Assembly: GCA_023511725.1 (NCBI GenBank)
Contig: JAIMAY010000015.1
Coordinates: 1 to 57,523, forward strand
Source of the DNA: Alicyclobacillus sp.
Lineage (GTDB): Bacteria > Bacillota > Bacilli > Alicyclobacillales > Alicyclobacillaceae
DNA: 57,523 nucleotides
Direction of reading: 5' to 3'
The notes beneath the pieces were generated by a model. The model did not search any database. It had not been told where the DNA came from and saw nothing but the letters and a program-made list of their open reading frames with translations. Positions 1 to 57,523 of this stretch are shown here, one piece after another; position 1 is the stretch's first letter; each line of letters begins with the position of its first letter. A program made the position numbers and the translations under genes.

Positions 1-356
1 GGAAAAACCGCGTTATCCCACCGGATCGGCGTCCATACTGCCCCGATAAGACGGAAAACCCGCCTTATCGGGCCAGAACCGCGCCTGCGTTGGCTCGATA
101 AGACGGTTTTCCCCTGTTATCCGGCCGGACCGACGCCCGCGTGGCGCCAATAAGGCGGAAAACCCGCGTTCTCCGGCCGGATCGGCCTACGCGAGGCCCT
201 AATAAGACGGAAAACCCGCCTTATCCGGCCGGATCAGCGTCCGTACCACCCCAATAAGCCGGCAACCCCCGGTTATCCGGCCGCCTGGGCATCCGTATCA
301 ACGCAACAAGGCGGCAGATGCGTGTTATCCCGTGGGACCGGCCGCCAAACTGCGCC
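1..356. repeat. Tandem array of a 52-bp palindromic unit, 6 full copies plus a partial
   Basis: Units start at 45, 97, 149, 201, 253 and 305, exactly 52 bp apart. Positions 1-44 are the tail of another copy, so the array continues outside the window. Each unit has a well-kept left part of about 35 bp and a more variable right part of about 17 bp. The left part is an imperfect palindrome with arms like GATAAG...CTTATC and an inner CGG...CCG. Position 7 against 19 of the unit reads A/C, A/T, G/C, A/C, C/G, G/T, which suggests pairing is maintained. No gene is seen in 1-452 apart from this array. Its role is unknown. Confidence 0.85.
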
Positions 357-452
357 AGACGGTCGTCTCCCCTCTTCCCGGTCATGTGCGGTATGCTGGA
401 GCCAGCGACAGTAACGCGACTCGCCCAACCGACTGAAGGGAGCAGACCCTCG

Positions 453-1505
453 ATGTTCCTTCGGGAGATCCATTTCACGCTGGACGACGTACGCGCTCAC
501 GGAGAGACGCACGGGGCGAGAACGACGGCCCATCCGGCGCTCGGCGCCAGTGCCGGTGCGCCGTCCCAAGCATCCAGGCCGGCTGAGCGGCGCCACGCCA
601 GCTTCGACGCGTCCGCATCCGAGCCGCCCCAGCCAGGGCCCACGCCCACGACGCCTACGCCGCCCACACCGCAGCAACCTCCCCGGACGCCCGCCGCGCG
701 AACCGCCGGTCGCGACGACGACGGCCCCGGCCGCGCACCGGGTTATCCGTTCCGCCTCCCCATCTGGCGTGACCTGCGCACGCTCCGCTTCACAGCGCCA
801 GTCACCATCTTCGTCGGCGAGAACGGTAGCGGCAAATCGACCGTGTTGGAAGCCATGGCGGTGGCAGCGCGGGCGTGGACGGTGAGCTCGGCGCGTGCCG
901 AGGAGCTGCCGGATCTGGCGGGCATGCTGCCGTTGGCCGAGTACACGCGACTGGTGTGGAACGGGCGGCCCCGGCGGACGTGGTTCATCCGTGCGGAGGA
1001 TTTTACGGTGCATGCACAGGCGCTCGCGCAGCTCCAAGCGTCGCTGGAGGAGGGACTGCGCGAGCTGGACGAGGAGTATGCGGCCAAGGGCGACAAGAGC
1101 ACGTACGCCCACCAATTGGCGCGGATGCCGCTCGCGGGGTCTATCGCGGCGCTGAGGCGGGCGTATGGGGAAGGGCTTACGGCGAGATCGCACGGGGAAG
1201 GTTTCCTGACGCTATTTGAGCAAAAACTGCGCGGGCCGGCGCTGTATCTCATGGACGAACCTGAAGCTGCACTTTCGCCGCTGCGCCAACTGTCCGTGCT
1301 CCGCTGGATGCATGAAGCAGTGGGTGAAGGCGCGCAGTTCATCCTGGCAACGCACTCGCCGCTGCTGATGGCCTATCCGGGGGCGACGCTTGTTTCGTTC
1401 GATCACGGCCTGCGCCCCATCGCCTACGATGATCTGCCGCACGTCCAACTGTATCGCGATTTTCTGCGCGATCCGGCTCGATACCTGCACCATTTGCTCA
1501 CCTGA
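453..1505 (+). CDS. AAA family ATPase (AAA_21 type) with Pro-rich insertion
   Basis: A 350-residue predicted cytosolic ATPase. Visible motifs are Walker A GENGSGKST at residues 122-130, a Walker B-like ALYLMDEPEAALS, and the switch strand ILATHSPLL. These place it with small stand-alone SMC/ABC-like AAA_21 ATPases. An unusual Ala/Pro/Thr-rich stretch of about 80 residues (roughly 14-95) separates the first strand (FLREIHFTLDD) from the strand before the P-loop. From memory, relatives run almost directly from one to the other. The start at ATG 453 is preferred because GAAGGGAG lies upstream. An upstream in-frame start at 318 would begin inside the repeat array. No specific role can be assigned. 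Confidence 0.75.
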   Translation: MFLREIHFTLDDVRAHGETHGARTTAHPALGASAGAPSQASRPAERRHASFDASASEPPQPGPTPTTPTPPTPQQPPRTPAARTAGRDDDGPGRAPGYPFRLPIWRDLRTLRFTAPVTIFVGENGSGKSTVLEAMAVAARAWTVSSARAEELPDLAGMLPLAEYTRLVWNGRPRRTWFIRAEDFTVHAQALAQLQASLEEGLRELDEEYAAKGDKSTYAHQLARMPLAGSIAALRRAYGEGLTARSHGEGFLTLFEQKLRGPALYLMDEPEAALSPLRQLSVLRWMHEAVGEGAQFILATHSPLLMAYPGATLVSFDHGLRPIAYDDLPHVQLYRDFLRDPARYLHHLLT

Positions 1506-1531
1506 TCTGCTATATTCTGCTCAACAGGGCT

Positions 1532-2686
1532 GTGCACACGGCGGAGGGGTTCACGCTGATTCTGACGGAGATTCGGCTTCATCGACTGTCGCTGCCGCTG
1601 CGCGAGCCGTTTCGCGCTGCGTACGGGGAGACCCATGTTCGCCACCTGTTCCTCGTCGAGGCGGTCACCGCGAACGGGGCTCGCGGCGTGGCCGAATGTG
1701 TGGCGATGGCCGATCCGCTCTACATCGAAGAGACCACAGACACCGCCTGGTGGGCTATCCGGCGCTACTTCGCGGCCGAGGCGCTGGCGGCTGAGTGGAC
1801 GGCGCCCGCCGAGATTCGCAGGTGGGCTGCGCGGTTGGATCGGTATCGAGGTCACCGCATGGCCAAGGCGGCCGTGGAGATGGCGGTATGGGACGCATGG
1901 TGCGCCGAGCACCGCGTACCGCTGGCGCATCTCCTCGGTGTGGCGAGGACAGAGGTGCCGGCCGGCATCAGCATCGGAATCCAGCCCGACGTGGACACCC
2001 TGTTGCGCAAGGTCGAGTCCGCCCTGGCCGCCGGGTACAGTCGTATCAAGCTCAAGATCCAGCCCGGCTGGGATGTCGAACCGATTGCGGCCGTGCGCCG
2101 CCACTTCGGCGATGTGCCGCTGATGGCGGATGCCAACAGTGCGTACACGCGGGAGACGGCGGATCGGCTGGTGGCTCTCGACGACTTCGCGCTGCTCATG
2201 ATGGAGCAGCCGCTCGGTTGGGATGACTTGGTCGATCACGCCTGGCTCCAACGCCGCCTCGCCACGCCGCTGTGCCTCGACGAGTCCATCCGCTCGGCGG
2301 ACGACGTGCGGCGGGCGGCCGAGCTGGGCGCGTGCCGCGTGATCAACCTCAAACCCGGCCGTGTCGGTGGCTTCACCGCCTCGCTCGCCATCCATGACCT
2401 GTGCAGGCAACTCGGCCTGGATCTGTGGTGTGGCGGCATGTACGAGACGGGCGTCGGCCGCTTGCACAACACCATCCTGTCCGGATTGCCGGGGTTCACG
2501 CTGCCTGGTGACACGGGCCCTGGAACGCGCTACTACGCCGAAGACCTCGTGGATCCGCCAGTGGAGTTCCACCGTCCCGGCTGGTTGCCGGTGGAGCCGG
2601 TGTGCGGTCTCGCCGACAGGGTGGTATGGCGGCGCGTTGAGCAGCATCGTACGCAGCTGGAGGTCATCCGCCGCGACGACTTGTGA
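1532..2686 (+). CDS. menC: MenC-like o-succinylbenzoate synthase / N-acylamino acid racemase
   Basis: Enolase-superfamily enzyme of 384 residues. The expected acid-base and metal residues are visible: K173 and K175 in IKLK, D200, E225 and D250 as the Mg2+ ligands, and K274 in NLKPGRVGG. The family contains o-succinylbenzoate synthase (menaquinone pathway) and N-acylamino acid racemases, and sequence reading alone does not separate them. OSBS is favoured because menaquinone genes without a menC lie in the right part of the window. Start choice is uncertain. GTG 1532 has no convincing Shine-Dalgarno, whereas GGAGGGG at 1543-1549 sits 6 nt before an in-frame CTG at 1556, which would give 376 residues. 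Confidence 0.7.
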   Translation: MHTAEGFTLILTEIRLHRLSLPLREPFRAAYGETHVRHLFLVEAVTANGARGVAECVAMADPLYIEETTDTAWWAIRRYFAAEALAAEWTAPAEIRRWAARLDRYRGHRMAKAAVEMAVWDAWCAEHRVPLAHLLGVARTEVPAGISIGIQPDVDTLLRKVESALAAGYSRIKLKIQPGWDVEPIAAVRRHFGDVPLMADANSAYTRETADRLVALDDFALLMMEQPLGWDDLVDHAWLQRRLATPLCLDESIRSADDVRRAAELGACRVINLKPGRVGGFTASLAIHDLCRQLGLDLWCGGMYETGVGRLHNTILSGLPGFTLPGDTGPGTRYYAEDLVDPPVEFHRPGWLPVEPVCGLADRVVWRRVEQHRTQLEVIRRDDL

Positions 2687-2750
2687 GCGCGCGAATGGCT
2701 CTGTCCCGCGCGTTGACGCGCATGACGTGTGAGTGGGGGGAGAATCCGGA

Positions 2751-3203
2751 GTGCCCGCATGGGTGTGGCTATGTGTGGCGCTGGTGCTTGGCGCCATCGA
2801 ACTGGTGACGACGACGTTTGTGCTGATGTGGATTGGGGTGGCGGCCCTGTTGACCGCGGGATTGGCGCTCGGTGTGAGAGACATCGTCTGGCAGGCCATC
2901 TGGTTTGCTGCGGTCAGCGCGGTGCTGCTGATTGCCACCCGATCCGTCTCCCGGCGCTGGCGCGCCCAGCGTTTGAATCTTCCGGAGCCACAGCACGCGC
3001 TGGTGGGCAAGCGCGGGCAGGTGGTCACGGGGGCCGAGCCCGGTGCGCTCGGCACGGTGCAGGTGGACGGGCATATCTGGAGTTGCCGTTGCGACGTGCC
3101 GCTCACCGAAGGAGACGAGGTCGTCGTTGAACGTGTGAACGGGGCCGTGCTCACCGTTCTCCGGGCGGGATCGGCAGGCGGCGAGAAAGGAGACGGAGCG
3201 TGA
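2751..3203 (+). CDS. NfeD-like membrane protein
   Basis: A 150-residue protein with two to three hydrophobic N-terminal segments (from VWLCVALVLGAIEL through WQAIWFAAVSAVLL). A soluble C-terminal OB-fold-like NfeD domain follows, containing KRGQVV, GTVQVDG and EGDEVVVE. NfeD proteins accompany SPFH/stomatin proteins and help organise membrane microdomains. The downstream gene is such a partner and overlaps it, which indicates translational coupling. GTG 2751 is chosen because GGGGGGAGAA lies about 8 nt upstream. An in-frame GTG at 2733 lacks a site. Confidence 0.8.
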   Translation: MPAWVWLCVALVLGAIELVTTTFVLMWIGVAALLTAGLALGVRDIVWQAIWFAAVSAVLLIATRSVSRRWRAQRLNLPEPQHALVGKRGQVVTGAEPGALGTVQVDGHIWSCRCDVPLTEGDEVVVERVNGAVLTVLRAGSAGGEKGDGA

Positions 3204-4195
3204 TGAACTTGGGCAGTATCATCAGCGTGATTATCGTTATTCTGGTGATTATTTTTGTGATCGTCACGATACTGCGCGGTATTCGCATCATCCCGCAGCA
3301 GCGTGTCGCTATCGTCGAGCGGCTCGGCCGCTACCACGCCACGCTGACGCCTGGCGTGAATTTGATCATTCCATATATCGATCGCGTGGTCAGGGTCATC
3401 GATCTCCGCACACAGCAGGTTGTGGTGCCGCCCCAGATGGTGATCACGAAGGATAACGTGCAGATCCAGATCGACACGGTGTTCTTCTACACCGTGGTGG
3501 AGCCGAAGATGGCGACCTACAACATCGCGAATGTGGTGCAGGGCATCCAGAACATCACAGCGGCGAACATCCGTCAGGTCGTCGGTCACATGGAGCTCGA
3601 TGAGACGTTGGCGGGGCGGGATCGGATCAGTCTTGCGCTCCGCACAGCCCTGGATGAGGTGACGGAGTCGTGGGGTGTGCGGATTGACCGCGTGGAGATT
3701 GTGGACATCAAGCCTCCCAAAGAGATTCAGGACGCGATGGAGAAGCAGATGAAGGCGGAGCGCGAAAAGCGCGCCATCATCCTGCAGGCCGAGGGTGAAC
3801 GGCAAGCCGCCATCCTCCAGGCGGAAGGCGAGAAGCAGAGCGCGATTCTTCGCGCGGAAGGTGAGCGCGAGGCGCGCATCCGTCAGGCTGAGGGTGTTCG
3901 GATGGCGCAGCAACTCGAGGCGGAGGGCCGGGCGCAGGCCATCCGGCTGGTTGCGGAGGCGGAGAAGGCGCGCGTCGAGATGCTGAAGAGCGCTGGCCTC
4001 GATGCCAACATCCTCACCTATCAGTCGTTCGAAGCGCTGCAGGGCATGGCGAACGGTCAGGCCACGACGCTGTTCGTGCCCACCGAGGCGGTTGGGGTGC
4101 TGGGCGCTCTGGGAGCGCTGCGGCAGGTGGCGAAGGACGCAAAACCCGGTGGGGCGAACCCTCCTGCGGACACGCAGCAAGGGATGCAAAACTGA
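3203..4195 (+). CDS. SPFH domain / stomatin-like protein (QmcA type)
   Basis: A 330-residue protein with an N-terminal transmembrane helix (IISVIIVILVIIFVIVTIL), then an SPFH/band-7 domain (about residues 30-200; TPGVNLIIPYIDRV). A long Glu/Ala/Gln-rich coiled coil follows with repeated QAEGE(R/K)QAAIL-like heptads (about 195-270). Proteins of this type form large membrane rings. AAGGAGACGGAG precedes the start, and the ATG overlaps the stop of the NfeD-like gene. A GTG immediately before (3200) is an alternative start. The SPFH-NfeD pairing supports the call. Length and the single N-terminal TM suit the QmcA/paraslipin branch better than flotillin. Confidence 0.85.
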   Translation: MNLGSIISVIIVILVIIFVIVTILRGIRIIPQQRVAIVERLGRYHATLTPGVNLIIPYIDRVVRVIDLRTQQVVVPPQMVITKDNVQIQIDTVFFYTVVEPKMATYNIANVVQGIQNITAANIRQVVGHMELDETLAGRDRISLALRTALDEVTESWGVRIDRVEIVDIKPPKEIQDAMEKQMKAEREKRAIILQAEGERQAAILQAEGEKQSAILRAEGEREARIRQAEGVRMAQQLEAEGRAQAIRLVAEAEKARVEMLKSAGLDANILTYQSFEALQGMANGQATTLFVPTEAVGVLGALGALRQVAKDAKPGGANPPADTQQGMQN

Positions 4196-4269
4196 CATCG
4201 ATTGCCGACAGGAATTCGGCGCCGAGCGTCGAAAACACACGAAAGGAGGGGGATGGAAGGAGATTTCTT

Positions 4270-4956
4270 ATGATTGACATGCATGACGTCTGGAAGGAAT
4301 ATCCCAACGGTACAGTGGCCTTGCGAGGGGTGTCCGTCCAGATTCAGAAAGGTGAATTCGTCTACGTGGTCGGCCCGAGCGGCGCCGGCAAATCGACGTT
4401 CATCAAACTGATGTACCGAGAGGAGCGGCCGACGAAGGGCCATATTTTTATCAACGGCTTCAACATCGAACGCCTGAAGGAGCGCAAGGTACCGTACCTG
4501 AGGCGCAGCATCGGCGTCGTGTTTCAGGATTTCAAGCTGTTGCCGCGGCTGACCGTGTACGAGAATGTGGCCTTCGCGTTGGAGGTCATCGGTGCGTCTC
4601 ACCGGCAGATTCGGCGCCGCGTGAAGGATGTCTTGGAGTGGGTCGGTTTGGCGGATAAGGCGCATATGCTGCCTGCGCAACTTTCCGGCGGCGAGCAGCA
4701 GCGTGTGGCGGTGGCGAGATCGCTCGTCAACAATCCGACGGTGATCATCGCCGACGAGCCGACCGGCAACCTTGACCCCGACACATCCTGGAGCATCATG
4801 AAGCTGTTTCAACGCATCAATGACCGCGGTACGACGGTGGTGATGGCGACGCACAACCGGGAGATCGTCAACACGATGCGCCGGCGCGTGATAGCCATCG
4901 AGGAAGGCCGCATTGTGCGGGACGAGCAAAGGGGAACATACGGCTATGAGGATTAG
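4270..4956 (+). CDS. ftsE: Cell division ATP-binding protein FtsE
   Basis: A 228-residue ABC ATPase of the usual FtsE length. Walker A GPSGAGKST is at residues 35-43, the signature LSGGEQQRVAVARS at about 138, and Walker B VIIADEP at 158-164. FtsE drives FtsX conformational changes that activate peptidoglycan hydrolases. In Bacillus, FtsEX acts on CwlO and on entry into sporulation. A strong site (GGAAGGAG) precedes ATG 4270. The stop overlaps the ftsX start by 11 nt, so the two are translationally coupled. A ctp protease and a minJ-like gene follow, matching the Bacillus ftsEX-ctpB-minJ region. Confidence 0.95.
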   Translation: MIDMHDVWKEYPNGTVALRGVSVQIQKGEFVYVVGPSGAGKSTFIKLMYREERPTKGHIFINGFNIERLKERKVPYLRRSIGVVFQDFKLLPRLTVYENVAFALEVIGASHRQIRRRVKDVLEWVGLADKAHMLPAQLSGGEQQRVAVARSLVNNPTVIIADEPTGNLDPDTSWSIMKLFQRINDRGTTVVMATHNREIVNTMRRRVIAIEEGRIVRDEQRGTYGYED

Positions 4957-5842
4957 CACAATGTGGCGCCATCTGCGCGAGAGCCTGCGGAGTCTGACCC
5001 GCAACGGCTGGATGACGTTTGCGTCCATCAGCGGTGTCGCCATCACCCTGCTGATCCTCGGCATGTCGCTGGTCATGGCGCTGAACGCGCAGCAGATGTC
5101 GAACTATGTCGCCGGCCAGCTCGAGGTGGACGTCTATCTCAAACAGAACGTGTCCGATGCTCAGGGTCAGCAACTTGCCGAGCAGGTCCGCACGATGCCA
5201 GGCGTGAAGTCGGTTCAGGTGGTGTCGAAGGAAGAGGGGTTCAAAGACCTCCAGGAGCGGCTCGGCGCCGAGTACAAAACCGTGCTGAGCGGTCTTTCCG
5301 AGCAGAACACCCTCCCGGTGCGTTTGATTGTCAAGGCGCAGGATCCGCGTCAGACGGTGCCCCTGGCCAACCAACTGCGGCAGCTGCCGGCCGTGGATCA
5401 GGTACACGACGGCCAGGCCGTGGTGGACAAGCTGTTCGCATTCTTGGACACGGTTCGGAACATCGGTCTGGTGTTCGTCGCCGCGCTGGTGGTGACAACG
5501 ATGTTCCTGATCTCGAACACCATCAAGATCACCATTTTCTCGCGCAGGCGCGAGATTGAGATCATGAAGCTCGTCGGCGCCACCAATGGGTTCATTCGCT
5601 GGCCGTTTCTGCTCGAGGGTGTTTGGATCGGCGTGATTGGTGCGCTGATCCCGTACGCCGTGGTGGTCGGCCTGTACAACGCCATCTACGCGCGCGTCGG
5701 CGGTACCTTTGCGGAGATCACGTTTCCCCTCATCCCGGTCGGTGTGCTCGCCGAACGGTTGGCGCTGGTGATGTTCGGCTTGGGGATTGTGATTGGGGTT
5801 TGGGGCGGTGTGATGTCCATCCGCCGCTTTCTCAAGGTGTGA
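4946..5842 (+). CDS. ftsX: Cell division protein FtsX
   Basis: A 298-residue permease-like protein with four transmembrane segments. TM1 lies near residues 25-45. A large extracytoplasmic loop of about 125 residues (QLEVDVYLKQN onward) is the region that contacts cell-wall hydrolase partners. Three more TMs follow in the C-terminal FtsX domain, including a conserved cytoplasmic FSRRREIEIMKLVGAT loop. The start at ATG 4946 lies inside the end of ftsE. Length and topology match Bacillota FtsX. Confidence 0.95.
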   Translation: MRISTMWRHLRESLRSLTRNGWMTFASISGVAITLLILGMSLVMALNAQQMSNYVAGQLEVDVYLKQNVSDAQGQQLAEQVRTMPGVKSVQVVSKEEGFKDLQERLGAEYKTVLSGLSEQNTLPVRLIVKAQDPRQTVPLANQLRQLPAVDQVHDGQAVVDKLFAFLDTVRNIGLVFVAALVVTTMFLISNTIKITIFSRRREIEIMKLVGATNGFIRWPFLLEGVWIGVIGALIPYAVVVGLYNAIYARVGGTFAEITFPLIPVGVLAERLALVMFGLGIVIGVWGGVMSIRRFLKV

Positions 5843-5869
5843 ACGGACAACTGGAAACGAGGCGAGGGC

Positions 5870-7309
5870 ATGGCGGGTTCGGATCGTCCAGCACGCGGCG
5901 TCGCATGGCGAAGCGCGCTGTCGGGCGGATTGGCGGGCGTCGCGCTGACGCTCGCCGTGCTGTATGCACTGGGTGTGCCGCTGGACCCCGGGCTCAACAG
6001 CCCGGCGTTCCAAAAGTTCGTGGTCGCCTACAAGGATCTGACGCAGAGATACTACAAGCCGTTGTCGAGTCAGAACCTGTTGAACGGTGCCATCGCGGGG
6101 ATGGTGAACGCCACCGGTGATCCGTTCACCGACTATTTCGATCCGTCGCAGGCACAACAATTCGAGAATCAGTTATCCGGAGAATTCGATGGGATTGGCG
6201 TGGTCATCCGTCAACAGGGCGGACGCTTGAGCGTGTTGCAGGTGATCCCGGGCTCACCGGCCGAGAAAGCGGGAATCCGGGCGGGAGACGTCATCGTGGC
6301 GGTGGGAGGCAAGTCTGTCGCGGGTGTGCCGATAGATCAGGTGAGTCAGATGATCCTCGGGCGTGCGGGTACGACGGTCAGCATCACCGTCGAGCGCTTG
6401 GTCGCAGACAAGCCGAAGGATTACACGCTCAAGGTCACGCGCGGGCCTGTGACGGCGCCGTCGGTCTATTGGCGCATGTTGGACGGTTCGCCGTACCGCG
6501 TCGGCTACCTGCAGATCTCCGTGATCGGCGAGCATACAGCCAGCGAGGTGGACGCTGCGCTGGCCAAGCTGAAGCAAGCAGGGGCGCAACGTGTCATCAT
6601 CGACCTGCGCGGCAATGGCGGCGGCTACCTGGAGCAGGCGGTGCAGATTGCTGGAGCGTTTCTGCCGCGCGGAAAACTTGTGGTTCAGACGGAGGATCGC
6701 GGTGGGCATCGGCAGCAGATGGTGTCGCAGGGGCCGGGGACGGATCTGCCGCTGGTGGTGCTGGTGGATCAGGATACGGCCAGCGCGGCGGAGATCCTGG
6801 CTGCCGCTTTGCACGATGACGCCGGAGCGCCGCTCGTTGGCACCAAGACATTCGGCAAGGGCACCGTGCAGGAGACGGACACGTACCGCGATGGCTCGGC
6901 CCTCAAATACACAGTGGCGCGCTGGCTCACGCCCACGGGCGAATGGATCAACGGCAAGGGACTGACCCCCACTGTGCAGGTGGCACTGCCGCCCATCTAT
7001 ACGCTACCGGCGATGGATCCCAGCAAGCTACCGCTGCGCGAGGGCGACAACAATGACACGGTCCAAGCGCTGCAGGAGGCGCTGGCTGCCGTCGGCGATG
7101 CGCCGGATCGGCAGGATGGGTATTACGATGCGGGCACTTCGCAGGTGGTGCGTCGGTTGCAGGCGAAGCATGGTCTCGCTCAGACTGGCGTGTTCGACAA
7201 GGCCACCTATGACGCCCTCATGGCCGACATCGAGGCCAAGCTGGAGACGTCGGATACGCAGCTGCAGCGCGCCTTGCAGGAAGCGGAGAAGCTGCCGGCG
7301 CACGGCTGA
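5870..7309 (+). CDS. ctpB: S41 family carboxy-terminal processing protease (CtpA/CtpB-like)
   Basis: A 479-residue exported protease. It has an N-terminal membrane anchor (about residues 16-36) and a PDZ domain (about 105-190, with SPAEKAGIRAGDVIVAV). The S41 core carries catalytic Ser305 in DTASAAEIL and Lys330 in FGKGTVQ, with Gln334 following. A C-terminal peptidoglycan-binding domain spans about 395-455. In Bacillus subtilis CtpB sits directly after ftsEX and cleaves SpoIVFA during sporulation. The shared position supports a CtpB-type role, although a general CtpA-type protease is possible. It begins 27 nt after ftsX and is probably co-transcribed. Confidence 0.88.
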   Translation: MAGSDRPARGVAWRSALSGGLAGVALTLAVLYALGVPLDPGLNSPAFQKFVVAYKDLTQRYYKPLSSQNLLNGAIAGMVNATGDPFTDYFDPSQAQQFENQLSGEFDGIGVVIRQQGGRLSVLQVIPGSPAEKAGIRAGDVIVAVGGKSVAGVPIDQVSQMILGRAGTTVSITVERLVADKPKDYTLKVTRGPVTAPSVYWRMLDGSPYRVGYLQISVIGEHTASEVDAALAKLKQAGAQRVIIDLRGNGGGYLEQAVQIAGAFLPRGKLVVQTEDRGGHRQQMVSQGPGTDLPLVVLVDQDTASAAEILAAALHDDAGAPLVGTKTFGKGTVQETDTYRDGSALKYTVARWLTPTGEWINGKGLTPTVQVALPPIYTLPAMDPSKLPLREGDNNDTVQALQEALAAVGDAPDRQDGYYDAGTSQVVRRLQAKHGLAQTGVFDKATYDALMADIEAKLETSDTQLQRALQEAEKLPAHG

Positions 7310-7385
7310 TCAGCGGGATCGTCCCGGCGCAGCTCGGTGCAGGGGAGGCCGCGGGAAGGCGCAGCACGTGCGGGGGGACATGCAG

Positions 7386-8726
7386 ATGCCACATTTACCA
7401 CTGTGGGCCGCGGCCGTCTGGCGCGCGCTGTGGACGTTGTTGCTGAATCCGCTGCTGTACCTGGGCGTGGCCCTGCAGGTGTGGGAGCACCTGCGCTGGG
7501 ACGCGGTGCAGCGGAGGCAGTTTGGGGTGCGGCTGCCCAGCCTGTGGAGGACGGTGCCTGCGCGCTGGCTGGCGGGTGTCATCGGCGGCGCGGCGTGCAC
7601 CATCGTGTTGATGCTGCTGGGCGTGACCCTTCCGCTGGGGGAAGGGGTGATCATCACCGTCGTTGCGCTGATTGCGACCGCGGTGCGGCCCGGCGGGATG
7701 GCGGCGACGGCTGTGATCCCTGGCGTCATCCTGCTGGCGACGGTGGCGCGTTGGTTGGTGCCGGCCAGCGGCTGGCACGCGGTGCCCTGGCTCGGCGGGC
7801 TGCGCACCTGGCACACCTCCGGGTGGCTGTGCGTGGCGGCCTTGGCCGCGGCGGCCGAAGCCATACTGCTGCAGTGTTTCGCGAACCGGCCCGCGCATCC
7901 GCTGGCGGTGCGGAGCCGGCGAGGCAAGCCGGTCGGCGCGCTGCTCGCGCAGCGTTCATTCGTACTCCCGGTGGCGTTCTGGAGTCCTGCCGCGGCGGGG
8001 CTGGCGCTCCATGCTCCGCATCCCATCGCCGCGTGGCACTGGCCATGGTTTGCCGATGCCGGCCTCTTTCTCACGGCTGCACTGCCGCTGTGGGTGGGGG
8101 CATCGTACGCGGCCATCGTCGAAGGTCCGCCCGCAGCGCAGGGTCCCATCGCGCAAGCCGCATGGTGGACGGCCCTGGTGGCTGCGGCGGGCGCCGTTGC
8201 GGCCCGTTGGTGGACGCCGCTCGCGGGCGTGATCGCCGCCGTGTTGCTACTGGCCATCCGGGCCTTCGGGTACCGCTGGCAGCGGCGGCGACAGTGGCAG
8301 CGCGAGCCGCTGTACGTGCCGCACCCCGGCGGCGTGCGCGTGTTGGCGACGGTGCCGGGCGCGCTGGCGGACAAGCTCGGGCTGCGTGCCGGGGAGGTCA
8401 TTGTGCAGGCCAACCAGACCGCGGTGCACACCGCGTACGATCTGCACTTCGCGCTCGACCAAAACCCCGCCTATGTGCGGATGCACGTGCTGGACGTGCG
8501 TGGTGAGTTGCGCATTGTCGGTGGCGCCGTGTACGCCGGGGAGCGGCATCAGTTGGGGCTCGTCCCCGTACCGGAAGGCCGTGAGCCGATGGTGCAGGCT
8601 GGGTCTGCTGGATTGTTCGCCAGCCTGCGTTGGCCGCGGCAGACCGTGACGCCGGATCCCGGGAGCGCGCCGCCCGCATCGCCCGATGAACCGCCCGCTG
8701 CACCTTCGGCGGCCGAGCCCATCTAA
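7386..8726 (+). CDS. minJ: MinJ-like multi-pass membrane protein with C-terminal PDZ domain
   Basis: A 446-residue protein with about eight hydrophobic segments in the first 310 residues. A cytoplasmic-side PDZ domain follows (about residues 320-385; VPGALADKLGLRAGEVIVQ), then a Pro/Ala-rich tail. In Bacillus subtilis MinJ links DivIVA to MinD at the pole and is encoded just after ctpB and before uvrBA. Topology and neighbourhood both match here. Start is uncertain. ATG 7386 has GGGGGG 8 nt upstream, and ATG 7380 and GTG 7368 are in frame. The family evolves fast, so the call rests partly on synteny. Confidence 0.72.
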   Translation: MPHLPLWAAAVWRALWTLLLNPLLYLGVALQVWEHLRWDAVQRRQFGVRLPSLWRTVPARWLAGVIGGAACTIVLMLLGVTLPLGEGVIITVVALIATAVRPGGMAATAVIPGVILLATVARWLVPASGWHAVPWLGGLRTWHTSGWLCVAALAAAAEAILLQCFANRPAHPLAVRSRRGKPVGALLAQRSFVLPVAFWSPAAAGLALHAPHPIAAWHWPWFADAGLFLTAALPLWVGASYAAIVEGPPAAQGPIAQAAWWTALVAAAGAVAARWWTPLAGVIAAVLLLAIRAFGYRWQRRRQWQREPLYVPHPGGVRVLATVPGALADKLGLRAGEVIVQANQTAVHTAYDLHFALDQNPAYVRMHVLDVRGELRIVGGAVYAGERHQLGLVPVPEGREPMVQAGSAGLFASLRWPRQTVTPDPGSAPPASPDEPPAAPSAAEPI

Positions 8727-8743
8727 GAGGAGTCGATGCAGAC

Positions 8744-9556
8744 GTGGATCTCGCCACTCTATCAGGAATCCTGCTGGCCCTCGCGTCGCTGATTGGGGCG
8801 TTCGTGCTGGATGGAGGGAAGATCACGGCGCTCTTGCAGCCCACGGCTGCCATGATTGTGTTCGGCGGCACCATCGGCGCCACGCTTGCCTCCGTGGGGA
8901 TACGCGACGTCATGACGATGATCAAGGGCTTGAAGATAGCGTTTCTGCACAAGCCGCAGGATCCGCTCAGCGTCATCGACCGCATCGTGGAATTCGCCGT
9001 CGTGGCGCGGCGTGAGGGACTGTTGGCGCTCGAGGATCTGGTCGAGCAGGACCCCGATGAATTTCTCAAATCCGGCATGCGCATGGTCGTCGACGGGGTT
9101 GATCCAGAGCAGGTGCGCAGCCGTCTGGAGATCGAGTTGCAGTACATGGAGACCCGTCACGAGGCGGGCGCCCGGTGCTTCGAAGCGGCGGGCGGTTTTG
9201 CCCCGACGATGGGCATCATCGGTACGGTCATGGGCCTGGTCCACGTGCTCGGCAATCTGAAGAGCATCGATACATTGGGGCCGCAGATTGCCACCGCGTT
9301 CACCGCAACGCTGTACGGTGTGGCAAGCGCCAACATCCTCTGGCTTCCCATCGCGAACAAGCTGAAGCGGCGAAGTGCGGAGGAGGTGCTGCTGCGCGAG
9401 ATCATGGCGGAGGGCATCCTCTCCGTTCAGGCCGGTGAGAACCCGAACCTGCTGCGTGACAAGCTGCGCGCCTTCCTCGCCTCGTCGGCGCGCGACAAGC
9501 GGCAGGCGGAGAAAGCGGGGGAGCAGGATGCGCAGACCGCGCAGGTTCAGGGGTAA
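8744..9556 (+). CDS. motA: Flagellar motor stator protein MotA
   Basis: A 270-residue protein with four transmembrane helices. A cytoplasmic loop of about 100 residues carries the charged region that contacts FliG. The last two TMs contain FAPTMGIIGTVMGLVHVL and FTATLYGVASANILWLPIANKL, both typical of MotA/TolQ/ExbB proton channels. The GTG start at 8744 follows AAGAGGAG. The downstream motB overlaps its 3' end by 29 nt. It implies that the cell is flagellated. Confidence 0.93.
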   Translation: MDLATLSGILLALASLIGAFVLDGGKITALLQPTAAMIVFGGTIGATLASVGIRDVMTMIKGLKIAFLHKPQDPLSVIDRIVEFAVVARREGLLALEDLVEQDPDEFLKSGMRMVVDGVDPEQVRSRLEIELQYMETRHEAGARCFEAAGGFAPTMGIIGTVMGLVHVLGNLKSIDTLGPQIATAFTATLYGVASANILWLPIANKLKRRSAEEVLLREIMAEGILSVQAGENPNLLRDKLRAFLASSARDKRQAEKAGEQDAQTAQVQG

Positions 9557-10328
9557 GGCGGGATCGCATGACAACCTGGACCGGTGGCTGATCACGTATG
9601 CGGACTTGATCACGCTGCTGCTCATCTTCTTTGTGGTCATGTATGCCATGTCGAAGGTGGACGTGGCGAAGTTCATGACGCTCTCGCAATCGCTGGCGAT
9701 GGCGCTTCACGATGCTCAGACGACGCCCGCGACGACCGTGAACGGCACGCTCGGGCCAAGCAAGCCGGCACTGCCGGAGAGCAATCAGACGAGCATGGCC
9801 AACCTCACGCAGCCTTCGCAGGGGACGCCCAAACCCGCGGAAACTGAGGAGGACAAGCAGCTCGACGAACTGTATCAGCAGATCAAGGTGTACATCCAGG
9901 AGCATCACCTGGAGGGGAACGTCACTGTCGTCGATGAACCGCGGGGGGTCCAGATCACGTTCCGCGACATCGTCCTCTTTGACACCGGGAAGGCCGACAT
10001 CAAGCCGCAGGCGCAGCAACTGCTGGCCGGACTTGTACCGTTCTTTCAGAAGCTCCCCAACAGCATCGTGATTGAGGGCTACACCGACAATCAGCCCATT
10101 CACACGGCGCAGTTTCCGTCCAACTGGGAGCTGTCGGCGGCGCGGGCAATTGGGGTGGTTCATTTTCTGGCCGATCACGGTGTTGCCCCAGACCGCCTCT
10201 CCGGCGTGGGCTACGGTGAGTATCACCCGGTCGTGCCGAACGACACGCCGGAACATCGGCAGCAGAATCGGCGCGTGAACATCGTCATCCTTCGTCAGCC
10301 CAACTCATCCACCGCACCTTCCTCCTAG
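9528..10328 (+). CDS. motB: Flagellar motor stator protein MotB
   Basis: A 266-residue partner of MotA. A short basic N-terminus is followed by one transmembrane helix carrying the ion-conducting aspartate D26 ([16 protein letters not shown]). A Thr/Gln/Pro-rich linker leads to a C-terminal OmpA-like peptidoglycan-binding domain (about residues 145-260; [23 protein letters not shown]-type and [10 protein letters not shown]). The ATG at 9528 lies inside motA and is preceded by GGGGGAG. Proton (MotB) or sodium (MotS) use cannot be decided from reading. Confidence 0.92.
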
Positions 10329-10390
10329 CCATGGCTCGTCCTCTCAGGGTCTCCACCTGGCGAGGGGCGGCCTTGGCATCCCCTTCCTCT

Positions 10391-10404
10391 CGAACACTTG
10401 TTCC
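10391..10404. promoter_or_regulatory. LexA/SOS box upstream of uvrB
   Basis: CGAACACTTGTTCC matches the Bacillota LexA consensus CGAACRNRYGTTYC at 13 of 14 positions. It overlaps the predicted -35 hexamer of the uvrB promoter, where bound LexA would block RNA polymerase. Confidence 0.75.
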
Positions 10405-10427
10405 CGTCTTCGCCTGTGTGGTAACAT
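10398..10427 (+). promoter_or_regulatory. Predicted sigma-A promoter of uvrBA
   Basis: TTGTTC (10398-10403) and TAACAT (10422-10427) are separated by 18 nt. Transcription would start near 10434, consistent with translation from TTG 10477 rather than from GTG 10435. Confidence 0.5.
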
Positions 10428-10476
10428 AAATAATGTGGTGAAGAGTGTCCACAACCAGACACAGGGAGCGATCCAG

Positions 10477-12477
10477 TTGAAGGAAACGGGTGGGCGCTTT
10501 CAACTGGTGTCGGAATACGAGCCCAAGGGTGATCAGCCGGAGGCCATTGAACAGCTGGTGGATGGCGTCCAGCGCGGTCTGCGTCACCAGATCCTGCTCG
10601 GCGTGACCGGATCCGGGAAGACGTTCACGATGGCCAACGTGATCGCGAGGCTCAATCGACCGACGTTGGTGATTGCGCATAACAAGACGCTGGCAGCGCA
10701 GTTGGCCGCGGAGTTCAGGGAGTTCTTCCCGCACAACGCGGTCGAGTACTTCGTCAGCTACTACGACTATTATCAGCCGGAGGCGTACATTCCGGCGACC
10801 GACACATACATCGAGAAGGATGCCAAGATCAACGACGAGATCGACAAGCTCCGCCACTCGGCCACGGCGTCTCTGCTGGAGCGCAACGATGTGATTGTGG
10901 TCGCGAGCGTCTCGGCCATCTACGGCTTGGGTGACCCGGATGAGTATCGCGATCACGTCCTCTCCCTCCGCCAGGGCGCCGTTCGCAGCCGCGACTACAT
11001 CCTGCGCAAGCTGGTCGACATGCAGTATGAGCGCAACGACATCAACTTCCAGCGCGGGACGTTCCGGGTGCGCGGTGACGTGATTGAGATCTTCCCGGCG
11101 TCGCGAACGGAACAGGCCATCCGCATCGAGCTGTTCGGCGACGAGATTGAACGGATCACGGAGATCAACGTGGTCACGGGGGAGATCCTCGGCACGCGCG
11201 AGCACGTCGGCATCTTCCCGGCATCGCACTATGTCACCTCGCGCGAGCGCTTGGAGCGGGCGATTGTGCGTATCCGCGAGGAACTCGCGGAGCGTTTGGC
11301 GGAACTGCGGGCGCAGGGTAAGCTGCTGGAGGCGCAGCGCCTGGAGCAGCGCACCAACTACGACATCGAGATGATGCTGGAGATGGGGTTCTGCTCCGGG
11401 ATTGAGAACTATTCGCGCCACCTCGAGGGGCGCGCCGCCGGCGAGCCGCCGCACACGCTGCTCGACTACTTTCCGCCCGGCTTTCTCACGTTCATCGACG
11501 AGTCGCACCAGACGCTCCCGCAGATCCAGGCCATGTATGGCGGCGACCGGACGCGGAAGGAGACGCTGATTGAGCATGGTTTCCGCCTGCCCTCGGCGGC
11601 GGACAACCGGCCGCTGACGTTCGAGGAGTTTGAGCAGCGGATTGGCCAGGTGATCTACGTCTCGGCGACGCCGGGCCCGTATGAACTGGAGCATCAGGAG
11701 CGGCTGGTGGAGCAGATCATCCGTCCTACGGGCCTCCTGGATCCTGAGATCTTCGTGCGGCCGACGAAGGGCCAAATCGATGATCTGGTCGGGGAGATCA
11801 ACCTTCGCATCCGCCGCAACGAACGGGTGTTGGTGACGACGCTGACGAAGAAGATGGCCGAGGACCTGACGGATTACCTGAAGGAGCTCGGGATCAAGGT
11901 CCGTTATCTGCACTCGGACATCAAGACGATTGAGCGCATGGTGATCCTCCGGGATCTCCGCCTTGGAGTGTTCGACGTGCTCGTCGGCATCAACCTGCTG
12001 CGCGAGGGTCTGGATCTGCCCGAAGTGTCGCTGGTGGCCATCCTCGATGCGGACAAGGAGGGTTTCCTGCGCGCGGAACGCTCCTTGATCCAGACGATTG
12101 GCCGCGCGGCACGCAACGCAAATGGCCAGGTGATCATGTACGCCGATAAGATCACGGAGTCGATGCGGATCGCCATCGACGAAACCGAGCGGCGCCGGCG
12201 CAAGCAGATGGAGTACAACAAGAAGCACGGCATCACGCCGCAGACTGTGCAGAAGGCCGTGCGCGACGTGATTGAGGCGGTCAAGGCGGCGGAGGAGAAA
12301 TCCGAGTATGTGACGCTGGCCGAGCGGGCGCTGTCGATGTCGGCCAAGGAGCGCAGGCAACTCATCGCCAAGCTGGAGCAGGAGATGCGCCAGGCGGCAA
12401 AAGACCTGCAGTTTGAGCGGGCGGCGGAGTTGCGTGATCTGATCATCGAGCTGTCGGAGCAAGGGGTGAGGGTGTGA
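10477..12477 (+). CDS. uvrB: Excinuclease ABC subunit B
   Basis: A 666-residue DNA damage-recognition helicase of nucleotide excision repair. Visible are Walker A GVTGSGKT (residues 42-49), the beta-hairpin region ([14 protein letters not shown]), helicase motifs including [10 protein letters not shown] and ATPGPYE, motif [11 protein letters not shown], and a C-terminal UVR motif near the end. TTG 10477 is chosen because GGGAG lies 8 nt upstream and the N-terminus then resembles other UvrB proteins ([15 protein letters not shown]). GTG 10435 would add 14 residues without a ribosome site. The stop overlaps the uvrA start (GTGA). Regulation by LexA is likely from the box at 10391. Confidence 0.95.
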
Positions 12478-15335
12478 CACAGGAGGCCATCATCGTCAAG
12501 GGCGCGCGCGCCCACAACCTGAAGAACATCGACGTGGTCATCCCTCGGGACAAGTTCGTGGTGATCACGGGGTTGAGCGGCTCCGGCAAATCGTCGTTGG
12601 CGTTCGACACCATCTATGCGGAGGGGCAGCGGCGGTACGTGGAGTCCCTGTCGGCATACGCGCGCCAGTTCCTCGGCCAGATGGACAAACCGGACGTGGA
12701 CTCCATCGACGGCCTGTCGCCCGCCATCTCCATCGACCAGAAGACCACCAGCCGCAACCCGCGCTCCACCGTCGGCACGGTGACGGAGATCTACGACTAC
12801 CTGCGCTTGCTGTTTGCCCGTGTGGGCCAGCCCTACTGCCCCAATTGCGGTATCCCCATCACGTCGCAGACGGTCGAGCAGATGGTCGACCGGTTGCTCG
12901 AGTATCCGGAGGGGACGCGCCTGCAGGTGCTGGCGCCGCTGGTACGCGGGCGCAAAGGTGAGCATCAGAAGTTGCTCGAGGACATCCGCAAGCAGGGTTA
13001 CGTCCGGGTGCGCGTCGACGGCGAGGTGCGGGACGTCAGCGAGCCGATTTCGCTGGAGAAGAACAAAAAGCACAACATCGAGGTGGTCGTCGACCGGATC
13101 ATCATCCGGCCGGATGTGCAGGGGCGCCTCGCGGATTCGCTGGAGACCGCGCTGGGGTTGGCGGGCGGCATCGTGCTGGTGGACGTCATTGGCCGAGAGG
13201 AACTCCTGTTCAGTCAGAACCACGCCTGCCCCAACTGCGGTTTCAGCGTGGACGAGCTCGCGCCTCGCATGTTCTCGTTCAACAGCCCGTTCGGCGCGTG
13301 CGAGGCGTGCAGCGGGCTGGGTGTGAACATGGAGATTGACGAGGAGCTCGTGATCCCAGACTGGAGCCGCTCGATTGCCGAGGGTGCGATTGTGCCTTGG
13401 GCGGGCAGCACCTCGACCTACTATCCGAAGCTGCTGGAGGCGGCGTGTCGCAGCTTCGGGATCGACATTCATATGCCGGTGTCGGAGATCCCCGAGGATC
13501 AGCTGCACAAGATCCTGCACGGCAGTGGCGAACGGATCCGTTTCACATATGAGAACGACTTCGGTCAGGTGAAGACTGCCGAGATCCCGTACGAAGGCGT
13601 CATACCCAACCTGGAGCGGCGCTATCGCGAGACGGCCTCGGACGGGATCCGCGAGTTCATCGAGGGATTCATGAGCGCACGCCCCTGTCCCGCCTGCGGC
13701 GGCCGGCGCCTGAAGCCGCAGAGCTTGGCGGTCAAGGTGGGCGGGCTGAACATCGCCGAGGTCACGGAGATGACGGTGCGCGAGGCCCTTGAGTTCTTCG
13801 AGCGGCTGGAACTCACGCCGAAGGAGCAGCAGATTGCGCACCTGGTGCTGCGCGAGATCCGGGCGCGCCTCGGCTTCCTGCGCGACGTGGGCCTCGACTA
13901 CCTGACGCTGGCGCGGTCGGCCGGCACCCTGTCCGGCGGCGAGGCGCAGCGCATCCGGCTTGCCACGCAGCTGGGGTCCAGCCTCACCGGAGTGCTGTAC
14001 GTCTTGGATGAGCCGAGCATTGGCCTGCACCAGCGTGACAACGAGAAGCTGATCCATACGCTGGAGAAGATGCGCGATCTCGGCAACACCCTGATCGTCG
14101 TCGAACACGACGAGGACACCATGCTCGCGGCCGATTACATCATCGACATGGGCCCCGGGGCCGGGGTGCATGGCGGGGAGGTCGTGGCGGCGGGATCGCC
14201 CGTACAGATCATGGAGGATGCCCGGTCGCTCACGGGCCAGTACCTGTCCGGTCGGCGCTTCATCCCGGTGCCGGAGCGGCGGCGTGAGCCGGGGAAGCGG
14301 TTTATCGAGGTGGTCGGCGCGGAGGAGCACAACCTCAAGCGCATCAACGTGCGGATTCCGCTCGGGCTGTTCGTGTGCGTGACGGGTGTGTCTGGGTCCG
14401 GCAAGTCCACCTTGGTGAATGAGATCATCTACAAGGCGCTTGCGCGCGAGGTCAATCGCGCTCGTGTCCGCCCGGGCCGGCATGAGCGGATCCTCGGCCT
14501 GGAGCACCTGGACAAAGTGGTGGACATTGACCAGTCGCCGATTGGCCGCACGCCGCGATCCAACCCGGCGACGTACACGGGCGTGTTCGACGACATCCGC
14601 GACCTGTTCGCGGCGACGACGGAAGCCAAGATGCGCGGATATAAAAAGGGCCGGTTCAGTTTCAACGTCCGCGGCGGGCGCTGCGAGGCGTGCCGGGGCG
14701 ATGGCATCATCAAGATTGAGATGCACTTTTTGCCCGACGTGTACGTGCCGTGCGAGGTCTGCAAGGGCAAACGCTACAACCGCGAGACGCTGGAGGTCCG
14801 CTATAAGGGCAAAAACATTGCGGAAGTGCTGGATATGACGATTGAAGACGCGCTGCACTTTTTCGAGAACATCCCGCGCATTCAGCGCAAGCTGCAGACG
14901 CTGGTGGATGTGGGGCTCGGCTACATGAAACTGGGCCAGCCGGCGACGACGCTCTCCGGCGGCGAGGCGCAGCGCGTCAAGCTCGCGTCCGAGTTGCACC
15001 GGCGCAGCAACGGCCGCACGCTGTACATCCTGGATGAGCCCACGACCGGGCTGCACGTGGCGGACATCGAAAGACTGCTGGCGGTTCTGCATCGCCTGGT
15101 CGACAACGGCGACACGGTGCTGGTCATCGAGCACAACCTGGATGTGATCAAAACCGCGGACTGGCTGATTGATCTCGGCCCCGAAGGCGGCGACGGCGGC
15201 GGCCAGGTGGTGGCGACGGGTACGCCGGAACAGGTGTGTGAGGTACCGGCGTCGTACACCGGGCGCTTCCTCAAGCCCATCCTCGAGCGTGACCGGGCAA
15301 GAGCGCGGCGCGCCGCGGAGGCACTGTCGTCATGA
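12474..15335 (+). CDS. uvrA: Excinuclease ABC subunit A
   Basis: A 953-residue protein with two ABC ATPase halves: Walker [10 protein letters not shown] near the N-terminus and GVSGSGKST near residue 640, and signatures [13 protein letters not shown] and [13 protein letters not shown]. Zinc-binding CPNCG and CXXC pairs are present in both halves (including CEACRGDG and [10 protein letters not shown]). UvrA dimers scan DNA and load UvrB. Translation starts at GTG 12474, overlapping the uvrB stop, so the two genes form one operon. The stop in turn overlaps the next gene's ATG. Confidence 0.96.
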
Positions 15336-16513
15336 CCTCGCCGGCTGGTCCGGGACAGACGGCCGGGGAAGGCGGCGCGTGGCAGGCGTGGCTGGACGCC
15401 CTCGGGCAGGAGACCGGCGTTCGTCTGCGGGTGCGCGCGTACGAGGGGGACGGAGGCCGGGATCGGCAGCCGGGGGATTGGTGGCGTGACGGCCGCCGCT
15501 GGTGCGTGCACCTGGCCCCCGGGGTGTACGCGTTGTTGGAGGAGGACACACCGGAGGTGGTCCGCCGGCTGCTCTCCTTCAGCATTCGCCAGATGGGCAC
15601 GGTTCAGCCGGCGTGGGCGGAGCGGGTACAGGAGGCCGTCCATGGGCTGCAGAAGCTATCCGCCGCAGACCTGCTGGCCGCATGGCAGGGCGATCCGCTC
15701 ATCGCCGCGCCGCATCTGGTTCCCCGCACTGCGCGTTTTCCCGCCTGGTTCATCTGGCTCGACATCACGGACGGCATGGCGACGGAGGCCCATGACGAGG
15801 TGCGGGCGGCGGTCGAGGGCTTTCATCCCGCTGGGCAGGTGTGCTGGCTGCCCCCGTCCGGCCCCGGCGGCGGCTTGTCCGCGCTATTGTGGTGGCCCAT
15901 GCCGGAGCCAGCGGAGGCGGATCGGGATGAGGAGGAACCTGATCCCGGCGAGTCAGCATCCGCTTCGGCCCATCCGGCAGAGTCTGTGATCCGCCGCCAC
16001 GCCGCACGCCTGCTGCAGACCCTGGCGGCCGATGAGATGGGGGCTGAAGCGAGCCTTGGCTGCCGGATGGATACGCCGGCCGATGCCTGGCGCAGCCTGG
16101 TCACCGCGGTCATGGCGAGGCGGCAACGGCAATGGCTGACGGATGCGGCGCGCATGCGCGATGGTGTCAGTGGCTGGGCCGATGAGCCCTGGCTGTGGAC
16201 GGCGGCGGGGCTGCCGACGGCGGTGCGCGAGTGGCTTCGGCGGACGGCCGCCGAGCACGCGGCAGGGGACGTCTTCGCCAACCCGGATGTTGCCGAGACG
16301 CTGCAGGGCATGATCCAGGCGGACCTCAACATCAGCGAGGCCGCGCGCCGCCTGTATCTGCACAGAAACACGCTGATCAACCGCATTGAGCGGATTCGAG
16401 AGGCCACCGGCTACGATCTGCGGCGGTTCCGCGATGCGTCGGAGTTGTGGTTGCTGTGGCTGCTGCAGCGAACGGAGTTGGGCGATCCGCACAATCCCGC
16501 GCCCGAAGTGTAG
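15332..16513 (+). CDS. PucR/CdaR-type transcriptional regulator
   Basis: A 393-residue protein. The C-terminal ~60 residues form a PucR-family helix-turn-helix (about 325-385; [20 protein letters not shown]). This arrangement is used by CdaR/PucR-type activators of sugar-acid or purine use. The N-terminal ~300 residues show no recognisable sensor motif. ATG 15332 overlaps the uvrA stop (ATGA), so it is probably translationally coupled to uvrBA, an odd place for a metabolic regulator. Target unknown. Confidence 0.7.
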
Positions 16514-16549
16514 GCAGGATGTCTCTCCCAAGCCCTCCCGCACGGTGTT

Positions 16550-16574
16550 TATACTGGCGGTGAAAGCGCTTGAC
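16550..16574 (+). promoter_or_regulatory. -10 element and cre (CcpA) site upstream of the msmX-hprK operon
   Basis: TATACT (16550-16555) is followed by TGAAAGCGCTTGAC at 16561-16574. The latter matches the perfect cre palindrome TGAAAGCGCTTTCA at 12 of 14 positions. The site would lie at the transcription start, where CcpA usually represses. No convincing -35 was found. Confidence 0.55.
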
Positions 16575-16594
16575 TCAGGCGAGGAGGCAACACC

Positions 16595-17710
16595 ATGGCA
16601 CGCGTGAAGCTGGAGCACGTATGGAAGAAGTACAGCGGCGACGTGGTCGCTGTGCGCGATTTCAACCTGGACATTGACGACAAGGAATTCGTGGTTTTCG
16701 TCGGTCCGTCGGGTTGCGGTAAGACGACGACGCTGCGCATGATTGCCGGCTTGGAGGACATCACCTCCGGCGACCTGTACATCGGCGACCGGCGCGTGAA
16801 CGACGTGGCGCCGAAGGACCGCGACATCGCGATGGTGTTTCAGAACTACGCCCTGTATCCGCACATGACCGTGTACGAGAACATGGCGTTCGGTTTGAAG
16901 CTGCGGAAGGTGCCAAAGGCCGAGATCGACAAGCGGGTGAAGGAAGCCGCGAAGATCCTCGGCATCGACCATCTACTGGACCGCAAACCGAAGGCGCTCT
17001 CGGGTGGTCAGCGGCAGCGCGTGGCGCTGGGCCGCGCGATTGTGCGTGAGCCGCAGGTGTTCCTGATGGACGAGCCGCTGTCCAACCTGGACGCGAAGCT
17101 GCGCGTGCAGATGCGCGCCGAGATCCGCAAGTTGCACCAACGCATCCAGACGACGACCATCTACGTCACGCACGACCAGACGGAAGCCATGACGATGGGT
17201 GACCGGATTGTGGTCATGCGCGACGGCGTGATCCAGCAGGTCGATACGCCGCAGCGCATCTACAGCCACCCGGTGAACATGTTTGTCGCGGGCTTCATCG
17301 GATCGCCGGCGATGAACTTCATCCGCGGCGAACTGGTGGAGGACGGTGGCCAGATCTACTTCCGCGCGCCGGAGTGGAACATCCGGCTGCCGGAAGGGCG
17401 CCACCAGGCGCTGCGCAACGCCGGCGTCATCGGCAAATCGGTGGTGCTGGGCGTCCGTCCCGAGGACATCCATGATGAAGAGGTGTTCCAGTCCGCGTAT
17501 CCCGAGGCGACCGTGCGGGCTCGGATTGAGGTGGTCGAGCACATGGGGTCCGAGCTCTATCTCCACCTGACGAAGGGCGGCCAGACGTTCGTGGGGCGCG
17601 TGGCGTCGCGCTTCGACTTCCGGCCGGGTCAGGACACGCAGTTGGTGCTCGACCTCAACAAGATTCACATCTTTGACGCCGAAACGGAAGAGGCGGTTCA
17701 GTTCTCGTGA
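16595..17710 (+). CDS. msmX: Sugar ABC transporter ATP-binding protein (MsmX/UgpC family)
   Basis: A 371-residue ABC ATPase. Walker A GPSGCGKTT is at residues 37-45, signature LSGGQRQRVALGRAI near 136, and Walker B VFLMDEPLSNLDAKL. The C-terminal regulatory TOBE/OB region (about 240-365) is typical of CUT1 sugar importers. No permease or solute-binding gene is adjacent, which fits the MsmX/UgpC mode where one ATPase energises several importers. A strong GAGGAGG precedes ATG 16595. The stop overlaps hprK, and the upstream cre suggests carbon catabolite control. Confidence 0.88.
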   Translation: MARVKLEHVWKKYSGDVVAVRDFNLDIDDKEFVVFVGPSGCGKTTTLRMIAGLEDITSGDLYIGDRRVNDVAPKDRDIAMVFQNYALYPHMTVYENMAFGLKLRKVPKAEIDKRVKEAAKILGIDHLLDRKPKALSGGQRQRVALGRAIVREPQVFLMDEPLSNLDAKLRVQMRAEIRKLHQRIQTTTIYVTHDQTEAMTMGDRIVVMRDGVIQQVDTPQRIYSHPVNMFVAGFIGSPAMNFIRGELVEDGGQIYFRAPEWNIRLPEGRHQALRNAGVIGKSVVLGVRPEDIHDEEVFQSAYPEATVRARIEVVEHMGSELYLHLTKGGQTFVGRVASRFDFRPGQDTQLVLDLNKIHIFDAETEEAVQFS

Positions 17711-18645
17711 GCAGCGAACGCTCCATCACGGTCGCCGAACTGGTCGAGGGATTGGGACTCACGGTTTTTACGCCGGATGCCGACTTTGACCGGAGGATTG
17801 CGACGATGGACATCAACCGGCCGGGCCTGGCACTGGCCGGTTATCTCCGTTATCATCCGGCGGATCGGATCCAGCTTTTGGGGCGGACGGAACTGTCGTT
17901 TCTGACGGGCATGGACAGCCGTGAGCAGGCGCTGCGCGTGTTCGCCTTCTGCTCGTACGAGCAGACGCCGTGCGTGGTGGTGGCCCGGGGAGAGGCGCCG
18001 CCGCCGTCGCTGCTGCTGGAAGCGCAGGCGCGCCGCCTGCCCATCCTCGGCACGTCCATGGTCACCACGCGCGCCGCTTCGGTGATCTCACAGTTCCTCG
18101 AGGAGCGGCTGGCGCCAGAAACGATGATCCACGGCGTGCTGGTCGACGTGTACGGTATCGGCATCCTGATCACGGGTTCCAGCGGGATAGGCAAAAGCGA
18201 GACGGCGTTGGAACTCGTCAAGCGCGGGCACCGGCTGGTCGCCGATGATGCGGTCATCATCCGGCAGGTGTCCGACAACACCCTGGTCGGCACGGCGCCG
18301 CCGCTGTTGCAGTATCTGATAGAGATCCGCGGCCTCGGGGTTCTGAATGCCATGACGCTGTTCGGCGCCGGGGCGGTGCGGACGCACAAGAAAGTCGCCA
18401 TGGTCATCCACCTGGAGGCTTGGCGGGACGACGTGGCCTATGACCGGTTGGGGCTGGACGAGGAGAAGGTCAAGATCCTCGATACCGAACTGCCCTCCAT
18501 CACCGTGCCGGTGCGGCCCGGTCGCAACCTGGCGGTGATTGTCGAGGTGGCGGCCATGAACTACCGCCTGAAGGCGATGGGGTACCACGCGGCGCGCACG
18601 TTCACGGAGCAGTTGCGCGAGGCGATTGAGGGTCAACAGCGTTGA
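17707..18645 (+). CDS. hprK: HPr kinase/phosphorylase
   Basis: A 312-residue bifunctional enzyme that phosphorylates Ser46 of HPr and Crh and reverses this with phosphate. The catalytic H142 (IHGVLVDVYG) precedes P-loop GSSGIGKS (157-164). The family signature LIEIRGLGVLN follows at about 206-216. The GTG start at 17707 overlaps the msmX stop. hprK more often sits next to lgt, so coupling to a sugar-importer ATPase behind a cre site is notable. It suggests that its product feeds back on its own transcription through CcpA. Confidence 0.93.
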   Translation: MSSERSITVAELVEGLGLTVFTPDADFDRRIATMDINRPGLALAGYLRYHPADRIQLLGRTELSFLTGMDSREQALRVFAFCSYEQTPCVVVARGEAPPPSLLLEAQARRLPILGTSMVTTRAASVISQFLEERLAPETMIHGVLVDVYGIGILITGSSGIGKSETALELVKRGHRLVADDAVIIRQVSDNTLVGTAPPLLQYLIEIRGLGVLNAMTLFGAGAVRTHKKVAMVIHLEAWRDDVAYDRLGLDEEKVKILDTELPSITVPVRPGRNLAVIVEVAAMNYRLKAMGYHAARTFTEQLREAIEGQQR

Positions 18646-18661
18646 ATCCGGGGCAAGGCGA

Positions 18662-18691
18662 AGGGCCGGCTGATTTCAGCCGGCCCTCGTT
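18662..18691. terminator. Bidirectional terminator between hprK and argS
   Basis: 12-bp perfect arms (18662-18673 and 18676-18687) with a 2-nt spacer, followed by CGTTTC on the plus strand. The two flanking genes converge. The short T-run makes efficiency uncertain. Confidence 0.65.
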
Positions 18692-18707
18692 TCGCAGTCT
18701 GTGCCGC

Positions 18708-20414
18708 TCACATCGCTGTCGGGGCTTCAAGTCCAAGCAGATACAGCGATTTGGCGATCACGGCCCGCACCGCATCGGTCAACGCCAGCCGCGCTTCGCG
18801 CACACCTTCCGGCGCCGCCAGAATGGGTTCGTCGTGGTAGAAGCGGTTGAACGCATGGCAGACGTCCAGCACGAAGCGCGCCATCAGCGATGGATCCATC
18901 TCATCGACCGCACGCTCGAAGCTCTCGCCGGCGATGCTCAGTTGCCGCACCAGCCGCCATTCGGCGTCCGTCACCGCCGCAAACCGGATCATCTCGGGCA
19001 CCGCGAGGCCCTGCGCTTGCGCCTTCCGCAGGACACTGCAGGCGCGAGCGTGGGTATACTGCACATACGGTCCCGTCTCACCGTCGAAGTTCAGCACATC
19101 CTCAAAGCGGAAGTCGGGGTCATGCATGCGGTAGGTCTTAAGGTCATTGAAGATCACCGCGCCCACGCCGACGGCGCGCGCCACATCTTCCTTGTCCTCG
19201 AGGTCCGGGTTTTTCTCCTCGATGATCCGGCGCGCCTCCGCGATGGCCTGCGTCAACACATCCTCCAGGTAGACAATCTTACCCCGCCGCGTAGAAAGCC
19301 GTTCGCCGTTGAACTTCATCATGCCGAACGCCACGTGCCGGCAGTTTTTCGCCCACGGCCGGCCCATCAATTCCAGCACCTTGAACACCTGTTGGAAGTG
19401 CAGCGTCTGCTCCGCGCCGACGACATAAATGAGATGTTCCGCGCCGAGCACGTCATGGCGGTAGAGGGCGGCGGCCAGATCTCGCGTCGCATAGATGGTC
19501 GCCCCGTCGGATTTCCGGATGATGCACGGAGGCATGTCCCACTGGGAAAGGTCGACCACCTCAGCGCCCTCGCTCTCGACGAGCAGCCCCCTTTTCTGCA
19601 GTTCGTCGATCACGGCCTGCATCTTGTCATTGTAGAAGCTCTCGCCGAGGTAATGGTCGAACGATACCCCGAGCAGGTCGTACATGCTACGGAACGCCTT
19701 GAGGCTCTCGTCGATGAACCACCGCCAGAGACGCACGGCCTCAGGGTCCCCGTCTTCGAGGCGCTTGAACCAGGCGCGCGCCTCGTCCTCCAGCTCCGGA
19801 TGCTCCTTCGCCTCCTCATGGAAGCGCACGTACAGGCGGAAGAGTTCCTTCACCGGGTCCCGCCGCACCGTCTCTTCGTCGCCCCAGCGCAGGTACGCGA
19901 CGATGTTCTTGCCAAACTGCGTTCCCCAGTCGCCCAGATGATTGACGCCGATGGTCGTGTAGCCGTCCAGGTCCAACAGCCGCTTGATGGACTGGCCAAT
20001 CACCGTCGACCGCAGATGTCCGACGCCGAATGGCTTGGCGATGTTGGGGGACGAGTAGTCGATGGCCACCTTTTCGCCACCACCGCGCGCCCGCGAGAAG
20101 AAGCGGTCCACGTCGCGCGCGGCCGCTCCGACGATGTCCGCCGCAGCCCGGGCGCGATCCAGCTTCACGTTGACGTACGCACCCGCGGTCTCCACCGCCT
20201 GAAATTGGCCCGACTTGGAGAGCGCGTCGGCGACCTCCTTGGCGATCTCGTTGGGATTCCGCCGCAGCGTGCGGGCGAAGCGGAAGCAGGGGAGGGCGAG
20301 ATCGCCCAGTTCCGGCTGCGGTGGGTATTCGATCAGCGCCAGCACATCCGCTTCGCTCACGCCCAGCACCGGCGCGGCGACAGCGGCCAGCGTTTGTTTG
20401 AACGGTCTCACCAC
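18708..20414 (-). CDS. argS: Arginyl-tRNA synthetase
   Basis: A 568-residue class I synthetase charging tRNA-Arg, close to the Bacillus subtilis length. N-terminal Arg-tRNA additional domain (about 1-85), HIGH-type motif GVGHLRS, the WGTQFGKN region, and a degenerate KMSKS (RLSTRRG), as usual for ArgRS. The C-terminal DALR anticodon-binding domain carries RACSVLRKA. The GTG start is preceded by AAAGGGAG. A TATAAT lies about 40 nt upstream. Confidence 0.95.
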   Translation of the reverse strand: MVRPFKQTLAAVAAPVLGVSEADVLALIEYPPQPELGDLALPCFRFARTLRRNPNEIAKEVADALSKSGQFQAVETAGAYVNVKLDRARAAADIVGAAARDVDRFFSRARGGGEKVAIDYSSPNIAKPFGVGHLRSTVIGQSIKRLLDLDGYTTIGVNHLGDWGTQFGKNIVAYLRWGDEETVRRDPVKELFRLYVRFHEEAKEHPELEDEARAWFKRLEDGDPEAVRLWRWFIDESLKAFRSMYDLLGVSFDHYLGESFYNDKMQAVIDELQKRGLLVESEGAEVVDLSQWDMPPCIIRKSDGATIYATRDLAAALYRHDVLGAEHLIYVVGAEQTLHFQQVFKVLELMGRPWAKNCRHVAFGMMKFNGERLSTRRGKIVYLEDVLTQAIAEARRIIEEKNPDLEDKEDVARAVGVGAVIFNDLKTYRMHDPDFRFEDVLNFDGETGPYVQYTHARACSVLRKAQAQGLAVPEMIRFAAVTDAEWRLVRQLSIAGESFERAVDEMDPSLMARFVLDVCHAFNRFYHDEPILAAPEGVREARLALTDAVRAVIAKSLYLLGLEAPTAM

Positions 20415-20453
20415 GGCACTCCCTTTCGACGAATTCCGATTCCGATTCCAAGT

Positions 20454-20459
20454 ATTATA
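20454..20459 (-). promoter_or_regulatory. -10 element of argS
   Basis: Perfect TATAAT on the minus strand, 40 nt before the argS start. The best -35 at 18 nt spacing is weak (TTTCGT). Confidence 0.4.
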
Positions 20460-20483
20460 GCGTAGAAATTCTCCTGAACGAAA

Positions 20484-20512
20484 TCGACCGGTCCGGAGGG
20501 CTGTGGTATACT
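20484..20512 (+). promoter_or_regulatory. Predicted sigma-A promoter of the yvcD-like gene
   Basis: TCGACC (20484-20489) and TATACT (20507-20512) are separated by 17 nt, divergent from argS. Confidence 0.5.
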
Positions 20513-20562
20513 TTTTTCACCTTCCAGGCCGCGCCTTGCGGTGAGGGAGAGGAGGCGGACGG

Positions 20563-22299
20563 ATGACACCGGACCATTCTTTGTTCACGGATGGATCGAA
20601 GGCGGCGCGCGGCGGAAACCTGGTGGTGTTCCGACGGGATGCGGACTTCTTTCTCGAGCGCGCCGAGCAGTATCTCATGCGGTGCAACTATCCGCGCGCG
20701 CTGCGAGCGCTGGAGCGCACCGTCAAGCTGGATCCGGACAATCCGCACTACCGCTGGAATCTGGCGCAGTGTCTGTCGGAGATGGGGCAGTACGAGGCGG
20801 CGAACGGGGTGTTGCGCGAGATCTTGGAGCGCTTCAACCCGCCGTGGCCCGAACTCCGCTACCACATGGCGCTGAACCATCTGGCGATGGATGAATTCGA
20901 GGAGGCGCAACGCCTGCTCGTGGAGTACATGGAAACGGCGCAAGACGAGGACGGGTTGCAGCAGGCGGAGTGGCTGCTGCACATGATTGCGGCGGAGGTG
21001 GGAGAGACCGCAACCTTTCAGGCGTGGCTGCGGCGTGCGCGCCGGCGCGAGGAGGAAGAGGCGCGCCGTGACGGCCGCTGGCTGATGCAGCAGGGCCGGT
21101 TCACCGAAGCGGCGCAGCAGATGACGGAGCTGCTGCGCCGGGAGCCGGACAACCTGACCGTGTGGAACAATCTCTCCGTGGCGTGCTGGTACGCGGGGCA
21201 CGCGGAGAAAGCCGTGCAATTGGCGGAAACGGTGTTGCAGAAGGCGCCGGACAATGTGCACGCGCTGTGCAACCTCACCATGTTCCGGCGGAAGACCGGC
21301 CCGCGGGATGTCTACCAGCGCCTGCTGCGGCGTTTGCTGCAACTGTTCCCGCTGCACTACGACGATGCTCTCAAGCTGGGGACGACGCTGGGCATTCTTG
21401 GTGAACACCGTGCTGCGCTGCTCATCTTTTACCGCATGCTCCGCCATGTGCGCGATCCCGACCCGGTGCTGTACTACTACGCAGCGGCCGCTGCGGCCAA
21501 CCTCGGCCGAATGCGTTCTGCCCGACAGTGGTGGCGCCTGCTCGCGTCGTTTCCGGGGCTGGAGAGCGTGGCCTCGTACTACCTGCGGGCGTCGGAGCGC
21601 GCGCAAAGCAGCGGCCGGCGCAGGCTGCGCGTGCCGTATCAGCTGTTCCCGGGGGCCATGGGACCCGACGCGGATCCCCGCCACCGGGCCGACATGCCGG
21701 ATGCGTGGCGAAACAGTCCGGTGTTGCAGGCCTCAGCGGAGTGGGGGTTGCGCCAGGACTGGCGTGAGACGCAGCGTGCCGCTATCCGGGCACTGGCCGT
21801 ACTCGGCGGCAAGAGTGCCGAAAACGCCCTGCGCGAGTACCTGCAGCGGGAGGATGTGGCGTGGCCGGATCAGGCGGCGGCGCTGTTCGCGCTGCAGCGG
21901 ATGGGGGCTCGTGGGCGGGTCGAGATCGTCCGAGATGGGCAGCGGCAGACCCTTCGCATGAGCGATCTGCCGAAGGACCTGATCCTCGACGCGGACCCGG
22001 CGTGGCGGGAGGTGTGGGTGTGCGCCGAACGCTGGTTTCGCAGCCACCACCGCGGCCGCTATGTGCCCGAGGCGAGGCGTGTGTGGACCAGCTTTCTGCG
22101 CTACAGCTTTGTCCGCGCTGATCTCAAGGTACACAAACCGGAGGTGTGGGCCGCGGGCTTGGTATACGCGACGCTTCGGCGCCATGGTGACCCCATCCGC
22201 CAGCGCGACGTCGCCGAGTCCCTCGGCGTGTCGGTCGCCTCGGTGCGCAAGAGTGCCGCACGGCTTCAGCCGTTCTTTGTTAAGATGCCGGAGGTGTGA
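20563..22299 (+). CDS. TPR-repeat protein (YvcD-like) with TFIIB/cyclin-like C-terminus
   Basis: A 578-residue soluble protein. Tetratricopeptide repeats occupy about residues 27-310 (ALERTVKLDPDNPHYRWNLA is one unit). A HEAT-like segment follows around 395-445. The last ~50 residues (524-570) have a pattern like archaeal TFIIB cyclin repeats: KPEVWAAGLVYATLRR, then a helix-turn-helix QRDVAESLGVSVASVR. Position at the head of the yvcI-rapZ-yvcK-whiA-crh block matches the TPR gene yvcD in Bacillus. AGGAGG precedes ATG 20563. Its stop abuts selB. Function unknown; a protein-binding scaffold with a nucleic-acid-binding tail is an inference. Confidence 0.7.
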   Translation: MTPDHSLFTDGSKAARGGNLVVFRRDADFFLERAEQYLMRCNYPRALRALERTVKLDPDNPHYRWNLAQCLSEMGQYEAANGVLREILERFNPPWPELRYHMALNHLAMDEFEEAQRLLVEYMETAQDEDGLQQAEWLLHMIAAEVGETATFQAWLRRARRREEEEARRDGRWLMQQGRFTEAAQQMTELLRREPDNLTVWNNLSVACWYAGHAEKAVQLAETVLQKAPDNVHALCNLTMFRRKTGPRDVYQRLLRRLLQLFPLHYDDALKLGTTLGILGEHRAALLIFYRMLRHVRDPDPVLYYYAAAAAANLGRMRSARQWWRLLASFPGLESVASYYLRASERAQSSGRRRLRVPYQLFPGAMGPDADPRHRADMPDAWRNSPVLQASAEWGLRQDWRETQRAAIRALAVLGGKSAENALREYLQREDVAWPDQAAALFALQRMGARGRVEIVRDGQRQTLRMSDLPKDLILDADPAWREVWVCAERWFRSHHRGRYVPEARRVWTSFLRYSFVRADLKVHKPEVWAAGLVYATLRRHGDPIRQRDVAESLGVSVASVRKSAARLQPFFVKMPEV

Positions 22300-22301
22300 G
22301 C

Positions 22302-24260
<1,959 letters not shown>

Positions 24261-24342
24261 CTGATTGTAACACGGCTGAAACATTTCCAGCGTACGATGT
24301 AAGTGCATCACATTTGACCCCCTTTCACATAGATTCACTTTG

Positions 24343-24370
24343 GGCGCCGCCTTGCGGCGCCGCTTTTTTT
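24343..24370 (+). terminator. Rho-independent terminator after selB
   Basis: 8-bp GC-rich stem GGCGCCGC/GCGGCGCC (24343-24350 and 24354-24361) with a 3-nt loop, then GC and seven T. The rest of 24261-24342 holds nothing recognisable. Confidence 0.85.
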
Positions 24371-24377
24371 GCGGCGT

Positions 24378-24407
24378 TTGGCGCGCTGAATCGGCACATG
24401 CTATGCT
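24378..24407 (+). promoter_or_regulatory. Predicted promoter of the nudix-rapZ-yvcK-whiA operon
   Basis: TTGGCG (24378-24383) and TATGCT (24402-24407) with an 18-nt spacer, directly after the selB terminator. Confidence 0.45.
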
Positions 24408-24432
24408 AACGGTGACGGGGTGAACGAACGGG

Positions 24433-24939
24433 ATGCTCATCGTAGTCAATTGCCTGCTGCCGTACCGTGACGGCGTGGTGATGCTGCAAAAACCTGCGCG
24501 CGGCTGGTGGGGGCTACCCGGAGGCAAGGTGGAACCGGATGAACGATGGCCGGACGCTGTCCGCCGTGAGGTGCTGGAGGAGACCGGGCTCAACGTGTCA
24601 GACATGAGGCTGTGCGGTGTGCATCTGATCCGGATCGCCGCCGGTGAAGACACCGCCGAGAAGCGTCTGACGCTCGCGCAGTTCGCGGCTCGGCGGGTGA
24701 GCGGAGACCTCCTGCCGGCCTCCCGCGAGGGCATGCTGCAGGTGGTTTCACCTGAAGCAGTGATGCACTTGCCGATGGACGAGGGTGACCGGCAGATGAT
24801 CCGTTACACGCTGTGGGCAAGCACTCAGGCCGATGCCGAGGTGGCGTTTGGCAAGTTTGAGTACACCGCTGACCGGACACTCATCCACTGGGAGATGACG
24901 CCCGCGTTGCCCGCGGAGTCCGTCTCGGTTCAGGCCTGA
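24433..24939 (+). CDS. NUDIX hydrolase (YvcI-like)
   Basis: A 168-residue protein. The Nudix box (GGKVEPDERWPDAV then RREVLEETGL) at about residues 30-53 gives the metal-binding REXXEE core, so it should hydrolyse a nucleoside diphosphate linked to a moiety X. The substrate cannot be read from sequence. First gene of a block equivalent to Bacillus yvcI-yvcJ-yvcK-yvcL-crh. It has its own promoter-like element and follows the selB terminator. Confidence 0.85.
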   Translation: MLIVVNCLLPYRDGVVMLQKPARGWWGLPGGKVEPDERWPDAVRREVLEETGLNVSDMRLCGVHLIRIAAGEDTAEKRLTLAQFAARRVSGDLLPASREGMLQVVSPEAVMHLPMDEGDRQMIRYTLWASTQADAEVAFGKFEYTADRTLIHWEMTPALPAESVSVQA

Positions 24940-24974
24940 GTTGCGGGGAGGCGCCGGGGGAAGGAGGGACGCGC

Positions 24975-25841
24975 ATGAGCGGCACCATTTCGGTCCTCAT
25001 GATCACCGGGATGTCGGGTGCGGGCAAGACGGTGGCCATGCAGTCGCTTGAAGACCTGGGCTTTTTTTGTGTCGATAACCTGCCGCCGGCGTTGATCCCC
25101 AAGTTTGTTGACCTCGTGCGGCAATCGAGCGGCAGTGTTCGCCGCGTTGCTCTCGCCTGCGACCTTCGCGGCGGTGCTCTGTTCCAGCCGTTTGTGGACA
25201 CGGTTTGGGCGCTCCGGCAAGAACCGCACCTGGACGTGACGGTGGTGTTTCTCGACGCCGATGACGAAACCCTCGTCCGCCGCTTCAAGGAGACGAGGCG
25301 CCGGCATCCCCTGGCGGACGGTGGACGGTTGCTCGAAGCCATCCAGGAAGAGCGCAGCGCATTGGCAGAGGTGCGCGCGCTGGCCGACATGGTGCTGGAC
25401 ACGAGCAACTGGCGGCCATCGCGGTTGAAGCAGGAGCTGCAGAACCGCTTCGGAGGACAGACGCAGACACTGCCGGTGCATGTCATCTCCTTCGGGTTCA
25501 AATACGGCATCCCCATCGACGCTGACCTCGTGTTCGATGTGCGCTTTTTGCCCAACCCGCACTACATCGAATCCTTGCGGCCGTACACCGGGGAGGATGA
25601 GCCGGTCTACGAGTACGTGATGAAGTGGCCGGCCACCCAGGAGTTCATTCGGCGTACGGAGGACCTGATAGACTTTTTGATCCCGGAGTTTCAGAAAGAA
25701 GGCAAGAGCCACCTCGTGATTGGCGTCGGCTGCACGGGGGGCAAGCACCGATCCGTCGCCATCGCCCGCCACCTCGCGGAGCATCTGCGCACCAGGGCGG
25801 ATGTGCAGTTGACGCATCGAGATGCCCGCCGGGAGGGATGA
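24975..25841 (+). CDS. rapZ: RNase adapter / nucleotide-binding protein RapZ (YvcJ)
   Basis: A 288-residue P-loop protein. Walker A GMSGAGKT is at residues 12-19, a Walker B-like VVFLDADDETL near 93, and the conserved C-terminal domain contains FGFKYGIPIDADLV and IGVGCTGGKHRSV. In enterobacteria RapZ controls GlmS through small RNAs. The Bacillus YvcJ is a GTP/ATP hydrolase affecting competence. GGAAGGAGG precedes ATG 24975. Four nucleotides separate it from yvcK. Confidence 0.95.
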   Translation: MSGTISVLMITGMSGAGKTVAMQSLEDLGFFCVDNLPPALIPKFVDLVRQSSGSVRRVALACDLRGGALFQPFVDTVWALRQEPHLDVTVVFLDADDETLVRRFKETRRRHPLADGGRLLEAIQEERSALAEVRALADMVLDTSNWRPSRLKQELQNRFGGQTQTLPVHVISFGFKYGIPIDADLVFDVRFLPNPHYIESLRPYTGEDEPVYEYVMKWPATQEFIRRTEDLIDFLIPEFQKEGKSHLVIGVGCTGGKHRSVAIARHLAEHLRTRADVQLTHRDARREG

Positions 25842-25844
25842 GCC

Positions 25845-27011
25845 GTGAGACCGTGGTGGCTGTTGGCATGGACCATGGGCTGCTTCGGGTGCGGCATCGT
25901 CGCGGGTACGCTCGGCATGCGCCGGTGGGATGCCGGCGGGCCGTGGCTGGGCCCGGCGGTGCTTGCGGTGGCCATGGCCATGCTGGTCTTCGGCTGGTGG
26001 CGCGAGTGGCGCGCTGCGCAGATGCGGCGGCGCTATTGGGAACGCCGTCCGCGGATTGTCGCCATCGGCGGCGGAACGGGTTTATCCGTGCTCTTGCGGG
26101 GGCTCAAGGAGTTTCCCGTGGAGATCACCGCGGTCGTGACGGTCGCTGACGACGGGGGCAGCTCCGGGCGGCTCCGTACGGACCTGTCGATCCCGCCCCC
26201 CGGCGACATCCGCAACTGCCTCGTGGCCCTGGCGGACACGGAGCCGCTTTTGGAACGCCTCCTGCAATTCCGCTTCCCGTCCGGCGAAGGGCTCGCCGGC
26301 CACAGCTTCGGCAACCTGTTCCTGGCGGCGATGACGCACATCATGGGCGATTTTGTGAGTGCCATCCGCGAGACCAGCCGGGTCCTGGCCGTACGCGGTC
26401 GCGTCCTGCCGGTGGTCAAAGGGGATGTGCGACTGCGCGCCATCCTGGCAGATGGCCGGGTCGTCGAGGGAGAGTCAAACATCCCTGAGGCGGGAGGAAG
26501 GATCATGCGCGTCGAGTTGATCGCGCAGGAAGCGGCACCGCTGCCGGAGGTGCTGGACGCCATCCGCGAGGCGGATGCCATCGTCGTGGGTCCGGGCAGC
26601 CTCTACACCTCCGTCCTTCCTAACCTGCTCGTACCGGGGGTGGCGGAGGCCATCGCGGCCAGCCGGGCGAAGAAGGTCTACGTGTGCAATGTGATGACGC
26701 AGCCGGGCGAGACCGACCAATTCACCGCCTCGCGCCACGTGGAGGTGATCTATGACCACGTGGGGCGGCGGCTGTTCGATTACATCCTGGTCAACTCCGC
26801 GGATCTGCCGGAGGAAGCGCTGCGCCAGTATCAGGCACAGGGTGCGTATCCGGTGCTGGTGGATATGGAGGCGCTGCATCGCTTGGGGGTGCGCGTGATT
26901 GCCCGGAATTTCGTCCACTACGCGACGTATGCGCGCCACGACAGCCGGTTGATTGCGGAGGAGATTGTCGGGCTGGTCGGTTTTGAACGAGATCCGGAGA
27001 TGCGCGGATGA
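25845..27011 (+). CDS. yvcK: YvcK/CofD-like gluconeogenesis factor with membrane anchor
   Basis: A 388-residue protein. The CofD-like domain begins near residue 65 (RPRIVAIGGGTGLSVLLRGLK) and contains TVADDGGSSGRLR and GDIRNCLVALAD. YvcK binds UDP-GlcNAc and is needed on gluconeogenic carbon sources, affecting cell-wall synthesis. Unlike the soluble Bacillus subtilis protein, this one starts with two hydrophobic segments (WWLLAWTMGCFGCGIVAG and WLGPAVLAVAMAMLVFGWW), so it should be membrane-anchored. The GTG start at 25845 follows the rapZ stop closely. Confidence 0.93.
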   Translation: MRPWWLLAWTMGCFGCGIVAGTLGMRRWDAGGPWLGPAVLAVAMAMLVFGWWREWRAAQMRRRYWERRPRIVAIGGGTGLSVLLRGLKEFPVEITAVVTVADDGGSSGRLRTDLSIPPPGDIRNCLVALADTEPLLERLLQFRFPSGEGLAGHSFGNLFLAAMTHIMGDFVSAIRETSRVLAVRGRVLPVVKGDVRLRAILADGRVVEGESNIPEAGGRIMRVELIAQEAAPLPEVLDAIREADAIVVGPGSLYTSVLPNLLVPGVAEAIAASRAKKVYVCNVMTQPGETDQFTASRHVEVIYDHVGRRLFDYILVNSADLPEEALRQYQAQGAYPVLVDMEALHRLGVRVIARNFVHYATYARHDSRLIAEEIVGLVGFERDPEMRG

Positions 27012-27035
27012 GCGCGAAGCAGAGGGGGCGAGGGC

Positions 27036-27974
27036 GTGTCGTTCGCGGCTCAGACGAAAAAGGAACTGACGCAGGTGCAGGCATCGCCCTGCTGTCAGAT
27101 GGCGGAATTGGAGGCCATCCTGGCCCTCAATGGCTGCGTGCGCGAGGCGGACGGTGCGCTCGTCGTCGATGTCGAGACGGAGAATGTGGCGACAGCCCGG
27201 CGCATCTACACGCTCTTGAAGGACGCCCTCGGTCTGCGGCCGGAAGTCCTTGTGCGCCGCAAGATGCGCCTGAAGAAGAACAATGTGTACGCGGTGCGCG
27301 TGGGCGGGGGCCAGATGGAGAAACTGCTGCAAGCGTTCGGCGCGGCGGCTCCCAGCGGGCCGGGTAGGCTCGACATTCATCCCGCCGCACGCCGCAAGAG
27401 CTGTTGCCGCAGAGCCTGGTTGCGCGGTGCCTTTCTTGCGGCTGGTTCCGTCAATGACCCAGGCAGTCATTCGTACCATCTGGAGATCTCCGCGGGCAGT
27501 GCCGCACTGGCGGCTTACCTGCAGCGGCTGATGAATGCCTATGATCTGCGCGCGAAGGTGATCCAGCGCAAGCGCGGGCATGTGGTGTACCTCAAAGAGG
27601 GGGAGAAAATTGTCGAGTTTCTGCGCGTCATTGGCGCCCACCAAGCGCTTCTCCGGTTCGAGGACGTGCGTATCCTGAAAGGGATGCGCAACCAGGTGAA
27701 CCGCTTGGTGAACTGCGAGACCGCCAATCTCAACAAGACGATTGGCGCGGCGGTGCGCCAGATTGAGGTGATCCGTTACATCGACGAGCGGATCGGCCTG
27801 CACAATCTACCGCCGCACCTGCGCGAAGCGGCGGAGATGCGCTTGCGTTACCCGGAGGTCAATCTGCAGGAACTCACGGCGCGCCTCGGTCATCGTGTGA
27901 GCAAATCCGGCCTCAACCACCGTTTTCGAAAGTTGGAGGAAATCGCGGACAAACTGCGGAATAACGCGCGGTAA
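27036..27974 (+). CDS. whiA: Sporulation/division regulator WhiA
   Basis: A 312-residue protein combining a LAGLIDADG-like N-terminal fold (about 1-215; LRGAFLAAGSVNDP) with a C-terminal helix-turn-helix (about 225-310; LQELTARLGHRVSKSGLNHR). WhiA affects division and chromosome segregation in Bacillus and is a sporulation activator in Streptomyces. The GTG start at 27036 lies 24 nt after yvcK, following GGGGGCGAGGG. It is the usual last-but-one member of the rapZ-yvcK-whiA-crh block. Confidence 0.95.
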   Translation: MSFAAQTKKELTQVQASPCCQMAELEAILALNGCVREADGALVVDVETENVATARRIYTLLKDALGLRPEVLVRRKMRLKKNNVYAVRVGGGQMEKLLQAFGAAAPSGPGRLDIHPAARRKSCCRRAWLRGAFLAAGSVNDPGSHSYHLEISAGSAALAAYLQRLMNAYDLRAKVIQRKRGHVVYLKEGEKIVEFLRVIGAHQALLRFEDVRILKGMRNQVNRLVNCETANLNKTIGAAVRQIEVIRYIDERIGLHNLPPHLREAAEMRLRYPEVNLQELTARLGHRVSKSGLNHRFRKLEEIADKLRNNAR

Positions 27975-28002
27975 GCGGCTTCATCGACACTTCATCTCAT
28001 GG

Positions 28003-28008
28003 TATACT
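28003..28008 (+). promoter_or_regulatory. -10 element upstream of crh
   Basis: TATACT 67 nt before crh. The best -35 at 17 nt is weak (TTCATC). It suggests that crh can be transcribed apart from whiA. Confidence 0.35.
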
Positions 28009-28074
28009 TGGAGTCAATCCAAATCCCCTTGAAAACTTTGGGAACCGATGCGGGGTTGACAGGAGGGACGAGCC

Positions 28075-28332
28075 ATGGCGGAGCAAAGGGTTGTCGTGAA
28101 ACTGCGCACGGGTCTGTTGGCCAGGCCCGCGGCCTTGTTTGTCCAAGAGGCCAATCGCTTCTCCAGCGAGATCTTCGTGGAGAAGGACGGGAAATCCGTC
28201 AACGCGAAGAGCATCATGGGTATCATGTCCCTGGCCATCGGCCACGGTCAGGAGATCACCATCCGGGCAGAGGGTACGGATGCCGAGCAGGCGGTGGCGC
28301 AGCTCGCGGCGATGGTTTCGAAAGAGGAGTGA
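28075..28332 (+). CDS. crh: Crh-type HPr paralogue (His15 replaced by Leu)
   Basis: An 85-residue HPr-fold protein. The PTS phosphorylation site His15 is replaced (TGLL15ARPAA), so it cannot carry phosphate from enzyme I. The regulatory Ser46 is kept in VNAKS46IMGIMSLA. That pattern defines Crh, which after HprK phosphorylation acts as CcpA co-regulator. Bacillus subtilis Crh has Gln at residue 15; here it is Leu. Location right after whiA matches Bacillus crh. hprK itself is about 10 kb upstream in this window. ATG 28075 follows GGAGGGACG. Confidence 0.9.
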   Translation: MAEQRVVVKLRTGLLARPAALFVQEANRFSSEIFVEKDGKSVNAKSIMGIMSLAIGHGQEITIRAEGTDAEQAVAQLAAMVSKEE

Positions 28333-28434
28333 GTGCGGCGGTATACGCCGGATTCTCACAGGGGTTCTGAACGGCGGCTCGGCAGCATACCCATGGGGCT
28401 GAGGGTATGACGGCTCCGGATGGAGGGAAACGCC

Positions 28435-28977
28435 GTGCGACGCCGGGCCCGCTGGGGTACGCGGTCTGCGAAAGGCGGCCGCCTGGTGGTGCTGTGCTTT
28501 GCCGCGGTGCTGATCATCGCGGTCTACGAACTGTACGCGCTGATTGTCCCCGACAAGTCCGCGAATCCGCTGTGGCGAGAGGTCACCATCGGTCAGAACG
28601 TGATTGGAGACTGGAAGTACGGTGGCCAGGACGAGGAGGGGTATTTGCGCTTTTACAACAAGTCCGAGACGGTGGTCCTGCCACCGACAGCCCGCCTGTT
28701 CGATGCGGACGGGCAGTTTGTGGTCATCGAAAAGTACACGCCGAGTTCGCTCACGTATGCATTGCCCTACGCTGCCATCCCCATGCCATGGCTGTTGGGC
28801 CTGCTGGCCGCGTTCTCAGCGGCCGTCGCACTGCTGTACGCGCGCTGGCGCAGGCGACCGCGACGGATGCGGCTCACGCGAAGTTCGGCAGGCTTCCCCG
28901 TTTCGTTCACCGCCAAACCCGCCCGCCGTTTTCGCCCCACCGTTCGTCGTGGCAGAACCCGACGGCCTTGGCGTTGA
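28435..28977 (+). CDS. Hypothetical protein with two transmembrane segments
   Basis: A 180-residue protein not recognised. TM1 lies near residues 18-38 (LVVLCFAAVLIIAVYELYAL). An extracytoplasmic part of about 75 residues follows, predicted to be beta-rich (WKYGGQDEEGYLRFYNKSE). TM2 spans about 120-142, and a strongly basic Arg-rich cytoplasmic tail ends the protein. GTG 28435 is chosen because GGAGGG lies upstream. ATG 28420 is in frame but has no ribosome site. No conserved partner is evident. Confidence 0.55.
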   Translation: MRRRARWGTRSAKGGRLVVLCFAAVLIIAVYELYALIVPDKSANPLWREVTIGQNVIGDWKYGGQDEEGYLRFYNKSETVVLPPTARLFDADGQFVVIEKYTPSSLTYALPYAAIPMPWLLGLLAAFSAAVALLYARWRRRPRRMRLTRSSAGFPVSFTAKPARRFRPTVRRGRTRRPWR

Positions 28978-29032
28978 TGCGGGTCGTCAGGAGTGGTACC
29001 TTTTACTATAGACCATGTCTACGGAAGGGATC

Positions 29033-29557
29033 ATGCGGCGGATGGCGCTGAGACCAGGGCGCGTTCAACAGATCCATAAACGGGAAGAACGCGGGATAGA
29101 CCGAAGCAACGAACCGTTCAAAATTGAAAAGTTCTACCGTCGGCCCGGGCTCATCGTCGTACAGCGACCCGCCTTCGAGCCGGGATACACGCATCATCTG
29201 CGCGAGATCTACCCGCACTGGGGCATCGGTGTAAGCACCTGCCTCAAGGATGGACAGCCCGTCAAACATCCCCGCTTGCGGTTCGACCATTACGTGGACC
29301 TTGTCAAGGTGTGGGAGGACCAGGAGTTCATCTACGTCGAGGACATGTACGTGGATGTGCTGATCTACGAACGGTTGTACTACCACATCATCGACATGGA
29401 AGAGTTCGGCCAGGCGTTGTTCAACCGTGAGATGAGCCTTGCCGAGGCGCGGCGTGTGCTGGAGAACACGCAGCGCTTCGTGGATTCGATGAAGCGCAGC
29501 CGGCTTTCGTACGCGACCTGGAAGCAGAAATACGGGGTGCACCGGCGGCACCTGTGA
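29033..29557 (+). CDS. DUF402 family protein (NtdP/FomD-like phosphohydrolase fold)
   Basis: A 174-residue protein of the DUF402 family, which includes nucleoside di/triphosphatases such as NtdP and FomD. Family features visible are WGIGVSTCLKDGQP, the acidic pair FDHYVDL and YVEDMYVDVLI with metal-binding Asp/Glu residues, and the C-terminal helix region LFNREMSLAEARRVLE. A TACTAT at 29004-29009 places transcription start around 29016, so ATG 29033 is favoured over ATG 29015. A second DUF402 gene lies at 37944. Confidence 0.75.
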   Translation: MRRMALRPGRVQQIHKREERGIDRSNEPFKIEKFYRRPGLIVVQRPAFEPGYTHHLREIYPHWGIGVSTCLKDGQPVKHPRLRFDHYVDLVKVWEDQEFIYVEDMYVDVLIYERLYYHIIDMEEFGQALFNREMSLAEARRVLENTQRFVDSMKRSRLSYATWKQKYGVHRRHL

Positions 29558-29570
29558 GGATGTGGCGCGG

Positions 29571-30131
29571 ATGGCGAAGGCATTGCTTCTCATTGACCTG
29601 TCGAAGGATTTCATTGACCTCGACGGCGCCCTGAACTGTGGCGCGGCCGGTCAGGAGATCCTGCCCTACTGTCGTGAGGTGGTGCGGGAGTTCCTCCGGG
29701 GTGGGCACGTGGTGTTGGATGCTCGGGACGAGCATGATCCGGAGGATTTCGAGATTCGCAGCGGACTATTCCCACCGCACAACATGCGTGGAACGCCGGG
29801 ACAGCGGTTGGTGGAGGTACTGGCGGAAGAATTGGAGAAGGCACCGCGGCAGTGGCTGCAGATTTCCAAGAAGCACTACAATGCGTGTTTCCGCACGCCG
29901 CTGCTGGACCATCTGCGCACTCTGCAGGTTCGCGAACTGCACGTGCTCGGTGTTTGTACGGACATCTGCGTGCGGTACACGCTTGGCGGCTTGTACGAGT
30001 ACAAGACGGTGGAACAGCCGAACCTTCGGCTTGTGGTGCACGCCCGTGGCGTGGCGTCATTCAACCCAGTGGGCCATGAGGATAGTCTGCGCCACTTCCC
30101 GCAGGCGTTTGGCGTCGAAGTTTTGCCGTGA
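29571..30131 (+). CDS. Isochorismatase-family cysteine hydrolase (nicotinamidase-like)
   Basis: A 186-residue protein with the catalytic triad of the family: D9 (LLLIDLSKDF), K100 (SKKHYNAC) and C133 (GVCTDICV). The family includes nicotinamidases and other amidases. RDEHDPEDFEIRSG, the region equivalent to the nicotinamidase metal site, supports a PncA-like activity, but this is not certain. GAGGATG lies 8 nt before ATG 29571. The gene follows the DUF402 gene by 13 nt and is probably co-transcribed. Confidence 0.8.
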   Translation: MAKALLLIDLSKDFIDLDGALNCGAAGQEILPYCREVVREFLRGGHVVLDARDEHDPEDFEIRSGLFPPHNMRGTPGQRLVEVLAEELEKAPRQWLQISKKHYNACFRTPLLDHLRTLQVRELHVLGVCTDICVRYTLGGLYEYKTVEQPNLRLVVHARGVASFNPVGHEDSLRHFPQAFGVEVLP

Positions 30132-30244
30132 CGGCGAGGGCGCCCCGACGGGACGCCCACCGCACGGGGGAGTCACCGGCTACCTCCGGCGATCCGCTGA
30201 CCAGGGACTGCCTCGAAACGGCCGCGACCTCTGCCGCTGACCAT

Positions 30245-30457
30245 TCAGTCCATCAACTGCTGCATCACGTCTTCCGCCATCTTCGCGGCGTGATCAGCTT
30301 GTCGCGGCTGAATCGCCGCACGACGCACGGCTTCCCAAGCGGCAATGCCGACACTCGCACCAATCAGCATGGCGGTCATCGTGTTGAGGCCCTGCCGGCG
30401 CCTCGGCATCATACGGCCGCGGATGCCGCCAGCCATTTCGTTCACCAGATCCCACAT
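30245..30457 (-). CDS. Small DUF3918-like protein
   Basis: A 70-residue protein on the minus strand. Central hydrophobic/Ala segment TMTAMLIGASVGIAAWEAVRR after a basic GRMMPRRRQ patch, then an amphipathic C-terminal helix ending DVMQQLMD. It resembles the short DUF3918/YrzQ-type proteins of spore formers. GGGAGGTG lies 6 nt before ATG 30457. Position beside mutY is divergent. No function known. Positions 30132-30244 hold nothing recognisable. Confidence 0.6.
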   Translation of the reverse strand: MWDLVNEMAGGIRGRMMPRRRQGLNTMTAMLIGASVGIAAWEAVRRAAIQPRQADHAAKMAEDVMQQLMD

Positions 30458-30604
30458 CGCCAGCACCTCCCGTCTGTAGTGTCTCCATTGCCTTGTGAAG
30501 TACGCCATCCGTGTCTCACAAAAAGCCCCAGCGCCTCCAGTGCTGCCACGCTGCACATGAAGGCGCACCCCAGCTCAGCATCCACGCACAGCAGGAGGGT
30601 TGTC

Positions 30605-31759
30605 ATGACCGCACCATCCGCCACGCCCGTCCCGACGGGGTCCATGAACGAAGCCGGCGCGCGACTGGTCGCTTGGTATGACCGACACCGTCGCGCGTTG
30701 CCTTGGCGGGACACCTCCGACCCCTATCGCATCTGGGTGAGCGAGGTGATGTTGCAGCAGACCCGCGTGGAAACGGTGATACCGTATTACCACGCGTTTT
30801 TGGAGCGTTTCCCCACGGTCCATGCGCTCGCGGCCGCGGACTCAGACGATGTACTCCGCCTTTGGCAGGGGCTGGGTTATTACAGGCGCGCGCGCCATCT
30901 GCACGAAGCCGCGCAACAGCTGGTGCGCCAGTGGGATGGGCGGTTTCCCGCGGATATCCGTGCGTTCCGTCGCTTGCCCGGGGTCGGCGATTACACAGCG
31001 GGCGCTGTGTACAGCATCGCGTTCGGTGAGCCCGTGCCGGCCATCGATGGCAACGTTGCGCGGGTGTTCGCTCGCTGGCTCGGGATTGAGGAACCCATGG
31101 ACAAGCCCGCCGTCCGGAAGTCGGTCGAGGCGGTGATCCGGCAGTGGCAGCAGGCATTCGGGCCCTCCCGCGTGACGCAGGCCGTGATGGAACTGGGCGC
31201 CACTGTGTGCATGCCGCGCTTGTGGCGATGCGACGACTGCCCCCTGGCCGCCGAGTGTGAGGCACGTCGCGGCCAGCGGCAGGGGGATCTGCCCGTGCGT
31301 CGCGCGCGTGGGGCGCGGCCCGTGATGGATGTTCTCGCGCTGCTGGTGCACGGTGGCGGACGCGTGCTGCTGGTGCGCCGTCCTGCCGAGGGTCTGCTCG
31401 CGGACATGTGGCAACTGCCAGCTGTGGAGCGGCCCCGGGCGGAAAGCGCCCCATCGCCGACGGATGACGAGCTGCTGGCCTGGGGCAGGGAGGCGTTCGG
31501 AGCGTGGGGGTGCGACGGGTTGAGGGTGTTGGGCCGTGCACGGCACGAGTTCACGCACCGGGTGTGGGACGTGACATTGCTCGAAGCGTCGCAATGGTCC
31601 CCGCAGGCCGTACGGGAGTTGGAACGGACCTGGGTTGCCGCGGCGTGGGCCGCGCCGGACGAGTGGCCGCGCTATCCCTTGGCTCGCGTCTACGAGCGCC
31701 TGCTGCACCTCTGGCTGCATCCGGCGAAATCTGCGGATTCCCAGGTCAACCGGGTATGA
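30605..31759 (+). CDS. mutY: A/G-specific adenine glycosylase MutY
   Basis: A 384-residue base-excision repair enzyme removing A opposite 8-oxoG. Catalytic Glu in WVSEVMLQQTRVETV, helix-hairpin-helix RLPGVGDYTAGAV, and catalytic Asp in PAIDGNVARVFAR. The 4Fe-4S loop is C-X6-C-X2-C-X5-C (CMPRLWRCDDCPLAAEC). The C-terminal NUDIX-like 8-oxoG recognition domain covers about residues 240-375. AGGAGGG precedes ATG 30605. Longer upstream frames are not supported. Confidence 0.95.
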   Translation: MTAPSATPVPTGSMNEAGARLVAWYDRHRRALPWRDTSDPYRIWVSEVMLQQTRVETVIPYYHAFLERFPTVHALAAADSDDVLRLWQGLGYYRRARHLHEAAQQLVRQWDGRFPADIRAFRRLPGVGDYTAGAVYSIAFGEPVPAIDGNVARVFARWLGIEEPMDKPAVRKSVEAVIRQWQQAFGPSRVTQAVMELGATVCMPRLWRCDDCPLAAECEARRGQRQGDLPVRRARGARPVMDVLALLVHGGGRVLLVRRPAEGLLADMWQLPAVERPRAESAPSPTDDELLAWGREAFGAWGCDGLRVLGRARHEFTHRVWDVTLLEASQWSPQAVRELERTWVAAAWAAPDEWPRYPLARVYERLLHLWLHPAKSADSQVNRV

Positions 31760-31825
31760 AGCGGGCGGCGGACAGTGTATGATCTAGATAGGGACACAGA
31801 ATGTGCCCCAAGGAGGGAGTTCACC

Positions 31826-32470
31826 GTGCGAAGCTACGCACTCGCCAGAAACCAGGTGATCTCGCGTGTGTTTCTGGGGCTTGGGATGAGTCTCGTGACC
31901 GCATGCGCGGGGGTGGTTGCCGGCCAATACGTGCCGCCGCTGCTGATTGGTCTGCTCATGCTGGTCGAGCTGGGGATGATTGTGGCCGCGATGTTCATGC
32001 AGCGCTCGCGCAGCATCGGCATGCCGTTCGTGTTGGTGTTCACGTTCATCTCGGGCATGACGCTGTACCCGGCCATCGCCTATTACGTCTATTCTCTCGG
32101 CGCGCCTACAGTGCTAAAGGCGCTGGGTGTCAGCGCGGTCGCGTTCTTCATCGCGGCGGCCGTGGCCTCCCGAACCAGTTTCGACTTCCGGTTCCTTGGC
32201 GGGTTTCTGTTCGTCGGCCTGTTGGCCCTGGTGCTGATGGGGTTGGTGTCGTTCTTCATCCCGTTCTCGACGCAGGCGGGGCTCATCTACTCCATCCTGG
32301 GAATTGCGGTGTTCGTGGGCTACGTATTGTTCGATGTCAATCGAATGGTCCACTACGGCGTCGCGGAGGAGCATGTGCCGTGGGTGGTCCTGTCGCTCTA
32401 TCTCGATTTCATCAACCTCTTCCTGTTCATCCTGCGCCTGTTTGGTGTGTTGCAGTCGGATAGACGGTAA
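31826..32470 (+). CDS. Bax inhibitor-1 / YccA family membrane protein
   Basis: A 214-residue protein with seven predicted transmembrane helices. The family pattern includes ARNQVISRVFLGLGMSLVTA at the start and DVNRMVHYGVAEEHVPWVVL near the end, plus LYLDFINLFLFILRLFG. Bacterial members (for example YetJ) are pH-sensitive calcium-leak channels. GTG 31826 is favoured by AAGGAGGGAG 6 nt upstream. A TATGAT at 31778-31783 may be its -10. Monocistronic by appearance. Confidence 0.88.
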   Translation: MRSYALARNQVISRVFLGLGMSLVTACAGVVAGQYVPPLLIGLLMLVELGMIVAAMFMQRSRSIGMPFVLVFTFISGMTLYPAIAYYVYSLGAPTVLKALGVSAVAFFIAAAVASRTSFDFRFLGGFLFVGLLALVLMGLVSFFIPFSTQAGLIYSILGIAVFVGYVLFDVNRMVHYGVAEEHVPWVVLSLYLDFINLFLFILRLFGVLQSDRR

Positions 32471-32479
32471 CGTTATAAT
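32450..32479 (+). promoter_or_regulatory. Predicted sigma-A promoter of leuS
   Basis: TTGCAG (32450-32455) and a perfect TATAAT (32474-32479) with an 18-nt spacer, partly inside the 3' end of the BI-1 gene. The leader is only about 75 nt, too short for a T-box. Confidence 0.6.
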
Positions 32480-32560
32480 GACTCCAAAAATCGGGAAGAG
32501 AGCGAGGCGAGCTCTCGTCCGCCCCGGGCGAGGGCTCATTTGGTTTCCTCACAGGAGTGA

Positions 32561-34990
<2,430 letters not shown>

Positions 34991-35012
34991 GTGGTGACCT
35001 GCCATCGACGCC

Positions 35013-35705
35013 ATGCAGCGCAAACGCTACCTGCGCGTCGCGGAGGCGCTGCGCGGGTTGATTGAAGACGGTGTATTCCGATCCGGGGATCGGCTGCCCC
35101 CGCTGCGCGAGCTCGCGGAGCGGTTCGGCGTCAGCCGAGCCACCGTGCGTGAGGCCCTGAGCATCCTGCGCGGGCAGGGACTGGTGGAATTCCGCCACGG
35201 GGATGGAACCTATGTGCGCACGGCGGCCGTCGAAACGTGGATGGAGCCGCTCGAGGCGGCCATCCTGCTCGGTGCGGGGGAGGCGCGGCAACTCGCCGAG
35301 TTGACCGTCATCCTGCTCGCGGGGGCGGCGCACGCGGCTGCTGTTCACCGTGCTCAGGTGGACTGGGCCGCGGTGGCCCATCGCCTGTATCAACTGGAGT
35401 GCGCGCAGGGGCAGCGGGAGGAAGCGGTTGCGGCCGAGATGGCGTTCTATCAGGCGCTTGCTGCGGAGGCGGGCAACGGCCTCCTGGAGAACGCACTGCG
35501 CGTGCTCCAGGAGGCGACGCGCAGCATGCTTCGCCTGCTCGCCGAAGCGGACGACAGAGCCGGATTGGAAACCTGCCGCCGTGTGTTTGACGCGGCGCAG
35601 GTGGGTGACTCGCTCTGCGCGCGCAATGCGGTGTACGAGCATGGATTGCGGCTGCAACAGCGCATCACGGCGCACCACAGCGAAATTGGGCGTAAATCCG
35701 GGTGA
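35013..35705 (+). CDS. GntR/FadR-family transcriptional regulator
   Basis: A 230-residue regulator. N-terminal winged helix (about residues 5-70; LRELAERFGVSRATVREAL, GLVEFRHGDGTYV) is of GntR type. The C-terminal all-helical part (about 80-215) resembles an FCD domain, but metal-binding His residues typical of FCD are not obvious. Ligand unknown. It starts 23 nt after leuS with a weak site (AGGTGGTG, far upstream) and may be read through from leuS. The next gene has its own promoter. Confidence 0.8.
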   Translation: MQRKRYLRVAEALRGLIEDGVFRSGDRLPPLRELAERFGVSRATVREALSILRGQGLVEFRHGDGTYVRTAAVETWMEPLEAAILLGAGEARQLAELTVILLAGAAHAAAVHRAQVDWAAVAHRLYQLECAQGQREEAVAAEMAFYQALAAEAGNGLLENALRVLQEATRSMLRLLAEADDRAGLETCRRVFDAAQVGDSLCARNAVYEHGLRLQQRITAHHSEIGRKSG

Positions 35706-35712
35706 CGCCGAG

Positions 35713-35741
35713 TTTCTTTCTTCGCAGTTCTTGAGTATAAT
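35713..35741 (+). promoter_or_regulatory. Predicted promoter of the c-di-AMP riboswitch transcript
   Basis: Perfect TATAAT at 35736-35741. A weak TTTCTT -35 at 35713-35718 lies 17 nt upstream. Confidence 0.5.
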
Positions 35742-35747
35742 CATTCA

Positions 35748-35761
35748 TGAAAGCGCTATCA
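35748..35761. promoter_or_regulatory. cre (CcpA-binding) site at the riboswitch transcription start
   Basis: TGAAAGCGCTATCA fits the degenerate cre consensus TGWNANCGNTNWCA at every position. It lies 6 nt after the -10, covering the expected start of transcription, and precedes the aptamer. Confidence 0.6.
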
Positions 35762-35883
35762 AACGCCGAATCCCCGGGACGGCCGGGGAACGGGGGACCC
35801 ACCGCTCTGGGGTTTATTCCGCCGAATGGCGGAAGGGGTGTCCTTTGCCACCCTAACCCGTCAGCTAACCTCGTAGGCAAAGG
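35762..35883 (+). promoter_or_regulatory. c-di-AMP riboswitch (ydaO-yuaA type)
   Basis: The region contains the hallmark elements of the ydaO aptamer in order: GCCGAATCC, GGGGAACGGGGGACCCA, TGGGGTTTATTCC, AGGGGTGTCC, and the strongly conserved 3' block AACCCGTCAGCTAACC followed by TCGTAGGC. GCC near 35765 and GGC near 35876 can close P1. Only about 17 nt separate its end from the start codon at 35900 and no terminator is seen, so control of translation is more likely than termination. CCTTTGCC (35842-35849) is complementary to GGCAAAGG (35876-35883) and could form a competing helix. Confidence 0.88.
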
Positions 35884-35899
35884 CAAGGGGAGTCGGGAG

Positions 35900-36322
35900 A
35901 TGTCGAGGATACTGGTCGCCGCTTTTGGTGAACAGGGGCAGCTGTATGTGCACGGAATCCGGCAACTGGGCGCGCAGGTTCGGGTGCTGGATTGTTTTGA
36001 GGAATATCACGCGCAGCTCTGCCGGTGGTACGGTACGGATGTCCTGCAGGTTCAGGGGCGGCGGGTGGACGTCAGGCGCGCCGTCGCACGCGAGCGCTTT
36101 GACGCTGCCGTGGTTCAGGAGTCTCCGGACTTTATTCGGTCGGCGCTGATCACGCAGTCGCTGCGGGAAGCCAATGTACCGCGTATCCTCGTGGTCACGG
36201 GTGATCCGGAACATGCGCCGATGTTCCGCCGCTGCGGCGCGCATCAGGTGTTTTTGGCGCGCAATCCAGAAGAGGGATGGCGGGCGGTCGCGGGGCACCT
36301 GCCGGTGATCGCCAGCGCCTGA
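35900..36322 (+). CDS. Stand-alone RCK_N/TrkA-N-like protein under riboswitch control
   Basis: A 140-residue Rossmann-type protein. It aligns by eye with the RCK_N half of KtrA/TrkA: AAFGEQGQ replaces the usual GxGxxG loop (first Gly lost), the acidic residue after beta-2 is kept (VRVLDCFEEY), and the later strands FDAAVVQE, VPRILVVTGD and GAHQVFLA follow in order. The RCK_C half, which binds c-di-AMP in KtrA, is absent, and no KtrB/TrkH channel is adjacent. ydaO riboswitches commonly control potassium uptake, so a role in K+ homeostasis is inferred. ATG 35900 follows AAGGGGAGTCGGGAG. Confidence 0.6.
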   Translation: MSRILVAAFGEQGQLYVHGIRQLGAQVRVLDCFEEYHAQLCRWYGTDVLQVQGRRVDVRRAVARERFDAAVVQESPDFIRSALITQSLREANVPRILVVTGDPEHAPMFRRCGAHQVFLARNPEEGWRAVAGHLPVIASA

Positions 36323-36397
36323 GGTACCCGCGCGGTGGCTGCGCTGGCCGACTGCGTGAAAGCTGTGAACAGGGAACGGATATGGAAGTCGCGTGAG

Positions 36398-36421
36398 GGC
36401 ACGCCGCGGGGCGTGCCTTTT
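36398..36421 (+). terminator. Rho-independent terminator after the RCK-like gene
   Basis: 8-bp stem GGCACGCC/GGCGTGCC (36398-36405, 36410-36417) with a GCGG loop, followed by TTTTCT. Confidence 0.8.
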
Positions 36422-36432
36422 CTCATGCCCTG

Positions 36433-36467
36433 GGCCGCGCGAACACGCGGCCGGCTTGTGGTATGAT
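36433..36467 (+). promoter_or_regulatory. Inverted repeat and -10 element before a small membrane gene
   Basis: GGCCGCG/CGCGGCC arms (36433-36439 and 36446-36452) with a 6-nt spacer overlap the expected -35 position of a TATGAT at 36462-36467. Possibly an operator; no regulator can be named. Confidence 0.3.
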
Positions 36468-36526
36468 GGGGTCAGCCGCATTCTGCGAGTTCACCGCCCG
36501 CGGCGATTGTGGGCGGATGGTTCGAG

Positions 36527-36730
36527 GTGACCGTATTCTTGTTATCGAAACGCGCGAAGATGGGCTATTTCGCCCTGGCCATAGTCACCATGCTCACGCT
36601 CGCCCTCGCCAGCATCACCGCAGCGCAGGGATGGGCGCGCTGGAGTACGGCGCTGTTCATTCTCGCGGTGATTGAGGTGGGTGGAGGGTTCTCCGTCCGG
36701 CGGCGGCTGCTCCGCTCCGCCCGCCGCTGA
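36527..36730 (+). CDS. Small membrane protein, hypothetical
   Basis: A 67-residue protein with two hydrophobic segments (GYFALAIVTMLTLALASITAA and WSTALFILAVIEVGGGF) and a basic Arg-rich C-terminus (RRRLLRSARR). Start is uncertain: GTG 36527 and an in-frame GTG 36509 are both possible, and neither has a strong ribosome site. It has its own -10 (36462). No family recognised. Confidence 0.45.
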   Translation: MTVFLLSKRAKMGYFALAIVTMLTLALASITAAQGWARWSTALFILAVIEVGGGFSVRRRLLRSARR

Positions 36731-36747
36731 GTCGTTCGGCAAAGGTC

Positions 36748-37947
36748 ATGCCTCACAGGGATGGTGATGGTGTGGCAGGTTCGGCGCAACGCGCATTGAT
36801 GCGCCGCTACGTTTGGCGGCTGCTGGAGGTCGTCGGCCTGCTCGCGCTGGTCACGGTGCTGTGCGCCGTGCTGGCATGGGCGATGCCGCTCATCCTGCCG
36901 TTTGTCATCGGCGGGTTTCTCGCCGCCTTGCTGCTGCCGATGGTGCGGGCGCTGGAGCGGCGCGGCGTATCGAGGCAGGCCGCCATCCTGCTGGTGATGA
37001 TCTGCATCGTCGGCCTGCTGCTCGCAGCGGCGGTGTGGGGTGTCATCGCCGTCGCGGGGGAGGCCGCCGTGTTCTTGGCCAACACTCCCGTCTACTTCAC
37101 GCAGGTGCATGATTGGGTGCTGGGCGAGATCGACCGCGTCCGGACCATCTACGGCACGCTGCCCCCCGTGGTCACCGCGGACCTCGAGCGCACGGCCTCG
37201 AGTGTACTGGAGACCTTGCAGGATTGGTTTCGCAGCTTTGGCACCGCGCTGCTCGGTTTCATCACCCATCTGCCGGAGACGGTGTTCATCACCGTCATCT
37301 CCGTCATCACCTGCTATTTCGTGCTGCTGCGGCGGGATAAGATGTATCGGCATTTCCTGAACGCCCTCCCGCCCGGTTGGCAGGACAAGGTGGACCTCGC
37401 GGCCAAGGACATGATGCGCGCCTTCATCGGCACCATCCGCGCCCAATTGCTGCTGGTGCTGATGAGCGCCGTGCTGGGCTTGATAGGGATGTGGATCCTG
37501 GGTATCCAGTACGCCGTCATCCTCGGCATCCTGTTCGGCGTATTTGGCCTGGTCCCCATCCTCGGTTCCGCCCTGCTCACCATTCCGTGGGCCATCGGTG
37601 CGGTGGTTGTGGGCGATCTCGGCCTCGCCCTGAAGGTCCTGCTGCTGCAGGTGGTGATCTCCCTCATCCGCCACATCGTCGAGCCGAAGATCCTCGCCGA
37701 CAGCGTCGGGCTGGACACATTGTCAGCGCTCTTCGCCCTCTACGTCGGGATGAAGCTGATTGGCATCATCGGCCTGTTCCTCGGGCCCATCGCGCTGATT
37801 GGCCTGAAATCGTTGCTGCGGCGGCACCTGTTGGCAGATCTGCTGCCGGACGAAGCGGCGGAGGTGATCCTGTCGGATGACCCGCCGGCGGAGGCGGTCG
37901 CGGACGATGCGGGGCAACGCGCCGACCAGGAGCGGGAGGACGCATGA
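36748..37947 (+). CDS. AI-2E transporter family / sporulation membrane protein YtvI-like
   Basis: A 399-residue multi-pass protein with about seven to eight transmembrane helices. AI-2E/PerM family features include the N-terminal helix pair (LILPFVIGGFLAALLLPMV), a central soluble helical part, and the C-terminal GILFGVFGLVPILGSALLTIP and HIVEPKILADSVGLDTL motifs. YtvI, the sporulation member, has similar size. The C-terminal tail is acidic. GTG 36772 (with AGGGATGG upstream) is a realistic alternative start. The stop overlaps the next gene (ATGA), indicating coupling. Confidence 0.8.
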   Translation: MPHRDGDGVAGSAQRALMRRYVWRLLEVVGLLALVTVLCAVLAWAMPLILPFVIGGFLAALLLPMVRALERRGVSRQAAILLVMICIVGLLLAAAVWGVIAVAGEAAVFLANTPVYFTQVHDWVLGEIDRVRTIYGTLPPVVTADLERTASSVLETLQDWFRSFGTALLGFITHLPETVFITVISVITCYFVLLRRDKMYRHFLNALPPGWQDKVDLAAKDMMRAFIGTIRAQLLLVLMSAVLGLIGMWILGIQYAVILGILFGVFGLVPILGSALLTIPWAIGAVVVGDLGLALKVLLLQVVISLIRHIVEPKILADSVGLDTLSALFALYVGMKLIGIIGLFLGPIALIGLKSLLRRHLLADLLPDEAAEVILSDDPPAEAVADDAGQRADQEREDA

Positions 37948-38447
37948 GCATGGCGGAGACATTGACACTCGCCAGTATCCATGCGGACGGGACGGCCCAC
38001 CGCCGCTGGCCGCAGGTGCTGCCGACGCCGGACCCGTGGACGTTTCTGATTCCGACCGGATGGCCTGTGGTGGAAGCGGACGGTCGCCAGTGGGCGAGTG
38101 ATCACCCCGTGTTGGCGGTGTTCTGGCCGGACAGATGGTATCAGCTGTTTGTGCTGCTCAAGCGGAATACCACGGGATTCTACTGCAATATCATTCGGCC
38201 GCCGGTGTATCATCCGGAGACGCGGATGGTGGAATTCGTGGACTTGGATCTCGACGTGTTGGTGGACGACGAAGTGCGATTGGTGGACGTGGAAGAGTTC
38301 GAGGCGAGATCAGGCGTCTACCCGGTGGCATGGCGCGCGGCGGCGTGGGCGGCGGCCGATGAGCTTGTCCAGCTGGCCAGGGACCGCACGGGGCCGTTTC
38401 ATCCCGCGGCGGTCCGGCGCTGGCGCGCCTTTGCGGCTCGAGCGTGA
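37944..38447 (+). CDS. Second DUF402 family protein
   Basis: A 167-residue DUF402 protein, only distantly like the one at 29033. The conserved core is present: WYQLFVLLKRNTTGFYCNI, ending in an acidic VEFVDLDLDVLVDDE stretch with the metal-binding Asp residues, then a helical tail. ATG 37944 overlaps the ytvI-like stop and follows GGGAGGAC, so the two are translated together. Substrate unknown; phosphohydrolase activity is inferred from the family. Confidence 0.7.
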   Translation: MSMAETLTLASIHADGTAHRRWPQVLPTPDPWTFLIPTGWPVVEADGRQWASDHPVLAVFWPDRWYQLFVLLKRNTTGFYCNIIRPPVYHPETRMVEFVDLDLDVLVDDEVRLVDVEEFEARSGVYPVAWRAAAWAAADELVQLARDRTGPFHPAAVRRWRAFAARA

Positions 38448-38467
38448 TGGTCGAGATGGACCATCAC
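38444..38467. terminator. Hairpin between convergent DUF402 and rsfA genes
   Basis: Perfect 9-bp arms GTGATGGTC/GACCATCAC with a 6-nt loop span both stop codons. No T-run on either strand, so it may be a weak terminator or an mRNA 3'-end stabiliser. Confidence 0.4.
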
Positions 38468-39027
38468 TCCTTCGAGCGCGTGCCTTCCGCATCCAGCAAC
38501 TTGCGCGCACGCTCCATGATGGCGAACAGGGTGCGGGAGTCTTCCTCCAGTTGCTCGGGCGTGATGGCCACCGGCTGGGCGGGCGTTCGGGCGAGTTGTG
38601 CCTCCAGCTGGCGCAGTTTATCCTGAAGCTCGCTGCGCTCGCGTTCCAACGTCTCCACCTGCTGGCGCAGCTTCTGATATTGCTCGTCGAACGTCTGCAA
38701 GAACTTGATGACGTCCTTCATGGTTTCGGATGATGTCATCGTCACCGCCTGCACACTCTGTCCCCTTTCACCGGCCGCAGCCTTCTGCCGGGCTTTGCGA
38801 TCCCGCTTGGCCTGCTCAATCTGCTCCTTGTAATGCTTGCGGACCACACCGTTCCATCGGTAGCCGCAGGCTGCCGCGGTTCGGCCGAGCTCGTTGCCGG
38901 CCTCCTCGAAGGCTCGCAGCTGCGTGCTTCCGGTGCGGATGTGGTGCAGAACCAATTCGGCCAGACGGGCATCGTCTTCCGGGGTCCAGGCGTCGGACCG
39001 GGTCGCCCAACGTTCCACGGTAGACAC
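38464..39027 (-). CDS. rsfA: RsfA-family prespore-specific transcription factor
   Basis: A 187-residue protein. N-terminal Myb/SANT-like domain (about residues 12-65; WTPEDDARLAELVLHH, AFEEAGNELGRTAAACGYRW), basic linker, then a long coiled coil (about 105-150; KLRQQVETLERERSELQDK). This is the RsfA architecture, a sigma-F-dependent forespore regulator in Bacillus. The gene has a matching forespore-type promoter at 39058-39086. GGGAGG lies upstream of the ATG. It supports a spore-forming host. Confidence 0.88.
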   Translation of the reverse strand: MSTVERWATRSDAWTPEDDARLAELVLHHIRTGSTQLRAFEEAGNELGRTAAACGYRWNGVVRKHYKEQIEQAKRDRKARQKAAAGERGQSVQAVTMTSSETMKDVIKFLQTFDEQYQKLRQQVETLERERSELQDKLRQLEAQLARTPAQPVAITPEQLEEDSRTLFAIMERARKLLDAEGTRSKE

Positions 39028-39057
39028 GGAAATTCCTCCCTTGTGTCGGTACTATAC

Positions 39058-39086
39058 TTTATCTCCAAGGTGTACGAGATTCATAC
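39058..39086 (-). promoter_or_regulatory. Predicted sigma-F/sigma-G promoter of rsfA
   Basis: On the minus strand GTATG (39086-39082), exactly 15 nt, then GGAGATAAA (39066-39058). This fits the forespore consensus (GTATA, N15, GGNRANANT) except for one base in each box. Confidence 0.55.
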
Positions 39087-39205
39087 AGCGCTGGATTACT
39101 ATCATGCTATGGGGCGCCTGCTTGTTCGTGACCCTCGGGACGGCGGGATCGAGAAAATTTTCATAGATACCTAGAAGGCTGTACACCGCGGCCGGCAAGG
39201 GTCTG

Positions 39206-39219
39206 CGAACAGGAGTTCG
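39206..39219. promoter_or_regulatory. LexA/SOS box upstream of mrfA
   Basis: CGAACAGGAGTTCG is a perfect CGAAC-N4-GTTCG palindrome (GCGAAC/GTTCGC extends it to 6-bp arms), 99 nt before the mrfA start. The core promoter around it is not clear. The rest of 39087-39317 shows nothing else recognisable. Confidence 0.6.
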
Positions 39220-39317
39220 CATGCAGGCGTCGTATTCATAGCATGGACGGGTTCAGCCGCCATCATTCGGACATTCCATGCGGGATGCCTCAGCTTGCAA
39301 CCAAAGGGGTCGGAATC

Positions 39318-41588
39318 GTGAACCTCTCGATGTTATTGGACGAATGGAGACGCACACCGGAATTCATGGAGAACGTCACCGCCTGGGTGACGGAGCCTGA
39401 CCAGCCCGCGCGGACCCGCCCGTTGCCGGAGGACCTGCATCCGGAGGTGCGGGCGGCGCTGGAGGCGCGCGGTGTGCAGGCGCTCTACACGCACCAGGCG
39501 GAGGCATGGGCGCGGGTCCGCGGCGGACGGAACGTCATGGTGGTGACCCCGACAGCCAGCGGCAAAACGCTGTGCTACAACCTGCCGGTGCTGGATGCCG
39601 TGTGTCGGACGGGGACGGATCGGGCCCTGTACCTGTTCCCCACCAAGGCGCTCTCACAGGACCAGGTGGCGGAGTTGAACGAATTGGCGGAGCGCATCGC
39701 TGCGCCCGTGCAGTGCTACACATACGATGGCGACACACCGCTGGGGGTGCGCCAGAAGATCCGGGAGGCGGGCCACATCGTCGTGACCAACCCGGACATG
39801 CTGCACAGCGCCATCTTGCCGCATCACACCAAGTGGCTGCGGTTGTTTGAGAATCTGCGCTATGTCGTGATCGACGAGGCGCACGTGTACCGCGGCGTGT
39901 TTGGCAGTCACGTCGCCAATGTGATCCGCCGGCTGCGCCGCATCTGCGCCTACTATGGCAGCCGGCCACAGTTCATCCTGTGTTCGGCGACCGTGGCGAA
40001 TCCGGCCGATCTCGCCCATCACCTGACGGGCGAGGACGCCGACGTCATCGACCAGTCGGGCGCGCCCCGCGGCGAGCGGCACATCATCCTGTACAATCCG
40101 CCGCTTGTGCATCGTCAGCTCGGCATCCGCCGGTCGGCGCTGCTGGAGGCGCGGCGCATCGCGGGCCGATTGCTGCGCGAAAACATCCCGACCATCGCCT
40201 TCGTGCGCACCCGCACGCAGGTGGAACTGTTGGCCGGTTATCTCAAACAGGATGCGCCGGAGCGGCTGCGCGGCGCCATCGTCGGCTATCGCGGGGGGTA
40301 CCTGCCGAACGAGCGGCGGAGCATCGAACGCGGTCTGCGCCAAGGGCAGATCCGTGGCGTGGTCAGCACCAATGCGCTCGAGCTCGGGGTCGACATCGGC
40401 TCGCTGCAGGCGGCAGTGTCCGTGGGGTATCCGGGGACGGTGGCGTCATTGCGGCAGCAGATGGGGCGCGCCGGCCGGCGGGGAGACATCGCGGTGGCAC
40501 TGTACATCGCCACGGCGTCGCCGCTGGATCAGTACCTCGTGCGTCAACCGGACCAACTGCTCGCGCGCAGCCCCGAGGAGGCTCGACTCAACCCCGACAA
40601 TCTGCTGATCCTGATGGACCACCTCAAGTGTGCGGCGTACGAGTTGCCCTTCCGGGAAGATGAGCGGTTTGGTGTGGAGACGACTGCGGAACTCCTGGAA
40701 TACCTGGCGGAGGCGCGCGTGCTGCACCGGGGCGGCGACGGGCGGTACTTCTGGATGGCGGACAGCCTCCCCAGCCACAGCATCTCGCTGCGCAGCGCGG
40801 CGCAGGACAACGTGGTGGTGCTGGACGTCTCCGGGCCGAAGCCCGTGGCCGTGGGCGAGACGGATCGATTCAGCGCACTGACCATGCTGCACGAGGAAGC
40901 CATCTACCTTCACCAGTCGCGCGCCTATCAGGTGGAGAAGCTGGACCTCGAGAACGGCAAGGCGTTCGTCAGGCCGGTGCAGGTGGACTACTACACGGAC
41001 GCTGAGCTCGCGGTGCGCCTCGCCGTTCTCGATGTGCTGGAGACGCGCCTCGGCCCTGAGGGGGCCGAGCATATGCTCGGTGAGGTGATGGTCAACGCCA
41101 CGCCGACTCTGTTCAAGAAGATCAAGTTTGAAACCCACGAGAACCTGGGCTGGGGCAAGATTCATCTGCCGGAGGCGGAACTCCACAGCATCGGTTATCG
41201 CTGCAGTTGGGACGCCGGCGCATTCGGCTGGGGACGGCAGGCGTGGGAGTCGGCGCTGATAGGCGCTGTTCATGCGCTGCGGCAGGCGGCTGCGCTGCAC
41301 TGCATGTGCAATGTGTCGGATATCCATGGGTATGTCGAGGTGAGAGATCTGATCTCTGAGCGCCCCGCGCTCTTCCTCTACGACGCGTACCCGGGTGGCG
41401 TGGGCCTGGCCGAACGCGTGTACCGGTCGGCGGAGGAGGTGTTCGCCACCGCGCATGCGATGGTGGCCGGCTGCGGTTGCGAGTCCGGCTGCCCATCCTG
41501 CGTCGGGCCGCACGAGCCGCATGAGGGTGTGAAGGCGCGGGCGCTGGTTCTGCTGGCGGAAGGAGCGAGGGTTGCGTGCGTTCGCTGA
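39318..41588 (+). CDS. mrfA: DEAD/DEAH-box helicase MrfA (YprA)
   Basis: A 756-residue superfamily 2 helicase. Motif I PTASGKTLCYNLP, motif II DEAH (VIDEAHVYRG), motif III CSATVANP, and motif VI QQMGRAGRRGD. A C-terminal MZB-type zinc domain carries the four cysteines CGCESGCPSC. In Bacillus, MrfA with MrfB repairs mitomycin C lesions. GTG 39318 is chosen because AAAGGGG lies 8 nt upstream; in-frame starts further up lack a site. The next gene, mrfB, overlaps its 3' end, as in Bacillus. Confidence 0.92.
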   Translation: MNLSMLLDEWRRTPEFMENVTAWVTEPDQPARTRPLPEDLHPEVRAALEARGVQALYTHQAEAWARVRGGRNVMVVTPTASGKTLCYNLPVLDAVCRTGTDRALYLFPTKALSQDQVAELNELAERIAAPVQCYTYDGDTPLGVRQKIREAGHIVVTNPDMLHSAILPHHTKWLRLFENLRYVVIDEAHVYRGVFGSHVANVIRRLRRICAYYGSRPQFILCSATVANPADLAHHLTGEDADVIDQSGAPRGERHIILYNPPLVHRQLGIRRSALLEARRIAGRLLRENIPTIAFVRTRTQVELLAGYLKQDAPERLRGAIVGYRGGYLPNERRSIERGLRQGQIRGVVSTNALELGVDIGSLQAAVSVGYPGTVASLRQQMGRAGRRGDIAVALYIATASPLDQYLVRQPDQLLARSPEEARLNPDNLLILMDHLKCAAYELPFREDERFGVETTAELLEYLAEARVLHRGGDGRYFWMADSLPSHSISLRSAAQDNVVVLDVSGPKPVAVGETDRFSALTMLHEEAIYLHQSRAYQVEKLDLENGKAFVRPVQVDYYTDAELAVRLAVLDVLETRLGPEGAEHMLGEVMVNATPTLFKKIKFETHENLGWGKIHLPEAELHSIGYRCSWDAGAFGWGRQAWESALIGAVHALRQAAALHCMCNVSDIHGYVEVRDLISERPALFLYDAYPGGVGLAERVYRSAEEVFATAHAMVAGCGCESGCPSCVGPHEPHEGVKARALVLLAEGARVACVR

Positions 41589-42110
41589 AGGAAAAATTGG
41601 CGGCCCTGGAGCGGTCGGCCCGGGGGCCGCGGGCGGCTGTACCACCCGAGGCTGAGGTACCCGACGCGGGCATGCCCGCTGGGCCGGAGCTTGCGGCGAC
41701 GGACGTGCGCGAGCAGGCCCAGCCCTACCCCGCGGCCCAGGCATCGTCACGCCTCGAAGCCGCGCTGGCCGATCTCGGCTTTACCCCGCACACCACCGCC
41801 CTCGGCCCGGTGTGGGTCCGCACCCTCCGCTATGACGCTCTCACGCGCCACGGCCCGCACCGGCTTGGTGCGCTCCGCGAGATGCCCCTGGCGCCGCTTG
41901 CCCGCCTCATCCGACCCGCCGTCGGCGCCGCACCGCATCCAGCACGGTGGGTGTTCTACGACACCGAGACCACCGGGCTCGGTACGGGCGCGGGCACCTT
42001 CGCGTTCCTTCACGCCGTGGGCTGGCTGGAGGAGGATGAGTTCGTCCTCGAGCAGTGGCTGGTGGCCGACTACACTGCGGAAGCGGCGCTGCTGGCCGGC
42101 CTGTGGCGTG
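41576..42110 (+). CDS. mrfB: MrfB (YprB) exonuclease, 3'-truncated at a sequence seam
   Basis: The first ~179 residues of a DEDD exonuclease: variable N-terminal part, then the first catalytic motif with D129 and E131 (VFYDTETTGLGTGAG). Homology stops after AALLAGLWRD near 42110. The rest of the RNase H-like domain (the TYNG/D and final D motifs) and the C-terminal domain are missing. The frame continues only to a stop at 42155-42157 with unrelated residues. AGGAGCGAGG precedes GTG 41576, inside mrfA. The break coincides with the seam described separately. Confidence 0.8.
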
Positions 42111-42115
42111 ATCAA
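42100..42115. other. Abrupt seam between two unrelated sequences at a GATC
   Basis: mrfB coding sense ends and FAD dehydrogenase coding sense begins in a different frame within a few bases. GATC occupies 42110-42113 inside TGATCA. Both flanking genes lack the half that should be at the seam. Confidence 0.75.
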
Positions 42116-43319
42116 TGGGGCGGGCGGGGCAGGCAGTTTCAGCGATGGGAAGTTTAACATCACATCCGAATTTGGCGGGTATTTAACCGATTACCTGTCA
42201 CCTTCGGAAGTGGTGCAGCTGATTCAGTATGTCGATGACATCAACCTGCAGTACGGAGCCCCCGACACCATCACAGACCCGACGACAGAAGCAGTCGCGG
42301 CCATTGAACGAAAGGCGGCAGGTGCAGGTCTGAAGTTGCTGCGGGCGCGCGTACGCCACATCGGCACGGACCGTAATGTAGAGCTGATGACCCGCATTTT
42401 TGGCTATCTGGAGCAACACATAGAGCTGCGGTTTCGCACATTTGTGGAAGACCTGTTGCTTGCCAACGGGGTCATTCAAGGCGTACGTTTGCGCGACGGG
42501 AACGAACTACGGGCGCGCGCGGTGTTGGTGGCTCCCGGCCGCGACGGGGCCACATGGCTGTCTGACCTGTTCAAACGGCACGGCTTACGCATGACCATGA
42601 ACCAAGTAGATATTGGCGTCCGTGTGGAGACGTCCAACGTGATCATGCAAGAAATCAACGAGCACTTGTATGAAGCAAAATTCATCTTTCACTCGCCGGC
42701 CACTGGGTTAAAGGTGCGCACGTTTTGCAGCAACCCTTCCGGCTATGTAGTGGTCGAAAACCACACAGGGGTGATGGCGGCCAATGGCCACGCCTACAAA
42801 GACCCGTCTCTGGCCTCGGCCAATACCAATTTTGCTTTGCTGGTCAGTCACCGCTTTACGGAACCGTTCGACCGGCCCAATGAGTTTGCCCGGCAAATCT
42901 GCCGCCACGCCAATGAATTGTCGAACGGGTCTATCATCATTCAGCGCTATGGCGACCTTCTGAAAGGACGTCGCAGCACACCAGAGCGCATCCGGGAAGG
43001 GTTCATCGAGCCCACATTAAAAGAAGCGGTGCCAGGTGATCTGGGGCTTGTCCTGCCGTACAAGACGATGGTGGCATTGCAAGAAATGATGACGGCACTT
43101 AACCACGTGACCCCTGGCATCGCCAGCGACCATACCTTATGGTACGGAGTCGAAGCCAAGTTTTACGCGGCCCGCGCTGAGGTGGACCGGACCCTGCAGA
43201 CCAAAATCCAGGGGCTTTATTGTGCCGGCGATGGACCTGGCATATCCCGCGGGATTTCGCAAGCTGCCAGCAGTGGTGTCTACGCGGCGCGCAACATCAT
43301 CCGCCACCTGCAATTGTGA
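42111..43319 (+). CDS. NAD(P)/FAD-dependent dehydrogenase, 5'-truncated
   Basis: About 402 residues, reading INGAGGAGSFSDGKFN onward. This is the middle and C-terminal part of the large bacterial 'FAD-dependent dehydrogenase' family (typically about 450-490 residues). The N-terminal ~90 residues with the dinucleotide-binding GxGxxG are missing. Recognisable are EFGGYLTDYL, VLVAPGRDGATWL and the C-terminal FAD-contact region GLYCAGDGPGISRGISQAASSG. It has no start codon or ribosome site of its own. Codon use looks less GC-rich than the gene to its left. As it stands it cannot encode a working enzyme. Confidence 0.75.
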   Translation: MNGAGGAGSFSDGKFNITSEFGGYLTDYLSPSEVVQLIQYVDDINLQYGAPDTITDPTTEAVAAIERKAAGAGLKLLRARVRHIGTDRNVELMTRIFGYLEQHIELRFRTFVEDLLLANGVIQGVRLRDGNELRARAVLVAPGRDGATWLSDLFKRHGLRMTMNQVDIGVRVETSNVIMQEINEHLYEAKFIFHSPATGLKVRTFCSNPSGYVVVENHTGVMAANGHAYKDPSLASANTNFALLVSHRFTEPFDRPNEFARQICRHANELSNGSIIIQRYGDLLKGRRSTPERIREGFIEPTLKEAVPGDLGLVLPYKTMVALQEMMTALNHVTPGIASDHTLWYGVEAKFYAARAEVDRTLQTKIQGLYCAGDGPGISRGISQAASSGVYAARNIIRHLQL

Positions 43320-43453
43320 TGGAACCATCCCTTGGGGCATGGCCGCAGCAGCGGCCTGCCCAGGCAGGGGACGGTCCAGGGTGACTGTATCCCTCGTACC
43401 TCCAGGATAAGCGGGCGGTCAAAGGAATGTCCTCGACATCCGCCTGGGTGAGG

Positions 43454-43595
43454 TATCATTCACACAGCTCCTGGACATCATAAGGGGTGTAAGGGAAGGT
43501 GATGAGGGATGGCAACGCACTGACGCAAGGCGCAGGGTGTTCCGACCGAATCATTGTTACCTTACGCTTTGAAAAGGCGGCTGCGGCCGCCTTTT
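43454..43595 (+). ncRNA. Candidate short non-coding transcript with terminator
   Basis: TATCAT (43454-43459) followed ~110 nt later by a clear terminator, with no convincing gene between. The internal sequence has GC-rich paired-looking segments (GACGCAAGGCGCAGGG). No known riboswitch or sRNA family was recognised. Positions 43320-43453 show nothing else. Confidence 0.3.
43572..43595 (+). terminator. Rho-independent terminator
   Basis: AAAAGGCGGC (43572-43581), 4-nt loop, GCCGCCTTTT (43586-43595): symmetrical and usable on both strands. It could end the FAD dehydrogenase mRNA or the candidate short transcript. Confidence 0.8.
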
Positions 43596-43796
43596 CGCAT
43601 TTCCTCCCTTGGTCTGGCGAGTTCATCTGCTGCTGGCCCTGTAGCCGCTGACGTCACAGACCGCCGCCATTCGACGAATCCGCTACACAACCTTCACATT
43701 CCTGGTTCGTCTGCCCCCTGCCGGCCAGCCTCAACCTGCTACAATAAAATCATTCATCCCTCGGAGCATTCTGCACCGACTGGCAGGTGAAGACGC

Positions 43797-43940
43797 ATGC
43801 ATGACCGGTTACCCGAGAATCCCCTGACCGTCCTGGCAAAAATCTGGCGTGTGGGTGAACGAATTGCCGTCGCACTCGCATCCCTGTTGGTCATCGGCAC
43901 AGTAGGCTACGTCTCCTTGCACGCCTTGGCGTTGGCGTAA
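43797..43940 (+). CDS. Small single-TM protein, hypothetical
   Basis: A 47-residue reading frame with one hydrophobic helix near its C-terminus (IAVALASLLVIGTVGYVSL). AGGTGA lies 7 nt before ATG 43797, and TACAAT (43739-43744) could be a -10. Too short for homology by reading, so it is a prediction only. Confidence 0.4.
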   Translation: MHDRLPENPLTVLAKIWRVGERIAVALASLLVIGTVGYVSLHALALA

Positions 43941-43990
43941 CCCTCGTCTGCTACCTCGCCGTTTTCCAGGGCGTAGCAGCAACGCCTCTG

Positions 43991-45235
43991 TCAGACCGTC
44001 TCCTGCCGCGGCGGCAACGCCACGCCTAGTTTGCGTGCTACCCAACCGGTGCTGCTCGCCTGCACCAAAATGGTGGCCAAGATGGCCAAAAACGTGACCG
44101 CCTGAATGGCAGCGGCACCGGGTACCCCGCGTGCTGCCAGCATCCCCGCGAGCGCTGCTGGAATAACTCCCGTCTCGCGTACCCAGAACATGAAGACCAC
44201 CTCACGCCAGCGCCAGCGTACACGCCGATCAGGCAGGACACAGACGAGGACCGCCAGTGGCCGCGCCAACAGCATCAACACCACCACCGCCAACATCCCT
44301 TCCCCTGCATACGCTTGCACTGCCTGAAAGTCGACCTGCGTCCCGAGCAGCACAAATATGAGCATGCGCATGACCAACGTGATCGAACCCAGGAAGTGGT
44401 GTCCGCGTGCCTCTTCGCGCTCGGACAAAGGCCAGCCGAACGACTTGCTGTTTCCAGCCACGACGCCGGCGGTAAACGCCGCCATCAGGCCGCTGCCGCC
44501 CAGCCGAGCGGCCGCTTCAAACGACCCCAGCGCCAACACCACCAGCACCAAGGTGCTGTACTCCGCAAGCACACCCCAGCCGCGCGCCGACACCAACCAC
44601 AGGGCCAACAGAGAACAGGCCAGCCCTGTCGCCAAACCGACCAACGCGGACTGTAAGAACGCCATCACCGGTTGCCACCATGCGTGCACTGTTCCCGCGT
44701 CCAACACGCCGAGCAGGGCAAACACCAAGACGGAGGCCGTGGCATCGTTAAACGCCGACTCCGACTCCACGGTCTGTTGCAGGCGTGGCCAAATCGGCAC
44801 CCGTTGAAACACCGGGATGAGGGTGGCAGGGTCGGTCGACGACAGGACACTGGCCAACAGCAGCGCTGGCAGCCAAGGAACAGCAAACACCCCGTGCAAC
44901 GCTGCGGCCACCACGGCTGCCGTGACCAGCACCCCGGCCACCGCCAACAGGCTGATACTCAACCAAACCTCCCGCAAAATCCGAAACTGGACCCCCCGCC
45001 CCCCTTCAAACACAATCAACAAGGCTCCGAGGTTGAGGATGAATTGGTTTGCTTGCGATCCGCTTGGCTCCTGTAGCCAGTGCAGGCCGGCCGGGCCTAA
45101 CGCAATGCCGAGCAGCAAACACGCAGCCACATCAGGAATACGTGGCCGTTCAGTCAGTTTACACACCACCAGGCCACCTGCCACAACCAGCCACAACACC
45201 GCCAACGCACTTTCCCAATCGGCCATCTGCAGCAA
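43991..45235 (-). CDS. CPA-family cation:proton antiporter
   Basis: A 414-residue membrane protein with about twelve hydrophobic helices. Family motifs are SSTDPATL (residues 132-139) and the ion-binding Asn-Asp pair at 163-164 (ESESAFNDATA), as in NhaP/CPA1 Na+/H+ exchangers. It lacks a C-terminal TrkA/RCK domain. TTG 45235 has GGAGGG 8 nt upstream and is preferred to ATG 45226. A TACACT on the minus strand around 45326-45331 may be the -10. Transported ion (Na+, K+) is uncertain. Confidence 0.85.
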   Translation of the reverse strand: MLQMADWESALAVLWLVVAGGLVVCKLTERPRIPDVAACLLLGIALGPAGLHWLQEPSGSQANQFILNLGALLIVFEGGRGVQFRILREVWLSISLLAVAGVLVTAAVVAAALHGVFAVPWLPALLLASVLSSTDPATLIPVFQRVPIWPRLQQTVESESAFNDATASVLVFALLGVLDAGTVHAWWQPVMAFLQSALVGLATGLACSLLALWLVSARGWGVLAEYSTLVLVVLALGSFEAAARLGGSGLMAAFTAGVVAGNSKSFGWPLSEREEARGHHFLGSITLVMRMLIFVLLGTQVDFQAVQAYAGEGMLAVVVLMLLARPLAVLVCVLPDRRVRWRWREVVFMFWVRETGVIPAALAGMLAARGVPGAAAIQAVTFLAILATILVQASSTGWVARKLGVALPPRQETV

Positions 45236-45459
45236 ACCAGATTCCCTCCGTTCCTTTGCTTGTCCTTCGCAGGTAACGCTCCGGTTGGCCCGTTGACCTG
45301 ACTCCCCTGGCCGCTACGCAACTCTAGTGTAGCAAACGACGCAGGGGACAAAAAATGAATCCCCCGGTCAAACCGAGCTTCGTGATAGACTTATAAGAAG
45401 CGACGAGCAGGTGGTCGCCCGGTTTCCCATCGGGACCATGGACAGGAGGAGCGGTAGGT

Positions 45460-46188
45460 GTGAGCGAGTGGTTTCACATCGGTTCGTTTCCCGTTTTCGT
45501 GGTGCGTAGCCAACGCCGGTTGCGTACCCTCGCGTTGGAGGTCACGCCGTCGGGGATTCGCCTACGGGCGCCTCTGCGCATCTCTTTGGCCGATCTCCAA
45601 GCCTGGGCACAACAACGGCAGGGCTGGTTAGAGATCGCCTGGCAGCAGCAGCGCCAGCGCCACCACACCTCGGGGGAAAGCGGAACCCCTTGGCGTTGGC
45701 TCGGCCAGCTTCTGCCCTGTCAGCACCAGCCTGGCGATCACCGCTGGCACTGCCAGTGGGACGGCCAGCGGCTGACCGTCTTTAGCCCTGCGGGGGTTAG
45801 CCAAGCAGACGTCGACCGGCGCATCGCCGCTTGGCTGCGCACCCAAGCCTCCGCCCTGCTGCGCAACCGGGTGGCGGATTGGGCCAAGCGGCTGCAAATG
45901 AACTACGGCCAGGTGCGTATCAAAGACCAGCGCACCCGTTGGGGCAGCTGCAGCAACCGCGGCAACTTAAACTTCAATTGGCGGTTGGTCATGGCTCCGG
46001 AGTTTGTCTTGGATTACGTGGTGGTCCATGAACTCTGTCACCTGCGCGAATGGAATCACTCACCCCGCTTTTGGTCCTTGGTGGAGCAAGCCTTTCCCGC
46101 ATACCGGACGGCCCGTCAGTGGCTGCGCGAAGAAGGCGGTCCATTGTTGGCACTGGGTCTAGACCCAACGCCTGTGTCCAAACCCTGA
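45460..46188 (+). CDS. YgjP-like metallopeptidase (M48/DUF45 type)
   Basis: A 242-residue protein. The zinc motif HELCHLREWNH (H190, E191, H194, H200) follows the family signature TRWGSCS (159-165). This is the WLM/YgjP-like domain of SprT-type metalloproteases. The N-terminal ~100 residues are variable. No signal peptide, so probably cytosolic. GTG 45460 is preceded by AGGAGGAGCGGTAGGT. Substrate unknown. TATAAG near 45392 may be the -10. Confidence 0.82.
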   Translation: MSEWFHIGSFPVFVVRSQRRLRTLALEVTPSGIRLRAPLRISLADLQAWAQQRQGWLEIAWQQQRQRHHTSGESGTPWRWLGQLLPCQHQPGDHRWHCQWDGQRLTVFSPAGVSQADVDRRIAAWLRTQASALLRNRVADWAKRLQMNYGQVRIKDQRTRWGSCSNRGNLNFNWRLVMAPEFVLDYVVVHELCHLREWNHSPRFWSLVEQAFPAYRTARQWLREEGGPLLALGLDPTPVSKP

Positions 46189-46251
46189 CAATTTCCGTAC
46201 ACTTTTGCAATCCCCTCGCCGGGAGACTGTTTTTCCCCTGTCTTGGCAGGC

Positions 46252-46257
46252 TATACT
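46252..46257 (+). promoter_or_regulatory. -10 element upstream of the sulfocyanin gene
   Basis: TATACT, 112 nt before the start. The -35 is weak (TGTTTT at 46228-46233, 18 nt spacing). Most of the leader between is GC-rich without a recognised element. Confidence 0.35.
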
Positions 46258-46368
46258 AGGCAGTGTGCCTGCGCATCCCTTCAACCACCCTGCGCGGCCG
46301 GTGCGCAAGGGGCCCGGAGCTCCCGGGGTACATAACAGGAACGCCTGGACGGAAACGGAGGAAGCGGG

Positions 46369-47034
46369 ATGAAGTTGTCACCAGTGGGCGTGCTTGTGGT
46401 CGCGCTCGGCGGCTTGGTCGCAATCATCATGTGGATTGTCGGTTATTTTGGTCTTCCAAATGCGGTGACCCACCGCAACCTGGCGGAGAACCCGCCCATT
46501 GAGTCATCCATTAACGCCACTGGCGGCACGGCCGGCGGCGCAGCACCGGCCGCACCAGGTGGAGGAACCCAGGCGCAAGCAGCTTGGTACGCACTGGGCA
46601 AAGACCCCAAATCGCTAGATCTTACCATCACCGCGCAGGCTGGCAACAACCCCATGAACTTCAACGGCTACGGCAAGGGTGACTTGAAGATTCAGGTACC
46701 TGTAGGTTGGAAGGTCAACGTCAAGTTTGTCAACCAGCAAGGCCAAGTCCCGCACAGCGTCGGCTTTGTGCAGTGGGCAGACAGACAATCGCCGACAGGC
46801 CAGTTTACCCCGGCGTTTAACGGTTCCACCGGTCCGGAAGACAAGTTTAAGAGCGGTGTCACCAGCGAGGGAGAATCGTTTTCCTTTACAGCGGACAAAG
46901 CTGGCCAGTACGCGATGGTCTGCGGCGTCCCAGGACATGCAGCCGCTGGCATGTGGGACGAGTTTGATGTGGATGCCAAGTTGACGTCCCCCGTGATTGT
47001 CACCCCGGACAAAGGCACCGTCACGGTGAAGTAA
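46369..47034 (+). CDS. Sulfocyanin-like blue copper protein, membrane-anchored
   Basis: A 221-residue exported protein. N-terminal helix (residues 7-27) acts as anchor or uncleaved signal. A Gly/Ala/Pro-rich linker (about 50-70) leads to a cupredoxin domain. The type I copper ligands are H129 (PHSVGF), C185, H190 and M195 (CGVPGHAAAGMW). The layout matches sulfocyanin (SoxE) of acidophilic archaea and some Bacillota, an electron carrier towards a terminal oxidase. Ribosome site GGAGGAAG lies 6 nt upstream. No oxidase gene is adjacent. The menaquinone operon follows on the other strand. Confidence 0.85.
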   Translation: MKLSPVGVLVVALGGLVAIIMWIVGYFGLPNAVTHRNLAENPPIESSINATGGTAGGAAPAAPGGGTQAQAAWYALGKDPKSLDLTITAQAGNNPMNFNGYGKGDLKIQVPVGWKVNVKFVNQQGQVPHSVGFVQWADRQSPTGQFTPAFNGSTGPEDKFKSGVTSEGESFSFTADKAGQYAMVCGVPGHAAAGMWDEFDVDAKLTSPVIVTPDKGTVTVK

Positions 47035-47041
47035 GCATCCC

Positions 47042-47113
47042 TTGGGTCAACGTGCTTCAGAAACGCTCGCCAGCGTCAAGCCCCTGAAGCGCGTTGGCCC
47101 AAAACTGTTTTTT
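47042..47113 (+). terminator. Long-stem terminator after sulfocyanin
   Basis: Arms of 19 nt (47042-47060 and 47084-47102), mostly complementary, are followed by CTG and six T. It also faces the 3' end of tlpA on the minus strand. Confidence 0.7.
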
Positions 47114-47699
47114 AACTAGCCATCAGGGTCTGTTGCACCAAACGGGTTAACTGCTGGGCGGTGAGTGGTCCGGGATGTATCTGGACAATGTGGCCGCTGC
47201 GGCTGATAAAATACGTCGTTGGTGTGCCAATCAGGTGGTACGCTTGCATGAATTGCGCTTGCGGGTCGAGAGCCACCGTGTAAGGAACCCCGTACTGTTG
47301 GACAAACGCGCGTGCCGCTGCCGCCTGGTCCTCAAACGTCATGTTCACCCCAACAAACTGTACTTGGCCCGCGTACTGACGGGCGACTTGAGTGAACGCG
47401 GCCGCTTCGTCTTTACATGGGCCACACCAAGAGGCCCACGTATTGACCACCACGGGTTGACCGCGGGCCAGCAAGTCGGCCAAGCGCACGGTTCCGCCGT
47501 TTAACCCGGGCAGCGCAAACGCTGGCGCCGGCGCACCCGGAACGGGGGCGGTAGCAGGCGTCACCGCCCCGCCTTGCGCATGGGCAGACTCCCCCGGCGG
47601 AGGACTGGTATCCGCTTGCGGGGCCGCTGTCTGAGCACACCCCGACAACCCGAACAGCACGGATACCAACACACTAACCCAAGGGCTCCGTCTGAACAT
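47112..47699 (-). CDS. TlpA-like thiol-disulfide oxidoreductase lipoprotein
   Basis: A 195-residue protein. Lipoprotein signal with lipobox LSGC, a Pro/Ala-rich linker, then a thioredoxin fold with active site WCGPC and the cis-Pro strand IGTPTTYFI. It is anchored outside the membrane and reduces protein disulfides, for example in cytochrome c or copper-site maturation. Last gene of the menaquinone operon, starting 3 nt beyond the menH stop. An in-frame ATG at 47711 would overlap menH. The neighbouring sulfocyanin makes a role in copper-protein or oxidase assembly plausible, but not shown. Confidence 0.82.
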   Translation of the reverse strand: MFRRSPWVSVLVSVLFGLSGCAQTAAPQADTSPPPGESAHAQGGAVTPATAPVPGAPAPAFALPGLNGGTVRLADLLARGQPVVVNTWASWCGPCKDEAAAFTQVARQYAGQVQFVGVNMTFEDQAAAARAFVQQYGVPYTVALDPQAQFMQAYHLIGTPTTYFISRSGHIVQIHPGPLTAQQLTRLVQQTLMAS

Positions 47700-47701
47700 C
47701 C

Positions 47702-48568
47702 TTATGACCATCCCCTTATCTCTCCGGCAGACGGGTGCATACAACGTTCCAAAAACTCCTCTACCAGAGCAGCGTACGTCTCAGGGACTTCCAGGTGCAC
47801 CGCGTGACCAGCTCCTGCCACCACACGGTGATCCGCCGCGGGTAAACTGGCCGCCATCTCCGCAGCGATGGCACAGAATTTCGCGTCCAAACTTCCCGTC
47901 ACCAGCAGCACCGGCAACGCCAAGCGCGGCAACACCTCCCAGAGCGGCGGTTGTGCCCCTGTCCCCATCCCGCGCAGACTTTGCGCCAAGCCCTGCGCAC
48001 TCTGAGCAAGGCGGATGGCGCGCTGGCGATCGCGCACCGCAACCGACAGCCGTTCCTGGCTGGCAAACAACGGGAGCGCCTGCCAGCGCTCGACGAACGC
48101 CGGGATGCCGTGTTCCTCTAACCAATCCGCCAGTGCTTCATCTTGCTCCCGCCGCGCCTGCCGCTCGGCAGGGGTGCGCAACCCGGGAGAAGCGCTTTCC
48201 AGCACCAGCGCGGCCACACGCTGCGGGTCGTGACAAGCCAGCGCCAACGCCGTTCGGCCGCCAAGCGAGTAACCCAGCACGGCATAGCGTGAACAGCCCA
48301 ACCGCTTCATCAGTTTAGCCAAGCCTGCGGCCGCCGCCGGCATGCTCAGGGCCTGCGCGTGCGGCGTACCGTCGTCCGGCCAATACGTCCGGCCGTGACC
48401 GGGCAAGTCAACGGCAATACAGCGCCAGCGACCCTGCCAGCGCGCGCGCAGGTCTGCCCAACTGTCTGCGCTGCCTGTAAACCCATGCAACAGCAGCAAC
48501 GGCGGAAGCGGACCCGCGGGGTCGTCTACGTACCAGCGTACCCCATCTACGACCATCCAACCGGCCAC
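47702..48568 (-). CDS. menH: MenH, SHCHC synthase (alpha/beta hydrolase)
   Basis: A 288-residue alpha/beta hydrolase. Oxyanion motif HGFTGS, nucleophile Ser in GYSLGG, Asp in GSLDAKF, and His in GAGHAVHLE. MenH eliminates pyruvate from SEPHCHC to form SHCHC in menaquinone synthesis. GTG 48568 follows GGGAGG by 6 nt and lies inside the 3' end of menD (22-nt overlap), so translation is coupled. Function assigned from both fold and operon. Confidence 0.88.
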   Translation of the reverse strand: MAGWMVVDGVRWYVDDPAGPLPPLLLLHGFTGSADSWADLRARWQGRWRCIAVDLPGHGRTYWPDDGTPHAQALSMPAAAAGLAKLMKRLGCSRYAVLGYSLGGRTALALACHDPQRVAALVLESASPGLRTPAERQARREQDEALADWLEEHGIPAFVERWQALPLFASQERLSVAVRDRQRAIRLAQSAQGLAQSLRGMGTGAQPPLWEVLPRLALPVLLVTGSLDAKFCAIAAEMAASLPAADHRVVAGAGHAVHLEVPETYAALVEEFLERCMHPSAGEIRGWS

Positions 48569-50430
48569 TGTACACCCTCCCCTGCCGTCATCGCCGCTTG
48601 CAGCCATTGGCGGCGGCAAGCGAGGTTGGTCTCCGGGTCTACCTCAACCTCCACCAACCACACCCCGCCTTGCGCCAGCGCCGACTCCAAGGCCTGGTGT
48701 AAGCTTGTATAATCGGTGACACAGGCGTAGCGGGCCCCGTATACCGCCGCGGCGGCGGCCAGGTCTAAGCCAGGCGGGGTTGCAAAGTAGGCAAACACGT
48801 CGTCGGCACCAGCTTGCGGCAACATACGAAATATCCCGCCGCCGCGATTGTTGATGACCACCACCAAGAGGTCGGCCCCGTATTGGACGGCTGCCCACAA
48901 CCCTCCAACATCGTGCGCAAAAGAAACGTCTCCCAGCACCACCACGGTCGGAACGCAACCCCCTGTACGCAGGGAGCGGGCCGTCCCCGGGGGCTGCGGT
49001 TGACCGCTGCGGGCTGCAGCAATCCCGGCTGCCGTGGACACCACCCCGTCGATCCCGCTGGCGCCCCGGTTGCCAAACGCCTGCAGCGGCAGCCCGCGGG
49101 ACGGCCAGAAACTGTCGGCATCCCGCACCGGCATGCTGTTCCCCCAGACCAGCGCGCTGCCTGCTGGCAGCCCCGCTGCCAGAGCGCGAACCACCCCTCC
49201 CTCCCACAGCGGTTGCCCTTGCTCCATCGCTGCCCATGCAGTCTGCACGCGGGCGTTGGCCGTCCGCCAAGCCGTCAGCCAGGCCTGCCGCGACGCAGGC
49301 CAAGAACTCTCTGGCCACGATGCAACCAGCGCCTGACACCACTCGGCCGGGTCAGCCATGCAGACGTGCGTGGCGGCAAACCAAGGGTCTAGCCAAGCCG
49401 GACTGTGGTCGACGAATAGATGAACTGCGTGACGCTGTTGTTCTAACCACTGCCCAAGGGCTTTCGACGTCGGCGGTTGGCCGAGGTGGACCACCACGTC
49501 CGGTTGAATGTGGGCGGCTAGCTTGGGCGAACGCAAAAGCGCGTCGTACGCGTCCACCAAGACGACGGCCTCGTCTATGGTGTTGCCCGCGCGGTCAGGC
49601 GGGCCGCCTGCCGGGTCTTCCTGCCTGCCGTCCGCGCTCGTCGCAGCACCGGCCCGCAACTGTGCCAGCGGATCGGCCAGCACGGGGGCACCCCAACGCC
49701 GTGCCAGAGCGAGAGCGGCGGCGGCCAGCTCTGGCTGGTGGTGCGGACCCACCACCAGCAATGGGCGCGCTGCCGCCTGCAGTTGGGACCGCCAGGCAAC
49801 CAGGTCTGCTTCGGACAGGACGAGACGGCCGAGGGTCAACGCCTGCAGACCGCCGCCCGCCTGTTCGGCCACGGTGCCCGCATCCAGCTGCGGTGGCATA
49901 AGAGGTTCGCGCAGCGGCCAGTTCAGGTGGACTGGACCCGCCGGGTCGGCGCTTGCCACGGCTGTACAGCGCCAGGCCATCGCCGCCGCTTGCCGCTCCA
50001 GCAAGCCATCTGCCTGCGGCACAGGCATCGCCCAGAACGCCTTGACATGTGTACCGAACAACTTGAGCTGGTCGATGGTTTGGTTGCTGCCGATGCCGTG
50101 TAATTCGGGCGGCCTGTCTGCCGTCACCAGCAGCAACGGCACGCGTGACATGGCCGCCTCGACGACGGCAGGCAAGTAGTTGGCCGCCGCCGTGCCCGAG
50201 GTACACACCAGCAGCACCGGCTGGCGCCGCACCTTGGCCAGTCCTAGTGCAAAAAAACCGGCTGCGCGCTCGTCCAGCAGTGTCCATACGCGCATCTCCG
50301 GGTGACGGGCACAGGCCACCGCCAAGGGAGTTGAACGTGACCCGGGAGACAAGCAGACATCGCGGACACCGGCACGAGAGAGTTCGCCCACAAACGCCAA
50401 CACTGGCCGCAAGTCAAGATTGGTTGGCAT
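48547..50430 (-). CDS. menD: MenD, SEPHCHC synthase
   Basis: A 627-residue thiamine-diphosphate enzyme joining 2-oxoglutarate and isochorismate. N-terminal pyrimidine-binding domain with SPGSRSTPLAVA and a conserved Glu before RAAGFFALG. C-terminal TPP domain with GDVSFAHDVGG and NNRGGGIF. Length is slightly above average because of an extra segment around residue 300 (SADGRQEDPAGGPPDRAG). ATG 50430 follows GGAGGTG and overlaps the menF stop by 17 nt. Confidence 0.94.
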   Translation of the reverse strand: MPTNLDLRPVLAFVGELSRAGVRDVCLSPGSRSTPLAVACARHPEMRVWTLLDERAAGFFALGLAKVRRQPVLLVCTSGTAAANYLPAVVEAAMSRVPLLLVTADRPPELHGIGSNQTIDQLKLFGTHVKAFWAMPVPQADGLLERQAAAMAWRCTAVASADPAGPVHLNWPLREPLMPPQLDAGTVAEQAGGGLQALTLGRLVLSEADLVAWRSQLQAAARPLLVVGPHHQPELAAAALALARRWGAPVLADPLAQLRAGAATSADGRQEDPAGGPPDRAGNTIDEAVVLVDAYDALLRSPKLAAHIQPDVVVHLGQPPTSKALGQWLEQQRHAVHLFVDHSPAWLDPWFAATHVCMADPAEWCQALVASWPESSWPASRQAWLTAWRTANARVQTAWAAMEQGQPLWEGGVVRALAAGLPAGSALVWGNSMPVRDADSFWPSRGLPLQAFGNRGASGIDGVVSTAAGIAAARSGQPQPPGTARSLRTGGCVPTVVVLGDVSFAHDVGGLWAAVQYGADLLVVVINNRGGGIFRMLPQAGADDVFAYFATPPGLDLAAAAAVYGARYACVTDYTSLHQALESALAQGGVWLVEVEVDPETNLACRRQWLQAAMTAGEGVQWPVGWS

Positions 50431-51934
50431 GCGCCCGCACCTCCTGGCTGCGCAACGCCGCCAACACCGTGCGCAGCTTGTACTCGGTCTCCGCCCACTC
50501 TGCCGCCGGGTCGGAGTCTGCCAACACCCCGGCACCGGCAAAGGCGTACAACGCTTCAGGGGACGCCAGCGCAGAACGGATGGCCACCACCAACTCGCCC
50601 TCGCTGCCGTCACCGCGCAACCAACCTAAAGCGCCAGCGTACCAACCGCGGTCAAACCCCTCCCGCGCCCGAATGTAGGTCAGTGCGGCAGCCTGCGGCA
50701 CACCAGCCATTGCGGGGGTCGGGTGAATCTGCTGCGCTGCCGCTAGCACGCCAGAGCCCGCCCGCAGCCAGCCGCGCAAGGGCGTATACAGGTGTTGGAC
50801 ATCCGCTAATTTGCGCAGTACCGGCCTTTCTGGGGCCATCAGACCGGCAGCTACAGGCTGCAGTTGGGTCAGTAACCAGTCGCGTACCAACCCATGCTCT
50901 TGGCGGTTTTTCCCACTCGCCAGCAAAGCAGCGCTTAGTTGCTCGTCTTCCGCGGCCGTCCGGCCGCGTGGTGCGGTGCCAGCCAGACAGTCAACCGCCA
51001 GCTCCCCGCCCGTTACACGCAACAAGCGCTCCGGCGTTGCCCCAAAAAAACACTGGCCATGACGCCAAACAGCAAACAAGACACTGTCCGGCGCGCGATC
51101 GGCCAGGGCGAGCACGGCCGTGGCGCACGTTGCCAAGGGGGCGCGCCGGATAAAACGGGCTAGCACCACCTTCTCTGCTTCGCCAGTCCGCAACCAGGCG
51201 GCCGTCTCCTGCACCAGCTCTTGCCACGCGGCCTCGGTCCACTCTCGTGGCGTTTCCGCGACCCGTGTCAGGGCAACCTCCCCGTCCGGCAGTCCCGTGG
51301 CGGTTTCACCGCGGCGAGGCGCATCACCACCGCAAGCGGTGAACAGGGCTTGAAGTTGACGGCTGAGCGCGGCTGCGCTTGTGCCTGGTGTGGCCGCCGC
51401 CACCAGCTGCAAGCGTGCTTCCCTTGCCATCTGCCCTGCCTCGGCGGCCGTTCCAGAATTCGCAGCCACTTGGGCAGGGAAGACTTCGATCAACCCGGCA
51501 GGCAGATACACTTCCGCGTCCGGCCATCCTTGCCATGGCGCCTGCCGCGGTCCGGGTGCAAACGCCAATCCGGTCAACCAGGTTTGCTCGGCGGCCGGCA
51601 GGCCTTGGATGTACCGTTGACAGGTCTTCAATTGTTCCGCCAACCGGCCCGCCGCTGCGTAGCCCGTGGCTGTGAAGCGTGCAGCACACCCCCAGCCAAA
51701 CACCAACTGCCCTTCGCTTGGACGCGCCCACAACCACCGCGGCCATTGCGGAGGCAGGGTGCACGCCCACTCCACCACAGCGGCCAAGGTGGGGGCCTGC
51801 GCCAACTTGAGTTCACCACAGGCCCAAGCGCGCCGACCACGGGCCCGGGATGTTTGGACCGCCAGCTCAGCCAGCGACTGCAGCTGCGGCTGCCAGCTCT
51901 GCCCATCCTTTATCAGGTCTGCTGCTGCAACCAT
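50414..51934 (-). CDS. menF: MenF, isochorismate synthase
   Basis: A 506-residue chorismate-utilising enzyme. The C-terminal chorismate-binding domain (about 235-495) has VVLARFIRR, DCLAGTAPRGRTAAED, HPTPAMAGVPQ and GWYAGALGWLRGDG with the expected active-site residues. It converts chorismate to isochorismate, the first committed step of menaquinone synthesis. The N-terminal half is variable. ATG 51934 overlaps the menE stop by 22 nt. Confidence 0.92.
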   Translation of the reverse strand: MVAAADLIKDGQSWQPQLQSLAELAVQTSRARGRRAWACGELKLAQAPTLAAVVEWACTLPPQWPRWLWARPSEGQLVFGWGCAARFTATGYAAAGRLAEQLKTCQRYIQGLPAAEQTWLTGLAFAPGPRQAPWQGWPDAEVYLPAGLIEVFPAQVAANSGTAAEAGQMAREARLQLVAAATPGTSAAALSRQLQALFTACGGDAPRRGETATGLPDGEVALTRVAETPREWTEAAWQELVQETAAWLRTGEAEKVVLARFIRRAPLATCATAVLALADRAPDSVLFAVWRHGQCFFGATPERLLRVTGGELAVDCLAGTAPRGRTAAEDEQLSAALLASGKNRQEHGLVRDWLLTQLQPVAAGLMAPERPVLRKLADVQHLYTPLRGWLRAGSGVLAAAQQIHPTPAMAGVPQAAALTYIRAREGFDRGWYAGALGWLRGDGSEGELVVAIRSALASPEALYAFAGAGVLADSDPAAEWAETEYKLRTVLAALRSQEVRAHANQS

Positions 51935-53409
51935 GCGCGCAACGCCCTCCGCAACAGTTTGCCCGACGCGTTGCGCGGCAGCTCCGGTACGGTCAAGATC
52001 CGCTTCGGCAGCTTATAACGCGCCAACCGTCCGGCCAGGAACGACATGACCTCTTGCGTGGACCCGCTCCATCCAGGCACGGGTACCATAAACGCCACCG
52101 GGACCTGACCCCACTCCGGGTCGGGGGCCCCTACGACTGCTGCTTCCGCCACTCCCGGGTAGGCGGCCAACGCGTTCTCAATCTCCGCCGGGTAGATGTT
52201 TTCCCCGCCTGATACAATCAAATCAGCGCGGCGGTCGAGGACAAACAGATATCCCTCCGCATCCAGATAACCGAGGTCTCCCGTGTGCAGCCAGCCGTCT
52301 GACAACGCCTGCGCCGTGGCCTCAGGGCGCCGCCAATACCCTGGTGTAACGGTCGGACCGCGCACCCAGATCTCACCCACTTCTCCTGGGGCAGCCGCCC
52401 GGCCGCCCACATCAATCCGCACCTCAGTCGGTAACAAGGGTTTGCCAGAGGAACCAAGTTTGCGCAACCCGTCCTCCGGCAGCAGCGTGCATACCTGCGA
52501 AGCCGCCTCCGTCAAACCATAGCTTTGTGCCACAGGGACCCGCAGCGCTTGGCACTGTTCGAGCAGAGGCCGCGGCGCATAACTGCCGCCGAGCAGCACA
52601 CAGCGCAAGGAGGCCGGATACGGGTGCTGACGCCCCGCCAGCATCCGTTGCAACATGGTCGGCACCACCGACACCAGCTGGATAGTGCCGCTGTCCAAAG
52701 CGGCATTGACCACCTCTGAGTCAAACCCTTCGTGGGCAACTGCAGCCGTACCGTAAATCAAACTGCGCAATAAGACGGACAGACCCCCCACATGAAACAA
52801 CGGCAGTGGTACCAGCCATTGGTCTGTAGGCAAGACCCCTAACTGCAAAGCGGATGCCAGCGCTGACCACCAGAAATTCCCGTACGTCAGCAGGACCCCT
52901 TTCGGATGGCCAGTGGTCCCCGACGTGTACATCATGGCGAGCGGTTGCTCCAAGCGCACGTGTGTTTGTCCCAAGGGCGGTCCCGTTGGCGCGGATTCAT
53001 CCAGGTTCCAAAGCGGCACCGGCTCAGGCAACTCGGCCACCACCTGCCGCGCCAAGCCGGCCAGCGGCTGGTCACAGACCAGCAAGGACACCTCAGCGTC
53101 CTGCAACTGCCAGGCAATCTCCACAGGCGTCAACCGCCAGTTCACAGGGACCAACACAGCGCCGCGCTGGCAGACGCCATGCACCGTCAAGGCCACCCAA
53201 TGCGGTCGTTTGGCCAACAGCGCCACCCGATCCCCCGGGACAACCCCGAACCCTGCCAATGTTCCGGCCATCACACGCGCTTGTTCATACAGCACCCGAT
53301 AAGACCAGCGCCCGGCAGGTGTGGCCAACGCGAGCGCGGCCCCACGCACCTCTGCTTGGCGCGACAACCAGTCTGGCAGTCGGATGTCCGTACCTGACGA
53401 TGCCTGCAT
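51913..53409 (-). CDS. menE: MenE, o-succinylbenzoate-CoA ligase
   Basis: A 498-residue ANL-superfamily enzyme. P-loop-like MMYTSGTTGHPKGV, motif YGLTEAAS, GWLHTGDLGYLDAEG, hinge DRRADLIVSGGENIYP, and C-terminal catalytic Lys in ASGKLLRR. It activates o-succinylbenzoate to its CoA thioester. ATG 53409 follows AAAGGAGG. The 146 nt before it carry a strong hairpin at 53490-53514. Substrate preference is taken from operon context. Confidence 0.92.
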   Translation of the reverse strand: MQASSGTDIRLPDWLSRQAEVRGAALALATPAGRWSYRVLYEQARVMAGTLAGFGVVPGDRVALLAKRPHWVALTVHGVCQRGAVLVPVNWRLTPVEIAWQLQDAEVSLLVCDQPLAGLARQVVAELPEPVPLWNLDESAPTGPPLGQTHVRLEQPLAMMYTSGTTGHPKGVLLTYGNFWWSALASALQLGVLPTDQWLVPLPLFHVGGLSVLLRSLIYGTAAVAHEGFDSEVVNAALDSGTIQLVSVVPTMLQRMLAGRQHPYPASLRCVLLGGSYAPRPLLEQCQALRVPVAQSYGLTEAASQVCTLLPEDGLRKLGSSGKPLLPTEVRIDVGGRAAAPGEVGEIWVRGPTVTPGYWRRPEATAQALSDGWLHTGDLGYLDAEGYLFVLDRRADLIVSGGENIYPAEIENALAAYPGVAEAAVVGAPDPEWGQVPVAFMVPVPGWSGSTQEVMSFLAGRLARYKLPKRILTVPELPRNASGKLLRRALRAWLQQQT

Positions 53410-53489
53410 GGTCTCGCCTCCTTTGCCTCTGATCTCCTCGGCGATTGCGCCTTGACCTGCACAGCGCAAAGTACGCTAAACACAGGCAG

Positions 53490-53514
53490 GCCCCGCCTGA
53501 CGTCAAGGCGGGGC
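53490..53514. other. Intra-operon hairpin between menB and menE
   Basis: Perfect 9-bp arms GCCCCGCCT/AGGCGGGGC with a 7-nt loop and no T-run on either strand. It may define mRNA ends or tune menB against menE-F-D-H levels. Confidence 0.45.
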
Positions 53515-53555
53515 GGTGACCGCTTGCCAGGAGCTTGTCCCCGGCAGCCAGTCCG

Positions 53556-54374
53556 TCACGGTAAACGCGGAAACCGGCTGAAATCCGGTTTGCGCTTCTC
53601 CAAAAACGCACGGTGCCCTTCTTTGGCTTCATCGCTCATGTAGTACAGCATCGTGGCATCCCCAGCCAGCATTTGCAACCCGGCTAGACCGTCCGTATCA
53701 GCGTTGAACGCCATTTTCAAGAAGCGGATGGCAATCGGGCTCTTCTCCAGGATTTCGCGCGCCCACTTGACCGTCTCCTCCTCCAACCGGTCAAGGGGCA
53801 CTACCGCGTTGACCAGCCCCATCTCCAAGGCCTCCTGAGCTGTGTACTGCCGGCACAAAAACCAGATTTCTTTCGCCTTTTTGTGACCTACAATCCGCCC
53901 TAACAACGTGGCGCCATACCCGGCGTCAAAACTGCCTACGCGCGGCCCCGTCTGACCAAAGCGGGCGTTATCCGCTGCAATGGTCAAATCGCACACCACA
54001 TGCAAGACGTGGCCACCGCCGATAGCGTACCCTGCCACCATGGCAATGACCGGTTTTGGCAGCGCGCGGATTTGCCGTTGCAAATCTAACACGTTTAGCC
54101 TCGGAATCTGGTCTTCTCCGACGTATCCACCGTGCCCGCGCACCCGTTGGTCGCCGCCGGAGCAAAACGCCTCCTTCCCTTCCCCGGTCAAAATCACTAC
54201 ACCCGTCTCCGCGTCATCGCGTACGTGATGAAACGCGTCAATCATCTCGGCCACTGTTTTCGGCCGAAAAGCGTTGCGCACATGCGGGCGGTTGATGGTG
54301 ATTTTGGCAATCCCTTCTGCTTTTTCGTAGCGGATGTCTTCATAGGGTTTGACGATTTTCCATTCCGGAATCAT
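53556..54374 (-). CDS. menB: MenB, 1,4-dihydroxy-2-naphthoyl-CoA synthase
   Basis: A 272-residue crotonase-fold enzyme of the usual MenB length. Oxyanion-hole residues lie in [11 protein letters not shown] and [11 protein letters not shown], and the catalytic region is [18 protein letters not shown]. It closes the second ring from o-succinylbenzoyl-CoA. AAGGAGG lies before ATG 54374. First gene of the minus-strand operon, transcribed from the promoter at 54441-54470. Unlike Bacillus subtilis (menF-D-H-B-E-C), here menB and menE come first and menC is absent. Confidence 0.95.
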
Positions 54375-54440
54375 GTGCAGGCCTCCTTCGCCGTCTGCCT
54401 GCAAGACTGGCACACCGGCCGCGGACGGCTTCTGCCCTCG

Positions 54441-54470
54441 AGTATAGCAAAGCCTGCCCAGCGCGGCCAA
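54441..54470 (-). promoter_or_regulatory. Predicted sigma-A promoter of the menBEFDH operon
   Basis: On the minus strand TTGGCC (54470-54465), 18 nt, TATACT (54446-54441). Transcription would start about 60 nt before menB. Confidence 0.5.
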
Positions 54471-54519
54471 ACTTCTCACCTTTCGGCAGAGACTGGCTCT
54501 CCGGCTGCCCCTCCATCGC

Positions 54520-54548
54520 TGTCCAAGCGGTTCTGCATTTGCTATCAT
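54520..54548 (+). promoter_or_regulatory. Weak predicted promoter of menA
   Basis: TGTCCA (54520-54525), 17 nt, TATCAT (54543-54548), divergent from the menB promoter. Confidence 0.35.
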
Positions 54549-54569
54549 CGCTGGTGGAGGTGAGCGCCT

Positions 54570-55472
54570 GTGGCAGGATCCAGCACGCTGCGCGTGGCTT
54601 GGCGGTTGCTGCGGCCGTTCACATTGGCCGCTTCGTTGGCACCCATCCTTGTCGGCACCGGTATCGCTCTGGTGCAACACCACTTCCGGTTGGCCTTGTT
54701 TCTCTGTTTTGCGGTGGCCGCGGTATTGATTCAAGCTGCCACCAATATGTTTAACGAGTACTACGACTACCGGCGCGGCCTGGATCACCCGGATATGGTA
54801 GGGATTGCGGGTGCCATTGTACGGGACGGCTACCGCCCGCAAACTGTGCTGGCTTTGGCTTGGTCGTTTGTCGGCGTAGCGGTACTGCTTGGCGTGTATA
54901 TCTGCATGCATACTTCTTGGTGGGTGGCCGCGGTCGGTACCGCTTGTTTGGCTGTCGCCTACTTATACTCTGGCGGGCCTTGGCCGTTGAGCTATACCCC
55001 CTTTGGCGAACTGGCGGCAGCCGTCGCCATGGGGCCGGCCATTGTCATGCTGGTGGACTTTGTGGAAACAGGGACCATCTCGCCGGCTGCTGTGGCCGCG
55101 TCGATCCCGGTGGGATTGTTGATTGGCAATTTGTTGCTCGGCAACAACATCCGCGATATGGAGCAAGACCGCCGCGGCGGCCGTCGGACGATTGCCATCC
55201 TGGTCGGCCGGGAACGCGGACGGTTGTTGTTTGCAGCCGTCTTTGCCCTGACTTATGTCCTGGTGCTGTTGTTTATCGTGCTCGGCTACTTTTCCGCATG
55301 GACCTTGTTGGTCTTGTTGACGGTTCCGACCGCTGTGTACGTCGTGCGTCTGTTTTACCGCTACTCAGAGCCGGCACAGCTGCACCCCGCCGTCAAAGGA
55401 ACGGCCGTGCTGCTTTTCCGCTTTGGCGCGTTGATGTTCGTTGGCTTGGTGGTGGCTGCCTGGGTCTCATAA
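54570..55472 (+). CDS. menA: MenA, 1,4-dihydroxy-2-naphthoate polyprenyltransferase
   Basis: A 300-residue UbiA-superfamily membrane enzyme with eight to nine helices. Two Asp-rich prenyl-diphosphate sites are visible: [17 protein letters not shown] near residue 60, and [18 protein letters not shown] near residue 190. It attaches the isoprenoid chain to DHNA, giving demethylmenaquinone. GTG 54570 follows GGAGGTGAG. Divergent from the menB operon, so the intergenic region of about 195 nt holds both promoters. Confidence 0.93.
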
Positions 55473-55525
55473 CGATAACAACGGTTCGGTGGCCGCCCGC
55501 CATCCCTTCCCGCACGTCTTTTCTC

Positions 55526-55568
55526 TGCAGCGCCAGCGTCAGCAAGTCCCGCGCTGGCGCTGCATTTT
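55526..55568. terminator. Terminator between menA and the glucosaminidase gene
   Basis: 13-bp perfect arms (55526-55538 and 55552-55564) with a 13-nt loop, followed by TTTT on the plus strand. It separates converging genes. Confidence 0.75.
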
Positions 55569-55580
55569 ATGAGTCTCACG

Positions 55581-57523
55581 TTACGAACCGCTAGCTGGTG
55601 CAGGCGCTGGCAGGGCCTGCAAACTGGCGGTACTTGCAGCCAGATACCCAGTCTGGGCTTGTCCCGTTTGTTGGTTGGCTATTTGCACCACCAACCAACC
55701 GTTGTTGGTCGGAGCCGGATTGGCCGAGACCACAAAGTCTCCACTGTGCAACGTAGTCAACACCGCCGCACCGGCCACCGGCGCTGCGTACACCGGGAAT
55801 GAACTCGCGCTGCCTGTCACGCGGTACACGTTGGTCAAGGCCACGTACTGCGAATCCACCCAACCAGACACCGCCCCCGCCTGGATATGGTACCAAAGGG
55901 TGACATAATCCCCCACCAACCCTTGCCGCATCTGGTCCACTGTCACGGCGGTCCCAGGTGCCAGGGTAACTGCAGGTGTCGGAAACAGGCTGCGCCATGT
56001 CTGGATGTCACAGACCCCCGTTGGGGCGAGGCCGTGCGTTTGTTGGTAGGCTTGCAAGGCCTGCTGTGTCATCGGGCCAAACGCCCCGTCCACCGATAGA
56101 TGAGCGCCCGCCTGAGCGTTCAACTGGCGCTGCAAGAGCTTTACTCCATACCCACTGTCCCCGGATTGCAAAACCCCAGGGTACATCTGGTCCGCTCCTG
56201 TCCCTGGATCACTCCACACCGGCAAATTGACGTACGGGTTGGCCAACAGGGTCCCTGTCGCCCCCGGGCACCAAAACACCGGCTCGCTGGTGACCGGACT
56301 GGACGGTGCTGAGGTGGTGTTGTTGCTCTGTACATACGCACTGGCAGGCACACCCGCGGCTTGCGACAACTCAGCCATTAGCACCGAAATACCTTGTGCC
56401 CAGTTAGGGTCTGTCGCGTAGTGTTCATTCATACCATCAAGCGAAGGCCACTGGTAGAAAAACAAGCCATTCGGGTCCAAATAGTTGTTGCGCACCGCCC
56501 ACGCCTCAAACTGAATGGCGTAGTCCGCGCTTGGGAACATCCCGGCCGCGTTCATCGGATCGGCATCGTACGCACCGTACCCAAAGTAGTTGTTTTTCGC
56601 TTGCGCGATTGCACTCTTGCCCCAGGCACTTTCCCACACGGCGTGTGCCGCCAGGTACGCGGCGTTCACACCGTATTGTTGCTGTGCTCGCAGAAAAGAT
56701 GCGCCCAAGCCTTGCAAGGGAGAGCCGTTGGCTTGAAACCACTGGTCAAGTGTCGCTGCCGTAATCCCGGCGGGGGCTGGAAAACGCAGGTCAGCCGTAC
56801 GGAAAGGGTTTTCGTAAGTGCCGACCTGTTGCCCCGAGTACGTGCCGTCGGCTGTTGTTAAGCGGTAGAACAAGACAGCGTGCGGCGAGTTACCTGGGTC
56901 AGGGTCCACCGCCACATACCGTTCTCCCGGTTGCGCAAAACTGGGCGCCGGCCCGCCCATCCAACCGCTGGAGTTGCTGACAAACTGGCCACTGCTGTTG
57001 AGATAATAATAGGTTTGTGGGAATTTAACCACTTTGTGACTCGCCAAATCGACCACGTAGCTTTGACTTGAATGGGCGGCCTGATTGGCTGCGGTGAGGT
57101 TCGCAAACACCTGGGGGGCTTGTTGCGGTGAGTTGTACACCGCATACCCGCCTTGCGTGTATACCACCTGACCGGAGCTGTCTTTGACGTACGCTCCTGG
57201 CTGATTGGCCAACGCAGACTTCGCCTGGTCAAGCGTCGCGTAAGGCCCGCCCAGAGATGCACCGTTGGCGGCATAGGTGAAAAACTGTACCTGAGCGGTC
57301 ATCTCCCACTGCGAACCGTTCCAGGTGTGCTGAATCCCCAGCCGGTCCAGCAGGTTCATGAGGTACCAAATGGGCATGTACGTGGTTAAAACGCCTGAGG
57401 CCGGGTCGGCCGCCACCAGGCTGTTGACGCGTTTCACCGCAGTCCCGTTGATGGCAATGACGTCTCGGCCTGTGCCGATTTGCAGATTAGACAGGTCGGC
57501 CTTCATCCTGGAGGGCACCTGCA
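55581..57523 (-). CDS. GH73 glucosaminidase with PG-binding and SH3 domains, 5' end outside window
   Basis: At least 645 residues on the minus strand. The frame runs off the window end, and no signal peptide is seen, so the N-terminus is missing. Order from the visible start: a copper-amine-oxidase-like stalk domain (about 15-75), linker repeats, a GH73 mannosyl-glycoprotein endo-beta-N-acetylglucosaminidase domain (about 265-395) with catalytic E296 in HAVWESAWG and the NNYFGYGAYD motif, a PG_binding_1 domain (about 450-515), and an SH3-like region. It should cleave peptidoglycan glycan strands outside the cell. Confidence 0.85.
   Translation of the reverse strand, partial: QVPSRMKADLSNLQIGTGRDVIAINGTAVKRVNSLVAADPASGVLTTYMPIWYLMNLLDRLGIQHTWNGSQWEMTAQVQFFTYAANGASLGGPYATLDQAKSALANQPGAYVKDSSGQVVYTQGGYAVYNSPQQAPQVFANLTAANQAAHSSQSYVVDLASHKVVKFPQTYYYLNSSGQFVSNSSGWMGGPAPSFAQPGERYVAVDPDPGNSPHAVLFYRLTTADGTYSGQQVGTYENPFRTADLRFPAPAGITAATLDQWFQANGSPLQGLGASFLRAQQQYGVNAAYLAAHAVWESAWGKSAIAQAKNNYFGYGAYDADPMNAAGMFPSADYAIQFEAWAVRNNYLDPNGLFFYQWPSLDGMNEHYATDPNWAQGISVLMAELSQAAGVPASAYVQSNNTTSAPSSPVTSEPVFWCPGATGTLLANPYVNLPVWSDPGTGADQMYPGVLQSGDSGYGVKLLQRQLNAQAGAHLSVDGAFGPMTQQALQAYQQTHGLAPTGVCDIQTWRSLFPTPAVTLAPGTAVTVDQMRQGLVGDYVTLWYHIQAGAVSGWVDSQYVALTNVYRVTGSASSFPVYAAPVAGAAVLTTLHSGDFVVSANPAPTNNGWLVVQIANQQTGQAQTGYLAASTASLQALPAPAPASGS

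Follow-up and report, generated by a model that had tools for sequence, protein, structure and literature searches.

The window (the whole stretch of DNA analysed, 57,523 nucleotides) holds a tandem array of 25-bp imperfect palindromes, spaced by 52 bp, in its first 356 nucleotides (Table 1). The window begins at base 1 of contig C50, and the contig start cuts the array short. An earlier note, made from the letters alone, had described an exact 52-bp palindrome array, and indeed the six palindrome starts lie exactly 52 bp apart with half a unit ahead of them, the last copy being degenerate. TRF likewise reports a period of 52 bp at positions 1-283 (5.4 copies, 70% matches), together with a period of 104 bp. 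On its right side, facing the AAA ATPase gene, the array is decayed, and positions 253-380 are 88% identical over 128 bp to the matching edge of another array, on contig C29. The sole Rfam match in the window is a c-di-AMP (ydaO/yuaA) riboswitch at 35754-35894, upstream of a gene called at 35900; a second copy of this riboswitch lies on contig C29 (L039:4575-4761).

Table 1. Features at the left end of the window, in window coordinates
Feature	Position	Strand
Truncated first unit: right dyad half (1-17) and spacer, cut by contig start	1..44	+
Dyad 1, GATAAGACGGAAAACCCGCCTTATC	45..69	+
Dyad 2, T-rich centre, one core mismatch	97..121	+
Dyad 3	149..173	+
Dyad 4	201..225	+
Dyad 5	253..277	+
Dyad 6, degenerate	305..329	+
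Decayed right edge	330..380	+
AAA ATPase gene (Pfam AAA_21, AAA_15), neighbour by position	453..1505	+

A dispersed intergenic family in the window's genome

The window's own genome (G000; 2.66 Mb in 76 contigs) has 86 places that match the array at E values up to 10. In purB its closest named relatives belong mostly to Alicyclobacillus, which would place G000 in the Alicyclobacillaceae. An iterative matrix applied to 22 stretches of this genome recovered 171 units in 27 intergenic groups on 19 contigs, two of the groups being single units, and none in shuffled sequence. A matrix for the 25-bp palindrome (at least 10 bits) found 177 palindromes in 138,652 bases and none in one shuffle; the shuffle controls for the unit, palindrome and dyad counts were plain rather than dinucleotide shuffles. 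Neighbouring units up to 200 bp apart are separated by 52 bp in 139 cases, the other spacings being 51 (5), 53 (5), 62 (1) and 104 bp (1); the constant period anticipated for copies elsewhere holds in these bases. None of the 27 groups overlaps a called gene (calls were made with a codon-usage script). With a similar non-coding tandem repeat at this many loci, the window array is, as judged by sequence, a member of a dispersed, lineage-specific intergenic satellite.

The main unit reads (C/G)ATAAGGCGGAAAAACCGGCTTATC and then CGCCyCGCCGrGGCCGCGATCGCGCCr. The earlier note had divided the unit into a conserved palindromic half and a variable half of about 17 bp; the constancy of 52 bp stood, whereas the variable half did not, the part between palindromes being 27 bp long and largely conserved in the other arrays of this genome. 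The second half of the unit often carries a GCGATCGC dyad whose 4-base centre varies and which lies three turns, or 31.5 bp, away from the centre of the main dyad. This motif is not enriched outside the arrays, where base composition predicts 6.4 copies and 5 were observed across 180,491 bases.

Five arrays, on contigs C5, C11, C29, C50 and C75, were classed by eye as a second type, to which the window array belongs; all are located at or near contig ends. In the remaining arrays, likeness among units is higher inside an array (0.855) than from one array to another (0.773), a difference reached in 0 of 500 permutations, and edge units score below inner units. Among all arrays of this genome, only two complete units are identical between stretches (L032/L036 and L040/L049). 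The within-array likeness and the decay at the edges are the result of local tandem expansion. The same features would be expected of a neutral or selfish satellite that no protein binds, growing by slippage and unequal crossing-over, in which the shared dyad simply reflects descent from one old repeat. The patchy distribution across genomes described below also fits such a satellite.

Seven of the 27 groups lie less than 500 bp from a contig end, where 0.77 would be expected. The assembly thus breaks at these arrays, their lengths are unreliable and the copy number is probably underestimated. It might also be taken to mean that the array is itself an artefact of assembling one repeat at a contig edge, a possibility raised in the earlier note. 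However, the other 20 groups are not within 500 bp of a contig end and two other assemblies have array versions of their own, and we regard the chance of an artefact as negligible.

Both neighbouring genes are known for 19 of the intergenic regions, of which 11 are codirectional, four convergent and four divergent. Units share one orientation in 25 of the 27 groups, the other two being the single units, and there is no bias of orientation relative to genes: in the 11 codirectional regions the array runs with the genes in five and against them in six, which argues against an RNA element. The gene families beside the arrays are diverse in this genome and in the two other carrier genomes introduced below (G019 and G037), so a common neighbour gene was rejected. 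Prolyl-oligopeptidase (S9) genes lie near one array in G000 (L048:3932-6004) and one in G019 (L185:4004-5965), with 52% identity over 660 residues; this coincidence may be due to chance. Contig C28 holds four unit groups within 6.1 kb (L038:2086-8197), far denser than elsewhere.

Spread of this kind could also come from a recombinase or transposase that recognises the dyad, perhaps as an extruded hairpin, and mobilises the units. Apart from the dispersal to 27 groups on 19 contigs, eight groups lie within 3.1 kb of another group (simulation p 0.007, with gene space ignored), and a DDE transposase gene adjoins one array. One insertion-like case can be seen by comparison with relatives. The DUF6282 gene is present in 20 of 40 family relatives, and in all 11 relatives examined it is followed by a PIG-L gene, with the aligned ends 0-75 bp apart, whereas in G000 the two genes are separated by 294 bp that contain an array. 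On the other side, the Y1 (RAYT-type) transposase family PF01797 has no match in G000, while 5 of 14 control genomes are positive, and recognition of a hairpin would not predict the helically quantised spacing reported below. We therefore consider a transposase substrate quite unlikely.

The unit itself seems confined to this lineage. As an exact pattern it is absent from a collection of 84,980 species, from which its own and very near genomes were possibly left out, and BLAST did not find it in 60 relatives. A sequence model built from 46 units gave at least 167 matches in G000 at E values up to 1; searched with strict filters, and with 143 candidates scored per genome, it gave marginal hits, six in number (best E 0.0019), in four of the 40 family relatives, and no relative among the 40 shows an array of the G000 type. 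Carriage by phages was rejected, the unit having no viral match and a looser form of the core occurring just once per stretch in 24 viral stretches. Carriage by plasmids was rejected as well, on the basis of one G019 array that has no match in 72,556 plasmids; a 3-kb window query against the plasmids found its best places only in an enolase-superfamily gene, in 14 records.

The surroundings of two arrays of the second type touch on rRNA genes. On C5 (L032:1-1026) the end of the 23S gene is followed by the 5S gene and then by the array, which begins about 140 bp past the 5S gene; the assembly has only one 5S match, so rRNA operons may be collapsed in it. On C29 the terminal part of a group II intron (L039:5-75) stands directly before sequence that on C5 trails the 5S gene and a terminator-like hairpin (95.5% over 89 bp between the two contigs). 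A class of group II introns inserts behind terminators, and the placement on C29 would be consistent with such insertion.

Arm pairing and dyad symmetry

The earlier note had further claimed that base changes in the palindrome arms largely keep pairing, which proved too strong. In the window's six units, positions 2/24, 4/22, 5/21 and 9/17 are paired in all six, 10/16 in five and 3/23 in four, and a standard pair occurs at 1/25 and at 6/20 in only two units each and at 7/19 and at 8/18 in four each. Across G000, stem pairs 2-6 and 9-10 vary little. A covariation test on 46 units found 82.2% of cells paired, against 83.3% after shuffling, and 433 of 500 shuffles reached the observed score. Of 119 distinct units, 36 form a pair at 7/19, fewer than the 45.9 expected, and the commonest state there is a G-G mismatch (67/119); these counts leave out 43 of the 171 units, namely those in arrays of the second type, with a score of 45 or less, or with N. 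Arm covariance is thus unsupported inside G000, where the variable positions pair no more often than by chance.

These results bear on whether the palindromes act as RNA hairpins, serving as terminators or mRNA stabilisers. Two-unit RNAs from five stretches do fold better than the mean of their shuffles, with z scores from -1.6 to -5.7, the weakest stretch being matched by 13 of 200 shuffles. Yet covariation is lacking in G000, the G-G mismatch prevails at 7/19, orientation is unbiased and arrays occur in divergent intergenic regions too, and helical phasing is a property of duplex DNA. An RNA hairpin with a covarying stem was rejected on the pairing, folding and shuffle tests taken together, and RNA hairpins in general seem to us very improbable.

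What does show symmetry is the rate of change. In 120 distinct units from 19 arrays, the inferred changes per position mirror each other on the two sides of position 13 (rho 0.85). Of the 104 centres tried none scores higher, and position 32 comes second (0.75). The quiet positions spell ATAAG, GG, AAA, CC and CTTAT, and changes fall on positions 1, 7, 8, 11, 15, 18, 19 and 25. The 17 quiet core positions, which were chosen after the pairing data had been inspected, have a lower rate of change than the 27 positions of the spacer (p 3e-7; for G/C positions alone, p 5e-4). A symmetric profile of this kind is the trace that would be expected from a dimer reading two half-sites, and it would be unexpected if the units were merely drifting as a neutral satellite. 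Of the readings in the earlier note, that of dyad sites rather than simple satellite drift is supported.

The dyad core and its spacing in other genera

The core, TAAG-NN-GG-N5-CC-NN-CTTA, is a dyad of 21-25 bp that recurs in two other genera of the same family, represented by G019 and G037. In its exact form, TAAGNNGGNNNNNCCNNCTTA, it occurs 107 times in G000, 86 times in G019 and 34 times in G037, and the remaining 56 genomes of the order have one site each at most; a reversed control pattern occurs 0, 1 and 0 times in these three and 0-3 times in the other genomes of the order. With one mismatch allowed, G037 has at least 25 sites and the reversed control none, and a stricter form of the core is found 78 times in G000 and no more than once in any of 397 further phylum genomes. 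Both BLAST and the unit model miss the G019 and G037 arrays, which means that these searches detect the unit and not the core, and arrays of another type may adjoin the AAA ATPase gene in relatives. Two further species of the G019 genus have no exact core site, and the arrays are therefore dispensable.

The 16 G019 and G037 loci studied, among the matches listed, contain 41 of the 86 and 25 of the 34 exact sites, and in none of them does the array lie inside a called gene. At one G019 locus there is just one dyad, flanked by genes for phosphoglycerate mutase and enolase. In G037, one array is placed between codirectional riboflavin-synthesis genes (L172:1665-4043; Pfam DHBP_synthase/GTP_cyclohydro2 and DMRL_synthase). 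Once the dyads had been masked, spacers matched each other (E 0.01 or better) in only one pair of the 16 loci, and no masked spacer matched any of the seven G000 loci included in the comparison. The AAA centre conserved in G000 is not conserved in the other two genera. That the spacers in G019 and G037 are mostly unrelated, yet the core and its phase are kept, again speaks against a neutral satellite, which we judge unlikely overall.

Some symmetric base changes appear when the genera are pooled. Pair 7/19 then takes the forms T-A, A-T and G-C/C-G and is paired in 109 of 185 distinct dyads (73.3 expected), and within G019 pair 10/16 changes from GC to CG, with 48 of 59 paired (37.1 expected); in G037, pair 2/24 is paired in 5 of 33 (10.2 expected). 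The pooled symmetric changes largely reflect base differences between the genera. Dyad symmetry fits a dimer site and a hairpin alike, but the phase of the spacings favours duplex DNA.

The earlier note had also proposed that the spacing is helically phased, each site being placed on the same face of the DNA. Since any period survives tandem duplication, the 52-bp array by itself is no guide on this point, and the spacings in G019 and G037 are more informative. At the loci studied they fall into classes of 41/42, 50-52, 62/63, 73, 82/83 and 94 bp, with two longer gaps. In G019 they form repeating triplets of 41-42-52 or 41-41-52, and also 82/83-52; in G037, 50-52 alternates with 62/63 or 73, and one array includes 154/155 and 179. 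The scan tolerated up to two core mismatches and so included weak dyads, and the shuffled control gave 3 dyad matches in 91,948 bases; in the spacing list for one locus (L182), 41 is counted once too often and a 52 is missing, without effect on the classes.

B-DNA has a helical repeat of 10.5 bp. Pooling 34 array-level spacings, with every class entered a single time for each array and the 52 bp of G000 added as one value, gave a best period of 10.5 bp in the range of 8-14 bp (R 0.93), with a phase near zero. When the classes were redrawn at random between 35 and 185 bp, 2 of 20,000 trials scored as high on phase; with each of eight classes counted once, 19 of 20,000 did. G019 alone peaks at 10.4 bp; for G037 alone a period of 11.6 bp fits slightly better than 10.5 (R 0.949 against 0.888), and the fit is poorer for its two longest gaps, 154.5 bp (14.8 turns) and 179 bp (17.1 turns). 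Among the departures from 52 bp in G000, the single spacing of 62 bp amounts to about one turn more. The pooled spacings of the three genomes therefore lie near whole helical turns, as had been proposed, the exceptions being the two longest gaps and the 11.6-bp fit of G037.

A possible protein site and its relation to known repeats

One core word in three genera, set in mostly unrelated spacers and spaced in helical quanta, points to a bound protein. We lean, with moderate confidence, towards a dispersed satellite whose dyads are one-face sites for a putative dimeric protein, the spacing serving, as we infer, cooperative binding. The selected part would then be the TAAG-NN-GG-N5-CC-NN-CTTA dyad, most likely recognised in duplex DNA. 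With sites about 4, 5, 6, 7 or 8 helical turns apart, successive dimers would come to lie on one face of the DNA, where they could contact each other, bridge or spread. The arrays themselves would grow and homogenise through local tandem duplication, and their presence would differ between related species. As a first guess, their role may be in nucleoid organisation or insulation. A bolder proposal, which we put forward only tentatively and hold to be doubtful, is that of an accessory chromosome-architecture system new to Alicyclobacillaceae, in which a putative dimeric DNA-binder confined to carriers would use dozens of one-face intergenic dyad arrays to nucleate bridging or spreading, and in which lineages would rebuild the spacers and keep core and phase. 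If this were true, a class of 'junk' satellites would be tied to chromosome architecture, and the patchy presence between sister species would become a question of one accessory protein.

Several known kinds of repeat were compared with the arrays. A CRISPR array was rejected, since the G000 spacers are alike within and between arrays, and so was a known Rfam element, no family lying inside an array in the 13 of 22 G000 stretches searched. None of the top-ranked literature matches, taken by title or abstract, was recognised as describing these arrays, and the element of PMC3119063, as far as that source describes it, is a different one.

REP and BIME elements are small extragenic palindromes of high copy number, often in regular clusters (PMC3733652, PMC2817692), and in these respects resemble the arrays. 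They differ in that the arrays keep one unit orientation in nearly every group (25/27) and show no bias to the 3' sides of genes in the tally of G000 regions. A GTAG or CGTC tag within 8 bases outside the palindrome, on either side and strand, was found in 1 and 11 of 170 units, respectively; with tags this rare and no PF01797 match in G000, a REP/RAYT identity was rejected.

In layout the arrays, a form of dispersed intergenic tandem repeat, are closest to STAR elements and dispersed satellites. In Staphylococcus aureus, STAR elements are scattered between genes as tandem repeats with a unit length near 50 bp; a G+C-rich direct repeat of 14 bp makes up their short conserved core, and the spacers of 40-44 bp are specific to the locus. 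Their abundance differs between related species, and their function and mechanism of spreading are described in that account as not known (PMC3532100). Intergenic tandem units with locus-specific spacers are found here as well, but the arrays have a 21-25 bp dyad core in three genera and spacings near whole helical turns. The STAR core T(G/A/T)TGTTG(G/T)GGCCC(C/A) was not found by eye in the G000 unit consensus. Dispersed prokaryotic satellites, that is, non-coding tandem repeats with long units transposed around one genome, are reported to be rare, with examples in Leptospira interrogans and Methanocella conradii; the main text of the survey that describes them does not mention Alicyclobacillus (PMC6749651). 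The present arrays differ from these satellites in that a dyad core and a helical spacing rule recur across genera.
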